Source: an uncultured Acidobacteriia bacterium (GTDB lineage: Bacteria; Acidobacteriota; Terriglobia; Bryobacterales; Bryobacteraceae). Taken from it: a DNA stretch of 64,000 nt. Position numbers and translations under genes: made by a program. Shown here piece after piece: positions 1-64,000 of this stretch (positions are counted from its first letter, which is position 1; the number at the start of each line of letters is the position of its first letter). Where the stretch lies: NCBI GenBank assembly GCA_903907865.1, contig CAIVPR010000097.1, forward strand, positions 62,001 to 126,000, in the 5' to 3' direction. Under the pieces are notes generated by a model, which had not been told where the DNA came from, did not search any database, and worked only from the letters and a program-made list of their open reading frames with translations.

Positions 1-915
1 CAGTTCCACACGGCGGTATTCTCGAACCTGACCCGTGACCACTTGGACTACCACCGCACCATGGAAGCCTATTTCGCCGCCAAGCAACTCCTGTTTACCG
101 GTGCGGGCGCGCCTGCGCCTCAGGTTGCCGTGGTGAACAAGGACGACGAGTGGGCCCGCAAGCTGGCCATTCCCCGCACGTCGCAGACCATTTCCTATGG
201 GTTGGGCCAGGACGCCATGCTGCGGGCGCGGCAGATCCACACGGGGCTCGACGGCCTGCGGTTCGAGGTTGCGTTTGACCGCCACCGGGTGGAGATCCGC
301 TCGAAGCTGATCGGCAAGATCAATGTGTACAACATCTTGGCGGCGGTCGGGGCCGGGATTTCGTACCAGTTGCCGATGGATGTGATCGCGGACGGTATTG
401 CCCGCTGCGAGGGAGTGCCGGGCCGGTTCCAACGGGTGGACGAGGGACAGCCGTTCGCCGTGGTCGTCGATTATTCCCACACCGACGATGCGCTGCGCAA
501 CGCGATCGTGGCCGCCCGGAGCCTGAACCCGAAGCGTGTGATCACGGTTTTCGGCTGCGGCGGGGACCGCGACCGCACAAAGCGTCCAGTGATGGGCCAA
601 GTGGCGGGCGAAGGCAGCGACTTGGTGGTCGTGACCAGCGACAATCCGCGGTCCGAGGATCCGCTGGAGATTATCAACGATATTTTGGTCGGGGCGCGTC
701 GCACGGACACGAAGCCAATCGTGGAGCCCGACCGCGCGTCGGCAATCCGCAAGGCGATTGCGGAGGCCAGGTCAGGAGACTTCGTGCTACTTGCGGGCAA
801 GGGCCACGAGACCTACCAGATCTTCCGCGACCGGACGATCCATTTCGACGACCGGGAGTGCGCCGCGGAAGTGCTGCGTTCATTCGGCTTCCGCCGCAAG
901 GACGGCCGGATATGA
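1..915 (+). CDS. murE: UDP-N-acetylmuramoyl-L-alanyl-D-glutamate--2,6-diaminopimelate ligase, 5' truncated
   Basis: Cytoplasmic Mur ligase that adds the third stem-peptide residue to UDP-MurNAc-L-Ala-D-Glu using ATP. The frame is open from base 1, and the first residues (FSNLTRDHLDYHRTMEAY) are the MurE central-domain motif, so roughly the N-terminal 200 residues lie outside the window. The visible part holds the end of the ATP-binding domain and the C-terminal ligase domain. The DNPR motif (bases 640-651) is the signature of meso-diaminopimelate, rather than lysine, specificity. It is the first visible gene of the division/cell wall cluster; 172 bp with palindromic repeats separate it from murF. 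Identification is secure; only the start is missing. Confidence 0.95.
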   Translation, partial: QFHTAVFSNLTRDHLDYHRTMEAYFAAKQLLFTGAGAPAPQVAVVNKDDEWARKLAIPRTSQTISYGLGQDAMLRARQIHTGLDGLRFEVAFDRHRVEIRSKLIGKINVYNILAAVGAGISYQLPMDVIADGIARCEGVPGRFQRVDEGQPFAVVVDYSHTDDALRNAIVAARSLNPKRVITVFGCGGDRDRTKRPVMGQVAGEGSDLVVVTSDNPRSEDPLEIINDILVGARRTDTKPIVEPDRASAIRKAIAEARSGDFVLLAGKGHETYQIFRDRTIHFDDRECAAEVLRSFGFRRKDGRI

Positions 916-920
916 AGCGT

Positions 921-1035
921 TTGTGTGGGGCGGCCAATTCTGGCCGCAGCCGACTTTCAGTCGGCTCTTCCCTCCGCGAGGTGGTGCCGCGTTGTAGGGC
1001 AGCCATTCTTGGCTGCGCCAGGCTTTCAGCCTGGC
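921..1035. repeat. Four consecutive short palindromes between murE and murF
   Basis: Four perfect hairpins follow each other: GCGGCC/GGCCGC (930-947), AGCCGAC/GTCGGCT (948-966), GCAGCC/GGCTGC (999-1016) and GCCAGGC/GCCTGGC (1017-1035). The loops alternate between ATTCT-like (AATTCT, ATTCTT) and TTTCA, while the stems all differ. The block is two copies of a two-hairpin unit with fixed loops and variable arms, resembling a REP/BIME-type intergenic element. A related single hairpin lies near 54763-54782. Function unknown; it could end or stabilise transcripts. Confidence 0.7.
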
Positions 1036-1087
1036 ATAACCGTACATCCAACCGGGCCCCCCAAAAGAGCGCCCAGGGAGTGGCCCA

Positions 1088-2419
1088 GTGACCTCCACCC
1101 TCCCCCAGCTCCCCAACATAACCGGCTGGAGCATCGACTCCCGCACGGTCCAACCCGGTGACGCCTTTTTCGCCATCATCGGCCCCACCCACGACGGCCA
1201 CGACCACGTCCAAGCCGCCTTCGACCGTGGTGCCGCCATCGCCATCGTCTCCAAACCGGTCGCCGCCAAAGGCCCGACCCTGCTCGTCGAAAACACTGAA
1301 CGCACCCTCCAGGACTTCGCGGCCACCATGCGCAGGAACTGGGGCGGCAAAGTCGTCGCCGTCACCGGAAGCGCCGGTAAGACTTCCACCAAAGACGCCA
1401 TCTCCACACTGATGGCAACCCAATTCCCAACAGGCCGAACCATCGGCAACCTCAACAACCACCTTGGCCTCCCCTTGAGCATCCTGCGGCTCCCCGACCA
1501 CGCGCAAGTCGCGGTGCTCGAAATGGGCATGAACCACGCCGGGGAAATCCGCGCGCTGGCCCGCATCGCCAAGCCCGACGTCGGCGTCATCACCAACATC
1601 GGCTGGGCCCACGCCGAAAATTTCCCCGACGGAATCGACGGTGTCGCCCTCGCCAAACGCGAATTGATCGAGGAACTCCCCGCCAACGGCATCGCGATCC
1701 TCAACGCCGACGACCCCCGCGCCCGCGACTTCGCGGACGTGCACCCCGGTCGCACCATCCTCTACGGGTTTTCCGACGCAGCCGAGGTCCGCGCCGAAAA
1801 CGCCGTCGTGACCGCCGACGGAGCGCAATTCCGCGCCCTCGGCCAGGACTTCGAATCCCCGCTCGCCGGACGCCACGGCGTCAGCAACGCGCTCGCCGCC
1901 ATCGCCGCCGCGCACGCGCTCGGAATTCCCGCCGCGCTGTTGCCCGACGCCGTCCGCCAACTCGCCCAAGGCCACATGCGGGGCGAACGGACGGAGCGCA
2001 ACGGCGTCACCATCGTCAACGATTGCTACAATTCCAACCCCGAAGCCGCCCGCTCCATGCTGGAGCTGCTTCGCGGGATTCCCGCCCGACGGCGCATCGC
2101 CGTTCTGGGCGAGATGCTCGAGCTTGGCCGAGAGGCCGAGACCCTTCACCGGGGCACGGGACAATTTGCCGCCGGTGGGGATATTGATGTCCTGGTTGGC
2201 ATCCGCGGTGCCGCCCGGTTCATGGTCGATGAGGCCCTGAAATCCGGGATGTCGGACGGCACCGCGCTCTTTTTCGACACGCCGGAACAGGCTGGCGACT
2301 TTGTCCGGGGCCACGCGCAACCCGGCGACGCGGTACTTTTCAAGGGTTCCCGCGGCGTCCAAGTGGAACGCGCCCTCGAACGGGCATTCGGCCCGCAGGC
2401 ATTCGGCGGAGGCAACTAA
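1088..2419 (+). CDS. murF: UDP-N-acetylmuramoyl-tripeptide--D-alanyl-D-alanine ligase
   Basis: Adds D-Ala-D-Ala to UDP-MurNAc-tripeptide, the last cytoplasmic step of the stem peptide. The 443-residue product has the three-domain Mur ligase layout: an N-terminal substrate domain (SIDSRTVQPGDAFFA), the ATP P-loop TGSAGKTSTKD near residue 95, and the C-terminal domain with NDCYNSNPEAA. The P-loop has SAGKTS where many MurF proteins have SVGKTT, a mild variant. The GTG start is chosen because AGGGAG lies about 8 bases upstream. It is followed after 4 bp by mraY. Length fits the family. Confidence 0.95.
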   Translation: MTSTLPQLPNITGWSIDSRTVQPGDAFFAIIGPTHDGHDHVQAAFDRGAAIAIVSKPVAAKGPTLLVENTERTLQDFAATMRRNWGGKVVAVTGSAGKTSTKDAISTLMATQFPTGRTIGNLNNHLGLPLSILRLPDHAQVAVLEMGMNHAGEIRALARIAKPDVGVITNIGWAHAENFPDGIDGVALAKRELIEELPANGIAILNADDPRARDFADVHPGRTILYGFSDAAEVRAENAVVTADGAQFRALGQDFESPLAGRHGVSNALAAIAAAHALGIPAALLPDAVRQLAQGHMRGERTERNGVTIVNDCYNSNPEAARSMLELLRGIPARRRIAVLGEMLELGREAETLHRGTGQFAAGGDIDVLVGIRGAARFMVDEALKSGMSDGTALFFDTPEQAGDFVRGHAQPGDAVLFKGSRGVQVERALERAFGPQAFGGGN

Positions 2420-2423
2420 TCTC

Positions 2424-3557
2424 ATGCTCTACTGGCTTCTTTACGAACTTCTCTATCCGACAGTCAAAGCTTTCAATGTGTTCCACTACGTGACGCTGCG
2501 CGCCATGCTCGCCAGCCTCACGTCGTTGTTCTTCTGCATCTGGCTGGGTCCATTTACGATCCGGCAACTCCGCATCCTCAAGTTTGGCCAGCACATCCGC
2601 GAGGACGGCCCCCAGTCCCACATGAAGAAGGCTGGCACGCCGACCATGGGTGGACTGCTCATTGTCGCCAGCATCGCCTTTTCGACACTCCTCTGGGCCG
2701 ATCTGAAGCACATGTACGTCTGGATCGCCCTCTTCGCGCTCGTCGCCTTCGCCGGGATCGGGTTCATCGACGACTACGCCAAGGTGTCGAAGAAGCGCAA
2801 CCTCGGCCTGAGCGCGAAGCAGAAATTCGGCTTGCAGATGCTGGTGGCGGCCCTGATCACGGTGGCGCTGGGATTCATGCGGGCGACGGGTGCCTACTCG
2901 ACCACCTTGAACGTGCCGTTCTTCAAGCAACTCCAGCCGGAGTTGCTGATCCACGCGGCGCTGGACAACCCCTTTACGTATCCACTGGCTTTCCTGCCCT
3001 TCTACCTCTTCTTCGTGCTGGTTGTGGTGGGATCGAGCAACGCCGTGAACATTACCGACGGCTTGGACGGCCTTGCGATCGGCCTGATGGTGATCTCGGC
3101 GGGCGCGCTGACGCTGTTCGCCTACACCAGCGGCAACCGCGAACTCGCGACCTACCTACTACTGGCCCGCAATCCGCGGACGGCGGAATTGACTATCTTC
3201 TGCGCGTCGATGACCGGCGCGAGTTTGGGATTCCTCTGGTGGAACGCCCACACGGCGTCGGTGTTCATGGGCGACGTGGGATCGCTGGCGCTCGGCGGCG
3301 CAATGGGCGTCGTGGCGGTCCTGATCAAGCAGGAGATCATCCTGATCTTCATAGCGGGCATGTTCGTTATCGAACTGATGAGCGTGATCCTGCAGGTGGG
3401 CAGCTACAAGCTGCGGAAGAAGCGCATCTTTAAGATGGCGCCGATCCACCACCATTTCGAGGCGCTGGGTTGGGACGAGGAGAAGATCATCGTCCGTTTC
3501 TGGATCATCGGGCTGGTGCTGGCGCTGTTCGCGCTCACCACGCTGAAGTTGAGGTAG
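2424..3557 (+). CDS. mraY: Phospho-N-acetylmuramoyl-pentapeptide-transferase
   Basis: Integral membrane enzyme that transfers phospho-MurNAc-pentapeptide from UDP to undecaprenyl phosphate, making lipid I. The 377-residue product carries the family signatures: KKAGTPTMGG (residues about 70-80), the aspartate motif FIDDYAKVSKKRNLGLSAKQK, NITDGLDGLA, and the histidine motif PIHHHFEALGWDE near the C-terminus. About ten hydrophobic segments are visible. The ATG at 2424 gives the expected MLYWLLYELLYP N-terminus and has GCGGAGG just upstream, at the end of murF. The reading frame is open further upstream, but that part overlaps murF and is not homologous to MraY. Confidence 0.96.
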   Translation: MLYWLLYELLYPTVKAFNVFHYVTLRAMLASLTSLFFCIWLGPFTIRQLRILKFGQHIREDGPQSHMKKAGTPTMGGLLIVASIAFSTLLWADLKHMYVWIALFALVAFAGIGFIDDYAKVSKKRNLGLSAKQKFGLQMLVAALITVALGFMRATGAYSTTLNVPFFKQLQPELLIHAALDNPFTYPLAFLPFYLFFVLVVVGSSNAVNITDGLDGLAIGLMVISAGALTLFAYTSGNRELATYLLLARNPRTAELTIFCASMTGASLGFLWWNAHTASVFMGDVGSLALGGAMGVVAVLIKQEIILIFIAGMFVIELMSVILQVGSYKLRKKRIFKMAPIHHHFEALGWDEEKIIVRFWIIGLVLALFALTTLKLR

Positions 3558-3560
3558 CGG

Positions 3561-4835
3561 ATGCCCATCTACCCCACTCTGGTTGTTGGCATGGAAAAGA
3601 CCGGTCGCGCCGCCGCGGAATTCCTGCGTGCCCGCGGCACCGCCGTCACCGTCTCAGACGTCAAGCCGCTCGACCTCCCCAACTTCCGCCTCCAAACCGA
3701 CGACCTCTTCGACGAGCCCTGGTCGCAGATCGTCCTCTCACCCGGGGTCCCCGCCGACCTCCCCGGCCTCAACCGGGCCCGCGACCTCGGCGTCGACGTC
3801 ATCGGTGAAATCGAACTCGCCGCACCATATCTGAAAGGCCCGACCATCGGAATCACCGGCTCCAACGGCAAGACCACCACGACCGCGCTCACCGGCCACA
3901 TCCTCCAGTCCGCCGGCGTGCCGGTCCAAGTGGGCGGCAACATCGGCACCCCCGTCATCGCCATGGCCGAAACCTCGCGCGACGACCAGTGGAACGTGCT
4001 CGAACTCTCCAGCTTCCAGCTAGAGACCATCCGCACCTTCCGGGCGCACGTAGCGATGTGTCTGAACGTGACCCAGAACCACCTCGACCGCCACCACACT
4101 TTCGAAAACTACGCCGCCGCCAAGGCCAACATCCTCCGGACCCAGCAGCCGGGCGACCACGCCATCCTCAACGGGAACGACCCCGTCTGCCGCTCGTTCG
4201 CGAACATCGGCCCCGCCACCCGCATCTGGTTCGGCGACGACAATTTCCGCGATGGCCAACTCTGGATCAAGAGCGAGCCCCTCATGCCGCTCTCGGAAAT
4301 CCCGATCCCAGGCCGCCACAACGCCGAGAACGTCCTCGCCGCAGCCAACGCGGCCTTGCTGGCCGGCGTCTCGCTCCCCGAAATCGCCGCTGCGGTGAGA
4401 AAATTCAAAGCCGTCGAGCACCGCTTGGAATTCGTGGCCGAGCAGCACGGCGTCCGCTACTACAACGATTCGAAGGCCACCAGCGTCGACGCCACCATCA
4501 AGGCGCTCGACTCCTTCGACGGCAACCTCTGGGTCATCCTCGGCGGCAAGGACAAGGGCAGCGACTACACGCTCCTCCGCGACCGCCTCGCCCGCAAGGC
4601 CCGCGCGGCACTCCTGATCGGTGCCGCGGCGGACAAGATCGCGTCACATTTGGACGGCGCGGTGCGGCTAATCCAAGCTGGCACTCTCGAACAAGCGGTT
4701 GCCGAGGCGCGCCGCAACGCGCATCCCGGTGACACGGTCCTGCTCGCACCCGCCTGCGCCAGCTTCGACCAATTCAAGAGCTACGAACACCGCGGACAAA
4801 CATTCAAGGACTTGGTGCATGGCACAACGGCTTAA
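3561..4835 (+). CDS. murD: UDP-N-acetylmuramoylalanine--D-glutamate ligase
   Basis: Cytoplasmic Mur ligase adding D-glutamate to UDP-MurNAc-L-Ala. The 424-residue product has an N-terminal Rossmann-like UMA-binding domain, the P-loop GITGSNGKTTTTALTG near residue 96, the central motif LNVTQNHLDRHHTFENYAAAK, and the C-terminal domain with YYNDSKATSVDATIKALDS and GGKDKG. The start lies 3 bp after mraY, so the two are probably translationally coupled. The last 17 bases overlap ftsW. Confidence 0.96.
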   Translation: MPIYPTLVVGMEKTGRAAAEFLRARGTAVTVSDVKPLDLPNFRLQTDDLFDEPWSQIVLSPGVPADLPGLNRARDLGVDVIGEIELAAPYLKGPTIGITGSNGKTTTTALTGHILQSAGVPVQVGGNIGTPVIAMAETSRDDQWNVLELSSFQLETIRTFRAHVAMCLNVTQNHLDRHHTFENYAAAKANILRTQQPGDHAILNGNDPVCRSFANIGPATRIWFGDDNFRDGQLWIKSEPLMPLSEIPIPGRHNAENVLAAANAALLAGVSLPEIAAAVRKFKAVEHRLEFVAEQHGVRYYNDSKATSVDATIKALDSFDGNLWVILGGKDKGSDYTLLRDRLARKARAALLIGAAADKIASHLDGAVRLIQAGTLEQAVAEARRNAHPGDTVLLAPACASFDQFKSYEHRGQTFKDLVHGTTA

Positions 4836-5964
4836 GACAGATTGGATTCTCTTCATCACGGTGGTCCTGATGGTCCTATTCGGGTCCGTGATGGTCTACA
4901 GCGCCTCCAGCGTTGTGGCTGCGGTGCGCCATGACGGGGCCAGTTGGTACTACGCGGTGCGGCAGCTGATCTGGCTCGTGGTCGCGGTTCCCGTGATGAT
5001 GTATTTCAAGCGCCTGCACTACCGGAACCTGCAGACGCCGGCCGTCGCGTTCACGCTGACGGGCATCACGCTGATGTTGCTGGTGGCCGCCTACGTTCTG
5101 GACGCCAAGCAGCACCGCTGGATCCGCTTTCCGCTATTCGGCGGACTGCAGCCTGCCGAGTTCGCCAAGCCCGCAGTGGCGATGTTCCTCGCGTACTTCA
5201 TCGCGTTGCGCGGACGGGCGATCAACAGCAAATACACGCTCGTCCCCGCGATCCTGGCGTTGGGTTTCATGATCGCCGCCATCGTGGTGGCGGACCTCGG
5301 GACGCCGATCGTGCTCGTCTCGACAGCGGGCGCGGTGTTCATGGTGGCGGGACTCGAGCGGCGCTACTTCCTGATCCTGGTGGCCGTCGGGATCTTGGCC
5401 TGCGTCGCGGCGGTGGCGGCGAAGCCATATCGGCTGGTGCGCATGGTGCACTTCGTCGATCCGCAGATGAAGCTTGTCGACAAGTACGACAAGTCGGGCT
5501 GGATCCGCCGTCAGATGAACCAATCGGTCACCACGAAGGACCCGAACTACCAGATCGAGCAGTCGAAGATCGCCATCGGGTCCGGGGGCTTGATCGGGAC
5601 CGGCCTGATGCGGGGGCGGCAGAAGCTGTTCTACCTGCCCGAATCGCACACCGACATGATCTTCGCGGTGGTTGGGGAGGAGTTCGGGCTGTTTGGGTCG
5701 TTGGTGGTGATGACCGGATTCCTCGTGATCCTTTGGCGCGGGATTCGGGCGTCGTTGCTGGTCCCGGACGATTTCGGGCGCTACCTCGCGCTTGGGTTGA
5801 CGGTGCTGATGGTGTTCCAAGCGTTCTTCAACATTAGCGTGGCGCTGGATATGGTGCCGCCGAAGGGGATTCCCTTGCCGATGATCAGCTTCGGGGGAAG
5901 CTCGTTGCTGGTGACGTTGGCATCGATGGGCGTGCTGATGAACATCTCGGAGCATGCCGGATGA
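4819..5964 (+). CDS. ftsW: SEDS-family lipid II glycosyltransferase / division protein FtsW
   Basis: Polytopic membrane protein of the divisome that polymerises lipid II together with a partner class B PBP. The start at 4819 (MAQRLKTDWILFITVVLM) overlaps murD by 17 bases and gives a 381-residue protein with about ten hydrophobic helices. SEDS signatures are present: KQHRWIRFPLFGGLQPAEFAKPA, the long periplasmic loop, PESHTDMIFAVVGEEFG, and the C-terminal VPPKGIPLPMISFGGSS. Position between murD and murG is the usual ftsW place. A longer frame reading starts inside murD and is unlikely. Confidence 0.94.
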   Translation: MAQRLKTDWILFITVVLMVLFGSVMVYSASSVVAAVRHDGASWYYAVRQLIWLVVAVPVMMYFKRLHYRNLQTPAVAFTLTGITLMLLVAAYVLDAKQHRWIRFPLFGGLQPAEFAKPAVAMFLAYFIALRGRAINSKYTLVPAILALGFMIAAIVVADLGTPIVLVSTAGAVFMVAGLERRYFLILVAVGILACVAAVAAKPYRLVRMVHFVDPQMKLVDKYDKSGWIRRQMNQSVTTKDPNYQIEQSKIAIGSGGLIGTGLMRGRQKLFYLPESHTDMIFAVVGEEFGLFGSLVVMTGFLVILWRGIRASLLVPDDFGRYLALGLTVLMVFQAFFNISVALDMVPPKGIPLPMISFGGSSLLVTLASMGVLMNISEHAG

Positions 5965-5980
5965 GGTGGACGAGGACAGC

Positions 5981-7093
5981 ATGAGCCTATTCCTCATGGC
6001 CGGCGGCGGAACCGGAGGGCACGTCATCCCCGCAATCGCGGTCGCGCGCGAACTCGTGAAATCCGGCCACGAAGTGCTCTTCATCGGCACCGAGCGCGGT
6101 GCCGAATCGCGTCTGGTTCCCGCCGCCGGATTCCGCCTTGAATTCATCCAGGTGGGTGGCCTCAAACGCCTCGGCCTCGCCACCAAACTCGCCAGCCTCT
6201 GGCAACTCGCCACCGAGACCCTGCGCCTGCGCCGCCTATTCTCCCGGTGGAAGCCCGCCGCAGTCTTCAGTATGGGCGGCTTCGTCGCCGGTCCCACGGT
6301 CCTCGCAGCCCTCTCGCGCGGCGTCCCCGTCGTCCTCATGGAGCCCAATGCGCTCCCCGGCTTCACCAACCGTGCCATCGCCGGTCGCGTCAAGCGCGCC
6401 CTCGTCAGCTTCGAGGAAACCACCCGCTTCTTCCCCGCAGGCCGCACCGAGATAACCGGACTCCCGGTCCGCGAGGAGTTCTTTGCCATCGGCCCCAAGC
6501 CCGACTCCCCCGAATTCACCGTCCTCATCACCGGCGGCAGCCAAGGCTCGCAAACGCTCAACCTCGCCGCCCGCGCAGCCTGGCCACTGTTCGTGGAATC
6601 CGGCTTGCCCATCCGTATCCTCCACCAGACCGGTGCCCGCCAGACAGGCTCCGCCAGTTTCGAGGCCGTCTCCCAAGATTTCTCCAAGACCGGCCTCCGC
6701 GGCGAGGTTTCGGCCTTCATCGCCGACATGCCCGCCGCCTTCCGCCAAGCCGACCTGATTGTCTGCCGGTCCGGTGCCGGTGCCGTCTCCGAACTCGCCG
6801 CAGCCGGCAAGCCCTCCATCCTGATCCCGTTTCCCTTCGCAGCCGACGACCACCAGCTCAAGAACGCCCAAGCCTTCGAACGCGCCGGTGCCTCCATCCT
6901 TTCCCTCGACAAGGAATGGACCGGTGGACGGTTTTTCGAACTCGTCAAGGAACTCTATCTCGACCCCGCCCGCGTCGAGTCGATGGCTCAAAACGCTCGT
7001 CGCCTCGCGCGCCACGGAGCAGCCCGTCGGGCTGCGGATATTCTGATGCACGAAGCTATTGACATAGCTTCCACTAACCGAAACAATAAGTAG
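5981..7093 (+). CDS. murG: UDP-N-acetylglucosamine--undecaprenyl-PP-MurNAc-pentapeptide transferase
   Basis: Peripheral membrane GT-B glycosyltransferase that converts lipid I to lipid II. The glycine-rich first motif MAGGGTGGHVIPAIAVA directly follows the chosen ATG at 5981, as in the family; an alternative ATG at 5954 would add nine residues and overlap ftsW. Downstream motifs include GGFVAGPTVLAA, ITGGSQGSQTLN and CRSGAGAVSELAAAGKPSILIPFPFAADDHQLKNA, which form the UDP-GlcNAc site. The 370-residue length is normal. murC follows after 5 bp. Confidence 0.95.
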   Translation: MSLFLMAGGGTGGHVIPAIAVARELVKSGHEVLFIGTERGAESRLVPAAGFRLEFIQVGGLKRLGLATKLASLWQLATETLRLRRLFSRWKPAAVFSMGGFVAGPTVLAALSRGVPVVLMEPNALPGFTNRAIAGRVKRALVSFEETTRFFPAGRTEITGLPVREEFFAIGPKPDSPEFTVLITGGSQGSQTLNLAARAAWPLFVESGLPIRILHQTGARQTGSASFEAVSQDFSKTGLRGEVSAFIADMPAAFRQADLIVCRSGAGAVSELAAAGKPSILIPFPFAADDHQLKNAQAFERAGASILSLDKEWTGGRFFELVKELYLDPARVESMAQNARRLARHGAARRAADILMHEAIDIASTNRNNK

Positions 7094-7098
7094 ATAAA

Positions 7099-8490
7099 AT
7101 GTTTTTCTCACGTCACCACCTGCACTTTGCGGGCATCGGAGGGATCGGGATGAGCGGCATCGCCGAGGTGTTGCTGAACCTCGGCTATACCATCTCCGGC
7201 TCCGACCTGAAGCTGACCCCCATCACCGACCGCCTCGCCCAACTTGGTGCCACCATTTACGCCGGACACGCAGCCGCCAACGTGCTGGGCGCGAAGGCGC
7301 TCGTCGTCAGTTCCGCCGTCGACGAGTCGAACCCGGAAGTCCGGGAGGCCCGCCGCCTCCTGATCCCCGTCATCCCCCGCGGCGAACTGCTCGCCGAGCT
7401 GATGCGCCTCAAGTACGGCATCGCCATCGCCGGCAGCCACGGCAAGACCACCACCACCTCCATGGCGGCCACCATTCTGAGCCATGCGGGGATGGATCCC
7501 ACGGTCGTCGTCGGCGGCAAGGTCGCAGCCATGGGCGGGGCAAATGCCCGTGTCGGCAAGAGCGACTTCCTCGTCGTCGAATCCGACGAGAGCGACGGCT
7601 CGTTCCTCAAGCTCTCGCCCATCCTCGCCATCGTCACCAACATCGACCGCGAGCACCTCGACCACTATGCCGATATCAACGCCATCCGCGCGGCGTTCAC
7701 CGAGTTCGTCAACAAGGTCCCGTTCTACGGTGCCGCCATCGTCTGCCTCGATAACGAGAACATCCAGACGATCCTCCCGTCGATCCGCCGCCGCACCATC
7801 ACCTACGGACTCAACGCCCAGGCCGACTACCGTCCCGCCGACATTGTGACCGGCGATTTCCAGACCACCTTCCGCCTCTGGAACCGCACCGTCGATCTGG
7901 GTTTGTTTTGTTTGAACGTCCCCGGTGCCCACAACGTTCTCAACGCCATCGCCGCCATCGCGATCGCCTTGGAGTTGCAAGTGCCTGTCGACACCATCCG
8001 CGAGGGCCTCGCCAAGTTTACAGGCGTCGGACGGCGCTTCGAAGTCCGGGGCGAAGTCAACGGAATCAGGCTTGTGGACGACTACGGCCACCATCCGACC
8101 GAAGTTCTTGCCACGCTGGCCGCCGCGAAGTCGGTCTGCAAAGGTCGCCTCCACGTCCTGTTCCAGCCGCACCGCTACACCCGCACGCTGCACTTGATGG
8201 ACGATTTCGCCCGCGCCTTCCATGACGCCGACCGCGTCGTCCTGCTCGACATCTACGCAGCGTCCGAAAAGCCCATCGAAGGCGTGACTTCGCAGGTTCT
8301 GGCCGACCGCATGCGCCAGTTCGGCAACCGTGGGGTCGAGTACGCCGGTGCCGCGCAAGCCGGGGTCGACGCAATTGTCCGTGGCGCGCAGCCGGGCGAC
8401 TTGATCCTGACTTTGGGTGCCGGCAGCGTGTCCCTGCTTGGCGAGAAGATTCTACAAGCTTTGCAAGGAGTTGCCGATGCCCAAGGGTAA
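7099..8490 (+). CDS. murC: UDP-N-acetylmuramate--L-alanine ligase
   Basis: First Mur ligase of the stem-peptide pathway, adding L-alanine to UDP-MurNAc. The 463-residue product begins with the Rossmann motif HFAGIGGIGMSGIAEVL, has the P-loop IAGSHGKTTTTSM near residue 115, VESDESDGSFL and NIDREHLDHYADINAI in the central domain, and DDYGHHPTEVLATL with HRYTRT in the C-terminal domain. Its 3' end overlaps ftsQ by 14 bases. No murB or ddl follows, although those genes often sit between murC and ftsQ elsewhere. Confidence 0.96.
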   Translation: MFFSRHHLHFAGIGGIGMSGIAEVLLNLGYTISGSDLKLTPITDRLAQLGATIYAGHAAANVLGAKALVVSSAVDESNPEVREARRLLIPVIPRGELLAELMRLKYGIAIAGSHGKTTTTSMAATILSHAGMDPTVVVGGKVAAMGGANARVGKSDFLVVESDESDGSFLKLSPILAIVTNIDREHLDHYADINAIRAAFTEFVNKVPFYGAAIVCLDNENIQTILPSIRRRTITYGLNAQADYRPADIVTGDFQTTFRLWNRTVDLGLFCLNVPGAHNVLNAIAAIAIALELQVPVDTIREGLAKFTGVGRRFEVRGEVNGIRLVDDYGHHPTEVLATLAAAKSVCKGRLHVLFQPHRYTRTLHLMDDFARAFHDADRVVLLDIYAASEKPIEGVTSQVLADRMRQFGNRGVEYAGAAQAGVDAIVRGAQPGDLILTLGAGSVSLLGEKILQALQGVADAQG

Positions 8491-9349
8491 CGCGACGGCC
8501 AAACTTCCGGCCGCAACCGCCAACACCACCGGGTCCATTCCCAAAAAGAAGGATGCCGCCGCTTCCAGGACGGCTCCGAAGAAGCCGTTCAACTGGAGTT
8601 TGGCTCTCAATGTCGTTGCGTGGACCTGCGTTTTGGCCGGCGCCGCATGGGCTGGCCGCGAAGTCCACACCTTCCTCCTGCAGGATCCCCGTTTCGGGCT
8701 TTCCTGCCCGGAAGACGAGACTACCTGCGCCAGCTTCGAAATCCACGGCACCACCTACGCCAGCCGCGCCCGCATCCAGTCGGTCTTCGCGTCCGACTTC
8801 GGCCACAGCATCTTCCAAATGCCCTTGGCCGAGCGCCGTCGCCGCCTGTTGGCGCTCGACTGGATCCGCAGCGCCTCCATCACCCGCGTTTGGCCCAACA
8901 AGATCGTGGTCACCGTGTCCGAACGGCACCCTGCCGCTTTCGCCAAGTTGCCCTTGGGCGCGTCCACCCGCTACCGCCTGGCCCTCATCGACGACGACGG
9001 CGTGCTCCTCTCGCTGCCCGCGCGCGTCCGGTTCCACCTGCCAGTGGTCAGCGGCCTCACCGAGGACCAGACCGAGGACGACCGCCGCCTGCGCGTCAAG
9101 GCGATGCACCACGTCCTGGCCGACCTCGGTCCGAACAGCGACAACATCTCCGAAATCAATGTCTCCAACACCCGCGAGATCCGGGTGGTGGCTGCCGTGG
9201 AGGGCGAAGGCGTCGACCTCTGGCTCGGCGACCAGCATTACCGTTCGCGGTTTCTCAACTTCCTGACCCACTATCCCCAGATCCGGAAGCACTCGGCAAC
9301 CGCCAACGTCTTCGACCTGCGCCAGGACGACAGGATCATCGGTAAGTGA
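8477..9349 (+). CDS. ftsQ: Cell division protein FtsQ/DivIB
   Basis: Bitopic divisome protein linking FtsL/FtsB to the rest of the complex. The 290-residue product has a basic cytoplasmic tail of about 45 residues, one membrane helix (SLALNVVAWTCVLAGAAWAG), and a periplasmic POTRA plus FtsQ domain with the motif LDWIRSASITRVWPNKIVVTVSERHPAAF. The ATG at 8477 is supported by AAGGAG seven bases upstream. Sequence is weakly conserved, as usual for FtsQ, so the call also rests on position between murC and ftsA. Two cysteines (CPEDETTC) just outside the membrane are unusual. Confidence 0.88.
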   Translation: MPKGNATAKLPAATANTTGSIPKKKDAAASRTAPKKPFNWSLALNVVAWTCVLAGAAWAGREVHTFLLQDPRFGLSCPEDETTCASFEIHGTTYASRARIQSVFASDFGHSIFQMPLAERRRRLLALDWIRSASITRVWPNKIVVTVSERHPAAFAKLPLGASTRYRLALIDDDGVLLSLPARVRFHLPVVSGLTEDQTEDDRRLRVKAMHHVLADLGPNSDNISEINVSNTREIRVVAAVEGEGVDLWLGDQHYRSRFLNFLTHYPQIRKHSATANVFDLRQDDRIIGK

Positions 9350-9359
9350 ATAGGGCCAA

Positions 9360-10568
9360 ATGAGCAAGAACGAACATTTCGCGGCAGGGTTGGATGTCGG
9401 CAGCGCCTACACCCGGTGCGTGATCGCGCGGCTCGGTGAGGATGGCTCGCCGGACGACCGCTTCCGCTGTCTCGGCTATGGTCGCGTGCCCTCGTCGGGT
9501 TGGGCCAAGAGCCGGATCACGGACCACCAGGCCGTTACCGAATGTGTCTCGGCCGCCGTGCGCGAGGCGGAGGCGATGGCGGGCGTGCAGGTGGGGACAG
9601 TGGTCGCCGGAATCGGCGGCCTGTCGGTGCGCGGTGCCAACAACCGGGGCAGGAGGGACCTTGGGCGGCCCCGCGAAGTTACCGCCAAGGACGTCAAGAA
9701 CGCCATGCAGGAGGCGATGCGGATCAAGCTCCAGGAGGATCGCATGATCCTGCAAGTGCTTCCGCAGGACTTCGTGGTGGACGACCATCCCGGTTTCCAC
9801 GATCCCCGCCAGATGCTCGGCTCCTCCCTTGAGGCCAACGCCCACATCGTGACGGCCTCGATTCAAGAGCACAACACCCTTGTCGCGGCCATCAACCGCG
9901 CCCACCTCGCGGTCGAGGAGACGGTCCACGAGGCCGTCGCCGCAGCGTATGCCTGCGTGCTGGAAGAAGACCGGCGCGATGGCGTGGTCCTGATCGACAT
10001 CGGGCAGCAGTCCACGGAACTGGTCTGCTACTACGGGGAGTCTGCGCAACTCGTGGCATCGCTCAAGATCTGCGGCGACCACTTCAGCCGCGACTTGGCG
10101 CACGCCCTTCGGATTCCCGTCGATTCCGGTGCCTTGGTCAAGGAACAATTCGGCAGCGCGGTCGCCGATGGCACGCCGGAGCGCAGTTTTGTGGAGCTTC
10201 CCAGCCCCGACGGTGTGGAAAAGGATGCCCCGAGGCGCTTCATCAACGAGATTCTCGAATCGCGGGCCAAGGAACTGTTCGAAATGGTGGGGTCGGAACT
10301 GGCCAAATTCGGCATGCAGCGGGCCATCGCCAGCGGAGTGGTGATCAGCGGTGGCGGCGCGTTGCTCCACTCGCTCTGCGACGTGGCCGAGCGCGTGCTC
10401 GAGTGCCCGGTGCGGACCGGACTGGCGCAGGGTGTGTTGAATTGGCCCGAGGAACTGCAGGATCCGTCGTGGACGACGGTGGCCGGGTTGGCGATGTACT
10501 CGGCGCGGCTGCACAACCATGCGCACGTGGCCAAACAGTCAGTGGGCGTGCTGGGACGGCTGTTCTGA
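9360..10568 (+). CDS. ftsA: Cell division protein FtsA
   Basis: Actin-like ATPase that tethers FtsZ to the membrane. The 402-residue protein begins with the phosphate-1 motif AGLDVGSAYTRCVIA, contains the 1C-domain region QVLPQDFVVDDHPGFHDPRQMLG, the phosphate-2 motif VVLIDIGQQSTELVCY and the adenosine motif SGVVISGGGALLHS. It sits 10 bp after ftsQ and 105 bp before ftsZ. The C-terminus (VAKQSVGVLGRLF) is compatible with a short amphipathic membrane-targeting helix. Confidence 0.93.
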   Translation: MSKNEHFAAGLDVGSAYTRCVIARLGEDGSPDDRFRCLGYGRVPSSGWAKSRITDHQAVTECVSAAVREAEAMAGVQVGTVVAGIGGLSVRGANNRGRRDLGRPREVTAKDVKNAMQEAMRIKLQEDRMILQVLPQDFVVDDHPGFHDPRQMLGSSLEANAHIVTASIQEHNTLVAAINRAHLAVEETVHEAVAAAYACVLEEDRRDGVVLIDIGQQSTELVCYYGESAQLVASLKICGDHFSRDLAHALRIPVDSGALVKEQFGSAVADGTPERSFVELPSPDGVEKDAPRRFINEILESRAKELFEMVGSELAKFGMQRAIASGVVISGGGALLHSLCDVAERVLECPVRTGLAQGVLNWPEELQDPSWTTVAGLAMYSARLHNHAHVAKQSVGVLGRLF

Positions 10569-10600
10569 GTGGGGAAAACCGCCCACTAGCGTAAGTGCTG

Positions 10601-10622
10601 CCGAGCCGCGACCGCAAGGGAG
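10601..10622 (+). repeat. 22-bp dispersed repeat upstream of ftsZ
   Basis: The 22 bases from CCGAGCCGCGACC to CAAGGGAG are found identically at 26032-26053, after the frameshifted kinase gene. Both copies are intergenic and on the same strand. Here it is in the 105-bp ftsA-ftsZ spacer, followed by GCGTTCTTGCCGGGCGG. Function is not evident; it may be a genome-wide repeat family. Confidence 0.6.
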
Positions 10623-10673
10623 CGTTCTTGCCGGGCGGCTGGGAGTTCGAGAATTCCGACAGAGGCTAAAGAT

Positions 10674-11849
10674 ATGGACGTATTGAAGTTCGAGATGGAA
10701 GAAGAGCGCCTCGGCGCGCGGATCAAGGTCATCGGCATCGGCGGCGGCGGCTCGAACGCCGTCGGACGGATGTACGAAGACGGTCTGGAAGGGGTCGAAT
10801 TCTATGTCATGAATACCGACGCCCAGGCGCTGAACGCCTCGAAGGTCCCCAATAAGATCCAGATCGGCGAGAAGCTGACGCACGGACTCGGCGCCGGTTC
10901 GGATCCCGCCATCGGGCGCCAGGCCGCGCTCGACGACACCGACCGCATCGCCTCCATCCTCGAAGGCGCGGACTTGGTCTTCATCACGGCCGGCCTTGGC
11001 GGCGGTACCGGTGCTGGCGCGTCGCCCGTGGTGGCGTCCCTGGCCAAGCAACTGGACGCGCTGACTATCGCCATCGTGACCAAGCCGTTCACGTTCGAAG
11101 GCGGCAAGCGGATGCGCCAGGCCGAACGCAGCCTGAACGATATGGCGGCCTCGGTGGACATTCTGACCACCATTCCGAACGACCGGCTGCTGAAGATCGC
11201 CCCGAAGGGCACCAGCATGTCCCAGGCGTTCAAGATTGCCGACGATGTTCTGCGCCAGGCAGTTGAGGGCATCAGCGAGCTGATTCTGACGCCCGGCTTG
11301 ATCAACTTGGACTTCTCCGACATCAAGGGCGCGATTTCCGGCATGGGCCACGCACTGATCGGCAACGCCGTCGCCAGCGGCGAGAACGCCGTGATCGAGG
11401 CGGCACGCGCGGCCATCAATTCGCCGTTGCTGGAAGACACCAAGATGAAGGGCGCGCGGCAGGTGCTGATGAACATCACGGCGTCTCCCGAAATCGGCCT
11501 GCACGAACTGAACGAGGCCTGCTCGATCATCCGCGAGGCCAGCGATTCCGACGACCTCCAACTGAATTTCGGCGTCATCACCAAGGTGGAGATGGGTGAC
11601 AAGGTCAAGGTCACTGTGATTGCGACCGGGTTCGCGCCGGAGGAGCCCGTGGTGGCCGCGCCCGCGAAAACCGGGTCCGTCCCAGCCGCGACGGCAAAAG
11701 CGGCGACTTTCTTCCCGGACCTGCCCGCCGGGTCGGCACCGGCAACGACCGAGAAGGTGCCGGTCGCGGACGACCACGGCCCAGAACCGGAGTTCGACGA
11801 GGAACTGGACGTGCCGGCCTATTTGCGGCAGGGCCGCGTCGCGGGGTAG
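10674..11849 (+). CDS. ftsZ: Cell division protein FtsZ
   Basis: Tubulin-like GTPase that forms the Z ring. The 391-residue protein has the N-terminal GIGGGGSNAVGRM motif, the tubulin signature in the form LGGGTGAGASPVVA (most FtsZ have GGGTGTG), NDRLL, and the T7-loop region NLDFSDIKGAISGMGHA with its catalytic aspartates. After an Ala/Pro-rich linker it ends in LDVPAYLRQG, the conserved C-terminal peptide that binds FtsA. A GAGG sequence lies about ten bases before the ATG. It closes the division cluster. Confidence 0.97.
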   Translation: MDVLKFEMEEERLGARIKVIGIGGGGSNAVGRMYEDGLEGVEFYVMNTDAQALNASKVPNKIQIGEKLTHGLGAGSDPAIGRQAALDDTDRIASILEGADLVFITAGLGGGTGAGASPVVASLAKQLDALTIAIVTKPFTFEGGKRMRQAERSLNDMAASVDILTTIPNDRLLKIAPKGTSMSQAFKIADDVLRQAVEGISELILTPGLINLDFSDIKGAISGMGHALIGNAVASGENAVIEAARAAINSPLLEDTKMKGARQVLMNITASPEIGLHELNEACSIIREASDSDDLQLNFGVITKVEMGDKVKVTVIATGFAPEEPVVAAPAKTGSVPAATAKAATFFPDLPAGSAPATTEKVPVADDHGPEPEFDEELDVPAYLRQGRVAG

Positions 11850-11891
11850 CCGTCGGTCTCGCGGTGCCGGGGAATCTGGTAGGCTGGTCGC

Positions 11892-12635
11892 GTGTCCATT
11901 CGCTCCCAGTCGGAACTTTTGAAATTGCAAGCCATCGGCAGGATTGTCCGGCTCACGCTGGATGCGATGGCCGCCGCTGTCCGACCGGGCATCACGACCC
12001 GGGAGCTGGATCAGGTGGGTGCCGCTATCCTGAAGGCGCACGGGGCGGAATCGACGCCGCCGAAAGCCTACGGGTTTCCCGGCACGGCATGCATTTCCGT
12101 CAACGACGAGGCGCTGCACGGTATTCCCGGCGGTCGGGTGTTGGCGGAGGGTGACATCGTCACGTTGGACGTTACCGCCGACAAGGACGGGTTTGTTGCG
12201 GACGCCGCGGTCACCGTGCGGGTCGGCCAGGTTTCACAGAACGCCGACGGCTTGGTGAAGTGCGCCGAGCGTGCCTTCCGGCAGGCGCTCGGGGTGGCCA
12301 AGGCGGGGAACCGGGTCTACGAAATCGGGCGGACCGTGGAGCGCGAGGTCAAGTCCAGCGGTTTCAACGTGCTGAAGGAGTACTGCGGGCACGGCGTCGG
12401 GCGCGCGATCCACGAGGAGCCGTCGGTTCCAAACCACTTCGACAGCCGGTTCCGCAGCAAGCTTACCGAGGGTCTGGTGCTGACCATCGAGCCGATCATT
12501 TCTGCTGGAACGGGACGGTCCAAGGTGCAATCCGACAAGTGGACCATCCGCACGACGGACGGGAGTTTGGCTGCGCACTACGAACACACCATCGTGATCA
12601 CCAAGGGGCGGCCGATCCTGCTGACAGTCGCGTAG
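11892..12635 (+). CDS. map: Type I methionine aminopeptidase
   Basis: Cytosolic metalloprotease that removes the initiator methionine. The 247-residue product has the pita-bread fold motifs: YGFPGTACISVNDEALHGIP, the metal-binding aspartates in VTLDVTADKDGFVADAA, YCGHGVGRAIHEEP with the metal histidine, and glutamates in LTIEPII and HYEHTIVI. It lacks the N-terminal zinc-finger extension. The start is a GTG with only weak ribosome-binding sequence upstream. It lies 42 bp after ftsZ. Confidence 0.94.
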   Translation: MSIRSQSELLKLQAIGRIVRLTLDAMAAAVRPGITTRELDQVGAAILKAHGAESTPPKAYGFPGTACISVNDEALHGIPGGRVLAEGDIVTLDVTADKDGFVADAAVTVRVGQVSQNADGLVKCAERAFRQALGVAKAGNRVYEIGRTVEREVKSSGFNVLKEYCGHGVGRAIHEEPSVPNHFDSRFRSKLTEGLVLTIEPIISAGTGRSKVQSDKWTIRTTDGSLAAHYEHTIVITKGRPILLTVA

Positions 12636-12665
12636 GGTTGCACGCAGACCCGCTTGATACAGTTA

Positions 12666-13322
12666 ATGCTCATGCTCAATACTAGAATCTTGCACCTAAT
12701 TGCCGTCACCATTTCGGCCGCTTCCCTGAGCCACGCGGGCACCGTGCTCTCGACGACATCGTTCACCGGCGCCAACAACACTGGAGCCCTTGTATCCGGG
12801 CCAACTTGGTACGCCGTCGGTCTCGAAACCGGCGCTTCATCCGTCGACTTCACCTCCCTCAGCGGGTATTTCAACAACAGCAACACCCAGTCCACGGCGA
12901 CCTTCGGCGGTGGAATCTATTCGGAAAGCTCTGCCCATCCAGGCACCCTTTTGGCAGCATTTGTCAGCCAATCGTTGAATGCGGCCACCTTGAGCACGTT
13001 GCTCACGTTCGCGACAGCGTCCACCTACACGCTGAACGCCTCGACTGACTATTGGTTCGTGATCGATCCAGTTGGGTCCCCATTCTGGGAGGCCACCGCG
13101 CTTTCGGGAGCAAGCGCGCCGACAGCGATCTCCGGATACACTTTCCTGGGATTCAGGTCGACCTCAAACTCGGGGACATCGTGGACCACCGGAACCTCCA
13201 ATCCGACCGTCAAAATCGACGTCGCGGACGCAGTAGCAACTCCGGAGCCGTCGAGTCTCGCGTTGTTGATGGTTGGTGGTTCGGCGTTGCTGGCGGGTCT
13301 CGGCGCGAAACGGGTTTCGTAG
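12666..13322 (+). CDS. PEP-CTERM sorting domain protein, exported
   Basis: Probable exported surface or matrix protein. It has a signal peptide (MLNTRILHLIAVTISAASLSHAG), a Ser/Thr/Gly-rich body of about 165 residues without a recognised enzyme motif, and a C-terminal PEP-CTERM signal: TPEPSSLALLMVGGSALLAGLGAKR, i.e. PEP, a membrane helix and a basic end. Such tails are processed by an exosortase. The start is uncertain (ATG 12666 or 12672); neither has a strong ribosome-binding site. A perfect 11-bp hairpin 30 bases downstream probably ends the transcript. Confidence 0.82.
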   Translation: MLMLNTRILHLIAVTISAASLSHAGTVLSTTSFTGANNTGALVSGPTWYAVGLETGASSVDFTSLSGYFNNSNTQSTATFGGGIYSESSAHPGTLLAAFVSQSLNAATLSTLLTFATASTYTLNASTDYWFVIDPVGSPFWEATALSGASAPTAISGYTFLGFRSTSNSGTSWTTGTSNPTVKIDVADAVATPEPSSLALLMVGGSALLAGLGAKRVS

Positions 13323-13352
13323 GCCAATACCGCGACGGATTTCGACAGACCG

Positions 13353-13380
13353 AAGGGGGCACCATCAAGGGTGCCCCCTT
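13353..13380 (+). terminator. Hairpin terminator after the PEP-CTERM gene
   Basis: Perfect 11-bp stem AAGGGGGCACC (13353-13363) / GGTGCCCCCTT (13370-13380) with a 6-base loop ATCAAG. It lies 30 bases after the stop codon of the PEP-CTERM gene and before a convergent gene, so it could serve both. There is no strong T-run after the stem. Confidence 0.65.
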
Positions 13381-13404
13381 CAGCGTTTGCCGTCGGAACT
13401 TTAA

Positions 13405-13893
13405 CTAGACCCGCGCCTCGGCCATCCTGTAGGCCACGAAACCAGTCGACACGGGAGCATAGACAAACCTCTGCTCGCGCAGGCCGAACTTGTGCATCAG
13501 CCGACCCACGTGGTCCTGGTCGTAGCGGATTCCCAGCTTGGTCTCAATGGCTTCCGCAAGGCGACCCGTGGTCCAACGGTCGGACGAAAATCCATACGCC
13601 GAAGCGCCGTTGAGATACATCTTACGGATGTCCTCGACTTGGTCGGCGGTGAGACGGCTCGGGCGACCGGTGGCGCGCCGTTTCCGCATCCCCTCGACGC
13701 CCTTGACCACGATGGAACGTGACCATCGGGACGCGGTGGTGCGGCTCACGCCGTAGCGTCGCGCGACCAAGGACTGGCTGACGCCGTTCAGCAGGTCCTT
13801 AGCGGCCGCCAAGCGTCGTGTTTCCATGTCGTCCCGCGTGGGGACGGGGAGATTGTTCAACTCGCGCTTTTGAATACTCTGCGGGGCAAGCAT
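13405..13893 (-). CDS. Helix-turn-helix protein resembling the N-terminal half of an IS630-type transposase
   Basis: The 162-residue product contains a homeodomain-like HTH ([39 protein letters not shown]) followed by a winged-helix part (DRWTTGRLAEAIETKLGIRYDQDHVGRLMHKFGL). These are the two DNA-binding domains of IS630/Tc1-type transposases, but the DDE catalytic domain is missing and the protein stops soon after. It is therefore a remnant, an orfA-only copy or a domesticated DNA-binding protein. The start may instead be the ATG at 13827, which begins exactly at the HTH. It is divergent from the ABC transporter. Confidence 0.6.
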   Translation of the reverse strand: MLAPQSIQKRELNNLPVPTRDDMETRRLAAAKDLLNGVSQSLVARRYGVSRTTASRWSRSIVVKGVEGMRKRRATGRPSRLTADQVEDIRKMYLNGASAYGFSSDRWTTGRLAEAIETKLGIRYDQDHVGRLMHKFGLREQRFVYAPVSTGFVAYRMAEARV

Positions 13894-13951
13894 CGTATAC
13901 GAACGCGCGGAATGTAGCTAGAGCAACTCCAGAATACACTAAAAATAAGAG

Positions 13952-14644
13952 GTGCGCAATTTGTTCGCGCAAGAAAAAGTGGCTGCGATTTCGATCCGCG
14001 ACGCCCGCAAGACCTACGAGGGCGGTACGGAGGCGCTGCGCGGGGTCTCGCTGGAGATTCTTCCGGGGCAGGTGACGGCGTTGCTTGGGCGGAGCGGGTG
14101 CGGCAAGACCACGCTGTTGAACCTGTGCGGCGCGATGGACTTCCCCACGTCGGGCGAAGTGGTGGTGGCCGGGCGGGTGACGTCGTCGCTGGGAGATGCC
14201 GAGCTGACTGCACTGCGGCGGCGGGAGATCGGATTCGTCTTCCAGTTCTTCCAACTGCTTCCATCCCTGACCGCGCTCGAGAACGTGGAGTTGCCCCTGC
14301 TTCTGGCGGGAGCCAAGAACACGGAGGCGACCGCGATGGAGCGGCTTCGGTGGGTGGAGCTCGAAGGCAAGGCGCGCTCGCTGCCGACGCAACTCTCCGG
14401 TGGCCAGATGCAGCGGGTGGCAATCGCGCGGGCGTTGGTCCATGATCCGAAGATTTTGGTGGCCGACGAGCCCACCGGCAATCTCGATACGGTCAGCGGC
14501 GACGCCGTGCTCAAGTTGATCCGGCGGGCGGCGTCGGAGTTGGGCGCGGCGGTTGTGATGGCGACGCACTCGGTCGAGGCTGCCGCCATCGCCGAAACCA
14601 AGGTCCGGATGCGGGACGGCCGGATCGAGAGCATCGAGCGGTGA
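13952..14644 (+). CDS. ABC transporter ATP-binding protein (LolD/MacB type)
   Basis: ATPase of an exporter of the LolCDE/MacB/FtsX class. The 230-residue protein has Walker A GRSGCGKTTLLNLCG, the Q-loop QFFQLLPSLTALENVELPLLL typical of this class, signature LSGGQMQRVAIARAL, Walker B KILVADEPTGNLD and the switch histidine in VMATHS. The GTG start at 13952 is the furthest upstream; a GTG at 13979 would begin directly at the ATPase domain. The stop overlaps the start of the permease gene by 4 bases (GTGA), so the two act as one transporter. Confidence 0.9.
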   Translation: MRNLFAQEKVAAISIRDARKTYEGGTEALRGVSLEILPGQVTALLGRSGCGKTTLLNLCGAMDFPTSGEVVVAGRVTSSLGDAELTALRRREIGFVFQFFQLLPSLTALENVELPLLLAGAKNTEATAMERLRWVELEGKARSLPTQLSGGQMQRVAIARALVHDPKILVADEPTGNLDTVSGDAVLKLIRRAASELGAAVVMATHSVEAAAIAETKVRMRDGRIESIER

Positions 14645-17127
14645 AGCTATTCACCCGCCTCATCCTCCGGCCCCTGCGCGCCGACCTCGCCCGGACGCTG
14701 CTCACGGTCCTTTCGATCGCGCTGGGCGTGGCCGTCGTAGTCGCCATCGAACTCGCCGGGGACGCGGCGACGGGCTCCTTCCAGTCCTCCCTCACCACGC
14801 TGCTTGGCAAGGTCGACATCCAGATTTCGGCCAATGGCGGCACCGACGAAACGTATATCGCGAAACTGGCGGCCCTGCCGGTCAACGCCCGCTTCGCGCC
14901 GGTGATCGAACAGCCCGTCCACTTGGGAAAAGGCGGCTCGGCCACGCTTTACGGCATCGACATCGTCGGCTCCTCCCTCGGCACGGCATCGTCGAAACCC
15001 GGCGACACCAATTTCGAAACATCCGCCGTCGTCTCCAGCTATCTGGCCAACCAACTGGGGCTGAAAGTAGGTTCCGACCTCACTATCCGGGGCCAAACCT
15101 TCCGCATCGTCGAGATCGCCAAGGGGCAGAGCACCCGTTGGGTCGGCATCGATATCGCCGCGGCCCAGAAACTTCTCGACCTCTACGGGCGCTTGGACCG
15201 CATCGAAGTCTTCCTCGCTCCGGACGAAGATCCGGTGAAGGTCGAGCGCGCCATCCGCTCGGTGGTGCCGGAAAGCTGGGAGGTTGACACTCCAGGCACG
15301 CGCTCCGAGGAGAACCAGCGCATGCTGCGGGCCTTCCGCTGGAACCTGCGTATATTGGGTTACATTTCGCTCCTCGTAGGGGCGTTTCTCATCTACAATT
15401 CGATTGCGGTGTCCGTTGTGCGGCGGCGGGCCGAGATCGGCATCCTGCGCGCGGTGGGGACCAGCGCCCGCGGCGTGCTCGCAATGTTCCTCGGCGAGGC
15501 CGCGATGCTGGGACTCACCGGCTCCATCCTCGGTGTCTGGCTGGGCCGACTGTTGGCGGGGGCCATCCTCGGCATGATTTCGGATACCGTCAACGCCCTG
15601 TTCGTCACCAGCGCCCCCGGTGAGTTGTCGTTGGGGTTTGTGGCGGTGGCTGGAGCGGTGCTGACCGGGACGGGAGTCGCGGTGATGGCCGCCCTGATCC
15701 CGGCGCTCGAGGCGTCGGGGGTAGCACCTGCGGAGGCCATGCGTCGGGAGGCGCGGGAACACGATTCGCGGCTGAATTCGGGCCGCGACCTGGCAATCGC
15801 CGCCGTGCTGGCAATTCTCGCGTTCGGACTCTGCCGGATCGGTCCGATTGGCGGTAAACCTGTGGCCGGCTATGTCGCAACGTTATTTGCGGTCGCCGCA
15901 GCAGCCCTCGTGTCCCCGGCCTTCGTCACCGGCACCATCCGGTTGCTGCGCGTCCCGCTGAAACGCGGACTCGGAGCAGCCGGCCTGATCGCCGGACGGA
16001 GCCTCGTCGCCGCGCTCGCCCGCACCTCGGTGGTCGTCACCGCTCTGGCGACCGCAATCGCGATGATGGTCTCGGTCGGGATCATGGTGGGCAGCTTCCG
16101 CGAAACCGTCCAACTCTGGCTGACCAACCAACTCCGCGCCGACATCTACCTGCGGGCCGCGGGTCCCGCCAGCGCCGGAATCTATCCGGCCATGGACAGC
16201 CGCGTTCCCGGCATCCTTCGCTCCGTGCCCGGTATCTCCGACATCGACATCTTCCACGCCTTCCAGTTTCACTACGGTGACACGCGCGCCACCTTCGGCG
16301 CAGGCGTCATGGAAATCGTTCGCCGCAAGCGCACGCTACGGTTCATGTCGGGTGATCCCGATACGATCCTCGCCTCCCTGCCCAACCAGGACCGCGCCAT
16401 CGTGAGCGAGCCGTTCGCCAGCAAACACCACGTGCACGTCGGGGACACCCTGCGGATCCCGCTTGGAACCCGCACTGCGGCGCTGGTCGTCGCCGGTATC
16501 TATTTCGACTACTCGAGCGACCGTGGCTTTGTCTTGACGGACCGCACGACACTCTTGAAATACCTCCCGGACCAGCCCGTCACCAACATTGCCGTCTATG
16601 TCCGGCTTGGTTCGGACGCCGCCGCGATCCGCCAGCGAATCGAGGAATCTCTCGCCAACTACCCGGTGATGATCGCGCCAAACGAGGTCCTCCGCAACGG
16701 CGCGATCAAGGTTTTCGACCGCACTTTCGCGGTCACCTATGCGCTGGAAGCGGTCGCGATTCTGGTCGCCATGCTGGGCGCGGCCAACTCGCTGCTAGCA
16801 TTGGTATTGGACCGCCGCCGGGAAATCGGGCTCATCCGATACCTCGGCGCCGACGGTGGCCAAGTGCGCCGCATGATTTTGACCGAGGCGGGGCTGCTTG
16901 GATTCTTGGCAGGATTGTTGGGATTGGCCTTGGGAACGGCCATGTCCCTCATCCTGATCTTCGTGGTCAATAAACAAAGTTTCGGGTGGACGATCCAATT
17001 CCACCCTCCCGTGCCGCTATTGTGCGGTGCGTTGTCGCTAGTCTGGGCCTTCACAGTCCTGGCGGGCGTCTATCCGGCCCGGTTCGCCGCAGCCTTGCAA
17101 CCCTCAGAAACGATTCACACCGACTAA
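14641..17127 (+). CDS. FtsX-like ABC transporter permease, two-module
   Basis: Membrane partner of the preceding ATPase. The 828-residue protein starts with a membrane helix (ARTLLTVLSIALGVAVVVAIELAG), followed by a MacB-type periplasmic domain and then an FtsX core (YISLLVGAFLIYNSIAVSVVRRRAEIGILRAVGTSARGV). A second, similar half follows, with a second periplasmic part and a second FtsX core (ALEAVAILVAMLGAANSLLALVLDRRREIGLIRYLGADGGQVRRMIL). This duplicated layout is typical of transporters that extract lipids or lipoproteins or export peptides. The substrate cannot be inferred. It overlaps the ATPase gene by 4 bases. Confidence 0.87.
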   Translation: MKLFTRLILRPLRADLARTLLTVLSIALGVAVVVAIELAGDAATGSFQSSLTTLLGKVDIQISANGGTDETYIAKLAALPVNARFAPVIEQPVHLGKGGSATLYGIDIVGSSLGTASSKPGDTNFETSAVVSSYLANQLGLKVGSDLTIRGQTFRIVEIAKGQSTRWVGIDIAAAQKLLDLYGRLDRIEVFLAPDEDPVKVERAIRSVVPESWEVDTPGTRSEENQRMLRAFRWNLRILGYISLLVGAFLIYNSIAVSVVRRRAEIGILRAVGTSARGVLAMFLGEAAMLGLTGSILGVWLGRLLAGAILGMISDTVNALFVTSAPGELSLGFVAVAGAVLTGTGVAVMAALIPALEASGVAPAEAMRREAREHDSRLNSGRDLAIAAVLAILAFGLCRIGPIGGKPVAGYVATLFAVAAAALVSPAFVTGTIRLLRVPLKRGLGAAGLIAGRSLVAALARTSVVVTALATAIAMMVSVGIMVGSFRETVQLWLTNQLRADIYLRAAGPASAGIYPAMDSRVPGILRSVPGISDIDIFHAFQFHYGDTRATFGAGVMEIVRRKRTLRFMSGDPDTILASLPNQDRAIVSEPFASKHHVHVGDTLRIPLGTRTAALVVAGIYFDYSSDRGFVLTDRTTLLKYLPDQPVTNIAVYVRLGSDAAAIRQRIEESLANYPVMIAPNEVLRNGAIKVFDRTFAVTYALEAVAILVAMLGAANSLLALVLDRRREIGLIRYLGADGGQVRRMILTEAGLLGFLAGLLGLALGTAMSLILIFVVNKQSFGWTIQFHPPVPLLCGALSLVWAFTVLAGVYPARFAAALQPSETIHTD

Positions 17128-17136
17128 GTATTACAA

Positions 17137-18924
17137 ATGAGTTCAAACATACGCAACATCGCGATCATCGCGCACGTCGACCACGGCAAGACCACCCTGG
17201 TCGACGCCATGTTGAAGCAGAGCGGCATCTTCCGCGCCAACGAGGCGGTGGAAGACCGGGTCATGGACTCCAACGACCTGGAAAAGGAACGCGGCATCAC
17301 CATCCTTTCCAAGATCACCGGCGTCCGTTACAAGGGCACCAAGATCAACATCGCCGACACGCCGGGCCACAGTGACTTCGGCGGCGAGGTCGAGCGCGCG
17401 CTCAAGATCGTGGACGGCGTCATGCTCCTGGTGGATGCCTCGGAAGGCCCCCTCCCGCAGACCCGCTACGTCCTGATGAAGGCACTTGAGGCCAACCTCA
17501 AGCCCATCGTTGTCATCAACAAGATCGACCGCCCCGACGCCCGTCCGCAGGAAGTCCTGAACGAGGTCTACGACCTTTTCATCGACCTCGACGCGCACGA
17601 AGACCAGCTCGACTTCCCCGTCCTCTACGCGATCGCCAAGAACGGCATCGCCAAGACCTCCTTGGACGACCCGTCCGAGACGCTTGAACCCCTCTTCGAG
17701 GCCATCATCAAGCACCTGCCGGCCCCCAAGGGCGATCCCGACGCCGTGCTCCAGGCGCTGGTTGCGAATCTCGACTACAGCGACTACCTCGGACGCCTCG
17801 CCATCGCGCGCGTCTTCGAAGGCACACTGCGGCACGGCGACGACGTGGCAATCTGCCACTTGAACGGAACCGTCCAGAAGACCCGCATCACCAAGCTGTA
17901 CTCGTTCGAAGGCCTGAAGCGCGTTGATGAAATGATCGCGGTCCCAGGCGACATCATCGCGGTGGCCGGCGTGGAAGGCATCACCATCGGCGAAACCATC
18001 ACGTCGCAGGAAACGCCGATGCCGATGCCGCACATCCAGATCGACGAACCGACCATCGGCATGGTCTTCACGGTCAACACCTCGCCGTTCGCGGGCAAGG
18101 AAGGGACCTTCGTCACCTCGCGCAACATCCGCGACCGTCTGGACAAGGAACTGCTGACCAACGTCTCGATCAAGGTTGAGACCCTGACCCCGGACACCTT
18201 CCGCGTCATGGGCCGCGGCGAGCTGCAGCTCGCGATCCTCATCGAAATGATGCGCCGCGAAGGCTTCGAGCTGGGCGTCGGCAAACCGGAAATCCTGTCG
18301 CGCATTGTCGACGGCAAGCAGATGGAGCCGCTCGAAATGCTGGTGATCGATTGCCCCGAGCAGTTCATCGGGGTGGTGATCGAAAAGCTGGGCTCGCGCA
18401 AGGGCAAGATGTCGAAGATGATCAACAACGGCTCGGGCCGTGTTCGTCTGGAATTCCACATCCCGTCGCGTGGCTTGATCGGCCTGCGCAGCGACATCCT
18501 GACCGAGTCGCGCGGCACGGCGATCATGAACTCGCTGTTCGACGGCTACATCGAATGGCAGGGCGAGATTCCGACCCGTCCGACAGGCTCGCTGGTTTCG
18601 GACCGCTCCGGCAAGGCCACCAGCCACGCGATCTTCAACCTGCAGGAGCGCGGCGAGATCTTCGTGACCCCGACCACCGAGGTCTACGAGGGCATGATCG
18701 TGGGCGAAAACGCCCGCAACTCCGACCTGGACGTGAACATCGTCAAGGAAAAGAAGCTGACCAACATGCGCGCGTCCTCGGCCGACGACGCCATCCGCCT
18801 GGTCCCGCCACGCCTGATGAATCTGGAGCAGGCGATTGAGTTTGTGCGGGACGACGAGATGGTTGAGATTACGCCGAAGTCGATCCGGCTGCGGAAGAAG
18901 ATTTTGCAAGCTAACCGGCGGTAG
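17137..18924 (+). CDS. typA: Translational GTPase TypA/BipA
   Basis: Ribosome-associated GTPase of the EF-G family. The 595-residue protein has G1 [15 protein letters not shown]3 [15 protein letters not shown]4 [13 protein letters not shown], then domain II, and the TypA-specific C-terminal domain ([19 protein letters not shown]...). Length is normal and the gene appears intact, with ATG at 17137. Its 3' part recurs twice downstream: bases 18019-18924 match 21938-22843 without any indel, and about 18255-18924 match 20338-21008. Copy 3 differs from this gene mostly at synonymous sites. Confidence 0.96.
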
Positions 18925-18990
18925 CGCAGGTCCCGCTCGGTCCGTTAGAGATGGTGGTATAGTGGCCCACAGTTCTCCCGGGAGGATACC

Positions 18991-19902
18991 ATGGAAGAAG
19001 GATTGGCTGGTTGTCTTGGTCTGCTATTCGCACTATGGATAGTCGGCAGGATCTTGAGATTGATCGCACTTTCCCTGCGTTGGCTGATGGTCGAGGCCAC
19101 TCTCGGCGAGCAGGCATTGACTCTAGCAGTCGCGGCACTGGTCACTTACACCGTGGTTTGGTTTGTCCTTCACATCCAAAGAAGGAAGCGCCGAGAGGCT
19201 GAGGCGAAAAAGAGGAAGGAGTATGAGGCCCAACAACAAGCTGTCCTGGATAGCCTCGCCAGTCTGCTGACTGATTCCAGAGGTCTCGCAGGACAACTCC
19301 ACCCTTTGATTCGTCGCGTCAATAGAGCCCTCGACTTATCCGAAAGCGAGTTTGCCGCCGGTGTGTTTGCCCCTTTCTGGGACGCCATCGAAAACGCGGC
19401 GCGCACACTCGCGGAATTCCACAACTGCATCGGGATCCTGGAACAAAAATCTCTTGAATACAAACGACAGTCGGCACTGTTGGACCAGGCGGCACCATCG
19501 TTCGACCTGGGAATCGCCAGTATTCCAGATTCAATAGGGCCGGCAGATCGGTTGCGCCAATGCGTGCGCACGGCCCAGCGGGATTTTCATTTTTCGACCA
19601 TCTACGAGCAGAGAAGAACGAATCAAATCCTAGTTGAGGGCTTCAAGACTCTTGAGCAGGCCATCGACAGGCTCGGGGGCCGTTTGGTTGCAGCCATCGA
19701 ACGCGCGACCTGTTCGATCATGGCAGCCATCGAAACCTCCTCAGCCTCCCGCTCGGAAGACACAGCTCGGTTACGGACTGAACTTCAGCAAACCCGACAA
19801 CAGTTAGCCAGTGATTCGAGATCCGCTCGCGATCACGAGGCCAAGTCAGAGAAGATGCTTGACAACATCCAGCGAGGGAGGCCCCCGGGGCTGCTTGGTT
19901 GA
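18991..19902 (+). CDS. Hypothetical membrane protein with long cytoplasmic coiled-coil part
   Basis: Not recognised. The 303-residue product has two N-terminal membrane segments (GCLGLLFALWIVGRILRLIAL and ALTLAVAALVTYTVVWFVLHI), a strongly charged stretch rich in Lys/Arg/Glu, and a helical remainder with coiled-coil character near the C-terminus (TARLRTELQQTRQQLASD). GGGAGG 6 bases before the ATG supports the start. It lies between full-length typA and the first vapBC remnant, so it may be cargo of whatever created the repeated typA fragments. Confidence 0.7.
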   Translation: MEEGLAGCLGLLFALWIVGRILRLIALSLRWLMVEATLGEQALTLAVAALVTYTVVWFVLHIQRRKRREAEAKKRKEYEAQQQAVLDSLASLLTDSRGLAGQLHPLIRRVNRALDLSESEFAAGVFAPFWDAIENAARTLAEFHNCIGILEQKSLEYKRQSALLDQAAPSFDLGIASIPDSIGPADRLRQCVRTAQRDFHFSTIYEQRRTNQILVEGFKTLEQAIDRLGGRLVAAIERATCSIMAAIETSSASRSEDTARLRTELQQTRQQLASDSRSARDHEAKSEKMLDNIQRGRPPGLLG

Positions 19903-19967
19903 AACCAACGGTTTTCCCGCCGGAAGGTCGGTATCTTTATATCAACGCGTCGGCGTTTGGACTTCCG

Positions 19968-20304
19968 CTACCGTACCAGCGGCAACACAGCGGCTTCGTG
20001 AAAGGCCGACTGGTCGAAGGTCGAATAGACCAGAATGTTCGCGTCGAGAATAACGGCGCTACCCGAGGGGAGGGTTGAACCATAGAGGTCTTCCCGCCGG
20101 AAAGTCATCGTTGGATCAGACATCGTGCCGCCGATGAGCGGCATCCCATCCAGTACGCTCGAACCGGCCTCTGGTTCCTGAAACGGTTTCAACACGATTG
20201 AGGCACCATTTCTGGAAACGCTCAGGCGCGTCCGCGGCGAGACTCGCAACAGTTGGGATGGCACACACAACCAGTTCGCCCGCGTCGTTGACTTGGACAA
20301 TCAT
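19968..20304 (-). pseudogene. Decayed vapBC toxin-antitoxin locus
   Basis: Homologous along its length to the intact vapBC at 21233-21902 but damaged in three ways. The antitoxin starts MIVQVNDAGELVV and then changes frame before LLRVSPRTRLSV. The antitoxin stop is lost, so its end (MTFRREDLYGS) runs in frame into the toxin start. The toxin goes from its first beta strand (GSAVILDANILVYSTFDQSAFHEA) directly to its last residues (VLPLVR), i.e. an internal deletion of roughly 115 codons that removes the other PIN active-site acids. It cannot encode a working nuclease. Confidence 0.8.
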
Positions 20305-20337
20305 GAGCAACCTCTCCCTTGCAATGATAACCCCTGC

Positions 20338-21008
20338 GCGAACTGGCGGCGGGCGAGTCGGAGATCCCGTCGCGCACCAGCAATCGCATCAGGCCGGCAA
20401 GCAGATGGAGCCGCTCGAAATGCTGGTGATCGACCGCCCCGAGCAGTTCATCGGTGTCGGTGATCGAGAAGCTGGGCTTGCGTAAGAGCAAGATGTCGAA
20501 GATGGTGAACAACGGCTCGGGGCGCGTGCGCCTGGATTCCACATCCCGTCGCGCGGGCTGATCGGACTTCGGAGCAATATTCTGACGGAATCGCGCGGGA
20601 CGGCGATCCATGAACTCCCTGTTCGACGGCTATGTCGAATGGCAGGGCGACATTCCGACGCGTCCGACCGGCTCGCTGGTATCGGACAGGTCGGGGAAGG
20701 CCACCAGCCACGCTATTTTCAACTTGCAGGAAAGCGGCGAGATCTTCGTGACCACGACGACGGAAGTGTACAAAGGCATGATTGTGGGCGAGAATGCACG
20801 CAATTTCGACCTCGACGTGAATATCGTCAAAGAAAAGAAGCTGACGAACATGCGGGCGTCGTCGGCCGACGATGCGATCCGGTTGGTTCAGCCACGGTTG
20901 ATGAATCTGGAGCAGGTGATCGAGTTTGTTCGGGACGATGAAATGGTGGAGATTACGCCGAAGTCGATCCGGTTGAGGAAGAAGATTTTGGCGGCCAACC
21001 GACGGTAG
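20338..21008 (+). pseudogene. typA 3' fragment, copy 2 (degraded)
   Basis: Matches the full-length typA from about base 18255 to its stop. The first part (20338-20609) contains several small indels: for example an extra C in GCGATCCATGAAC, and a lost base in GATTCCACATCC. The last 399 bases (20610-21008) are collinear with typA and keep an open frame that encodes the C-terminal 132 residues with a few substitutions (P to T, P to Q, A to V). It has no GTPase domain. The divergent vapBC remnant adjoins its left end. Confidence 0.85.
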
Positions 21009-21232
21009 GGGTAGCGGGTGGAGGTGGCCGATTTTCGACGGTGGAAGATGGTCAGAAAGGCATCCCTGCGCCGCTCGTTTCGGTGCGGCATGCAAGTTGC
21101 TCGGCCATACCGAGCCGATGAATAACCGATTCCGTGAGCCGTCTACCCCCCCGTGACGGGCTTGGTCTTGATCGCAACTGCGGACCGAAGCAATTGTGCG
21201 AAGTGTACCGTTCGAGACGTAGTGCCTTTTAG

Positions 21233-21685
21233 CTACAGTAACAGCGGCAATACGGTTATCGTTGGCGCGTACCGAGCGAAATCGGACGTGTTGTGCGTCA
21301 GCAGCCACTTGATGCCGTTGCTGCGCATCGTGGCCACGATGTTGGCGTCATGGATCTGCTTTCCTTGAATCGTCCTGGTTTCGATTAGGTCCAAAAGTGC
21401 GTCCGTCACGCCAACGTCATCGTCGGCGATTTGGAACTTGGCTTGGAAATGCCGTACCGCAGTCGCCAAGGCGTGCGGCGAAGGTTGCGGTCGGAAGTTG
21501 CCGGGTCGACTTGCGCTGGACAAATACTCCCGGAGAACTTGGCGGCTGGCCCAGAACTGAACTCGAGCCGACTCAAGTTCCCTCACGCGCCTGATCGTGG
21601 CGTCGTGAAAAGGGGACTCCTCGAAGATCATGTAGATCAGAATGTTGGCGTCCAGGAAGACGGCACTACCAAACGGTGGAGTCAT
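21233..21685 (-). CDS. PIN-domain ribonuclease toxin (VapC-type)
   Basis: Toxin of a type II toxin-antitoxin pair; PIN toxins cut RNA using metal ions held by conserved acids. The 150-residue product shows them in order: Asp in FLDANILIY, Glu in LREYLSS, Asp in IHDANIVATM, Asp in HNTSDFARY. Length is typical. It is transcribed after the antitoxin gene, which overlaps its start by 20 bases. A mutilated copy of the same locus lies 1 kb upstream, and an ORF for the typA C-terminus begins divergently just beyond the antitoxin. Confidence 0.85.
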   Translation of the reverse strand: MTPPFGSAVFLDANILIYMIFEESPFHDATIRRVRELESARVQFWASRQVLREYLSSASRPGNFRPQPSPHALATAVRHFQAKFQIADDDVGVTDALLDLIETRTIQGKQIHDANIVATMRSNGIKWLLTHNTSDFARYAPTITVLPLLL

Positions 21686-21902
21686 AGATGTCTTCCCGTC
21701 GGAAGGTCATCGCAGGATCCGACATTTTTCCGCCGATGAGGGGCAGCGCGTCCAGTACGCTCGAACCGATAGGTGGCTCCCGGCAGACGTCCAAAGCAAC
21801 GGACGAGCCGTTCCATGCAACGCTCAGGCGCGTCCTAGGCGGGACACGCAACAAGTGGGCTGGCACGACCAATTCGCCAGCGTCGTTCACTTCGACAATC
21901 AT
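21666..21902 (-). CDS. AbrB/MazE-fold antitoxin of the VapC-type toxin
   Basis: Short DNA-binding antitoxin. The N-terminal stretch MIVEVNDAGELVVPAHLLRV matches the swapped-hairpin AbrB/SpoVT fold, and the C-terminal part (SDPAMTFRREDIYDSTVW) is probably the toxin-binding tail. The ATG at 21902 is preferred over 21923 because the decayed copy conserves the same methionine and flank. It ends inside the start of the toxin gene, an order typical of vapBC operons that repress themselves. Confidence 0.8.
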   Translation of the reverse strand: MIVEVNDAGELVVPAHLLRVPPRTRLSVAWNGSSVALDVCREPPIGSSVLDALPLIGGKMSDPAMTFRREDIYDSTVW

Positions 21903-21937
21903 GAGCAACCCCTTTTTTATCATACCCCCGGGGCCGG

Positions 21938-22843
21938 ATGCCGATGCCGCACATCCAGATTGACGAGCCGACCATCGGCATGGTGTTCACTGTGAACACT
22001 TCGCCGTTCGCGGGCAAGGAAGGCAACTTCGTCACCTCGCGCAACATCCGCGACCGTCTGGACAAGGAACTGCTGACCAACGTTTCGATCAAGGTCGAGA
22101 CCCTGACCCCGGACACGTTCCGCGTGATGGGCCGCGGCGAGTTGCAACTCGCGATCCTGATCGAAATGATGCGCCGCGAAGGCTTCGAACTGGGCGTGGG
22201 CAAGCCGGAAATCCTGTCGCGCGTGGTGGACGGCAAGCAAATGGAGCCGCTCGAGATGCTGGTGATCGATTGCCCGGAGCAGTTCATCGGGGTGGTGATC
22301 GAAAAGCTGGCCTCGCGCAAGGGCAAGATGTCGAAGATGGTGAACAACGGCTCGGGGCGCGTGCGGCTCGAATTCCACATCCCGTCGCGCGGCCTGATCG
22401 GACTGCGCGGCGATATTGTGACCGAATCGCGTGGCACGGCGATCATGAACTCGCTGTTCGATGGCTATATCGACTGGCAGGGCGACATCCCGACGCGTCC
22501 GACCGGCTCGCTGGTTTCGGACCGAGCGGGCAAGGCCACCAGCCATGCGATCTTCAACTTGCAGGAGCGTGGCGAGATATTCGTGACCCCGACCACGGAG
22601 GTCTACGAAGGCATGATCGTGGGCGAAAACGCCCGCAATTCAGACCTCGACGTGAACATCGTCAAGGAAAAGAAGCTGACGAATATGCGTGCGTCGTCGG
22701 CCGACGATGCCATCCGGCTGGTGCCGCCGCGGTTGATGAATCTGGAGCAGGCGATTGAATTTGTGCGGGACGACGAGATGGTGGAGATTACGCCTAAGTC
22801 GATCCGGCTGCGGAAGAAGGTTTTGCAGGCGAATCGGCGGTAG
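21938..22843 (+). pseudogene. typA 3' half, copy 3 (open frame, no GTPase domain)
   Basis: Encodes 301 residues identical to residues 295-595 of TypA except for about ten conservative changes (such as T to N, I to V, G to A, E to D). It is collinear with bases 18019-18924 without indels, although the DNA differs at many synonymous sites. The match begins at the ATG of [11 protein letters not shown]. There is no G domain, so it cannot be a GTPase; it may be untranslated or make a C-terminal domain fragment. No clear ribosome-binding site precedes it, and the divergent antitoxin start is 36 bp away. Confidence 0.8.
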
Positions 22844-22872
22844 AGGCATCGAAAGCTCGAAGGAGTTTTCGA

Positions 22873-23625
22873 GTGTCCACAAAGTCCGCTTCGAGCCGCG
22901 ATCTCCGTCCCCGCTACGGTGTCGATGCCCCCGGCGTCATGTGGGGATTGCTGGGGAGCGGACTTGGGTTTCTGCTCCTTGGCTTCGCATGCCGGGTATT
23001 CTTTCGAGTGCCTTGGACTGCTTGGACTCTACAGCCCGTCTTTTTCGTGGCCGCAGGCGTTCTGCTCTTCCTTTTCTCGTGTATGACGGCATATGCTCTC
23101 AACGGGAAGATCCGGCAGCGCGATTTCATGCTAAGTCGCGTCCAATGGCGCGGGGATGAACAGGTCCTCGATATCGGTACCGGTCGAGGCCTGCTCCTGG
23201 TGGGCGCTGCCAAGCGGCTCAAGACTGGCAAGGCGATTGGTATTGACGTCTGGCGGAGCGAGGATCTTTCCGCGAACACCCCGGATGCGGCCCGTCGCAA
23301 CGCCGAGCTGGAAGGGGTCGCCTCCCTTGTGGAGGTTCGGGACGGCGACGCGAGGGATTTGGCCTTCGCCGACGACTCGATTGATGTGGTGTTGTCCCTT
23401 CTCTGCATCCACAATATCGAACCGGAGGAAGGCCGGGTGGTGGCATGCCGCGAGATCGCAAGGGTCTTGAAACTTGGGGGTACGGCGCTGATCGGCGACT
23501 ACCTGCCCACCCACAACTATGCAAAGACCTTGGCGGAAGCCGGTCTCCATGTAGTCTCGTCGCGGTCCTACTTTGGCACCGCACTCGGTTTGATGTGGAT
23601 GGTGGAGGCTGTCAAACCGGAATAG
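22873..23625 (+). CDS. Membrane-anchored class I SAM-dependent methyltransferase
   Basis: The 250-residue product has two N-terminal membrane segments (about residues 21-41 and 53-72), then a class I methyltransferase domain: motif I VLDIGTGRGLLLVG (98-111), the acidic loop IGIDVW, VRDGDARDL, and motif IV-like IDVVLSLLCIHNIEPEEGR. Substrate unknown. The GTG start has AAGGAG about ten bases upstream. A 6-bp GC hairpin follows the stop. Confidence 0.8.
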   Translation: MSTKSASSRDLRPRYGVDAPGVMWGLLGSGLGFLLLGFACRVFFRVPWTAWTLQPVFFVAAGVLLFLFSCMTAYALNGKIRQRDFMLSRVQWRGDEQVLDIGTGRGLLLVGAAKRLKTGKAIGIDVWRSEDLSANTPDAARRNAELEGVASLVEVRDGDARDLAFADDSIDVVLSLLCIHNIEPEEGRVVACREIARVLKLGGTALIGDYLPTHNYAKTLAEAGLHVVSSRSYFGTALGLMWMVEAVKPE

Positions 23626-23633
23626 CATCTCGG

Positions 23634-23651
23634 CCCCGGGGAAATCCGGGG
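23634..23651 (+). terminator. GC hairpin after the methyltransferase gene
   Basis: CCCCGG (23634-23639) and CCGGGG (23646-23651) around the loop GGAAAT, 8 bases after the stop codon. No T-run follows, so it is only a possible terminator. Confidence 0.35.
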
Positions 23652-23674
23652 GCGATTGGCGATACAATCACGGG

Positions 23675-24421
23675 ATGCCGCCACGCCCCACCGCCAAGCG
23701 CTCCGTGCCATTCGCAATACTCCTCGCGATCCTGCCGAACCCGGCCTTCGCCCAATTGGACAAGATCATCGGGGGAATCGGGAAGGTAGCTGGCGGTCCC
23801 AAGACACCGGGATCGACCAGCGATTCGCGCCTCGCCGAGGGTCTGAAGGAAGCCTTGACCATCGGCACGACCAATGCCGTCCGTCTTACAGGGGCGACCG
23901 ACGGCTACTTCAAGAACGAGCTGATCAAGATCGCCATGCCCCCGAAGTTGCGCACGGCGGAAAAGGGCGTGCGGATGGTGGGGGGCGGGCCGCAGGTGGA
24001 CGCGTTCGTGCTCGGGATGAACCGCGCCGCCGAAAAAGCCGCGCCGGAGGCGTCCAAGTACTTCAAGGACGCGATCGTCGGGATGACATTCTCGGACGCC
24101 CGCGCCATCCTGACCGGGGGCGACACGGCGGCGACCGATTACTTCCGTTCCAAGACCTCGGCACAACTAACCACCGCATTCCGTCCCAACGTGGAGGCCG
24201 CCATGGCCCAAGTCCAAGTGGCGCAGCGATTGGAGTCGGTAATGTCCAGCGTGAAGAAGGTGCCGTTTCTGAAGGCGGAGACGTTTGACTTGAACGAATA
24301 CGTCGTCCAGCAGGCCGTCGCGGGGATTTTCGTGATGGTCGGCCAAGAGGAGAAGAAGATCCGCAAGGACCCTGGTGCCCAGGTCACCGGACTGCTCCGC
24401 GAAGTCTTCGGGCACCGATGA
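23675..24421 (+). CDS. DUF4197 family exported protein
   Basis: The 248-residue product has a signal peptide (RSVPFAILLAILPNPAFA) and the DUF4197 pattern: SDSRLAEGLKEALTIGTTNAV, GYFKNELIKIAMPPKLRTAEKGVRMVGGGPQVDAFVLGMNRAAEKAAPEA, and the C-terminal VPFLKAETFDLNEYVVQQAVAGIFVMVGQEEKKIRKDP. Members are periplasmic helical proteins of unknown function. Length matches the family and the ATG is the natural start. Confidence 0.88.
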   Translation: MPPRPTAKRSVPFAILLAILPNPAFAQLDKIIGGIGKVAGGPKTPGSTSDSRLAEGLKEALTIGTTNAVRLTGATDGYFKNELIKIAMPPKLRTAEKGVRMVGGGPQVDAFVLGMNRAAEKAAPEASKYFKDAIVGMTFSDARAILTGGDTAATDYFRSKTSAQLTTAFRPNVEAAMAQVQVAQRLESVMSSVKKVPFLKAETFDLNEYVVQQAVAGIFVMVGQEEKKIRKDPGAQVTGLLREVFGHR

Positions 24422-24590
24422 CCCCTTGACGGGAGGTACACCCAAGATCGACAATGAAAGTGCGTGGAACGATTTAGGCCCGCCGACAGGCGGACCAGCT
24501 ACTTGCAACCACGTTAAAAAAGGCTAAAGGCAGCGTGGATCCAAAACACCGGACCCCCGTGAGCCTGCCCGGCCACCGGGGGAGAAAATT

Positions 24591-24863
24591 TTGGACCTGC
24601 AGGACCTTTTGCTCGTCACCGTTTCCGTCGCACCGCGCGATATCGAGCCGCTTTTGGACGCTTTGGCACACACGCCGCCGCCCATCGGCCCCACACTGAA
24701 CCCGACCCTTCGATACGAGGAATGGCAGGTCCACGCGGATTTCCCCGCCTACCGCAGTTGGCTGGGCGGGATCGGGGACGCGTTGTCGGGGCTGGATTCG
24801 GCCCGGCTTGCCTTCGCGCCAGCAGTGTCGGGAAGACGGGCGGGAAGTTGCGCCACGAAGTAG
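24591..24863 (+). CDS. Small hypothetical protein
   Basis: A 90-residue open frame starting at TTG, preceded by GGGGGAG at a spacing of about eight bases. The product (LLLVTVSVAPRDIEPLLDALAHT..., ending in HADFPAYRSWLGGIGDALSGLDSARLAFAPAVSG) looks protein-like but has no recognised domain. The 169 bp between the DUF4197 gene and this start hold an imperfect CCCCCGTG/CACCGGGGG stem (24554-24582) that could be the terminator of the DUF4197 gene. Moderate to low confidence because of size and start codon. Confidence 0.42.
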   Translation: MDLQDLLLVTVSVAPRDIEPLLDALAHTPPPIGPTLNPTLRYEEWQVHADFPAYRSWLGGIGDALSGLDSARLAFAPAVSGRRAGSCATK

Positions 24864-24955
24864 ACCTATCTCACGTTCTTAGCGCCAATTACAGTGTATT
24901 GCAGCCCGACAACTGAGTCGCGAATGTTGTAGTTAGCGGTGCGAATTCATATCCC

Positions 24956-25998
24956 ATGACTCCCGAGAGGTGGCAGCAGGTACGCGAATTGTTGGATCTG
25001 GCCTTGGCGCTTGATCCCGCCCGCGTCGATTCGTTCCTCGTGGCGGCTTGCAGCGGCGACGAGGACCTGGCAACCGAAATCAAATCGCTGATCGCCGCAG
25101 CCCGACGTCAGGGCACTGCGCTCGACAAGGCCGCACTTGCTCCCCACGCCGTCGCAATCGGGCCGGAATCCATCGTCGCTGGCTACCGGATCGTGTCCAA
25201 GTTGGGCGAAGGCGGCGTAGCTCAGGTTTTCGATGCACTTAGCCCGGTCGACGGCTCCCGCGTCGCCCTCAAGCTGATCCGGCAGAGTAATCCGGCGGGT
25301 GGCGGACTCGAACTCGACCTGCGGCGCCGCTTTCTCCGCGAGACCCGGTTCGCCAAGCAATTGCGGCACCCGAATATCGTGCAGGTGATCGAGGTTATCG
25401 ACGAATCCGAGGTTTCAGCCATCGTGATGGAGTTGGTGGAGGGCAGTCCGCTGTCGAGCCACATCGTGCAGGGTGGTATGCCTGTCGCTGCGGCCCTGCG
25501 GGCGGGAACGGAAGTCTGCGCGGGGCTGGCGGCGGCGCACGCGGTCGGGATCATCCACCGGGACCTGAAACCGGCCAACGTCATGATGGACGGGGACGGC
25601 ACCGCCAAGGTGCTGGACTTCGGAGCCGCCAAACAATTGTTCCGCGATACCGTCGGTGCCAGCGAAAACACGAGCACGGCGCGCGGCATGGTGATCGGAA
25701 CGCCAACCTATATGTCGCCCGAGCAGGTCCGCGGCGAGCGGGTGGACCACCGGTCGGACATTTTTCCTTCGGGAGCCTGCTGTACGAGATGCTCACGGGC
25801 GCGGCACCGTTCAAACGCCGGTCGACACTTGCGGCCATGTCAGCGATTATCCGCGAGAACCCGCGGCCGGTGGGGAACATCTGGGAGGAGATCCCCACCG
25901 GACTGGCGGCTGTTATCGACCGTTGCTTGGCCAAAGATCCGGCGGAACGGTTCGAACGGATTTCCGCGGCCGGTACTGCGCTCGCCGGGTTGCGCTAG
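24956..25998 (+). pseudogene. Ser/Thr protein kinase, single-base frameshift
   Basis: Eukaryotic-type kinase with a helical N-terminal part (MTPERWQQVRELLDLALALDPARVDSFL), then YRIVSKLGEGGVAQVF (glycine loop), VALKLI (ATP lysine), HRDLKPANVMM (catalytic loop), LDFGAAKQ (DFG) and GTPTYMSPEQVRG (activation segment). After DHRSDIF (base 25763) the frame is lost; the rest (FGSLLYEMLTGAAPFKRRSTLAAMSAII...) continues in another frame to a stop at 25998. One missing T in the T-run at 25758-25763 accounts for it. The enzyme as written lacks its C-lobe. A sequencing error is possible. It also lacks the TPR or propeller region usual in relatives. Confidence 0.8.
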
Positions 25999-26031
25999 CG
26001 GATTGTCGTAACTGCGCAACTCGGCATGTTA

Positions 26032-26053
26032 CCGAGCCGCGACCGCAAGGGAG
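26032..26053 (+). repeat. 22-bp dispersed repeat, second copy
   Basis: Identical to 10601-10622 (from CCGAGCCGCGACC to CAAGGGAG). It lies 33 bases after the kinase stop. Bases following the repeat differ between copies. Confidence 0.6.
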
Positions 26054-26121
26054 TGTCTGGGGTCGAAGGACGTGGTCGGGTTGGTGACGGTGTATGTGTT
26101 GTGGGTGGTGGTGGTGGTGGC

Positions 26122-26145
26122 GGGGACGGGGACGGGGACGGGGAC
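26122..26145 (+). repeat. (GGGGAC)4 tandem repeat, G-quadruplex-like
   Basis: Four exact GGGGAC units, preceded by a GGT/GTG-rich tract (26101-26120). Four runs of four G with two-base spacers fit the pattern for an intramolecular G-quadruplex. It lies between the kinase pseudogene and the convergent end of the ATPase gene. Confidence 0.75.
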
Positions 26146-26218
26146 GTATCCGCTGTGTCTGTGGTTCGCGGGGGTGAAGCGGCGGCGGACGGGTTGGTGG
26201 CTGGAGTGTAGTTGTAGT

Positions 26219-27937
26219 CTACACTCCGGGATCCTTCCGCTGGAACCAAGCGATGCTGTCAGCCAACCGTGACTCCGCGATAGTCGTAAACTGAAACAAT
26301 TCCACCACCGGGCTCGCCAAGGTGCCGACTAGGGACTCCAGTCGATCCCAAGCTTGGCCCAAGGCAACCTCAACCTCCGCCTCCGCCGCGTCCACGGTGC
26401 TGACTCTATCCTCCTCATAGCCATATACTAGAATCCGCAAGGGCCAACTCTTGAGGCCGAAGTGCCGCACGCGGAACCGAATCAACGTGTCGGTGTCCAT
26501 GCCAAGGCTCTCATACGCCCAACAGCAGTTCATTAAATCTTCAGCGATACCCAGGAACAGCGGTCCGGTGCTGATATGACGATGGCCACGGGGGACCATC
26601 AACGGTCTAGTCGAATACCAATCGCTGTTTTGCCGCATCGAGTAGTACTCCCTGTCATCCCTGCCCGGAAGCACGAACTCGGCCTCAATGCCATCATCAC
26701 TGGCCTTGGCTTGCGCCCTCGGCGTTAAGGTCGGAACCGCATTCCAAGCGTCTCTCAGACTTATCCTGGAGTATGCTCTTCCTTGGTCCATTGGCGACGC
26801 GCAAACCTCGCGATAGGGATGGGTGGCAGGGGCACCCGGCAAGAGCGGGTGCCGAATGAATTGGGCGTGCGCCCTGCGCCCCGCAAACCATTCTGCATCC
26901 CACACCCTATCAGCGGTGGTCGGCGGCGCGTCCAATGATCCCCAATCGGATTCCCACGGCAAATCGGGGCTCAAAACAATCTCGGAGAATACCTTGTACT
27001 TCCAGCCCAACAAACCCTTGGTGGCGTCGTCGTCGACGACCGCGATCCGTTCCCCGAACGAGTAGTAAGGAACATACTGGATCTGGGCTGAGTTGAAGTA
27101 GCCGGTAAGGTCGCACTCGTCGAGCTTGTAGATATCCTTCACCAACTGCTCGAATGCGGGCTGGTAGCCAGGAATGTCTTCTTTCCGGTCACCCCTGCGC
27201 CAGGAGTCGTTCAAAATCTTCTCGTTGTATTCCACCCGCGACACCAACGGCAATACCCGTAACGGACGCAGGTCGTTGGAATTGACCCGGTAATCCGCCG
27301 CCTGCCGCACCATCTTCACCGCGCCTTCCAGGCTCTGACGGTTGGGTGTAAACACGGTCAGCAGGGTATCCGGCATCAGGCATGTGCAGATACCACTGAT
27401 ATCGGTATGCCCCGTGCGTGAATCGATCATGACAAAGTCATACCGCGCAGCCCAATAGTCGGCCAGCGCTCCAAAGAACTCGGGCTGTCGGTCGAACAGC
27501 TCGACCCAGTTGAACTCTGCGATCCGCCCCGAGTAGGACTTGTCGAACTTGCCGGCCTTCAGCACGGACAGTCCCCGCAGTTCCGTGTCCATGAGATACG
27601 GAGTGAAATCCAACTTCTCGAAGACCTGGTCTAGCAGAATATTCCGGTCTGCTTGGCCGGGCAACGTGTAAGCCAGTTCCCTAGCGGCGGCCAGAAATTC
27701 GATCAGGCCAATATGGCGCTCGATCTCCTGGTCCCGCGCATCCTGCGACTCGAATTTGAAGTAGGGCCGGAAATAGCGGTGCAGACCAGGCGCTTCCAAG
27801 TCCCAATCGACAAGCAACAACCTGCGTCCACCGTTCCGGCGCGAAATGCTGGTGGCGAGGTTCGCCAAGGCCATAGTCCGCCCGGTACCACCCTTGAAAG
27901 AATAGAACGTGATGACGCGGCCCGGTTTCGACGGCAT
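26219..27937 (-). CDS. KGGxGR-variant ParA/MinD-like ATPase, partner of TIR protein
   Basis: The 572-residue protein begins with a SIMIBI-type ATPase domain: ITFYSFKGGTGRTMALANLAT (residues 9-29), LLLVDWDLEAPGLHRYF (switch I/Asp), and DFVMIDSRTGHTDISG (Walker B/switch II). In ParA/MinD proteins the P-loop reads KGGxGK; here the second lysine is arginine (R20), which defines the KGGVGR-variant group often found with TIR and other effectors in bacterial conflict systems. The C-terminal 240 residues or so have no domain I recognise. ATG directly follows the TIR gene stop (TAGATG), and GGGGAGG lies nine bases upstream, so the genes are coupled. Confidence 0.75.
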   Translation of the reverse strand: MPSKPGRVITFYSFKGGTGRTMALANLATSISRRNGGRRLLLVDWDLEAPGLHRYFRPYFKFESQDARDQEIERHIGLIEFLAAARELAYTLPGQADRNILLDQVFEKLDFTPYLMDTELRGLSVLKAGKFDKSYSGRIAEFNWVELFDRQPEFFGALADYWAARYDFVMIDSRTGHTDISGICTCLMPDTLLTVFTPNRQSLEGAVKMVRQAADYRVNSNDLRPLRVLPLVSRVEYNEKILNDSWRRGDRKEDIPGYQPAFEQLVKDIYKLDECDLTGYFNSAQIQYVPYYSFGERIAVVDDDATKGLLGWKYKVFSEIVLSPDLPWESDWGSLDAPPTTADRVWDAEWFAGRRAHAQFIRHPLLPGAPATHPYREVCASPMDQGRAYSRISLRDAWNAVPTLTPRAQAKASDDGIEAEFVLPGRDDREYYSMRQNSDWYSTRPLMVPRGHRHISTGPLFLGIAEDLMNCCWAYESLGMDTDTLIRFRVRHFGLKSWPLRILVYGYEEDRVSTVDAAEAEVEVALGQAWDRLESLVGTLASPVVELFQFTTIAESRLADSIAWFQRKDPGV

Positions 27938-28549
27938 CTAGCAATTCCTCCCCGGAAAATACCTTCTGACACGAAGTTGCCGGGCCGCCCTAACCGCGAC
28001 CTCCGGTTCCGGCAATTGAAAGTCAGTGCAATCGTGTGCAGCCGCGGACAGTTCGTGAGACCGATCACGCACGTATTCGGAAATCTTGTGGGCCAGATCC
28101 TGCAGCGCTCGATTCTTCCGACGCGAAGGATCGGACAGCCGGAAGGAACTAAAATCATGGACCTGTCGCAATCCCTTGACCTCCTCCGGCAGGTAGTCGA
28201 AGCCCCGCAAGACCACAGGAATGATCAAGCCGTGTTGTGCGCCCGGTTGGAGGCGCACGGTCTCCAAATGCTTCATGGCGAGGTACTCGCGGGTGCAATA
28301 AGGGTGGTCCGGGTGGAAATACTCCGGCACGAAAACCACTACCATGCAGACACTTTCACACAGCGCGCGGGCGATGCCCTCGTTGAAGAAATCCCCGCCT
28401 TGCAGCCGTTTAGTGTCCGTGTACACTGGCAGTTCGCTCACGAGTGCGAGTTCGTCCGTCAATGCTGCTTCCAAGTCCTGAACAAAGCGTACGAGGATCT
28501 CGGATTGCGCGTGCCGGTAACTGAGGAAGCAGGCGTGGCGGTAGGGCAT
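27938..28549 (-). CDS. TIR-domain protein
   Basis: The 203-residue product has a TIR fold at its N-terminus: first strand HACFLSYRHAQSE (box 1), VYTDTKRLQGGDFFNEGIARALCESVCMVVVFVPEYFHPDHPYCTREYLAM (boxes 2 and 3 region). Glu88 in YCTREYL sits where catalytic glutamate lies in NAD-cleaving TIR enzymes. The last 45 residues are basic and ungrouped. It is the first gene of a two-gene operon with the KGGxGR ATPase; similar pairs are described in counter-invader and programmed-death-like systems. NADase activity is an inference. Confidence 0.78.
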   Translation of the reverse strand: MPYRHACFLSYRHAQSEILVRFVQDLEAALTDELALVSELPVYTDTKRLQGGDFFNEGIARALCESVCMVVVFVPEYFHPDHPYCTREYLAMKHLETVRLQPGAQHGLIIPVVLRGFDYLPEEVKGLRQVHDFSSFRLSDPSRRKNRALQDLAHKISEYVRDRSHELSAAAHDCTDFQLPEPEVAVRAARQLRVRRYFPGRNC

Positions 28550-28609
28550 TGACGGTCATCATCAGTTTACCGTAGTTGCCAACCCGCTCCCTGTTGTACC
28601 CTATCGCTA

Positions 28610-29923
28610 GTGGTCCGCCGATTCCTCCAACTCGCGCTCACCGCCCTTCTAACCCTCCCCGCAGCCCCCGCCACGTCCTCGAAGGACCCCGAATTCACCC
28701 GCGTCCCCTTCGCCAAATGGGTCGAGGAAGGCAAAACCTCGCAGATCCGCTGGGGCCTCGAAATCCCGCCCGCCGACCTCTCCAGCCACCAGCGCCTCGT
28801 CCTTCGCATCTCCGTCCGCATCGACGGCCGCGAACTCGAATCGCGCCGCAACCAAGGCGACTTCCTCATCCTCGTCCAAATCGCGGACGCCGCCGGTGTC
28901 ATCCGCCAAGACCACACCGCAATCGACCTCGGCAAACTCCGCGCGGGCATGGCCTCGCAGGACCTCTACGTCACCGTCTACGCCTTCGTCCTGCCCGGCG
29001 AGTTCACCGTCACCGCCGCCGTCTGCGACCCGCGCTCGCTCAAGCACAGCCTTGCTGTCAAGAAGGTCCTAGTCGCGCCGCTGAAGACCGAGCCGCTGCC
29101 CGCCGCGTGGGAGGGACTCCCGACCATCGAATTCGTCCCCGGCCTGACCGAGCCCCCGGACACCTGGTACATCCCGACCGTCGAGACCGCCCCGAACCTG
29201 CACGTCAAGAACACCCGTCCGGTGCACCTGCAAGTCCTGCTGAACACGACCCCGTCGGAGCGCAATTCCGGCCTACTGACGGCGATGCGGCGCAACATGG
29301 CGCTGGCGATTCCCGCGCTCAAGGTGTTGTCGAACATCAAGCTGCCGAACGGGACCATCGACGCGGCCCTGCTCGACCTCACCCACCACAAGGTGGCGGT
29401 GGAACAGAAGGACATCCGCGCCCTCGACTGGCCCCGCTTCGCCGATTTCTTCAAAACGATGCAGCCCGGGTTGGTGGACGTGGCTACACTGGCGGGAGAA
29501 TGGAAGATGAGACAGTTCTTCCGCGACGAGGTGGAACGGCGTCTCAATCAGAAGACGGACGGCGTGAATGTGGTGGTTGTGGTCTCGGGTCCGGCGTTCT
29601 TCGACAACCAGGAGCCTGTCCCCGCCGAGCCCGTGCCGCCCAATCCCGACCGCCGGTTGTTCTACATCCGGGTGCGCAACGTGACGTACCGACCGATGGG
29701 GAATGGTCGGGCTCCGAGTGGTTTCGGGCGCGGGTATCCGGGTCGGGCACGGCCGGGGATGCGCCCGCCGTCGATGGCCGGAGAGCCGCCGCGGGTGCCG
29801 ATGCCCGTGGATGATTTGGAAAGGTCGGTGGAGCCGCTGGGGGCCAGAATTTTCGATGCCGCGACGCCGGAGGAATTCCGCCGGATTCTGTCCGTGATTT
29901 TGGATCAGATGGGGCGGCCATGA
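28610..29923 (+). CDS. Hypothetical exported protein, paralog A
   Basis: Not assigned. The 437-residue product has a signal peptide (FLQLALTALLTLPAAPATS), a beta-rich first half beginning FAKWVEEGKTSQIRWGLEIPPADLSSHQR, and a second half with an alternating hydrophobic strand (VNVVVVVSGPAFFDNQEP) and a Pro/Gly/Arg-rich linker before DDLERSVEPLGARIFDAATPEEFRRILSVILDQMGRP. The next gene encodes a paralog with the same order of segments, including TPEEFR near the end. The overall layout suggests a Rossmann/vWA-like second half, but no MIDAS motif is evident. GTG start; 60 bp from the divergent TIR gene. Confidence 0.72.
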   Translation: MVRRFLQLALTALLTLPAAPATSSKDPEFTRVPFAKWVEEGKTSQIRWGLEIPPADLSSHQRLVLRISVRIDGRELESRRNQGDFLILVQIADAAGVIRQDHTAIDLGKLRAGMASQDLYVTVYAFVLPGEFTVTAAVCDPRSLKHSLAVKKVLVAPLKTEPLPAAWEGLPTIEFVPGLTEPPDTWYIPTVETAPNLHVKNTRPVHLQVLLNTTPSERNSGLLTAMRRNMALAIPALKVLSNIKLPNGTIDAALLDLTHHKVAVEQKDIRALDWPRFADFFKTMQPGLVDVATLAGEWKMRQFFRDEVERRLNQKTDGVNVVVVVSGPAFFDNQEPVPAEPVPPNPDRRLFYIRVRNVTYRPMGNGRAPSGFGRGYPGRARPGMRPPSMAGEPPRVPMPVDDLERSVEPLGARIFDAATPEEFRRILSVILDQMGRP

Positions 29924-31194
29924 GGATGCGGAACGTGATGTTGGCCCTCCTCCTGCTGCCGATTCTCGCACCGGCACAGCCGGGCGGCGGAATGCGGGAC
30001 CGGTATTTCAACCGCTACCCGTTCGAGAAATGGCAGTCCGAGGGTCCGGCTGCGGGGATCCACTGGAGCTACAAGGTCCTGCCCGCGACCCTCTCCGCGC
30101 ACCAGCGCCAGTCCGTCCGCGTGGAAATGCAGATCGACCGCGGCGAGATCGAGGCCCGCCGCGTCCCCAAAGGCGGCACGGGCGAACTGGTCATCTTCGC
30201 CGAATTCCGCGATTCCCAAGGCCGCCGCTGGCGCAGCCACGAACTCTTCGACCTGACCAGAATCCCCGACGGGGCCAAGGCGCAGGCAATTCTGATGGCG
30301 CAGGATGTCTTCGTGGTGCCGGGTGAGTACGAGGTGTCCATGGCGATCTGCGACAGCCGCAACCTTGAGCACAGCTTCGCCAAAGTCCCCCTCCGAGTGC
30401 CCCCGGTCCGCAAGGACCCCCTGCCCGGAGCCGCCGCCGACCTGCCGCCCGTCGAATTCGTCCGTGCCATCGGTACGCCCGACAGCTGGTTCCAACCCTA
30501 CTTGCGGGGCCGGTTGAAACTACCGGTGGCATCGAAGAGTCCGGTACATGTCGATCTCGTCATGAACATGACGCCCTCGCAGCGCGCGCAGGGGTCGCTC
30601 AGGATCTTCCGCCGCAACATGAGCGTCCTCATTCCGGCCCTTCGGATCTTCGCAGGACTGCGGCTGGAGAACGGCAGCATGGACATTACGCTGACGGACC
30701 TCGTCCGCCGCCGCACGTGGGAGCAGAACGCGGTGACGCGGGGCCTCGACTGGAACCGGATGCGCGAACCGTTCGCCGAGACGAATCCGGGCATCATCGA
30801 CGCGCAATCTCTCGCGCAGAAGCGCGAAATGCTGCAATTCTTCTGGGACAAGCTCCTGGAGCGGGCCGAGCGGCCGCCGGAGCCTGGCGGGAAACGGGCA
30901 ATGATCGTGCTCAGTGCGCCGGTCTTTCTGGATGGCCAGAACAAGGTCGAACCGGCGACTGCGCCAAAGGACCCCAATCGGCGGGTGTTCTACGTCCGCT
31001 ACCGGGCTCCACCACCGCGCATGCTGGTCCAAATCGCCCCTGACGGCACCACGCTCCCGCCCGCCCCGTCCATGCCCTTCGACGAACTGGAGCGCGTGGT
31101 GAAGCTGCTGGACGCCAAGATCTACAGCGTTTCCACGCCCGAGGAATTCCGCAAGGCGCTTGCCGCTATCATGTCCGAGATTGGCCGGATGTAG
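29920..31194 (+). CDS. Hypothetical exported protein, paralog B
   Basis: The 424-residue protein has a signal peptide (MLALLLLPILAPAQPGGG) and aligns with the preceding gene: PFEKWQSEGPAAGIHWSYKVLPATLSAHQR, FRRNMSVLIPALRIFAGLRLENGSMDITLTDL, MIVLSAPVFLDGQNKV, and FDELERVVKLLDAKIYSVSTPEEFRKALAAIMSEIGRM. The gene overlaps paralog A by 4 bases (ATGA), so they form an operon produced by tandem duplication. Function unknown. Its 3' end overlaps the convergent pdxA by 26 bases. Confidence 0.72.
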   Translation: MRMRNVMLALLLLPILAPAQPGGGMRDRYFNRYPFEKWQSEGPAAGIHWSYKVLPATLSAHQRQSVRVEMQIDRGEIEARRVPKGGTGELVIFAEFRDSQGRRWRSHELFDLTRIPDGAKAQAILMAQDVFVVPGEYEVSMAICDSRNLEHSFAKVPLRVPPVRKDPLPGAAADLPPVEFVRAIGTPDSWFQPYLRGRLKLPVASKSPVHVDLVMNMTPSQRAQGSLRIFRRNMSVLIPALRIFAGLRLENGSMDITLTDLVRRRTWEQNAVTRGLDWNRMREPFAETNPGIIDAQSLAQKREMLQFFWDKLLERAERPPEPGGKRAMIVLSAPVFLDGQNKVEPATAPKDPNRRVFYVRYRAPPPRMLVQIAPDGTTLPPAPSMPFDELERVVKLLDAKIYSVSTPEEFRKALAAIMSEIGRM

Positions 31195-32146
31195 AGGCCG
31201 CGATCTTGACCGCCAGCCCGAACGCCGTCTGGGTGGGCCCCACATTGGCGGTTCCCCGGCCCGCGATATCGAACGCGGTGCCGTGCGCGGGTGTTGCGAC
31301 GGTCACGGGCAACCCGGCGTGCAAGGTAACGCCGCGCTCGAAACCGAGCAGCTTGGTGGCGATCTGCCCTTGGTCGTGGTACATCGTCACGACGCCGTCG
31401 TAGTCCCCGCGACGCGCCGCGATAAACAGCGTGTCGGCGGGATAGGGGCCGGAAACGTCTATGCCCGAGGCCTTGGCCTGCTCGACGGCGGGTCCGATGA
31501 CATCGATTTCCTCGCGTCCCATCAATCCGCCTTCGCCCGCGTGCGGGTTGAGCCCGGCGACCGCGATCTTCGGGGCCGCGCCGCCACGTTGCGCCCGCAT
31601 CTGGCTGTCAATCAGTTCGATGGCGTCTACCACGCCCTTGCGGGTGATCAGGTCGGCCACGGCGCGCAGCGGAACGTGCGAGGTGACGCGCGTAGTCCAC
31701 AGCTTGTCGGCGACATTGATCTCCGAACACATGCCGGCGTAGCCGAGGTGGTGGGCGAAGTAGTGCATTTCGTCCTCCTCGGCCATACCCGCCAGCTTCA
31801 TCGCCTGCTTGTTGAGCGGGGCGAAGACGATGGCGTCGATCTTGCCGGATTGGAAGATCTCGACGGCCCGGCGGAGGGTCGCCAGCGTGAAGGTGCCGGC
31901 GTCGGCACTGACGCGCGCCATGGGCAAATTCAAAGCCAGCGGCACGGTTTCGAGGTGCAAGCCGTCGAAGATCGATTCGGGCAGCCCGGCAACCTGCGCC
32001 CCGGCGCGGAAGACACTGGGGTCGCCGACCAGCGTGATGTCGGCCAACTCGCGGGTTTCCGGCAGGGCCAGCAACTTGGCCGCGACCTCCGGCCCGATTC
32101 CTGTGGGATCTCCCGCCAGTAACGCTACCCTAGGTTTCAGAAACAC
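31169..32146 (-). CDS. pdxA: 4-hydroxythreonine-4-phosphate dehydrogenase family protein (PdxA)
   Basis: NAD-dependent oxidative decarboxylase of the PdxA family, either in pyridoxal phosphate synthesis or, for PdxA2 members, in D-threonate/D-erythronate catabolism. The 325-residue product has LLAGDPTGIGPEVAAKLL at the N-terminus, the metal-binding histidine region MHYFAHHLGYAG, VAGLNPHAGEGGLMGREE, and MYHDQGQIATKLLGFERGVTLHAGLPV, with VATPAHGTAFDIAGRGTAN near the end. The start overlaps the LarA-like gene by 10 bases, which favours a catabolic or specialised role over general PLP synthesis. Confidence 0.88.
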   Translation of the reverse strand: MFLKPRVALLAGDPTGIGPEVAAKLLALPETRELADITLVGDPSVFRAGAQVAGLPESIFDGLHLETVPLALNLPMARVSADAGTFTLATLRRAVEIFQSGKIDAIVFAPLNKQAMKLAGMAEEDEMHYFAHHLGYAGMCSEINVADKLWTTRVTSHVPLRAVADLITRKGVVDAIELIDSQMRAQRGGAAPKIAVAGLNPHAGEGGLMGREEIDVIGPAVEQAKASGIDVSGPYPADTLFIAARRGDYDGVVTMYHDQGQIATKLLGFERGVTLHAGLPVTVATPAHGTAFDIAGRGTANVGPTQTAFGLAVKIAASTSGQSRT

Positions 32147-33387
32147 GGCAGTCCCCCCAGATTTCCCTCGGTGTCGAATGCCATTTCAAACGGCGGTCCG
32201 GCGATTTCGAGACCCGGAAGCGCGGCGATTTCGTCGGCCATGTTCTCGCTGAACGCCATCGCGCCCAGTTCCAGCGTGTTGCGGATCCAGCCGATACGGA
32301 CGTCGGCGATGTCGAATCTCCCCACCGTGGCGGCGACCAGCTCGAAGCATTCCCGGTCACTGGGGCAGTGCAGCGGGGTGCGGACCAGCGCCAGCGATCC
32401 CGAAACAACCGCGTTCAGCCGTCCCGGCGTGACGTCGATCTTTTCGACAAGTCTGTCGTGGACGACGTCGGCGACGCCTATCCCGACCGCGCTGCCGTAG
32501 CTGAGGGGGGTGAGGTCGCGGACCATGATCCGCTCGATTTTGACGGCGTCCGGCCACGGGTTGTACTGGCCTTGCACGCCGCGGTTGACGATCTTGAGGT
32601 CCATGCCCGTGCCGCTGATGTTCTTGCCCATTTCGTCGACGATGAGGACGTCGACGGGCAGCGGGATGCGGGCCATCCACGTCTTGACCAGCGCCAGCAG
32701 TTCCTCTTCGCCTGCGATAAACCTCTCGGCGGGGAGCGCGGCGACCTTCGCGGTGTCGTGCCAGGCATCTTCAAGGATGCCCAGCGCGCCCAAGACCTTG
32801 CCGGTCGCCAGAAGATGGGCCGCCACCGACCGAACGCATTTTTCCATCCCGTGGGTGCGGGCGTGGCCATGAACGGACCGGGCCCCCGCGACCTTGCCGA
32901 GGCCGATGGCGAGCATTTTCGAGGTGCCGCTTTCGGTGCGTCCGGCGAAGCTGGTGTGCCATTTGACGCGGCTGACGACGAAGATGCCGTCGCTGTTCCA
33001 CGCATCGCGCGCGGCGAAGACTTCGATGCCGAGGTCGGAGCGGCCGCAGGAGACGACGTCGAAGCTGCTGATAATCGGGCAGCCCATGGTTTCGGCGTCG
33101 ATGCCGAAGTGGGAGAGGACGCTGGCCTGGCCCTCGGGCGTGCCCGAGCCGTGGCTCCCCATGGCGGGCACGATGAAGGGGCGCATGCCGTGGGAGGTCC
33201 AGTAGTCGACGACGGCGCGGACGATGGCGGCAATGTTCGAGATGCCGCGGCTGCCGACGGCGACGGCGACGGACGAGCCGGGTGCGAGACGGTCGGCGAG
33301 GCCGCTGGAGGCCATTTCGGCGAGGACGGCGGCGCGGACGTCGGGGAGGGCGCGGCGGGGCAGGTGTTGGCGGACGGGGATCAGCAC
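32137..33387 (-). CDS. LarA-like (lactate racemase domain) protein
   Basis: Member of the nickel-dependent hydroxyacid racemase/epimerase superfamily related to LarA. The 416-residue product has VPAMGSHGSGTPEGQASVLSHFGI (His79), VKWHTSFAGRTESGTSKMLAIGLGK (His144, Lys157) and SVHGHARTHG (His173). The Lys157-His173 spacing equals that of the pincer lysine and metal histidine in LarA, so cofactor binding is plausible though not shown. GTG start at 33387. It is translationally coupled to pdxA, suggesting joint use of a hydroxyacid. Confidence 0.75.
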   Translation of the reverse strand: MLIPVRQHLPRRALPDVRAAVLAEMASSGLADRLAPGSSVAVAVGSRGISNIAAIVRAVVDYWTSHGMRPFIVPAMGSHGSGTPEGQASVLSHFGIDAETMGCPIISSFDVVSCGRSDLGIEVFAARDAWNSDGIFVVSRVKWHTSFAGRTESGTSKMLAIGLGKVAGARSVHGHARTHGMEKCVRSVAAHLLATGKVLGALGILEDAWHDTAKVAALPAERFIAGEEELLALVKTWMARIPLPVDVLIVDEMGKNISGTGMDLKIVNRGVQGQYNPWPDAVKIERIMVRDLTPLSYGSAVGIGVADVVHDRLVEKIDVTPGRLNAVVSGSLALVRTPLHCPSDRECFELVAATVGRFDIADVRIGWIRNTLELGAMAFSENMADEIAALPGLEIAGPPFEMAFDTEGNLGGLPCF

Positions 33388-33459
33388 TTAGTCCCATCAT
33401 AATAATGACGCCGGAGCGCCCGTCGGGGAGGGCTGTTAGCCTAGGTACGGCACCTTGGA

Positions 33460-34080
33460 ATGTCGCAGAACCGGGACCCACGCACGAACGCTGAATGGCT
33501 CTCCGACTTGCGGGGGACCGGCCACGTCCGGGACGAGGCGCTTTCGGAACTTCGGTCATTTCTGGTAACCGGCCTGGCGCGCGCGTTCCAGCAGTCCGAC
33601 CCCGAAGGGAATCTCGCCGAAGACTCCGTGCAGGACGCGTTGGTGTTGATCCTGGACCGGCTCGGGAGCTTCCGGGGCGACAGCAAGTTCACCACGTGGG
33701 CGATGTCGGTGGCGATGCGGGTCGCGCTCAGCGAGGTGCGGCGGGCGCGGTGGCGGGATGTATCGCTCGACCAGATGGTGGAGGCCGGGCGGCTCGGGGT
33801 CTCGGCGAGTCCGGAGACGCCCGCCAGCAGCAGCCTGGAACGGCTCCAACTGCTGGAGGCCGTGCGCGGAGCCATCGACCACGGGTTGACCGATCGGCAG
33901 CGCGAGGCGATTCTGGCGGAACTCGCTGGTGTCCCGCCCGGGGAGATCGCGGCGCGCATGGGGACCAACCGGAACGCGCTCTACAAGCTGGTCTACGACG
34001 CGAGGGTGCGGCTCAAGGAAGCTTTGCAGCGCGCGGGCTGGACGGCGGAACATGTCTTGGATGTGTTAGGAGGAAGGTAG
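33460..34080 (+). CDS. RNA polymerase sigma factor, ECF/sigma-70 family
   Basis: The 206-residue protein has sigma region 2 (NLAEDSVQDALVLILDRLGSFRGDSKFTTWAMSVAMRVALSEVRRARWRD) and region 4 (LTDRQREAILAELAGVPPGEIAARMGTNRNALYKLVYDARVRLKEAL), with no region 3. It is followed after 2 bp by a small cysteine/histidine protein likely to be its anti-sigma factor, and by a cytochrome P460 gene that may be a target. Confidence 0.88.
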   Translation: MSQNRDPRTNAEWLSDLRGTGHVRDEALSELRSFLVTGLARAFQQSDPEGNLAEDSVQDALVLILDRLGSFRGDSKFTTWAMSVAMRVALSEVRRARWRDVSLDQMVEAGRLGVSASPETPASSSLERLQLLEAVRGAIDHGLTDRQREAILAELAGVPPGEIAARMGTNRNALYKLVYDARVRLKEALQRAGWTAEHVLDVLGGR

Positions 34081-34082
34081 CA

Positions 34083-34343
34083 GTGCGGGAAACGGATTCC
34101 ATGGCGCAAGCGGATGCCAAGCTGAGGTCGATTGTGGAGATGGCGATGTCCGTCCTGTCGCATGAGATCGGTTGCGACGACTGCTTCGAGTTCTTCGCGG
34201 CCTATGCCGACCACATACGAAACGGTAACGAGATCCCCGAGCCCTTGCGCACGGTTGCCGAGCATCTGGAGCGGTGCCCGGCCTGCACGGAGGAGATGCG
34301 GCTGTTGGTCGTGGCGCTGGAAGCGGCGAAAATCGCGGGGTAA
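34083..34343 (+). CDS. Small zinc-finger anti-sigma-like protein
   Basis: The 86-residue product (VRETDSMAQADAKLRSIVE...) contains CDDC near residue 31 and HLERCPACTEEM near residue 63, an arrangement like the metal site of zinc-binding anti-sigma factors. It has no membrane helix, so would be cytosolic. GTG at 34083 is chosen because GGAGGAAGG lies six bases upstream; an ATG at 34101 is an alternative. It directly follows the ECF sigma gene. Confidence 0.7.
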   Translation: MRETDSMAQADAKLRSIVEMAMSVLSHEIGCDDCFEFFAAYADHIRNGNEIPEPLRTVAEHLERCPACTEEMRLLVVALEAAKIAG

Positions 34344-34392
34344 GAAGTCGGCGCGATGCGGCGTCCCACTGTCGGAAGAGGAAATATCCACC

Positions 34393-34992
34393 ATGACAGT
34401 GAACAAAGGCATTCTCGCAATCGCACTCATAGCCGCGGCCGGGGCGGCGTCCTACTGGAGCTACGGGTCCACCACAGCGCAGGCGGCGGGCACCGGACCG
34501 ACCTACACATCCGACGGCAAGCTGGTCCTTCCCAAGAACTACCGGGACTGGACCTTCATCGGCGCAACCGTTACCCCGAACGCGCTGAACGGCGGCAAGG
34601 CCGGGTTCCCGGAGTTCCACAACGTATACGTGGAGGCATCGAAGCTGGCGGCGTACCGCAAGACCGGCGTTTTCCCGGAAGGCACGATCCTGGTGAAGGA
34701 ATTGGCGTTGTTGCGGAATCCTAAGCACGAGGACGGGTCGGCGGACGAGGCGTCGGGGCGCGGGTTCTTCGAGGGCAGCTTCAACGGGCTGGACGTGACG
34801 GTCAAGGACAGCAAGCGGTATGGCAAGACAGGCAACTGGGGCTTCTTCAACTTCGGGCACCATGCGTTGCCGTACGAATCGGCGGCCAAGGAAGCTTCGA
34901 AGGAGGAATGCGCGGGATGCCACATGGGCGGCGCGGGTAAAACGGACCTCACTTGGATCCAGTTCTACCCGATTATGACCGCCAAGAACTAA
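34393..34992 (+). CDS. Cytochrome P460 family protein
   Basis: The 199-residue exported protein has a signal sequence (GILAIALIAAAGAASYWS...AQA), the P460 domain pattern (YRDWTFIGATVTPNALNGGKAGFPEFHNVYVEASKLAAYRKTGVFPEGTILVKEL) and a single C-terminal haem-binding CAGCH at about residue 182. P460 cytochromes carry a cross-linked haem and oxidise hydroxylamine-type or other small reductants. Possible redox or stress role under the adjacent sigma factor. Its stop overlaps the stop of the convergent hydrolase gene by 3-4 bases. Confidence 0.85.
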   Translation: MTVNKGILAIALIAAAGAASYWSYGSTTAQAAGTGPTYTSDGKLVLPKNYRDWTFIGATVTPNALNGGKAGFPEFHNVYVEASKLAAYRKTGVFPEGTILVKELALLRNPKHEDGSADEASGRGFFEGSFNGLDVTVKDSKRYGKTGNWGFFNFGHHALPYESAAKEASKEECAGCHMGGAGKTDLTWIQFYPIMTAKN

Positions 34993-36113
34993 TGGGAGTT
35001 GCCGAGGGTGACGTTACCCTTGGCTGTCCCATTCGCAGTACCCTTGGTGAACCACTCCAGCGACGCCTCGAACAACGCCAAGTGGTTCCGCTCCCACAGC
35101 GCGTTGTGAGACGAACACGCGAGCTCCGCGAAGACCTTGGCTTCCGAGCCGAGGTCTTCCACCAAATCCCGAACTCGCGCGGGCGGGACCTGCTTGTCGA
35201 ACGCGCCGCCGACGGCCAGCACCGGCGTCTTGACCTTCTTCACAACTTCCCCGTTCCAGCCCCAGCTGGTGGTCTGTGGCGCGCGGCGGGTACCGGTTCC
35301 CCAGGTTGCGCCAACGGGATCGGACTCCAGCATCTCCTTCCACACGGCCTCGGCGGCAGCGGGGTCGTACTGGTTGGGGCAGCCGATCTGGCGGTCCCAG
35401 TTGGCGAGAAATTCGGAATGCGTCTGCGTGTTGAAGACCACGCCGTTCGCCGGGACGGTGGCGGGCGGGCCGGTCTGGCCAGCGCGGTTGTAGGCGGGGG
35501 CCAGCAGCACTAGGCTCCGCACCTTCGTCGGGTTCTGCGCCGTATAGCCGCCGGACCTCGGACCTCCCAGCGACCAGCCGACAAGGTTCAACGACGGCAC
35601 ATGCCGCAACGCCAGGATGTGGTCCACCACCGCGCCGATGTCGTTCCAGTCCGAGCCGACGGTCGTCATGTTGTGCCCGTAGTTGGCGGCGCACGGGGCC
35701 GGAATCAGGCCGGGGACGAACAGCAACTGCTGGTCCTTGGCGAGGTTGCAGGGATCGTTCATCGGAGCCGGCCGCGTCGAACGCCCGTAACCCGTCATGT
35801 CCATCGAGAAGACATCGAAACCTGCCTTGGCGAGGTACGCCATCCAGCTGTAGTCCTGAAAACCCGCGTCGAAGGCCACTTCGGCGGGGGTTCCGGCACC
35901 GTGGATGAAAAGCACGACCTTGTCGGGGGCGACAGGTCCGCGCATGGCTGCACCGGCGACCACGACCTCGCGGACGTAGATCTGGGTGGTCTGTCCGGCA
36001 ATGGCGGGCACGGTGGATTTCACCGCCACATAGTGGTGGAGGCGCAGCAAACGCTGGCCATCCTCTGCGAACGCGACACCCGCGAGGGCGGCCAACAAGG
36101 TCAAAACACGCAT
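34989..36113 (-). CDS. Secreted alpha/beta hydrolase
   Basis: The 374-residue product has a signal peptide (MRVLTLLAALAGVAFA), the oxyanion-hole region VVLFIHGAGTPAEVAFD, DVFSMDMTGYGRS, and nucleophile elbow NLVGWSLGGPRSG. TPVLAVGGAFDKQVPP probably carries the catalytic Asp, and LACSSHNALWERNH the catalytic His. Many substrates are possible (esters, lactones). Convergent with the P460 gene, with overlapping stops. The next gene in the same direction is a lipoprotein 11 bp upstream. Confidence 0.82.
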   Translation of the reverse strand: MRVLTLLAALAGVAFAEDGQRLLRLHHYVAVKSTVPAIAGQTTQIYVREVVVAGAAMRGPVAPDKVVLFIHGAGTPAEVAFDAGFQDYSWMAYLAKAGFDVFSMDMTGYGRSTRPAPMNDPCNLAKDQQLLFVPGLIPAPCAANYGHNMTTVGSDWNDIGAVVDHILALRHVPSLNLVGWSLGGPRSGGYTAQNPTKVRSLVLLAPAYNRAGQTGPPATVPANGVVFNTQTHSEFLANWDRQIGCPNQYDPAAAEAVWKEMLESDPVGATWGTGTRRAPQTTSWGWNGEVVKKVKTPVLAVGGAFDKQVPPARVRDLVEDLGSEAKVFAELACSSHNALWERNHLALFEASLEWFTKGTANGTAKGNVTLGNSH

Positions 36114-36124
36114 GGAAAAATCTC

Positions 36125-36538
36125 CTACTTCGTGGTGGGTCTCAGTTTGGCCTGGACCGCCCGGACAAGGCTCTTGAAATCATCGCGGCCCGCCGGATCG
36201 CTCAGCGCCAGGCACGAGGCTATCACAAGATAGCGGCCCTCGTCGAACTTCACCGTGTTTGCACCCGTCGGCGCGCGCTGCGCGGCGTCGAAGGCGCTGC
36301 CCGTGGTGCCGTACCCGCAGACCAGGATCGTGGCCGACAGTTTGCCCGTGTACTCGGCCTTCCAGCACTGGGTCGGCGCGGGCACTCCTGCGGGCGGCGG
36401 CGCGGCTTGATATGCCCCCAATGTCCAGCCGGGTGCCGCAATCTTGGGCAATTCGGGCTTGGCCGGAGGCTCTTCCTTGCCGCACCCCGTCCACAAAGCC
36501 ACCGTCAGTAGTAAAATTGAGATTCTTCCCACCTGCAC
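36125..36538 (-). CDS. Small putative lipoprotein
   Basis: The likely start is GTG 36538, giving 137 residues (VQVGRISILLLTVALWTGCGKEEPPAKPELPK...). The signal sequence ends in a lipobox-like LWTGC, so the cysteine is probably lipidated. The rest (WKAEYTGKLSATILVCGYGTTGSAFDAAQR ... FDEGRYLVIASCLALSDPAGRDDFKSLVRAVQAKL) matches nothing I recognise. A longer reading in the same frame overlaps the divergent isomerase gene and is not credible. Only 19 bp separate the two divergent starts. Confidence 0.65.
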   Translation of the reverse strand: MQVGRISILLLTVALWTGCGKEEPPAKPELPKIAAPGWTLGAYQAAPPPAGVPAPTQCWKAEYTGKLSATILVCGYGTTGSAFDAAQRAPTGANTVKFDEGRYLVIASCLALSDPAGRDDFKSLVRAVQAKLRPTTK

Positions 36539-36557
36539 CCCGAAAACTGAGGATACC

Positions 36558-38444
36558 TTGCCGCTCTCCATTCTGAACGATTCCGCGCACGCCGAGACCA
36601 TCGCACATCTGGCGCGGTTCGAGTCTGAAAACGTATTGGAGCGCGTCCGGGCGCTCGACCTGAAGGCCCGCACCGAAGGCTTGGCGTCCATCGCGGCGGA
36701 TTCCGACCCCCTCGTCCGCATTGGCATGGAGGTCAACGCCGACGGCGTCGTCACCAAGAATTCCTATGGCGTACTTGACCTCGCGTGGCAGGCCAAGGAA
36801 CATCCCGAGTGGGCCGACCAAGTCTACGCCGAGGTTGCCGAGATCCGTGACCGCATCGAACAGGTCCACGGCGTCCGGATCCGGTTCATCATCTGGGCCG
36901 GGATGGGGGGCTCGATCGAGGACAAGACGGCCTACAACGCGCTCGGACTGCTGAAGGGCGGGCCGCTGTTCTACTCGCTCGATTCGACGGATCCGGCCAA
37001 GCTGATGGCCATCGTCGACGACATGCAGAAGCGGTCCGGCGAGACGCTGTCGAAGCTCCTGCCCGCGACCTTGGTGGTCGGGATGGCGATGGGGATGACG
37101 TCGTACGAGCCGGTGGTCAATCTGGAAAAGCTGGCCGGGCTGTATGACAAGTTCAGGATCGATTCGACGCCGAACTTTATCTACATGACGCTACCGGGGT
37201 CGGTGCTGGACCGGTTCGCGGGGCCGAGGGGCTACAAGCGGATTCCGCTGCAGCTCGACAACGACAATACGACAGCGGGCCGGCACAGCGCTCCGCTGAC
37301 CCGCGGCAGCCTCTATCCATTGGCGTTCGCGGCGCGCGACCCCAAGTTCGGGCCGGAAGTGAAGAAGGACCGGCATCCCCGCCACGGTCCCGACCTCAAG
37401 ACCTGGATTTCGGAGTCATTCCTCACTGGCGAGGAAGTCAACGAGGCGTTCAAACTAGCCTCGTTCCTGCATTCGCAGGGCATGCACGGTCGCGACAAGG
37501 TCACGCTGTACCTGCCGAAGAGCTGGGACGCGGCGGCGCTGTGGACCAAGCAGGCGGTCGAGGAAAGCCTCGGAAAAAGCGAGAAGCTGGGCATCAAGAT
37601 CGTGATCGGGGAGCGCTTCAACGGGCGCACCTACCGCAAGCCGGACGACCGGCGTCAGGACCGCGTCTTCCTCGTGGTGCAGATCAAGAGCGAGGAGCAT
37701 CCGCAGGGCAAGGGCATCACGGCGCTGCGCGGGGCGGGCTATCCGATGGCGGTGCTGACGTTCCCGGCGCGCGCGATGCTGTCGCGCTACATGCAGTTCA
37801 TCCACCATGTGACGTTCGCGCTGGGCTTCCTGCGCAACATGACGTTCGTGACGCAACCGGCGGTGGAACTGTATAAGGCGATCACTTCGGAGATCCGGGC
37901 CGAGGCGGAAACGGTTGGCGGGTTGTTCGAGACGAAGGCGTGGAAGTCACTGGGGCATCCGAGGAGATGGCGCGGAGTGGTCGGGATCGAGACGCCGGAA
38001 AGTTTGGCGCACGCGATCAACTACGGCGCGAAGTCGGGGGCGGTGGAGTACGGCGAACTGACGTTCTTCGGCGACATGCGGTATTCCGAGGACGGTAAGG
38101 AGATGCGGCGCACCTTGGAGACCGCTGCGCAGCGCATGTTCCGGGTGAAGTTGCGGATGGTGGTTGACGTCCACGAGGGCCCAGCGATGAACCACTCGTA
38201 CCACGAGATGATCATCGGGCACGGGCGCTGCTTCTCGATCGTGCTGTTGTCCGAGGCGCAGACGCGTTTCGCGGTGGCCGGCTATGAGCCGGACTACCAC
38301 ATGACGCAGTTCTTGGCGACGAAAATGGCACTGGAGAGCAAGGGCCGGACGGTGAGGGCGCTGTTGGTGAAGGATTTGACGCCGGAGTCGCTGACAGTGC
38401 TCGAGGAGTTTTTCACCGAGACGGCCGTGTTGTTGGGCAACTAG
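36558..38444 (+). CDS. Glucose-6-phosphate isomerase-like SIS protein
   Basis: The 628-residue product resembles the isomerase half of transaldolase/glucose-6-phosphate isomerase fusions. It contains IIWAGMGGSIEDKTAY (SIS phosphate loop), FYSLDSTDPAKLMAI, LVVGMAMGMTSYEPVVN, the 450s part GRDKVTLYLPKSWDAAALWTKQAVEESLGK, and FLVVQIKSEEHPQGKGITALRGAGYPMAVL. The TTG at 36558 is chosen because GAGG ends five bases upstream. Role: interconversion of glucose-6-P and fructose-6-P, or a related sugar phosphate reaction. It is longer than ordinary PGI. Confidence 0.75.
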   Translation: MPLSILNDSAHAETIAHLARFESENVLERVRALDLKARTEGLASIAADSDPLVRIGMEVNADGVVTKNSYGVLDLAWQAKEHPEWADQVYAEVAEIRDRIEQVHGVRIRFIIWAGMGGSIEDKTAYNALGLLKGGPLFYSLDSTDPAKLMAIVDDMQKRSGETLSKLLPATLVVGMAMGMTSYEPVVNLEKLAGLYDKFRIDSTPNFIYMTLPGSVLDRFAGPRGYKRIPLQLDNDNTTAGRHSAPLTRGSLYPLAFAARDPKFGPEVKKDRHPRHGPDLKTWISESFLTGEEVNEAFKLASFLHSQGMHGRDKVTLYLPKSWDAAALWTKQAVEESLGKSEKLGIKIVIGERFNGRTYRKPDDRRQDRVFLVVQIKSEEHPQGKGITALRGAGYPMAVLTFPARAMLSRYMQFIHHVTFALGFLRNMTFVTQPAVELYKAITSEIRAEAETVGGLFETKAWKSLGHPRRWRGVVGIETPESLAHAINYGAKSGAVEYGELTFFGDMRYSEDGKEMRRTLETAAQRMFRVKLRMVVDVHEGPAMNHSYHEMIIGHGRCFSIVLLSEAQTRFAVAGYEPDYHMTQFLATKMALESKGRTVRALLVKDLTPESLTVLEEFFTETAVLLGN

Positions 38445-38459
38445 GTTTCTGGAAGGCAA

Positions 38460-38603
38460 ATGGGAAAGTACAAGCTCGCGAAGAAGAAGTCCGACACGCC
38501 CGCCGTGCCGCAGATGAAACCGGGGGTGCCGTGCCTGGTGATCGTGGTGGCGGTGATGATTTTCGTTGTCGCTGTGATGGTCATGGTGATGCGCAGTGCT
38601 TAG
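38460..38603 (+). CDS. 47-residue single-pass membrane peptide
   Basis: Open frame from ATG 38460 with GGAAGG just upstream, 15 bp after the isomerase stop. The product has a basic N-terminal part ([22 protein letters not shown]) and one hydrophobic helix ([22 protein letters not shown]) ending RSA. Its stop lies 8 bases inside rph, so it is likely translated as part of the isomerase-rph-rdgB transcript. No family recognised; the charge pattern fits an inner membrane peptide with cytoplasmic N-terminus. Confidence 0.6.
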
Positions 38604-39321
38604 GCGGAGCGACGGCCGCGCGGTCGACCAGATGCGGGACGTCGAGATCCTGCCCAATTTCCTAAAAACGGCGGAGGGGTCGGCGCTGGTGAAGTTCGGC
38701 AACACGCACGTGCTGTGCGCGGCGTCGGTTGAGTCGACCGTGCCCCACTTCCTGCGCAATTCGGGCAAGGGTTGGGTGACGGCGGAGTACTCGATGCTGC
38801 CCCGCGCCACTTCAACGCGCACGCCGCGCGAGGTGACCAAGGGCCACCCTTCGGGGCGAACGCAGGAGATCCAGCGGCTGATTGGCCGGTCCTTGCGGGC
38901 CGTGGTCGATCTGGACGCGCTGGGCGAGCGGTCGATCATCCTCGACTGCGACGTGATCCAAGCCGACGGCGGGACGCGTGTGGCGTCGGTCACCGGGGCC
39001 TATGTGGCGCTGGCAATCGCGTTGAAGACGCTGACGGACTACAAGCAGGTGACTAAGCCTGTGCTGCTGGACTCGGTGGCGGCCGTGAGCGTCGGCATTT
39101 TCGGGGGCGACGGGATTCTGGATCTCTGCTACGAGGAGGATTCGCGCGCCGAGGTGGACGCCAACGTGGTGATGACCGGCGCGGGGAAGTTTGTGGAATT
39201 CCAAGCGACCGCGGAGCACAAGGCGTTCGACGACGAACAGATGGACCTTATGCGGGTACTGGCGAAGGCGGGCATCGCGGCGTTGACCGAGTTGCAGCGG
39301 AAGGCGATCGCGTCGGTATGA
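38596..39321 (+). CDS. rph: Ribonuclease PH
   Basis: Phosphorolytic 3'-5' exoribonuclease that trims tRNA 3' ends. The 241-residue product begins [43 protein letters not shown], with [37 protein letters not shown] and [23 protein letters not shown], all RNase PH hallmarks. The GTG start overlaps the small membrane peptide gene by 8 bases; the stop overlaps rdgB by 4. Confidence 0.95.
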
Positions 39322-39890
39322 AGGTCTGGTGCGCCACCGGCAACCCGGGGAAACTGCGTGAATTCCGGCTGGCGGGATCGGTGCTCGGAATCGAGATCGA
39401 GCCGCTGCCGGATTTGAAATCCATCGAAGCTCCCGAGGAAACGGGCGCCACCTTCGAGGAGAACGCGTGCCTGAAGGCGGCGTACTACAGCAGGTTCGCG
39501 CCGGGGATACTGTTTGCCGATGATTCCGGGCTGGAAGTGGATGCATTGGGCGGGGAACCGGGGGTGCTGTCCGCTCGGTACGCCGGCGGTGCCGGGGATG
39601 ACGCGAACAACGAATTGGTGCTGGAGCGGCTTGGCGACAATCCGCACCGGACGGCGCGGTTCGTGTGCGTAATCGCTGTTGCGGAGGCGGGGGTGGTGAA
39701 GGCCACGTTCCGGGGGACCGTGGAGGGCGAAATCCTGCACGAGATTCGGGGCGGGGGCGGTTTCGGGTACGACCCGATGTTCTACTATCCGCCGTTCGGG
39801 TGCTCGTTCGGGGAAGTGGACGGGGAGCGGAAGTTCGCGGTCAGCCACCGGGGCGAGGCGCTGCGGAAGATGCTGGGGTGGTTGGGGTAG
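39318..39890 (+). CDS. rdgB: Non-canonical purine NTP pyrophosphatase (RdgB/HAM1)
   Basis: Hydrolyses ITP, dITP and XTP, keeping deaminated purines out of nucleic acid. The 190-residue protein has [13 protein letters not shown] at the N-terminus, [39 protein letters not shown], and [20 protein letters not shown]. It is coupled to rph by an ATGA overlap, a pairing common in many bacteria. Confidence 0.94.
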
Positions 39891-39939
39891 GGCAGCATCT
39901 GGCAGTGGGGCATACCCCCGAAAACGTGGAGGTGGTAGA

Positions 39940-39967
39940 TTGCCGGATTTGGAAAATATGTTATAGT
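39940..39967 (+). promoter_or_regulatory. Sigma70-like promoter of RNA module 1
   Basis: TTGCCG (39940-39945), a 16-base spacer and TATAGT (39962-39967). The second module has TTGCGA-16-TATAGT with a largely different spacer, so the two hexamers and their spacing are what is conserved. Transcription would begin near 39974. Confidence 0.65.
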
Positions 39968-40018
39968 GATGCTGAAGGGAACCAGTGACCGCTAATCACT
40001 GATCCCCTGTCGGCTAAG

Positions 40019-40099
40019 CTAGAGTTCGATCTCGAACTTCAGCTTGAATCGGCGGTTCCTGAGTAGTACCAGGAAGTACACCAGCATCAAGAGGATCAT
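40019..40099 (-). CDS. 26-residue hydrophobic peptide, candidate type I toxin (copy 1)
   Basis: ATG 40099 to TAG 40019 encodes MILLMLVYFLVLL, followed by basic RNRRFKLK and then acidic FEIEL: one short membrane helix and a charged tail, as in small type I toxins. AGGGGGGG lies four bases before the ATG as ribosome-binding sequence. Upstream on the same strand, GGCCACTG/CAGTGGCC with outer GGAGC/GCTCC (about 40167-40200) would form a strong hairpin in the 5' leader. No clear promoter on this strand was found. The DNA of the frame is identical in both copies. Too short for standard gene finders; translation is unproven. Confidence 0.5.
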   Translation of the reverse strand: MILLMLVYFLVLLRNRRFKLKFEIEL

Positions 40100-40133
40100 A
40101 GACCCCCCCTTTCCACTCCGAGTGGATTTGCAG

Positions 40134-40158
40134 ACCCCGCGCTCCAACGCGGGGTTTT
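40134..40158 (+). terminator. Rho-independent terminator of module 1
   Basis: Perfect 8-bp stem ACCCCGCG (40134-40141) / CGCGGGGT (40148-40155), loop CTCCAA, then TTTTGCATTTT. Confidence 0.75.
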
Positions 40159-40343
40159 GCATTTTCGGAGCCCAAGGCCACTGCCGCCAGTGGCCGCTCC
40201 ATGCAAACTGCGGCTCTGCAAATTTCGGAACGGACAACCACATCGTAGCGGGATTTTGCGGTCAACACCATACCTCCGAACAATTGGAGGGGATAGGTGT
40301 CAGTACCAAGCGAGAATCGTAGCCCCTCCCCTCCGAACCACCC

Positions 40344-40371
40344 TTGCGACCGCGCGAAAACGTGTTATAGT
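40344..40371 (+). promoter_or_regulatory. Sigma70-like promoter of RNA module 2
   Basis: TTGCGA (40344-40349), 16 bases, TATAGT (40366-40371). Same spacing as the first module. Start expected near 40378. Confidence 0.65.
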
Positions 40372-40422
40372 GATGCTGAAGGGAACCGGTGACGCCACAT
40401 CACCGGCCCCCTTTCGGCCAAG

Positions 40423-40503
40423 CTAGAGTTCGATCTCGAACTTCAGCTTGAATCGGCGGTTCCTGAGTAGTACCAGGAAGTACACCAGCATCAAGAGGAT
40501 CAT
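40423..40503 (-). CDS. 26-residue hydrophobic peptide, candidate type I toxin (copy 2)
   Basis: Same 81 bases as 40019-40099, with AGGGGGG before the ATG (one G fewer than copy 1). It lies wholly within the complement of RNA module 2. The identical frame next to diverged flanking loops suggests the frame or its antisense RNA is under constraint, or that the duplication is young. Confidence 0.5.
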   Translation of the reverse strand: MILLMLVYFLVLLRNRRFKLKFEIEL

Positions 40504-40536
40504 AGACCCCCCTTTCCACTCCGAGTGGATTTGCAG

Positions 40537-40560
40537 ACCCCGCGCCTAACGCGGGGTTTT
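40537..40560 (+). terminator. Rho-independent terminator of module 2
   Basis: Stem ACCCCGCG (40537-40544) / CGCGGGGT (40550-40557), loop CCTAA (one base shorter than module 1), then TTTTGCATTTT. The stem is conserved while the loop is not. Confidence 0.75.
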
Positions 40561-40765
40561 GCATTTTCGGAGCCCAAGGCCACTGCCGCCAGTGGCCGCT
40601 CCATGCAAACTGCGGCTCTGCAAATTTCGGAACGGACAACCACATCGTAGCGGGATTTTGCTCCGTGCGCCATACCTCCAAAACATGGAGGGTGATAGGG
40701 GAGTCCGGGGCTGCCGCCATATCCCCAAATCGCCCTGCGTTAAACTAGGAGATTACCCCCAAGGT

Positions 40766-41563
40766 ATGCATCCCAGCGCCGACGTCCCCGATATTTTGGC
40801 CCGCATCGTCGCTCGCAAGCACGAGGAACTGCGGGACGCCCCGATCCCCGTGGCGGATCTGCGCGCCGCCGCCGAGGCCAACCTCCACTCGCACCGGAAT
40901 TTCCGCCAAGCGCTGCTCGACAAACACCCCGCCGTCATCGCCGAAATCAAGAAGGCCTCGCCGAGCAAAGGCGTCCTTGTCGAGGATTTCCGGCCCGCCG
41001 AACTGGCCCGCGCTTACGAAAAAGGCGGGGCGGCGGCCCTCTCCGTCCTCACAGACCGCGATTTCTTCCAAGGCGGCCTCGAACACCTCCAGGAGGCGCG
41101 GGCGGCGTGCTCACTGCCCGTCCTCCGCAAGGACTTCACCGTTTCCGAGTACCATGTCTACGAGGCGGCGGCGAACGGGGCCGACGCAATCCTGCTCATC
41201 GCCGCGATCCTCGACGTCCCCGGCATGCGCGCCTACCGGGAACTGGCCGAATCGCTCGGATTGTCGGTACTGGTCGAATCTCACGACGCCCGCGAACTCG
41301 ATCTGGCGCTCGAATCCGGTGCGACCATCGTCGGCGTGAACAACCGGGACTTGCGGACGTTCCTGGTTTCCCTCGACACCTCCGTGGAACTCGCGGCCCG
41401 CATTCCCGACGATGCGATCAAGGTTGCCGAAAGCGGCATCTTCACCCGCGCCGACATGGCGAAACTCGCCGCAGTCGGATTCAGGTCCTTCCTGATCGGC
41501 GAACACCTCGTGAAATCCGGCGACCCGGCGGCTGCACTGAAAGACTTGGTGTCTGGATGGTAG
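40766..41563 (+). CDS. trpC: Indole-3-glycerol phosphate synthase
   Basis: TIM-barrel enzyme converting CdRP to indole-3-glycerol phosphate in tryptophan synthesis. The 265-residue product has HPAVIAEIKKASPSKGVL, VLTDRDFFQGG, LPVLRKDFTVSEYHVYEAAANGADAILLI and VGVNNRDLRTF, with VAESGIFTRADMAKL. The ATG at 40766 has AAGG just upstream. First gene of the aromatic operon; its end overlaps trpF by 7 bases. Confidence 0.95.
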   Translation: MHPSADVPDILARIVARKHEELRDAPIPVADLRAAAEANLHSHRNFRQALLDKHPAVIAEIKKASPSKGVLVEDFRPAELARAYEKGGAAALSVLTDRDFFQGGLEHLQEARAACSLPVLRKDFTVSEYHVYEAAANGADAILLIAAILDVPGMRAYRELAESLGLSVLVESHDARELDLALESGATIVGVNNRDLRTFLVSLDTSVELAARIPDDAIKVAESGIFTRADMAKLAAVGFRSFLIGEHLVKSGDPAAALKDLVSGW

Positions 41564-42132
41564 TCAAAATCTGCGGGATCACCAACCGCGACGACGCCAT
41601 GGCGGCGGTCGAGTACGGTGCCGGAGCGCTGGGATTCATCTTCTATCCGAAGAGTCCCCGGCACGCGACTGCGGAAATGCTTGCACCCTGGATCGGGGAA
41701 ATCCCGGCTGGCGTGCTCAAGGTCGGCGTGTTCGTGGACGAGGCACCCGACAGGATCGAGGCCCTGGCCGCCGAAGTTGGCTTGGACGTCGCCCAGTTGC
41801 ATGGCGCGGAAACCCCGGCCCAACACCCGCGCAACCTGATCATTTGGAAGGGCATGCGGGTCCGCGACGGCATCCTGCCCTCGACCGACTACCCCGCCGA
41901 CGCGATCCTGCTCGATGGTCCAGGCAACGGCCGGACCTTCGACTGGTCGCTGGCGAAACAACTCCAACGCCCATTCGTCCTCGCGGGCGGGCTCACTCCC
42001 GAAAACGTGCGGGAAGCAATCGAACAGACAAACCCCTACGGCGTGGACATCGCCTCCGGCATCGAATCGGTACCCGGACGCAAGGACCACACGCGCATGA
42101 AACAGTTCATTAAGGCGGCACAAGGCAAATGA
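41557..42132 (+). CDS. trpF: Phosphoribosylanthranilate isomerase
   Basis: TIM-barrel isomerase acting one step before TrpC. The 191-residue product begins [34 protein letters not shown], with [38 protein letters not shown] and [16 protein letters not shown]. The start lies within the end of trpC, and the stop overlaps trpB by 4 bases. Confidence 0.95.
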
Positions 42133-43328
42133 TCGCGACACAACCCGACGCCGGCGGACATTTCGGCCCCTACGGCGGGCGCTACGTCCCCGAAGTGCTC
42201 ATGTCCCCGCTGGAGGAACTCCAGCACACCTACGAGGAGGCCCGTCAGGACCCGGCATTCCACGCCGAGCTCGACCTGCTCCTCCACACCTACGCCGGGC
42301 GGCCCACGCCGCTCTACCATGCCAAGCGGCTGTCGGAAATCCTTGGCGGTGCCAAACTCTACATCAAGCGCGAGGACCTGCTCCACACCGGCGCGCACAA
42401 GATCAACAACTGCATCGGCCAGGCGTTGCTGGCGCGGCGTATGGGCAAGAAGCGCATCATTGCCGAGACCGGCGCAGGCCAGCACGGCGTGGCCACCGCC
42501 ACTGTCTGCGCTCTCTTCGGCCTCGACTGCACCGTCTACATGGGCGAGGAGGACATGCGGCGACAGCGCCTGAACGTCTTCCGCATGCGGTTGCTCGGCG
42601 CAAAGGTCGAGCCTGTCACCAACGGCAGCCGCACCTTGAAGGACGCCATCAGCGAGGCGATGCGCGACTGGGTCACCAACGTTTCGAACACCCACTACCT
42701 GCTGGGGTCGGCGCTCGGGGCGCACCCGTATCCGGCCATGGTGCGGGATTTCCACCGCGTGATCGGCGTTGAAGCGCGCCAACAGATTCTGGAGGCCGAG
42801 GGCAAACTGCCGGACGCCGTGATCGCGTGCGTCGGCGGCGGATCGAACGCCATCGGCATCTTCCATCCTTTTATAGAGGATGACGGTGTGCGGCTGATCG
42901 GCGTCGAGGCGGGCGGTCGCGGGCCGGCGTTGGGTCAGCATGCGGCGCGTTTCGAGGGCGGTTCGCCGGGCGTGCTCCAAGGCACCCGCAGTTACCTGCT
43001 GCAGGACGACGACGGGCAAATCTCGCTCACGCACTCGGTCTCGGCGGGCCTCGACTACGCCTCCGTTGGACCAGAACATGCGCTGCTGCACGACCTGTGC
43101 CGCGCCGAGTACGGATCCTGCAACGACACCGACGCGGTAGCGGCCGCAGTCACCTTGAGCCGCACCGAGGGCATCATTCCGGCACTCGAATCGGCGCACG
43201 CGGTGGCGGCGGCGATCCGCCTGGCCCCGTCGCACCCCGGACAGACCTTCATCGTGAACCTCTCCGGCCGCGGAGACAAGGACATCGACATCTACAGGGA
43301 AAACCTCCCGGAACTGGACCTGCGATGA
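42129..43328 (+). CDS. trpB: Tryptophan synthase beta subunit
   Basis: PLP enzyme joining indole and serine. The 399-residue product has [14 protein letters not shown], the PLP lysine in [54 protein letters not shown] and [12 protein letters not shown]. Coupled to trpF and trpA by ATGA overlaps. Confidence 0.97.
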
Positions 43329-44125
43329 CCCGTATCGGTCAATTGTTTGAACGCCTGAAGGCGGAAAACCGCTGCGGCATGATCGCGTACCTGACCGCTG
43401 GCGACCCCACCCCGGACGCAACTCCCGGCTTGGTCGCCGCACTCGAACGCGGCGGAGCCGACCTGATCGAGCTGGGCGTCCCGTTCTCCGACCCCATTGC
43501 GGACGGTCCGGTGATCCAACTCGCTGGCGAACGCGCGCTCAAGGCCGGTACGACTTTGGCGCGGGTGCTGGAGATCGCCAAGGAGATCCGCAAAACCTCC
43601 GAGGTCCCTCTCCTCCTGTTCACCTACCTGAACCCGGCGCTGAAGTACGGTTTCGAGCGGCTGGCGCATGACGCGAAGGCGGCGGGAATCGACGGCTGCC
43701 TGCTGACCGACGCCAGCGTCGAGGAAGCGGGCGAGTACGTCAAGCAAATGCGCGCGGCGGGTCTCGACACCGTGTTCCTCGCCGCCCCCACCAGCACCGA
43801 GGCGCGGCTGAAGCTGGTCGCCGAGTATTCCAGCGGCTTCGTGTACATGGTTTCGCGGACCGGCATAACCGGCGAGCAGCAGAACATTTCCGATTCCGCG
43901 ATTCCGCTGGTGGAGCGGATGCGCGCCCACACGGACCTTCCACTCGCGATGGGCTTCGGCATCTCGACGCCGGAACACGTGGCGGCGTTCGTCGGCAAGG
44001 TGGAAGCGGTGGTGGTCGGCAGCGCCATCGTGCGCCAGATCGAACGCGATCCGGCCGGTGTGGAAGAATTCATGAGGGAGTTGGCGCGGCCGCTCGGCAA
44101 AACCGGCGCGGGCGCGATATCGTAA
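43325..44125 (+). CDS. trpA: Tryptophan synthase alpha subunit
   Basis: TIM-barrel lyase that releases indole from indole-3-glycerol phosphate and channels it to TrpB. The 266-residue product shows [44 protein letters not shown] with catalytic Glu and Asp, and [28 protein letters not shown]. The ATG overlaps trpB by 4 bases. Confidence 0.96.
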
Positions 44126-44130
44126 ATCCG

Positions 44131-44439
44131 ATGCTGGAACTAACAGAAGCGCAATCCGCCCTCGCCCAATGCCGGGCCGGAATCGACCAGGTCGACGTCA
44201 AGATCCTCGCGCTCTTGAATGAGCGGACAACCATCGTGGAAGAGGTCGGGCGCATCAAACAACAGGCGCAGCTGCCGGTGTACGAGCCGAACCGGGAGGA
44301 GAAGGTCTTCCTCAACGTGACGTCGAACAACCACGGGCCGCTGCCGAACGACGCGGTGCGGCGGATTTTCGAGCGGATCATCGACGAAATGCGGAAGGTC
44401 CAGCGCGACCGTATGCAGGGGAGTGGTGCAAGCCAGTGA
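44131..44439 (+). CDS. Chorismate mutase, AroQ type
   Basis: The 102-residue all-helical protein (CRAGIDQVDVKILALLNERTTIVEEVGRIKQQAQLPVYEPNREEKVFLNV...) matches the AroQ fold: conserved Arg in helix 1, Lys in GRIKQ, and R/E in PNREE. It converts chorismate to prephenate for tyrosine and phenylalanine. It lies 5 bp after trpA and its stop overlaps tyrS by 4 bases. Confidence 0.88.
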   Translation: MLELTEAQSALAQCRAGIDQVDVKILALLNERTTIVEEVGRIKQQAQLPVYEPNREEKVFLNVTSNNHGPLPNDAVRRIFERIIDEMRKVQRDRMQGSGASQ

Positions 44440-45713
44440 GCGATTCGTTTCTTGAAGAGTTGCGGTGGAGGGGGTTCCTAGAATCCACCACCGGCGACGA
44501 CCTCGACCAGTTTCTAAGCGCGGCCCGGCGCACCATGTACGTCGGTTTCGACCCGACCGCCGACAGCCTCCATTTGGGTAGCCTGATTCCGGTCATGGCG
44601 CTGGCGCATGCGCAGCGGCACGGCCACAAGCCGCTGGTGCTAGTGGGCGGCGGGACGGGCTTGATCGGCGACCCGTCGGGCAAGGGTTCCGAGCGGACTC
44701 TGCTGACGTTGGAGCAGACGGCCCGCAACGCCGAGGCGATCGGCAGGCAGCTTTCGCGATTCTTCGACCTCTCGTCGCCCGACAAGGCTCTGGTGCTGAA
44801 CAACGCCGACTGGCTGCTGCCGCTGGACCTGCTGGGTTTCCTGCGCGACATCGGCAAGCACTTCTCGGTCAATGAAATGATCAAGCGGGACTCGGTGCGG
44901 ACGCGTTTGGAAGAGCGCGACCAGGGCATTTCGTACACCGAGTTCAGCTACATGCTGCTGCAGGCGTACGATTTCTACCACCTGTTCCAGCACCAGGGCT
45001 GCGAGATCCAGATGGGCGGCAGCGACCAGTGGGGGAATATCCTGTCAGGCCGCGAACTGATCCGGCGGATTCTGGGTGGACGGAGCGAGGGCATCACGTT
45101 CCCGCTGCTGACGACCTCGACCGGCAAGAAGTTCGGCAAGACCGAGGAAGGCGCGGTTTGGCTGGATGCGGCGCGGACGAGCCCGTATCAGATGTACCAA
45201 TATTGGCTGCAGACCGCGGATTCGGACGTGGTCAAGTATTTGAAGCTGTTCACGTTCCTCGACCAGGCGGCAATTGCGGAGTTGGAAGTCGCGGTTGCGG
45301 AGAACCCGTCGGCGCGGCAGGGCCAGCGGGTGCTGGCGGCGGAGTGCACGGGGATCGTGCATGGTGCCGAGGCAGTGAAGTCGGTCGAGGCCGCGAGCCG
45401 GATTCTCTTCGGGGAATGGGCCGATTCGCCTTCGCCGGACGTGGTGGAGATGCTGGCGCGGGAAGTGCCGGTCACATCGATTCCGCGCGCGGAGTTGGAG
45501 GCGGGAATCGGGCTGGTCGATCTGCTGGTGCGGTGCGGGATTGCGGATAGCAAGGGCGCGGCGCGTAAGTTGATCGAGGGTGGCGGCATATCCCTGAGTA
45601 ACGTGCGGCAGACCGTGGTGCATCGGAGCGTGTCGGCAGCGGATTTGAGCTGGGGCGACGCGTTGATGCTGCGGGCGGGCAAGAAGAATTACCGGTTGGT
45701 CCGGGCAATCTAG
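44436..45713 (+). CDS. tyrS: Tyrosyl-tRNA synthetase
   Basis: Class I synthetase. The 425-residue product has the HIGH-like motif [31 protein letters not shown], the tyrosine site [13 protein letters not shown], the KMSKS equivalent [14 protein letters not shown], and a C-terminal S4 RNA-binding domain ([30 protein letters not shown]). GTG start overlaps the chorismate mutase gene (GTGA). Placement in the aromatic operon links tRNA charging to tyrosine supply. Confidence 0.95.
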
Positions 45714-45748
45714 TTCGTTGGGGTGGTAGGAAGGGTCCAAGGAAGAAC

Positions 45749-46762
45749 ATGTTAGTCGTAATGCAGGAAGGCGCCACGGAAGCGCAGATCCAAAAAATCG
45801 TAGGTCGCCTGATGGAGGACGGTTTCGACGTCCACCGTTCCTCCGGCGTGGTCCACACCGTCCTCGGCGGAGTCGGCGGTAAATCCCACTTCGACACCGG
45901 CATCATATCCGTGATGGACGGCGTCAAGGAAGTGCACCGCATCGTCTCCCCCTACAAGCTCGCCGCCCGCGCCTTCAAGCCCGAAGGCTCCATCATCAAA
46001 GTCGGCGACGTCGAGTTCGGCGGCGACAAGGTCGTCATCATGGCCGGTCCGTGCAGCGTCGAGAACCGCGACCAGATCGAGCGCTCCGCCGACATCGTGG
46101 CCGACGGCGGCGCGAAAGTCCTGCGCGGCGGCGCGTTCAAGCCCCGCTCCTCCCCCTACAGTTTCCAGGGACTCGGCGAGGAAGGCCTCCAAATGATGCG
46201 CCAGGCCGCCGACCGCCGAGGCCTCCTCGTCATCAGCGAGGTCATGGACGCCGCCCAGATCCAACTCCTCTCGGCCTACTCCGACATCCTCCAGATCGGC
46301 GCGCGCAACATGCAGAACTTCACCCTGCTGCGCGAACTCGGCAAAATCCGCAAGCCCGTCCTGCTCAAGCGCGGCCCGGCTGCGACCGTCGAGGAACTCC
46401 TCCTCTCCGCCGAATACGTCATGTCCGGCGGCAACTACGATGTCATCCTCTGCGAGCGCGGCATCCGCACCTTCGAAACCTACACCCGCAACACCTTCGA
46501 CCTCTCGGCCATTCCGGTCGTGAAGAAGCTCTCGCACCTGCCCATCGTCGGCGACCCCTCCCACGGCACCGGCCGCCGCGACATGGTCCCTTCGATGGCG
46601 CGCGCCGCGGTGGCCGCCGGGGCCGACGGCCTCATTATGGAGGTCCACCACGACCCCGACCATGCGCTCAGCGACGGCGCGCAGTCGCTCTTCCCGGAAC
46701 AATACTATGAACTGATGGGGCAGTTGCGGCTGATCGCGACCGCCATCGGCAAGACTATTTAG
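45749..46762 (+). CDS. aroF: 3-deoxy-7-phosphoheptulonate synthase (type I beta)
   Basis: First enzyme of the shikimate pathway. The 337-residue product has an N-terminal ferredoxin-like regulatory domain ([31 protein letters not shown]..., about residues 1-70) and a catalytic barrel with [68 protein letters not shown] and [12 protein letters not shown]. The regulatory domain suggests feedback control. It precedes tyrA by 1 bp. Confidence 0.94.
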
Positions 46763-46763
46763 C

Positions 46764-47582
46764 GTGCGGACGGTAGCAATAGCGGGCGTCGGCCTCATTG
46801 GCGCGTCCTTCGGATTGGCGCTGCGGAAAGCCGGGTTCCAGGGGCGGATCCTCGGCGTCAGCTCGCAGCGCAGCATCGACCAGGCGCTGGAGCGCGGTGC
46901 CATCGACCGGGGCGCGTCCCTGGAAGAGGCGTCGGGCAAGGCGGACCTGATCTTCCTCTCGCAGCCGATCTACGGGATTGTGGAAACCCTCGGCAAGCTG
47001 GACCCGCTGGTTCGACGCGACGCCTTGGTGACCGACGCGGGCAGCACGAAGACCGTGATCGCCGAGGCCGCGCGAAAGCACCTCAAGCGGTGCGCGTTCG
47101 TCGGCGGGCACCCGATGGCGGGCAAGGAACTGCGCGGCGCGGCGGCGGCGGACGGCGACCTCTTCCGGGGTCGGCCATGGATTCTGACCGAGGAACTGGA
47201 CCATCCGGTGGCGCGCGTGCTCCGGCAATGGATCGGGCTTTTCGGTGCGCGCGAGATCATCCTCGACCCCGAAACCCACGACCGACTGGTCGCTTGGGGC
47301 TCGCACCTGCCGCAGGTGGCGTCGACGGCGCTGGCGGCGGTGGTCGGGGATCTGTCGCCCGACTCGGCAAGGGTTGCCGGACCGGGACTGATGGACATGA
47401 CCCGGCTGGCGCTGAGTTCCTTCGACCTCTGGGGCGACATCCTCGACACCAATTCGGTGGCCGTCGGCGAGGCGCTCGATGCCTACATCGCCCGGCTGCA
47501 AGCGATCCGGGCCGATTTCGCGACCGAGTTCGGCAAGGGCGCGGAGTTCGCGAAGGGCCTCAGGAATCCGACAGGTGCTTAG
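46764..47582 (+). CDS. tyrA: Prephenate/arogenate dehydrogenase
   Basis: NAD(P)-dependent enzyme for tyrosine synthesis. The 272-residue product begins VAIAGVGLIGASFGLALRKAGF (Rossmann motif), with VTDAGSTKTVIAEAARKHL, FVGGHPMAGKELRGAAAAD and the helical dimerisation part HDRLVAWGSHLPQVASTALA. No ACT domain. GTG start 1 bp after aroF; last gene of the operon. Confidence 0.92.
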   Translation: MRTVAIAGVGLIGASFGLALRKAGFQGRILGVSSQRSIDQALERGAIDRGASLEEASGKADLIFLSQPIYGIVETLGKLDPLVRRDALVTDAGSTKTVIAEAARKHLKRCAFVGGHPMAGKELRGAAAADGDLFRGRPWILTEELDHPVARVLRQWIGLFGAREIILDPETHDRLVAWGSHLPQVASTALAAVVGDLSPDSARVAGPGLMDMTRLALSSFDLWGDILDTNSVAVGEALDAYIARLQAIRADFATEFGKGAEFAKGLRNPTGA

Positions 47583-48533
47583 CTCAGCGGGGACATCCAT
47601 AGTGTCCGGACAGCCTTGGTGTCGTCACAAATATGCAGTTCCGTTTTCGCTTCAGGAATGGTCAGTGCTTCTGGCGAGGCAGGAACCAGCTTCGGCGTCG
47701 GTCTCCTCTCTAGAGCTAGAATCGTATTATGCCCCTTCTTGCTGGTGCCCAACTCGGCCCTTACAAGATCCTAGGGAGTATCGGAGCGGGAGGAATGGGC
47801 GAGGTGTACCGGGCCAGTGACTCGCGCCTCGGTCGGGCTCAACCATCCGAACGTCCTCGTCGTGCACGACATAGGTGTCGAAGGCGACGTGACTTATCTA
47901 GTTTCCGAGTTGCTGGAAGGCGAGTCACTTCACTATCGACTGAACAAAGGCAAGCTACCGCCGGTCCGGGCAGCGGAACTCGGCCAACAAGTGGCTGCCG
48001 GACTCGCCGCGGCGCACGCCAAGGGCATCGCACCGCGATGTCAAACCCGCCAACCTTTTCCTCATGCGCGACGGTCGGGTCAAAATTCTGGACTTCGGCC
48101 TCGCCAAGACCGTCGACGAGGACACCACGCGCACCCTCGCCACCGAGGCAGGGGTCGTGGTGGGGACGGTGCCCTATATGTCGCCTGAGCAGGCGCGGGC
48201 AAACGCTCGATTCGCGCTCGGACTTCTTCAGCTTCGGCTGCTTCGTTTTCGAAATGGCCACTGGCCAGCGCGCCTTTCGCGGGCCGACGGCAGCGGACAC
48301 GGTGAGCGCCATTCTCAACCGCGATCCGATGACGGAGGCCCCGGCCGCCTCCGACCTTCCCCGGTTCTCGCTCGGATCATCTGGCACTGCCTTGAGAAGG
48401 ATCCGGACAACCGGTATCAATCCGCTAAAGACTTGTCTTTTGATCTTGAAATGGCGGCGGGATATTCTGGAATAACCCTCGCCAATGCAAGACCACCTGT
48501 GAGGCCGGGCAGGCTTTTCCGGTTAATCTTCAG

Positions 48534-49932
48534 AAGTTCAGCAAAAATGGAGGGAGGGCCAAGCTGGGAACTGACAGTCCGTTAGCGGCGGAGAGACAGG
48601 AGAAGCCTAGGATGGCCCGAAAGCAGGATAGCGCAATTGCGCGGAGAATGAAAGAGGAGTTGCGGGAGATGGTGGCCGGGGCCGGGGACTTTTTAAAGGC
48701 CCATGTAGCCGGGACGGTGCAACAGGTGCTGGAAGGGGAAATGGACGAGGCCCTGGGCGCGGGGAGGAGCGAGCGGACGACCGGGCGGCTGGGCTACCGG
48801 TCGGGACACTACGGGCGCACGCTGGTGACCCGTGTGGGGCGGATCGAACTGCGTGTGCCGCAGGACAGGCAGGGCCGGTTCCGGCCGGAGGTGTTCGAGC
48901 GCTACCAGCGGAGCGAGAAGGCCTTGGTGGAGGCAATGATGGAAATGTACCTGCAGGGAGTGTCCACCCGGAGCGTGAAGGCGGTGACCGAGCAGCTCTG
49001 CGGCCACGAGTTCAGCTCGTCGACGGTCAGCCGGATCGTGCAGGGGCTGGACGAGGACCTGGACCGGTTCCACCCGGCGACGGCTTGATGAGGAATACCC
49101 CTACGTGGTGCTGGACGCGCGCTACGAGAAGGTGCGCGAGTCGGGCTCGGCGTGCAGCCAGGCGGTGCTGGGCGCCATCGGCATCGACTGGGAAGGGCGG
49201 CGCAACGTGCTGGGAATCGAAATGGTGGAGCGGGAAAGCGCTTCCAGCTGGCGGGACTTCCTGCTCGGGCTCCGGGAACGCGGCCTGAGGGGCGTGCAGC
49301 TGGCAGCCAGCGACGACCACGCGGGCCTGAGACGCGCCATCCGCGAGGTGCTGCCGGAGGCCCTGTGGCAAAGGTGCTACGTGCACTTCCTGCGCAACGC
49401 GCTGGACCACCGGCCCCGCAAGGCCAACGACGAGTGCCTGACCGAACTGCGCTGGATCTACGGCCGCCGCAATGCCGACGAGGCGCGGAGGGACTTGTCC
49501 GCATGGCTGGCGAAATGGGACAAACGCCATCCGAAACTGTGCGCGTGGGTGGAGGAAAACATCGCCGAGACGCTGACCCTCTACCGACTGCCGCTGGAGC
49601 ACCACAAGCACATGAAATCCACAAATATGCTGGAACGGATCATGGAGGAACTCAAACGCCGGACCCTAGTGGTCAGGATCTTCCCGAACACGGCCAGTTG
49701 CCTCAGGCTGGTACGGGCCATCGCGGTCGAGATGCACGAAAACTGGATCGAGGCCACCCGCTACCTCAATATGGAACCGCTGAGGGATCAAAACAAGGAG
49801 TCGATCCGAAGTCTGGCCGAAGCGGCATGAAACGCCGCGCGCCACTCAGTGTCGGACAGGGGAAGCGGCTCATTCGCCGCCCCCTTCCCTGCACCCCTTC
49901 CCTGCTGGACCTCCAAACTTTTTGCTGAACTT
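48534..49932 (+). mobile_element. IS256-family insertion element
   Basis: About 1.4 kb bounded by a 14-bp perfect terminal inverted repeat, AAGTTCAGCAAAAA at the left (48534-48547) and its complement at the right (49919-49932); TGGAGG follows shortly inside both ends. It contains one transposase gene. No 8-9 bp target duplication is evident next to the ends, so flanks have decayed or the exact ends lie a base or two away. It is inserted in the kinase pseudogene between kinase domain and membrane helix. Confidence 0.75.
48612..49830 (+). pseudogene. IS256-type (mutator) transposase, frameshifted
   Basis: The first part (48612-49088) has the N-terminal DNA-binding region and GYRSGHYGRTLVTRVGRIELRVPQDRQGRF, SRIVQGLDEDLDRF. 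A one-base insertion near 49076 causes a stop at 49086-49088. The reading resumes in another frame (RRRLDEEYPYVVLDARYEKVRE..., open to 49830), with the DDE acids in VVLDARYEK (Asp), ASDDHAGLR (Asp) and NMLERIMEELKRRT (Glu), and CYVHFLRNAL. As written the transposase is inactive. Confidence 0.82.
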
Positions 49933-51765
49933 GACAAGCACCACTGCTTTTGCCGCCGGCGCTTGGTGTCTTCCTGTTTGCGGCGGCCGCGTTGGGTTGG
50001 TGGCTGCTGCATCCAACGGTCGAGGGACCTTCGTTCCGCCGGATGACATTTCGCCGCGGTGTGAGCCAAGCGGCGCGATTCGCCCCCGACGGCCACACGG
50101 TGATCTACGGGGCTTCCTGGCGTGGGAATCCGATCGAGATCTACAGCGTTGAGCCGGGCAGCCCCGAGAGCCGCCCGCTTGGTTATGCGCAGACAGGTTT
50201 GCTCGGCGTTTCGAGGAACGGGCAAATGGCCATGTGCGTGCGATGCGGCTTCATGGGTTTCATGACCAACGGAACCTTCGCACAGATGCCGCTCAACGGC
50301 GGCGCGCCACGGGAGCTTCGGGAGCGTGTCGCGTTTGCCGACTGGACGCCCGACGGCAAGATTGCGCTAGCTACCGCCGACACTCCGCATCGCTTGGAAT
50401 TTCCCGCGGGCAACGTTCTCTATGCGAGCAAGGGCACCGGATGGGTCGACGATCCACGCATCTCTCCGAGAGGCGACCGCATCGCGTTTGTGGACCACAT
50501 GTATTTCGGGGCGGACGCGACGATCTCCGTGGTTGACCTCAAGGGCACTCGGGCCGAACTCACCGGAAAGTTCGCCAGCGTGTTTGGACTAATGGACGCC
50601 GGACGGCAAAGAAGTCTGGTTCAGGGCTGACAAAGGCGTAACGCAAAGGTCCTTGTATGCCGTTACGACGGACGGTAAGCAGCGGCTGGTCTACAAGCTG
50701 CCCGGCGCCATGACGATCCATGACATCCAACGCGATGGAAAAGTGTTGCTCACGCGCGATGAATCGGGCATGGCAGTCGAGATCTCGGAATCCGGGCGAC
50801 GGTAGCAGCCGGGATCTATCTTGGATGGACTGGAGCACGATCAGCGACTTTTCTGCTGATGGAACCTTGATCACCCTCGACGAGTCCGGAGACGCCACGG
50901 AAGGCGCAGAAGGCGAGAGCCTCGTCTACATCCGAAAGACCGATGGCTCGCCTGCGGTTCGAATGGCGGCGAAGTCGTCAGCGCGCGCTCTGTCGCGTGA
51001 TGGCAAGCTTCTGCTGACGGCGGTGGACGAACAGAACGATACCAAGTCCGCCTTCGAACTGCTGCCTATCCGCCCCAGTGCGCCGATTCGAATCGAGACC
51101 GGTCTTCAGTCGCCAAGCACTCGTGTTGCCTGGCTTCCACAGCAAACGGATCGTCTTCGGGAAACGCGTCAAGGGGGCAAATTGCGGACTTGGGTGCAGG
51201 CGTTGGACGGCAAGCCGCAGCCAATCACGGCCCGAAGATGAGAGATTCGTTGTCCTGAGCCCAGACGGCGGCACTGTACTTGCAAGCGGGCCCTCAGGGT
51301 ATCTTCTGTACCCGTTTTGCGGCGGAGCGCCCCGCATGGTGCCAGGAATTCAGCCGAACGATTCCGTACTGGGATTTGTCGAGGTAGGCCAGGCGGTCTA
51401 TGTGGCGCTGAAGACTGAAAGGAGCCATATTTTTCGTCTCGATCTGGAGCGTGGACAGCGCGAGTTTTGGAAATTACTCCGTCCATCCGAGCCGGCTGGC
51501 GTAAGGAATATCCAGAATGTGCGCATTACCCCGAATGGAAGAACGGTCGCGATTGAGTTGTACCGGACGATCTCGAACCTGTACCTTGCGACGGGGATGA
51601 AGTAGGTCGCGCTGCAGCGGCTCCGTCGCGAGGTCGCTTGCGGCTGTGCCTGTCCCTGGAGATCTCTCCCCTCCCCCCACCTAAATTTTCCCTACCCCTG
51701 ACCGCGGATTCTCATAGTTGGCGATAACCCTGTAGACCGCACTTCATTCGTGCGAACGCAACAGT

Positions 51766-53111
51766 TCAGCTCCGTGCTTTGGCGGGTAGGAGCGAGGAGA
51801 CAGGCTGACCCGCGCGGTGTGAGCGGACGGCTTGTGTGACGTAGTCGAGCGGATTGCGGCGTTGGATGCGGCAGGTCCGGGTGGCGGTGAGAAGGCGGGC
51901 CATGGCTACCTCGCCGTCGGCGCTGCGGCTGCCGAAACTGGTTTTGCGCCACTGGACGGCGCACCGGAGGGCGCGTTCGGCGGAGTTGCTGGTTGGTTCG
52001 ACGCCTTCGTGCTTGATGAAGGCGAAGAACTTCTCATTGTGCTGGAACAACGCCCGCGCCAAGTTACGGACATCGCGGTCATCGCTGTCCAGGTTCCATT
52101 GGGCCAAAGCGACGAACCGCTTCTGGATCGGGATCGACTCTAGAACCAGTTGCCGGCGGGTCATGGGCGGTGCCGGCGATCCGCCCGGCGCGGAAGCGGT
52201 GCCAAAGGCGGAACAGTCGGGCGTGCAAGGACAACGCGTCCCGGCAAAACCGTTCGGCGTCGGTTGTTTTCGCGATTTGGAGGGTTCCGAGGATATTCCG
52301 CTTGAAGTGCGCCCAGCAGAACTGCAGAGTGCCCTTCTGGTACTTCCGGTAGGTTGGACCGCGGTCGCCGCAAAGAATCCCGGCGAAGGCTTCCCCAAGC
52401 AGCTTCACCAAAACCGCCGCACCCCGGCTGGCCGCCACTTTGTAGAAAACCAAAGCCGGAGCCACCAAGGCCCATCGCCACCGTCTTTCCCCGTTTGTCC
52501 TGTGCCCCGTCTCGTCGATGTTGAGAACGAACTCATTCCGGAGTTGCTCCTCCAGTTCCGCGCAGGGACTGGCGATGGCCCCGCTGGTTTCCTCCCAGCC
52601 GGCCTGCACGCTTGACCTGGGCGCAGGCCGGTGAACTACTTAGCTAGGACAAGTCCGGTTCTTCTCTGTGCCCGCGGTCAACTTAGTTTGATGCCGAGGA
52701 CTTGCTCCAGCAGGGCCCAAACCACACGGCGCGGGAGCCGGCAGACAACGGCGAGGTACGCGACCAGAGCCGTCAGTTCCGGCCCGAAATCGCCCGCGAC
52801 CTCCGGCGGCAGCGGTGCCCGCGTGTGCTTGCCGCATCCCGGACAGCACACCGAAGGGCACTGGTATTCGGTCACCAGCGGTTTGATGTACGGAAGCTCG
52901 GTGACCTGGTGCCGAGAAACCCTGCCGGTCCTGACGCCGCCGTCCCGCCGGCAGCGTGCCTTGGCAGTGGCCGCAGTGTTCCATGCAGGATCTCCACCAC
53001 CTTGTCGACAACGTCCGCAGGGACCGAGACGCGCACGCCACCTTCGGCTGGCAATCCGCTGGGCTGAACTGTTACCCTCTCTCGATACTTCCGATGGAAC
53101 CAACGGCACAC
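51766..53111 (-). pseudogene. IS66-family transposase relic
   Basis: Read on the minus strand, successive frames give CCPGCGKHTRAPLPPEVAGDFGPELTALVAYLAVVCRLPRRVVWALLEQVLGIKLS (zinc finger and start of the catalytic part), then ELEEQLRNEFVLNIDETGHRTNGERRWRWALVAPALVFYKVA and GILCGDRGPTYRKYQKGTLQFCWAHFKRNIL (DDE region), then FFAFIKHEGVEPTSNSAERALRCAVQWRKTSFGSRSADGE (catalytic Glu region). At least three frameshifts break it, and no tnpA/tnpB partners are present. The 160 bp to the left (51606-51765) hold nothing recognisable. Confidence 0.8.
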
Positions 53112-53157
53112 TTACGCTCGCGCGGGACGATGGTCTGCGGTTTAAGTCCCACTGCCC

Positions 53158-54615
53158 TCACCCCCACAGCCCCACCACAGGCTTCCCCTTCACCAACTCC
53201 CGAGGCTGGTTCAAATGGTTCAGAACCGTCGTATCCGGGTCAATCCCCAGCGCATAATACACGGTCGCCAGTAAATCATTCGGATGCACCGGCTTGTCCT
53301 TCGGCGACGACGCCGTCTGGTCCGACTCCCCGTACTGCATCCCGCCCGCGATCCCGCAGCCCGCAATGACGGCGGAATAGCAATACGGCCAGTGGTCGCG
53401 TCCATCCGGCGCGTTCGAATTCCCCGACGTGCTGACCCCAATCCTCGGCGACCGCCCGAACTCGCCCACCGCCAAAACCAGCGTGTCCTTCAACATCCCC
53501 CGCTGCGACATGTCCTCCAGCAGCGCCGAGAGGCCCCGGTCCAGCACCGGGCAGTGCAAATTCTTCAGCGGCCCGAAATTCGCCGCGTGCGTGTCCCACG
53601 AATCCACTTCCGGATTCCCGTTCGCCACTGCCGGCCAGTTCATCTGCACGAACCGCGTCCCGGCCTCGATCAGCCTCCTCGACAGCAGCAGCCCCTGCCC
53701 GAACGTCGTCCGCCCGTACCGCTCCCGCGTCTTGTCCGCTTCCTTGTTCAAATCGAACGCATCGCGCGCCTTGCCCGACAGCACCAGATCATACGCCTTC
53801 CCGTAATACTCGTCGATCGCGTAGCTCTCCAGCGCCTTCTCCAGAGCCGGCATCGACCCGTTGATCCCCTTCAGCAGCTCGAACCGGTCCTTCAGCCTCT
53901 GCGGCGAGACCTCCTTGCGGAGGGTCAGATCGTCCAACTGGATCGGCTTGTTCGGGTCCTGATACAGGCGGTAGGGGTCGTACGCCTTGCCGAGGAACCC
54001 GGCGGCTCCGCCCTTGCCGATCACTCCCGATTCCTGCAACGGACGCGGCATTTCGACGAACGGCAGTACCGGCTCCGTCGGCGGCTTGCGCTTGGAGATG
54101 TGGCTGCCAGCGGTGGGGAAGTCGGCGGGCGACGGCGGCTCGAGCTGCCCCGACGGCGACACCTTGTCCGGCGGATACCCCGTCAGCATCTGGTAGATGG
54201 CGGCGGTGTGGTTGAACAGGCCGTTGGGCGTGTAGCTCATCGACCGGATCAGCGTGGCCTTGTCCAATTGGTCGGCCATCATCGGCATGGTTTCGCTGAT
54301 GTGGGTGCCGGGGATTTTGGTCTTGATGCCCTTGAACTCGCCCCGGATGTTGGCGGGAGCGTCGGGCTTGGGGTCCCAGATGTCGATGTGGCTCGGTCCG
54401 CCTTGGAGGAAGACCATGATGACGGACTTCGCGGTGTCGAAGCCTCGGCTACCGGCCAGCGGACTGACACCGGTGGCGGCGGCGGCCTGCGCCTGCTGCC
54501 ACTGGAGGAAGTTCGCGAGGTTCAGGCCGAGCAGGCCCGACGACCCGACGCGCAGCATTTCACGCCGCGTAGGCCCTTCGCAATTGCGTCCGTTGCGTCC
54601 TGGAATCACCAGCAT
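53158..54615 (-). CDS. DUF1501 exported protein (sulfatase-like fold)
   Basis: The 485-residue protein has a Tat-type leader (TRREMLRVGSSGLLGLNLANFLQW) and the DUF1501 pattern: SVIMVFLQGGPSHIDIWDPKPDAP, GEFKGIKTKIPGTHISETMPMMA, IRSMSYTPNGLFNHTAAIYQMLTGYPP, WDTHAANFGPLKN, VGEFGRSPRIG, GRDHWPYCYSAVIAGCGI, HPNDLLATVYYALGIDPDTT. The family is related to sulfatases/alkaline phosphatases and is usually encoded next to DUF1549/DUF1553 proteins, as here. Substrate unknown. Confidence 0.88.
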   Translation of the reverse strand: MLVIPGRNGRNCEGPTRREMLRVGSSGLLGLNLANFLQWQQAQAAAATGVSPLAGSRGFDTAKSVIMVFLQGGPSHIDIWDPKPDAPANIRGEFKGIKTKIPGTHISETMPMMADQLDKATLIRSMSYTPNGLFNHTAAIYQMLTGYPPDKVSPSGQLEPPSPADFPTAGSHISKRKPPTEPVLPFVEMPRPLQESGVIGKGGAAGFLGKAYDPYRLYQDPNKPIQLDDLTLRKEVSPQRLKDRFELLKGINGSMPALEKALESYAIDEYYGKAYDLVLSGKARDAFDLNKEADKTRERYGRTTFGQGLLLSRRLIEAGTRFVQMNWPAVANGNPEVDSWDTHAANFGPLKNLHCPVLDRGLSALLEDMSQRGMLKDTLVLAVGEFGRSPRIGVSTSGNSNAPDGRDHWPYCYSAVIAGCGIAGGMQYGESDQTASSPKDKPVHPNDLLATVYYALGIDPDTTVLNHLNQPRELVKGKPVVGLWG

Positions 54616-54816
54616 GGTTCACACTCCTCTCAGATCCCTACTTCTCAAACTGCACCCGTATACTGCCAACCCTGCACCGACTCGTGGCGCACGCAATCGT
54701 GCGTGCCGCGTCGAGAATCCTCTCGACGCACGTTCTTCGCTTGCATGCGGTTCCCCTGCCGTGTGGGGCCGCCATTCATGGCTGGAGACAGCATTGTTCC
54801 CTAGGCCCCAACTGAA
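54616..54816. other. 201-bp spacer between DUF1501 and DUF1549 genes
   Basis: Contains short palindromes: TCGAGA/TCTCGA around 54711-54725, and near 54763-54782 a hairpin-like GCCGCCATTCATGGCTGG that resembles the murE-murF palindromes. No coding frame or promoter stands out. Confidence 0.4.
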
Positions 54817-56988
54817 TCACCGGTTATACAAAAATCCCTTGCTATTCACCAACGCCCAAAGCAAATCCTGAGCCCGGGCCGCCCGGCTATCCCCGCCCCG
54901 CAAATACGTCAGTCCCTTGTCCATCTCAACCGGCGTCGGAGTCCTGCTCAGCGTCGACAAATACAACTCCTCCAGCAACGCCTTGTCCGTCCCCCCGGCA
55001 ATCATCGCCTTCGCAATTCTTCCCGTCGGGTCCGCAATCGCGTCCGAAATCGTCTTCCCGTTCACCAAATTCAACGCTTGGGGCAGCGCCAAATCCGACT
55101 TCCGTTCGCACTCGCACGCCGAATCCCGCTGCGGACGTCCGAACAGATCTAAAAATCCGTCTTTGCCCACATGCGGATCCGGGAACGACTCCGCCGACGT
55201 TTCCGCCGGGACCTCCGGGAAGTCCGGCCGCACCCCCGTCGCCTGCGTCAACGCGTCCATCAACTGCTCGGCGTTCAACCGGCGCGGCGTCTGGTGCGAG
55301 AAATTCACCGCGTCCGTCGCGTTCCACTCGTTCGTCGTGATGTCCGCCTGGTAAGCCCGTGAGTTGACAATTGTCCGGATCAACTGCTTCAAATCGTAGT
55401 CGTGGTCCTTGAAATCCTTCGTCAGCGCGTCCAGCAGCGCCTCGTTGGAAGGCGGATTTGACGCCCGGATGTCATCCACCGGGTCGATAATCCCCTTGCC
55501 CATGAAATAGCTCCACATCCGGTTGGCCATCGACTTCGCGAAGAACGGATTCTCCTTCGACGTGATCCAATCCGCGAACGCCTTCCGCCGATCCGTCCCT
55601 TCCGACAGCGGAACCGGGGTCAAACTGGCCGTTGTCGCAGCCACCAGGAACTTGGGTTTCATTACCCGGTCGTCCTTCGGATGCCGCATGTCGGAGTCGT
55701 CGCGCTTGTCGAACACGATCTCCTCGCCGCTCTCGAAGCCCGGCCGCAGCCCCACGCCCGAGAAGAACGACGTCATCTCGTAATACTGGTTCTGCGTCCA
55801 GCGCTCGAACGGGTGGTCGTGGCACTGCGTGCAGACCATGCGGACGCCCAGGAACAGCTGCGTCGTCTTCTCCATGGTCGGCTTGGGGTCGCGCGTCACG
55901 CGGTAGTAGTTGGCGGCCGGGCTGTCGTTGGTGCTGCCGCGGGCTTCCAGCATTTCCCGCACGAACCGGTCGTAGTGCTTGTTGGTGGCGACGGAATCAC
56001 GGATCCACTCGCGGAACTCCCACGCCGCCTTGTCGCCGAGGAATTTCCGGTTGTTCTGCAGCAGGTCGCCCCACTTGAGCGCGAAGTGGTCGACGTATGA
56101 CTTCCGCGCCAGTAGCGCGTCGATCATCTTGGCGCGTTTGGCCTTCGACGGCGTCGGATCGGTCAGGAATGCCTTTGCCTCGGCGGTCGTCGGCAACTGG
56201 CCTGTCAGATCCTCGGACACACGGCGCAGGAAGGTGGCGTCGTCGGCGGCGGGCGAGGGCTGGATCTTGAGCCGCTTCAGCTTGGCGTCGATCAACTGGT
56301 CGATGGAGTTGTTCTGCGGCAGAGCCTTCCATGCGAAACCGGGCTTGGGGTTAAGCACGGTCACCGGGACGGTGCCGAACTTGCCCTCGTAGCGCACCAG
56401 CATGGTGGCCTCGCCGATCCGAATGCCCTTGACGACCGCGTCGGTGCTCACGTCGGCGGTGTCCGGGATGTTGCTCGCGATCACCGCTTCCTTGGTTACG
56501 TCGCGGACTGCCCCGTCGAGGTAGTGCGCCACCACCTTGATCTGGGCGTCCGTGCCGGGCTTGTCTAGTTCGACCGTCGCCGGCTCCATCACGATGGACG
56601 CGACCTTATCCTTCGCCGGATCGCCGTACGGCACGCCCTGCGCGATCCAATTGAAGATGGTCTGGTAGTACTTCGACCCTGGCTCGATCCTCAGTCCACC
56701 GCCGTGCGCGACCTGCTGCGTGGGCTTGGCGAGCATGAGGCTGCGGGCTGGGTCGGAGCGGTTGAAGCGGCGGCCCGAGAGGTCGTAGAGCAGAGCCTGG
56801 TAGTCGAATTCAGGGTCGTAGCCGCGCAGGGAGAGCTTGAAGCCGTTCTTTCCCTTTGCCGCGCCGTGGCACGGACCCGACGTGCAGCCGACCTTGTTAA
56901 GGATCGGGGCAACGTCGCGGAGGAAGGTGACGGGCTCGGCGGCTTGCAGCGCAGCGCCGAGGGCGAGAAAAATCAAAGCCGATTTCAT
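54817..56988 (-). CDS. DUF1549/DUF1553 exported protein with cytochrome-like N-terminus
   Basis: The 723-residue product has a signal peptide, a PSCyt-type haem-like segment (VAPILNKVGCTSGPCHGAAKGKNGFKLSLRGYDP), an Ig-like/BIG2-type strand region (VELDKPGTDAQIKVVAHYLDGAVRDVT), DUF1549 (IDQLIDAKLKRLKIQPSPAADDATFLRRVSEDLTGQLPT...) and DUF1553 (DRRKAFADWITSKENPFFAKSMANRMWSYFMGKGIIDPVDDIR...). CTQCHDHPFERWTQNQYY is a second CxxCH haem site. Exported; function unknown. Shares a 4-base overlap with the next gene upstream. Confidence 0.9.
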   Translation of the reverse strand: MKSALIFLALGAALQAAEPVTFLRDVAPILNKVGCTSGPCHGAAKGKNGFKLSLRGYDPEFDYQALLYDLSGRRFNRSDPARSLMLAKPTQQVAHGGGLRIEPGSKYYQTIFNWIAQGVPYGDPAKDKVASIVMEPATVELDKPGTDAQIKVVAHYLDGAVRDVTKEAVIASNIPDTADVSTDAVVKGIRIGEATMLVRYEGKFGTVPVTVLNPKPGFAWKALPQNNSIDQLIDAKLKRLKIQPSPAADDATFLRRVSEDLTGQLPTTAEAKAFLTDPTPSKAKRAKMIDALLARKSYVDHFALKWGDLLQNNRKFLGDKAAWEFREWIRDSVATNKHYDRFVREMLEARGSTNDSPAANYYRVTRDPKPTMEKTTQLFLGVRMVCTQCHDHPFERWTQNQYYEMTSFFSGVGLRPGFESGEEIVFDKRDDSDMRHPKDDRVMKPKFLVAATTASLTPVPLSEGTDRRKAFADWITSKENPFFAKSMANRMWSYFMGKGIIDPVDDIRASNPPSNEALLDALTKDFKDHDYDLKQLIRTIVNSRAYQADITTNEWNATDAVNFSHQTPRRLNAEQLMDALTQATGVRPDFPEVPAETSAESFPDPHVGKDGFLDLFGRPQRDSACECERKSDLALPQALNLVNGKTISDAIADPTGRIAKAMIAGGTDKALLEELYLSTLSRTPTPVEMDKGLTYLRGGDSRAARAQDLLWALVNSKGFLYNR

Positions 56989-59018
56989 TTGGACTCCTCA
57001 GGCGTTGTCACAACCCACGGGATCGCCCGCCCGGCGATGTTCTCGCGCTGGGTCCCGTTTACCAAGTTCGCATTCACCACCAAATCATACGTCGCCGGAG
57101 CGGTCGACTTCGTCGTCGTCACCCGGAACGTCCCCGTCGCGGCACCCTTCGAGGTCGGTTTCATGTCGATCACCCGCAAGTCCCGCGCCCCCGCCGCATT
57201 CACGCTGATCGTGGCGGGCATCGGGAGCGACTTGTCCTTCGCGGAAATGGTCCATTCGAAGTCGAACGCGTCGCCTTCCGACATCCTCGTGCGCCCGATC
57301 TGCTTCACCGAAATCGTCGCGACCGGCTCCGGTGCCAACGCCGCCGGCATCGCCATCTCCAGCCAGGGTGCCGTTATAGACTTCTGCCGATCCGTAGAAG
57401 CCGCGTCCGGGATCCCGGTTCCTGCGGCCACGTCAATCACCGCTCCCGACCCGCTTGCTTCCCGATGCGCCTTCGAGCCGTCCGACAGCACAACATCCGC
57501 AGCCACCACCAGTTCCTTCTCCGCTGGTTCCGCGTCGGCAGCCGCCGTCAGCGTGATCACCCCGTTGCGGCTGGTCAACCGCGCACCGGTCTCATCCACC
57601 GTCTCCGGCGCGATGAATCCGCCCTCGGCGGTCCAACCCTTCGGCAGATTCTCGAGGTGGGCCCGGATCGCCCCGTCATACCCGCGCCGGTCTGCGCTGA
57701 CGGCAACCTGCACGGTACCGCCCCGGGGAACGTTGAGAAACGCCGGAGACGCAGCGATCGAAAAATCTTCCGCCACTTTGCGGATCGACATCCGATACCC
57801 GAACTCAGGCCCCCCGCGACCCGCCAAATCCTCCACAGCCACCGTGATCTCGTGGACTCCCTCCGGCACCTTGAAATTCAACGAAGGGTCGCCCAGTGTG
57901 CGCCCCACCAACTGCGCCATCGTGGCATCGAGCGGCGGTGCCGTGTCGCCCGCCACGCCCAACTTCTCGCCCTTCGGACCATACGCCGTCACCAGCGCGT
58001 CCAACCTCGAAACGCCCGTTTCACGGGACTGCACCCGCACCAACACGGACTCGCCCGGCGTCACCGCGACCTTCTGTTTTACGATGACACCCGGCTTCTC
58101 GATCCGTCCGTCGACCATGTCGTCAGCCGCCGACAGAGAAATCCGGAACGGCAGCACCGGCGATCCCGGCATCGAAACCGTGGCAGATCTCCCCGTCGAA
58201 GGCAGCGTCACCCGTGATTTGACAACCGGAGTCGCCGCGCCCTTGGCCCCGAACTCGAAATCCACCGTCTGTCCCGGGCGTCCGCCCAGCGGATACACCC
58301 ACTCTGGATATGCAAACGCGCCGATTCGCAGCCGGTAAAAATTCTGCTCCTGCTTGCTGAGCCGCGCGTCGCGGACCATGACGAAGTAGTTCCCCTCGCG
58401 CGGGAACGTATAGTCGACGCGCGAATCGACGCCGATTCCGGGCGCATCCTCGTTCCGCGCCAGCAATTCGCCCTGCGCGTCGTAGAGTTCAAGCACCGGG
58501 TCGATGGCGGACCCGCAGCGCCGCGCTTCGACCTCGAACACCTTCCGCTCCCCGGCCTTGGCCGCGACGCGGTAGAAGTCCCGGTCGGCCCCGACCAGCG
58601 TGCCGTTGATGACCACCGGCGTGGACTTGACGGGAGTTGCGGTGGCGATGGAATTGTTGGGGTGGTCGGCGCTTTCGCCCTCGTCGATTTCGGGGAAGTT
58701 GCCGACCGTGAAAAACAAGATATTCGAAATGCCGTTCTGGTTGCGGACACGGATCGGGTAAATGCCCGGTGCGGCGTCGGCCTTCAGTTCCACTAGGTAC
58801 GGTAGACCCTTCATGGTCCCAGTCATCGCCGTGAATACTGCGGGCAGGGAAGTGGACAACTGCGACCCCTCCAGCAATTCCCGACCACTCAACGTCAACG
58901 TGAACGTCTTCCCCTGCTGCGCCCCTCGGGGACTGATTTCCGTCAGGGTCGGTGCCGCGTCAAGTGCCGCTGCGGCGGCTAGGAATGCCAACGACAGGTA
59001 ATGCAATCTGGTTCTCAT
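56985..59018 (-). CDS. Exported protein with pre-peptidase C-terminal-like domains
   Basis: The 677-residue product has a signal peptide (LSLAFLAAAAALDAAPTLTEISP), an IPT/TIG-like first domain (GAQQGKTFTLTLSGRELLEGS), and a PPC-like domain (DRDFYRVAAKAGERKVFEVEARRCGSAIDPVLELYDAQGELLARNEDAPGIGVDSRVDYTFPREGNYFVMVRDA). It continues with several beta-sandwich regions. Probably a cell-surface binding protein acting with its DUF1549 partner. It overlaps its neighbours on both sides by 4 bases. Confidence 0.82.
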   Translation of the reverse strand: MRTRLHYLSLAFLAAAAALDAAPTLTEISPRGAQQGKTFTLTLSGRELLEGSQLSTSLPAVFTAMTGTMKGLPYLVELKADAAPGIYPIRVRNQNGISNILFFTVGNFPEIDEGESADHPNNSIATATPVKSTPVVINGTLVGADRDFYRVAAKAGERKVFEVEARRCGSAIDPVLELYDAQGELLARNEDAPGIGVDSRVDYTFPREGNYFVMVRDARLSKQEQNFYRLRIGAFAYPEWVYPLGGRPGQTVDFEFGAKGAATPVVKSRVTLPSTGRSATVSMPGSPVLPFRISLSAADDMVDGRIEKPGVIVKQKVAVTPGESVLVRVQSRETGVSRLDALVTAYGPKGEKLGVAGDTAPPLDATMAQLVGRTLGDPSLNFKVPEGVHEITVAVEDLAGRGGPEFGYRMSIRKVAEDFSIAASPAFLNVPRGGTVQVAVSADRRGYDGAIRAHLENLPKGWTAEGGFIAPETVDETGARLTSRNGVITLTAAADAEPAEKELVVAADVVLSDGSKAHREASGSGAVIDVAAGTGIPDAASTDRQKSITAPWLEMAMPAALAPEPVATISVKQIGRTRMSEGDAFDFEWTISAKDKSLPMPATISVNAAGARDLRVIDMKPTSKGAATGTFRVTTTKSTAPATYDLVVNANLVNGTQRENIAGRAIPWVVTTPEESK

Positions 59019-60370
59019 TGTCGACTCACCATCAAAGGCACCGGCACAAAATCCTTCACCAGCTCGCAGCTCTCTGCCTTGTAAATCCGCACATGCCCGT
59101 CAAACCCCGCCGCCGCCAACCGATCCCCCGCCGGGCTAAACGCCACCGCATAAACCCCCGCCTTATGCCCCGAGCAAGCCGCTATCAGCCCGCCCGTCTC
59201 GGCATCATAGACATTCACAACCGACGCCAACCCGGCCACGGCAATCCGCTCTTTGGCCCCGCCCGACCAAGCCAGCGCCGCAATCACCCCGTCCTGCCGC
59301 GGCAATTTCCTCACCAGCGTCGTGTCGTCGGCAATCTTCATCACCTTCGGCCGGTCCATCATATAGATATACGGGATCCGCTCCTCGCCCCCGATCACTA
59401 CCAGATCCTTGCCCGGCTTCCGCGCGATGGCCGACAGCTCCCCGCGCAGCAGGTTCACGTTCTCCAGAAATCCTCCGCTCGCCACGTCCGACAGCTTCGC
59501 CGCCCGGTCCTTCCCGACCGAGACGACCCGCTTCCCGTCCACCCCGAATACCGTCGCCAGTACCCAGTTCTCATGGTTGCCGATCTTCTGCAGTTCCTTG
59601 CCTGAAGCCGCGTCCACAATCCGCACCGAATTGTCCGTCGCTCCCACCGCAATCGTCTTTCCGTCCGCCGTCACCGACCCGCCGAAAACCGTATCGTTCG
59701 TCAGCGTGATCGACTTCCGCAACGTCCCCGCGGGCATGTCCCAAACTTGGATTTCGCCGAACCGCGCCGGGGATCCGCCCGCCGCGACCAGCGTTTTCCC
59801 GTCCGCCGTGTACGCCAACCCGTTCAGCCGCTCCGACTGCCCCACCAGCCGCCGCACCAACCCGCTCCCATCGGCCTTGTGGAGCAGGATCTCGCGGTAC
59901 CCGGCTACCGCCAGCGTCTGTCCGTCGGGTGAAAACGCGAGAGCCCCGATCACCGGCGGCTGGCTATAGACAGGCGGATGGTCGGCGGAAATGGTGTCGG
60001 CAGCCTCTGCGGGCGTGTCGTCCTTCGCCCCGCTGGCAATCCACGCCGCAATCGACTCGATCTGCTCCTTCGGCAGCGCCGCCGCGCCCATCGGCATCGT
60101 CGGCTGCAACTCGCCCTTGACATATTTCAGGACCACGCTGTCCGCCGCCTTGCCCGCCACAAACGCCGCGCCCCGCCGACCGCCTCTTGCGAAATCGGCA
60201 AACGTGGTGACGTCGAGCCCCGAACTTTTCAAGCTCGGCTGGTGGCAACCCTGACAATTGCGCTGGAGGATGGGCCGGACATCCCGGTAGTAGCTAGGAG
60301 CTTCGGCAGCGGTAAGAAGGGAGGCGAAGGCAATCGTGGACAGGATCGCAGCCCCAAGTAAACGATACAT
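59015..60370 (-). CDS. Cytochrome-type domain plus WD40 repeat exported protein
   Basis: First gene of the minus-strand operon. The 451-residue product has a signal peptide, a c-type haem motif (YYRDVRPILQRNCQGCHQP, CxxCH) with a distal Met region (LQPTMPMGAAALP), and from about residue 135 a WD40-like propeller (IGALAFSPDGQTLAVAGY, LNGLAYTADGKTLVAAGG, GGSVTADGKTIAVGATDNSVRIVDAASGKEL, VYAVAFSPAGDRLAAAGFDGHVRIYKAESCEL). Periplasmic electron-transfer or scaffold role is inferred. Confidence 0.87.
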   Translation of the reverse strand: MYRLLGAAILSTIAFASLLTAAEAPSYYRDVRPILQRNCQGCHQPSLKSSGLDVTTFADFARGGRRGAAFVAGKAADSVVLKYVKGELQPTMPMGAAALPKEQIESIAAWIASGAKDDTPAEAADTISADHPPVYSQPPVIGALAFSPDGQTLAVAGYREILLHKADGSGLVRRLVGQSERLNGLAYTADGKTLVAAGGSPARFGEIQVWDMPAGTLRKSITLTNDTVFGGSVTADGKTIAVGATDNSVRIVDAASGKELQKIGNHENWVLATVFGVDGKRVVSVGKDRAAKLSDVASGGFLENVNLLRGELSAIARKPGKDLVVIGGEERIPYIYMMDRPKVMKIADDTTLVRKLPRQDGVIAALAWSGGAKERIAVAGLASVVNVYDAETGGLIAACSGHKAGVYAVAFSPAGDRLAAAGFDGHVRIYKAESCELVKDFVPVPLMVSRQ

Positions 60371-60438
60371 GGTTCCTTAGATCCTATCAGAATTCCGGCC
60401 CCTCAACCAAGGGTCTGCGCGAACCGGTTTGGTGCTCG

Positions 60439-60747
60439 CTATGCGGCTGTCGGCAAGGGCCGTGCCCGTTCGACCCGTTCGCGTTCCTTCGGCGTATTGA
60501 GCACATTCCAAAGGTCCGTCCGCCGCTGCACATTGAGCCAGAAATCCGGGCTGTTGCCCAATACCCGTGCGAGGATCAATGCCGTCGCCGCAGTCGCGGT
60601 CCGGCGATCATTGCACAACTCGTTCACATGCTTCCGCGGCACCCCCATTGCTTCCGCCAACTGGGCCTGCGTCAGGCCCATCGGGGACAGGAATTCCTCC
60701 GTCAGCATCTCGCCGACTCCCACGGGCTTCCTCTGCGTCATCAACAT
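60439..60747 (-). CDS. higA: HigA-family antitoxin
   Basis: The 102-residue protein carries an XRE-type HTH (GLTQAQLAEAMGVPRKHVNELCNDRRTATAATALILARVLGNSPDFWLNVQRRTDLW), the HigA pattern. It neutralises the toxin encoded 9 bp upstream and is likely to repress the operon. The upstream toxin/downstream antitoxin order is normal for higBA. Confidence 0.88.
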   Translation of the reverse strand: MLMTQRKPVGVGEMLTEEFLSPMGLTQAQLAEAMGVPRKHVNELCNDRRTATAATALILARVLGNSPDFWLNVQRRTDLWNVLNTPKERERVERARPLPTAA

Positions 60748-60756
60748 CGCTTATCC

Positions 60757-61065
60757 CTAATCCTCCTTCAAGCGGTATGAGTGGTCATCCAAGTAGACTT
60801 GCGATGCTTCGCCTGTCCCGGCACTCCATCGAAAGACCAGTCTCCAACGCAGGTTGATCCGGATCGAATGCCAGCCTTCGAGATTGCCAGTCAGCTTCTC
60901 AAAGTGGTTGCTGGGCGGCACACGCAAGTCCTGATCTGTCATCGCATCGTCCACAAGTTGCAACTTGCGAAACAGCCGGACCTCCAAATCGGCGGGAATT
61001 CGCTTAGCCGCGCGGTCATGGACGAAGAATTCCCGGAGCCACTCATCTCGAAAGCTGTCAATCAC
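60757..61065 (-). CDS. higB: HigB-type RelE-like mRNA interferase toxin
   Basis: The 102-residue product (SFRDEWLREFFVHDRAAKRIPADLEVRLFRKLQLVDDA ... LRVPPSNHFEKLTGNLEGWHSIRINLRWRLVFRW ... QVYLDDHSYR) matches HigB/RelE, including the RWRLVFRW strand with catalytic basic residues. Ribosome-dependent mRNA cleavage is the known family activity. Divergent from the DUF3179 gene, with 109 bp between them. Confidence 0.87.
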   Translation of the reverse strand: MIDSFRDEWLREFFVHDRAAKRIPADLEVRLFRKLQLVDDAMTDQDLRVPPSNHFEKLTGNLEGWHSIRINLRWRLVFRWSAGTGEASQVYLDDHSYRLKED

Positions 61066-61174
61066 AACGGGACCAAGATCAGTGTACCACTCTATGGGAC
61101 ACGGCTGCGTTCTTGCGTCCCGAATTCCACATGTCCCAGGCCCATCCCAATCCTGTTACCATCGAACAAATCCC

Positions 61175-62407
61175 ATGGACCGACGAATCCGCCTAGCCGT
61201 CCTCCTCGCCGCCTGCTTCCTCGCATCGCTATTCCTCCTCGCCTATCCGATCTACGTCATCCGGCCATTCCGGCATCAAGGCGCGGCGGAGCTCGGCCTC
61301 GCCCTCGAAATCCTGCGGTTCCGGCCCGTCGCGATGATCGTTGCCGCCGCTTTGGCGGCCATCGGGGCCATCCAGTACTGGCGAACGGCCCAAAGTCGCT
61401 GGGCCCGGGGTCTGGCCGTGACCGCCATCGTATCCGTCCTCGCCTTCGCCGGCCTTTCGCGTGTCAACGTCTACGAGCAGATGTTCCACCCCGTCGACCG
61501 GCCCGAATTCGTAGCAACCGACGCCACCAAACTCGCCGAAACCGAAAAGGTCCTCGCGATTCGCATCGGCGACGAGTCGCGCGCCTACCCCATCCGCAGC
61601 ATTTCCTACCACCACATCGTCAACGACCGCCTCGGCGGCGTTCCCATCGCGGCCACCTATTGAACGCTCTGTCACACCGGTCTGGTGTGGGGGCGCGAGG
61701 TGGACGGGGTCACTCTGACGTTCCATCTCGCGGGTATCAACAATCAGAACTTCCTCATGCGGGACGAGGAAACCGGCACGTATTGGCAGCAGATCAGCGG
61801 GCGCGCGATCTCGGGCCCCCTTGCCGGCAAGACCCTTCGCTTGATCCACTCCGACGAACTAACCTTCGCTCTGTGGAAGACCGAGCTTCCAACGTCGGGA
61901 GCGCACGGCAGCATTATGAAAGACGTCGCGGCTTTCGTCCCCGAATACTCGCCCAACGACTGGGACATCAAGATGAAGAAAACCCGCACCGTCATCACCC
62001 ACGCCCAACCCGGACTGGCAGCGCGTGATCTGATGCTAGGCCTGCACGCGGGCGGGGCCGCGCGGGCGTTTCCCTACGAGACGGTCCGGCGCGAGACGCT
62101 TATCCTCGACCAAGTAGGGTCGGAGCCCGTGCTGCTGGTGCTCGGCCCGGACAAAGAATCCGTGCGGGCGTTTTCTAGAACTCTGCCGGGCGGCCGCGGA
62201 GTGGCAGATTTCTACCGTGTCACGGATGAGGACGGCCTGATGGTCGACAGTATCGCCGCCAGCCACTGGGATTTCCGGGGCTGCGCAAGTGGCGGACCGA
62301 TGAAGGGAGTCTGTCTTGCCCCGATCGAAGCAATCAAGGACTACTGGTTTGACTGGCGCGAGTACAACCCGGAAACGACGGTTTTCGGAATGCCTGGCCG
62401 TCGCTGA
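61175..62407 (+). CDS. DUF3179 membrane protein with in-frame UGA, candidate selenoprotein
   Basis: 410-residue frame with one internal TGA at 61661-61663 (codon 163). N-terminal membrane segments ([54 protein letters not shown]) precede a DUF3179 domain: [75 protein letters not shown], and a C-terminal [26 protein letters not shown]. The family consensus at the UGA is TYCPLC, so UGA replaces exactly the first Cys of a CxxC motif. A hairpin with loop GGTCT starts 9 bases after the UGA. It is either a selenoprotein or a Cys-to-stop pseudogene. The frame is otherwise intact. Confidence 0.75.
61661..61690 (+). promoter_or_regulatory. UGA codon plus SECIS-like hairpin
   Basis: UGA at 61661-61663; stem CACACC (61673-61678) / GGTGTG (61684-61689), loop GGTCT (61679-61683), with a possible extra U-G pair at 61672/61690. 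The loop begins 15 bases after the UGA. Bacterial SECIS elements are hairpins just after UGA with G at the start of the apical loop, and E. coli fdhF has the same GGUCU loop 18 bases after its UGA. Confidence 0.5.
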
Positions 62408-62528
62408 AGCAGTGCCCGCCGATTTCCGGCCAACTTTACCCGGCAGCTTTGTCCGGGCGGGCCGGGCTGCGGCGTGCGCAGCTTTAAGAGCCGCGTCCCC
62501 CCACCTCATATACTCAAGTTTTCCCTCC

Positions 62529-64000
62529 ATGAGCCAATTGAACCGCTACAGTTCCCGCATCACCCAGCCCAAGTCGCAGGGTGCTTCCCAAGCCATGCTC
62601 TACGCCACCGGCCTCACCGAGGCCGACATGGACAAGGCGCAGGTCGGCATTGCCTCCGTCTGGTACGAGGGCAACCCCTGCAACATGCACCTCCTAGACC
62701 TCTCCGCGAAGGTCAAGGAAGGCGTCACTGCGGCCGGAATGGTCGGCATGCGCTTCAACACGGTCGGCGTGAGCGACGGCATCTCCATGGGCACCGACGG
62801 CATGAGCTTCTCGCTGCAGTCGCGCGACCTCATCGCCGACTCCATCGAGACCATCATGGGCGGCCAGTGGTACGACGGAGTCGTCACCATACCCGGCTGC
62901 GACAAGAACATGCCCGGCTGCATGATGGCCATGGGACGTCTCAATCGCCCCGCCATCATGGTCTACGGCGGCACCATCCGCGCAGGGCACGACGCAGGCG
63001 CGAAGGCGGGCGGCCCGCTCGATGTGATCTCCGCCTTCCAGAGTTACGGCGAGTTCATCATGGGCTCGGTCAGCGAGACCGAGCGCCAGTGTATCGTCCG
63101 CCATGCCTGCCCCGGCCAAGGTGCCTGCGGCGGCATGTACACGGCCAACACCATGGCAGCGGCCATTGAAGCAATGGGCATGTCTCTGCCCTACAGCTCG
63201 TCCGCTCCGGCCGACGCTCCCGAAAAGATCGACGAATGCCTCCGCGCAGGTGCAGCCATGCGCCGCCTGCTGGAGCTCGACCTCAAGCCGCGCGACATCA
63301 TGACCCGCCAGGCGTTTGAAAACGCCATGGTGCTGATCACCGTGCTGGGCGGATCGACCAACGCCGTGCTGCACTTGCTGGCGATTGCCCGCTCCGTCAA
63401 CGTGCCGCTGGAACTCGCCGATTTCCAAGCCGTCAGCGACCGCACTCCGATGCTGGCCGACTTCAAGCCCTCCGGCAAGTACGTCATGGAAGACCTGCAT
63501 GCCCTCGGCGGCGTTCCGGCCGTGATGAAGATGCTGCTGGAAGCGGGTCGCATCGACGGCTCCTGCATGACTGTGACAGGCAAGACCATCGCGGAAAACC
63601 TGGCCGACGTGCCGGGGCTGCCCGTTGGCCAGCCCATCGTGCATGGCTTCGACAACCCGATCAAGGCGAGCGGACACCTCCAGATCCTGAAGGGCAACTT
63701 GGCTCCCGACGGGTCGGTTGCCAAGATCACCGGCAAGGAGGGACTGCGGTTCTCCGGTCCGGCACGAGTGTACGATTGCGAGGAGGAGATCCTCACCGCG
63801 CTCGAACGCAAGGAAATCGGCAAGGGCGACGTGGTGGTGATCCGGTACGAGGGTCCGAAGGGCGGTCCGGGCATGCCGGAAATGCTCACGCCTACCTCGG
63901 CGATCATGGGCGCGGGGCTGGGCAAGTCGGTGGCGTTGATCACGGATGGACGGTTCTCAGGCGGCAGCCACGGCTTCCTTGTCGGGCACATCACGCCGGA
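62529..64000 (+). CDS. ilvD: Dihydroxy-acid dehydratase, 3' truncated by window end
   Basis: Iron-sulfur enzyme that makes the 2-keto acids for valine, leucine and isoleucine. Visible are 490 codons of about 560-570: [37 protein letters not shown], the cluster ligands in [18 protein letters not shown] and [31 protein letters not shown] and [25 protein letters not shown] at 62529 follows a weak CCCTCC region with no good ribosome-binding site. The 121 bp upstream include CCCGG/CCGGG around 62440-62458, not clearly a leader. Confidence 0.93.

Follow-up and report, generated by a model that had tools for sequence, protein, structure and literature searches.

A gene on the forward strand of the window (the whole 64,000-nucleotide stretch of DNA analyzed here), at 61175..62407, encodes a DUF3179 protein whose in-frame UGA at codon 163 (61661..61663) is, on the comparisons below, very probably decoded as selenocysteine. 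The first-pass annotation had proposed this decoding, with selenocysteine completing a U-x-x-C motif, and the proposal is upheld by selenocysteine (Sec) machinery in the genome, alternation of TGA with Cys codons among homologs, frozen synonymous sites, compensatory changes in the hairpin after the UGA, and purifying selection downstream of it.

The frame contains two stops—the TGA at codon 163 and the terminal TGA at 62405–62407—and is otherwise open, giving a product of 410 residues including the predicted U163; homologs match over almost all of that length. Codon 163 stands where DUF3179 proteins have the first Cys of their TYCxLC motif, and the motif translates here as U163-T-L-C166, with Cys166 (TGT, 61670..61672) as the partner of U163. 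The read-through protein matches PF11376 (DUF3179) over residues 107–401 at 8.2e-57, with a score of 193.3 bits against a gathering cut-off of 27. Rereading the frame and this match bear out the original description of a single in-frame TGA in an intact 410-codon DUF3179 frame, and homologs with TGC at the same codon bear out its placement at the first motif Cys. NCBIfam and PHROGs families gave no match at E 0.001. Among solved structures, no useful sequence relative was found (phmmer best E 0.2; profile search none up to E 10), and the plasmid protein search returned one distant DUF3179 record, from Deinococcus deserti (25.4%).

Codon 163 was compared across two overlapping collections. The first comprised 201 genomes of relatives, the source genome included, with a DUF3179 match in 82; 66 loci were loaded (L019–L084, weaker matches left out), and 64 of these align over codon 163. 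Homologs of at least 41% identity carry TGA in 37 of 41 cases and TGC in the other four (L049, L050, L053, L058). The second collection, the named loci, was limited to the best 80 of the 586 relatives confirmed and carries TGA in 72 of 80 and TGC in 8, proportions that are no natural frequency because inclusion depended on similarity to the query. Of the two peptide search patterns, one has Cys at the Sec position, a bias against finding TGA. By title and taxonomy tags, these best 80 of 586 relatives are mostly Acidobacteriota; they also include three Nannocystis (Myxococcota), all with TGA, and one Rhodanobacteraceae MAG, with TGC. Every non-TGA row of the close clade (12/12) has TGC, never a Trp or Arg codon. 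The Cys forms belong to the same family, with C-x-x-C replacing U-x-x-C.

The source genome (7.5 Mb, 98.27% complete) holds selA (494.6 bits), selB (363.7 bits, above cut-off), selD (363.7 bits), and a tRNA-Sec (69.4 bits) to which ARAGORN assigns the anticodon TCA. The tRNA-Sec model matched this genome ten times; the five matches checked with ARAGORN comprise one tRNA-Sec, three tRNA-Ser, and one tRNA-Leu. The selD gene itself (L101, G000:C38:1803-2726) carries an in-frame TGA, so SelD of this genome is probably a selenoprotein too.

Among the 37 genomes with a TGA form, selB is matched at 1e-90 or better in 33 and tRNA-Sec at 1e-11 or better in 32, with at least one of the two in 36; G024 (80% complete) has the TGA form and neither match at those levels. 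The tRNA-Sec search across relatives used stricter filters, under which weak matches can be lost. Sec machinery is common in this group—selB scores above cut-off in 170 of the 201 genomes—and co-occurrence by itself is therefore weak evidence. In the TGC genomes G192 and G007, tRNA-Sec is matched at 1.6e-7 and 4.0e-7 at best and selB at 1.1e-55 and 9.9e-57, weak enough that the Sec system is probably absent from both. Two other TGC genomes carry both components: G017 (tRNA-Sec 1.4e-13, selB 1.3e-103) and G032, which also has a TGA copy of DUF3179.

The putative SECIS apical hairpin, CACACC-GGTCT-GGTGTG, begins 9 nt after the UGA at 61673..61689 of the forward strand (CACACC 61673–61678, loop GGTCT 61679–61683, GGTGTG 61684–61689); it lies where it had first been described and it folds. 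The Escherichia coli fdhF SECIS likewise places a GGUCU loop at its apex a short way past the UGA, and the present loop resembles the one read by E. coli SelB; the stem sequence differs from that of fdhF. Taken alone, the hairpin is weak evidence of a SECIS. Its folding energy has a z-score of −0.88, with 33 of 200 shuffles folding at least as well. Counting both strands, the window has 1444 TGA trinucleotides, of which 43 are followed by some 6-bp hairpin and 7, the present one counted, by a 6-bp hairpin whose loop starts with GG. No Rfam family reaches its gathering score anywhere in the window. It is the comparative data—homolog codons, pairing, and synonymous sites—that raise the hairpin far above chance.

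Synonymous sites across the hairpin are nearly frozen. In the 37 TGA genes, mean major-codon frequency is 0.95 over the 8 conserved degenerate columns of codons 164–171 vs. 0.61 over 76 columns elsewhere, and none of 100000 random draws reached 0.95; codons 168–171 are identical in 37/37. Over both collections, all six pairs are kept (G-U allowed) in 105 of 109 TGA rows and the GGTCT loop in 106 of 109, rows that overlap between collections, comprise 80 distinct TGA 54-mers, and are not independent. The pairing exceptions keep 5/6 pairs (L112, L173, L180) or 4/6 (L152), and the loop is changed in L173, L180, and L182. The 12 Cys rows, of which L058 and L154 are identical in sequence, retain all pairs in 4 cases and the loop in none.

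The closing pair, both bases of which are third codon positions, changes in concert: C-G becomes G-C in L137 and L140, and T-A in L168 and L174. A test on 35 distinct rows finds 97.6% of cells paired, a level matched by 1 of 500 shuffles, and three cells with substitutions on both sides, which 0 of 500 shuffles equal; slid versions of the hairpin reach at most 55.7% pairing. This covariation is confined to one pair, and at least one pair changed on both sides also turns up in 134 of 500 shuffles. The UGA might instead be read by another route, such as a near-cognate tRNA (e.g., Trp), or be bypassed by a start at GTG 61685, where an ORF does begin, with no selenocysteine in either case. Against this stand the alternative codon, which in all 12 non-TGA close rows is TGC and never Trp or Arg, the loss of the GGTCT loop where the codon is TGC, and the full Sec kit of the genome; we regard such a route as highly improbable.

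Constraint on the protein continues past the UGA. By a Nei–Gojobori script, dN/dS downstream (codons 173–405) is 0.121 for the window vs. L020 and 0.097 for the window vs. L103, and upstream (codons 105–162) it is 0.163 and 0.139; the comparison with L103 is near saturation (dS 1.79). Other pairs give downstream values of 0.105 (L054/L055) and 0.222 (the Nannocystis loci L168/L174). Further stops occur in six TGA rows: in five they fall at residues 405–409, the natural end, and in L140 one falls at residue 117, which may reflect an error of assembly. With downstream dN/dS near 0.1 the gene is no pseudogene, and reading the locus as dead is untenable. A recent Cys-to-stop mutation leaving a dead gene or a truncated protein has in its favor that TGA is one base from TGC/TGT and that TGC occurs in close homologs and named loci, but its probability is negligible against the retention of TGA across Acidobacteriota and Nannocystis, the coding constraint downstream, and the nearly frozen synonymous sites of the hairpin.

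The first-pass annotation did not recall DUF3179 among described selenoprotein families; in this it was mistaken. A table in the review PMC9312934 lists DUF3179 (pfam11376, UxxC/T) as a predicted selenoprotein family and cites Zhang and Gladyshev 2007 (Olavius algarvensis symbiont), and a table in PMC13188914, a review with no word starting "Acido," lists it as well. At the level of the table entries, the tabulated selenoprotein and ours share the Pfam family (PF11376) and the UxxC motif, into which U163-T-L-C166 fits. A 2006 census (PMC1794560) gives Acidobacteria three selenoprotein families with four proteins, and a 2025 predictor paper (PMC12013277) gives one Acidobacteriota genome three known and zero new selenoprotein genes. 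Among the open-license papers listed by our searches, none dealt with DUF3179 selenoproteins in Acidobacteriota, with the DUF3179 fold, or with DUF3179 together with Rieske proteins. The gene is thus part of a large, new Acidobacteriota clade of an already listed selenoprotein family; what is new is this clade with its nearly frozen SECIS, likely Sec/Cys switches, and a predicted fold. Where a gene caller takes every UGA for a stop, genes of this kind would be truncated or divided, and many genomes may thus carry a wrong annotation for a selenoprotein that is common in Acidobacteriota.

Beyond the close clade, the family varies at the same motif. The second DUF3179 copy of the source genome (L002, G000:C90) has Ser-x-x-Ser replacing U-x-x-C (read by eye), and the paralogs L060 and L061 (35%) carry Ser at the two motif positions; judged by their motifs, all three are paralogs that lost the redox pair. 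TGA also stands at the motif Cys in distant subfamilies of the same class (L062–L068, L077, L078, L080–L082); single-sequence folds place their hairpins at a different spacing, with loops of other sequence (such as AGTTT and AGTCT, by eye). Separate subfamilies with Sec and differently placed hairpins suggest that Sec may have entered DUF3179 more than once. A quick unrooted tree of 102 rows, with residue 163 masked and rows shorter than 200 residues left out (L067, L068, L078, L081, and L082 among them), requires 5 changes between Sec and Cys. Ten Cys rows (two identical) form one branch within the Sec rows and L138 forms another, which makes two or more Sec-to-Cys switches likely.

AlphaFold models the whole protein (pLDDT 95.0, pTM 0.91) as long N-terminal helices followed by two beta domains; for domain 1 modeled by itself the values are 93.6 and 0.88. 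The helices (residues 3–28, 37–71, and 75–94; 61181..61456) form a presumed membrane anchor, a location and topology read from the sequence. Domain 1 (residues 132–231; 61568..61867) carries U163-x-x-C166 and has a predicted Rieske-like fold. Domain 2 (residues about 293–402; 62051..62380) is its duplicate (hhalign probability 99.7%, E 4e-26), and the same alignment shows the U/CxxC pair to be absent from it. Other subfamilies have what we read as signal-peptide-like N-termini; these, with the charges around the helices, suggest that the domains face the periplasm.

In VIA comparisons, 48 of 50 listed rows for the whole model and 50 of 50 for domain 1 are, by title or known fold, Rieske-fold proteins. 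The best matches reach Z 9.7 (rmsd 3.1, 97 residues) and Z 8.6 (rmsd 2.6, 94 residues), respectively, only slightly higher than the Z of 7 to 8 that the tool gives as typical for models lacking a clear match. Foldseek gave no match at E 0.001 or better for the whole model or domain 1, and its lists also hold unrelated proteins. The likeness to Rieske and NirD-type Rieske-like proteins lies in the predicted fold of both domains and does not imply common ancestry; the DUF3179 sequence differs from theirs in having no cluster ligands, and a profile comparison with three Rieske proteins detected nothing (probability 0.8%). Placement of U163 at the site of the first Rieske Cys ligand was considered and set aside, since the aligned end-points of the domain 1 comparison speak against it. 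They put U163 about 31 residues into domain 1 vs. about 43 residues for the first ligand of a Rieske domain, so U163 probably sits in the turn that joins strands three and four.

A true Rieske iron–sulfur protein with Sec as a cluster ligand would suit the domain 1 comparison, in which every listed row appears to be Rieske-fold. The translation, however, lacks the C-x-H ... C-x-x-H [2Fe-2S] ligand motif, the aligned end-points place U163 short of the ligand position, and the profile comparison was empty; we think this reading very unlikely. A selenol/thiol pair on a Rieske-like fold is not known as a redox fold among selenoproteins. We tentatively entertain, at somewhat less than even odds, a DUF3179 family with a duplicated, cluster-free Rieske-like fold bearing the selenol/thiol pair on a beta-turn, which Sec perhaps entered more than once.

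For the present gene, SelB with Sec-tRNA(UCA) would recognize the GGUCU-loop hairpin just after the UGA, and the ribosome, as the comparisons indicate, would insert selenocysteine at 163 and continue to 62405. The N-terminal helical anchor would hold the product in the inner membrane, its pair of duplicated Rieske-like domains probably exposed to the periplasm. There, Sec163 and Cys166 of domain 1 could act as a selenol/thiol pair cycling through a selenenyl-sulfide and reducing or oxidizing an extracytoplasmic substrate; domain 2, its pair lost, would probably be structural or serve binding. The product is thus most likely a membrane-anchored, outward-facing selenol/thiol redox protein, and a redox role for it is moderately favored. 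A Sec so strictly kept would point to a catalytic residue, and the model would offer the first structural frame for DUF3179; conserved Sec use in Acidobacteriota and the predicted fold together give new leads to DUF3179 function.

The gene neighborhood was compared through mechanically called ORFs around the best 80 of 586 relatives. No neighbor within 600 bp is common to more than 6 of these 80 loci: The widest neighbor ORF cluster covers 18 loci, with 4 of its members lying within 600 bp; the best adjacent cluster covers 6 loci, and the window is absent from the clusters listed. Just upstream of the DUF3179 gene, on the reverse strand at 60439–61065, lie a HigB-like toxin (PF05015) and a helix-turn-helix protein, likely a toxin–antitoxin pair. 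A PSCyt1-domain protein with WD40 repeats occupies 59015–60370 on the same strand, which then carries further large ORFs.
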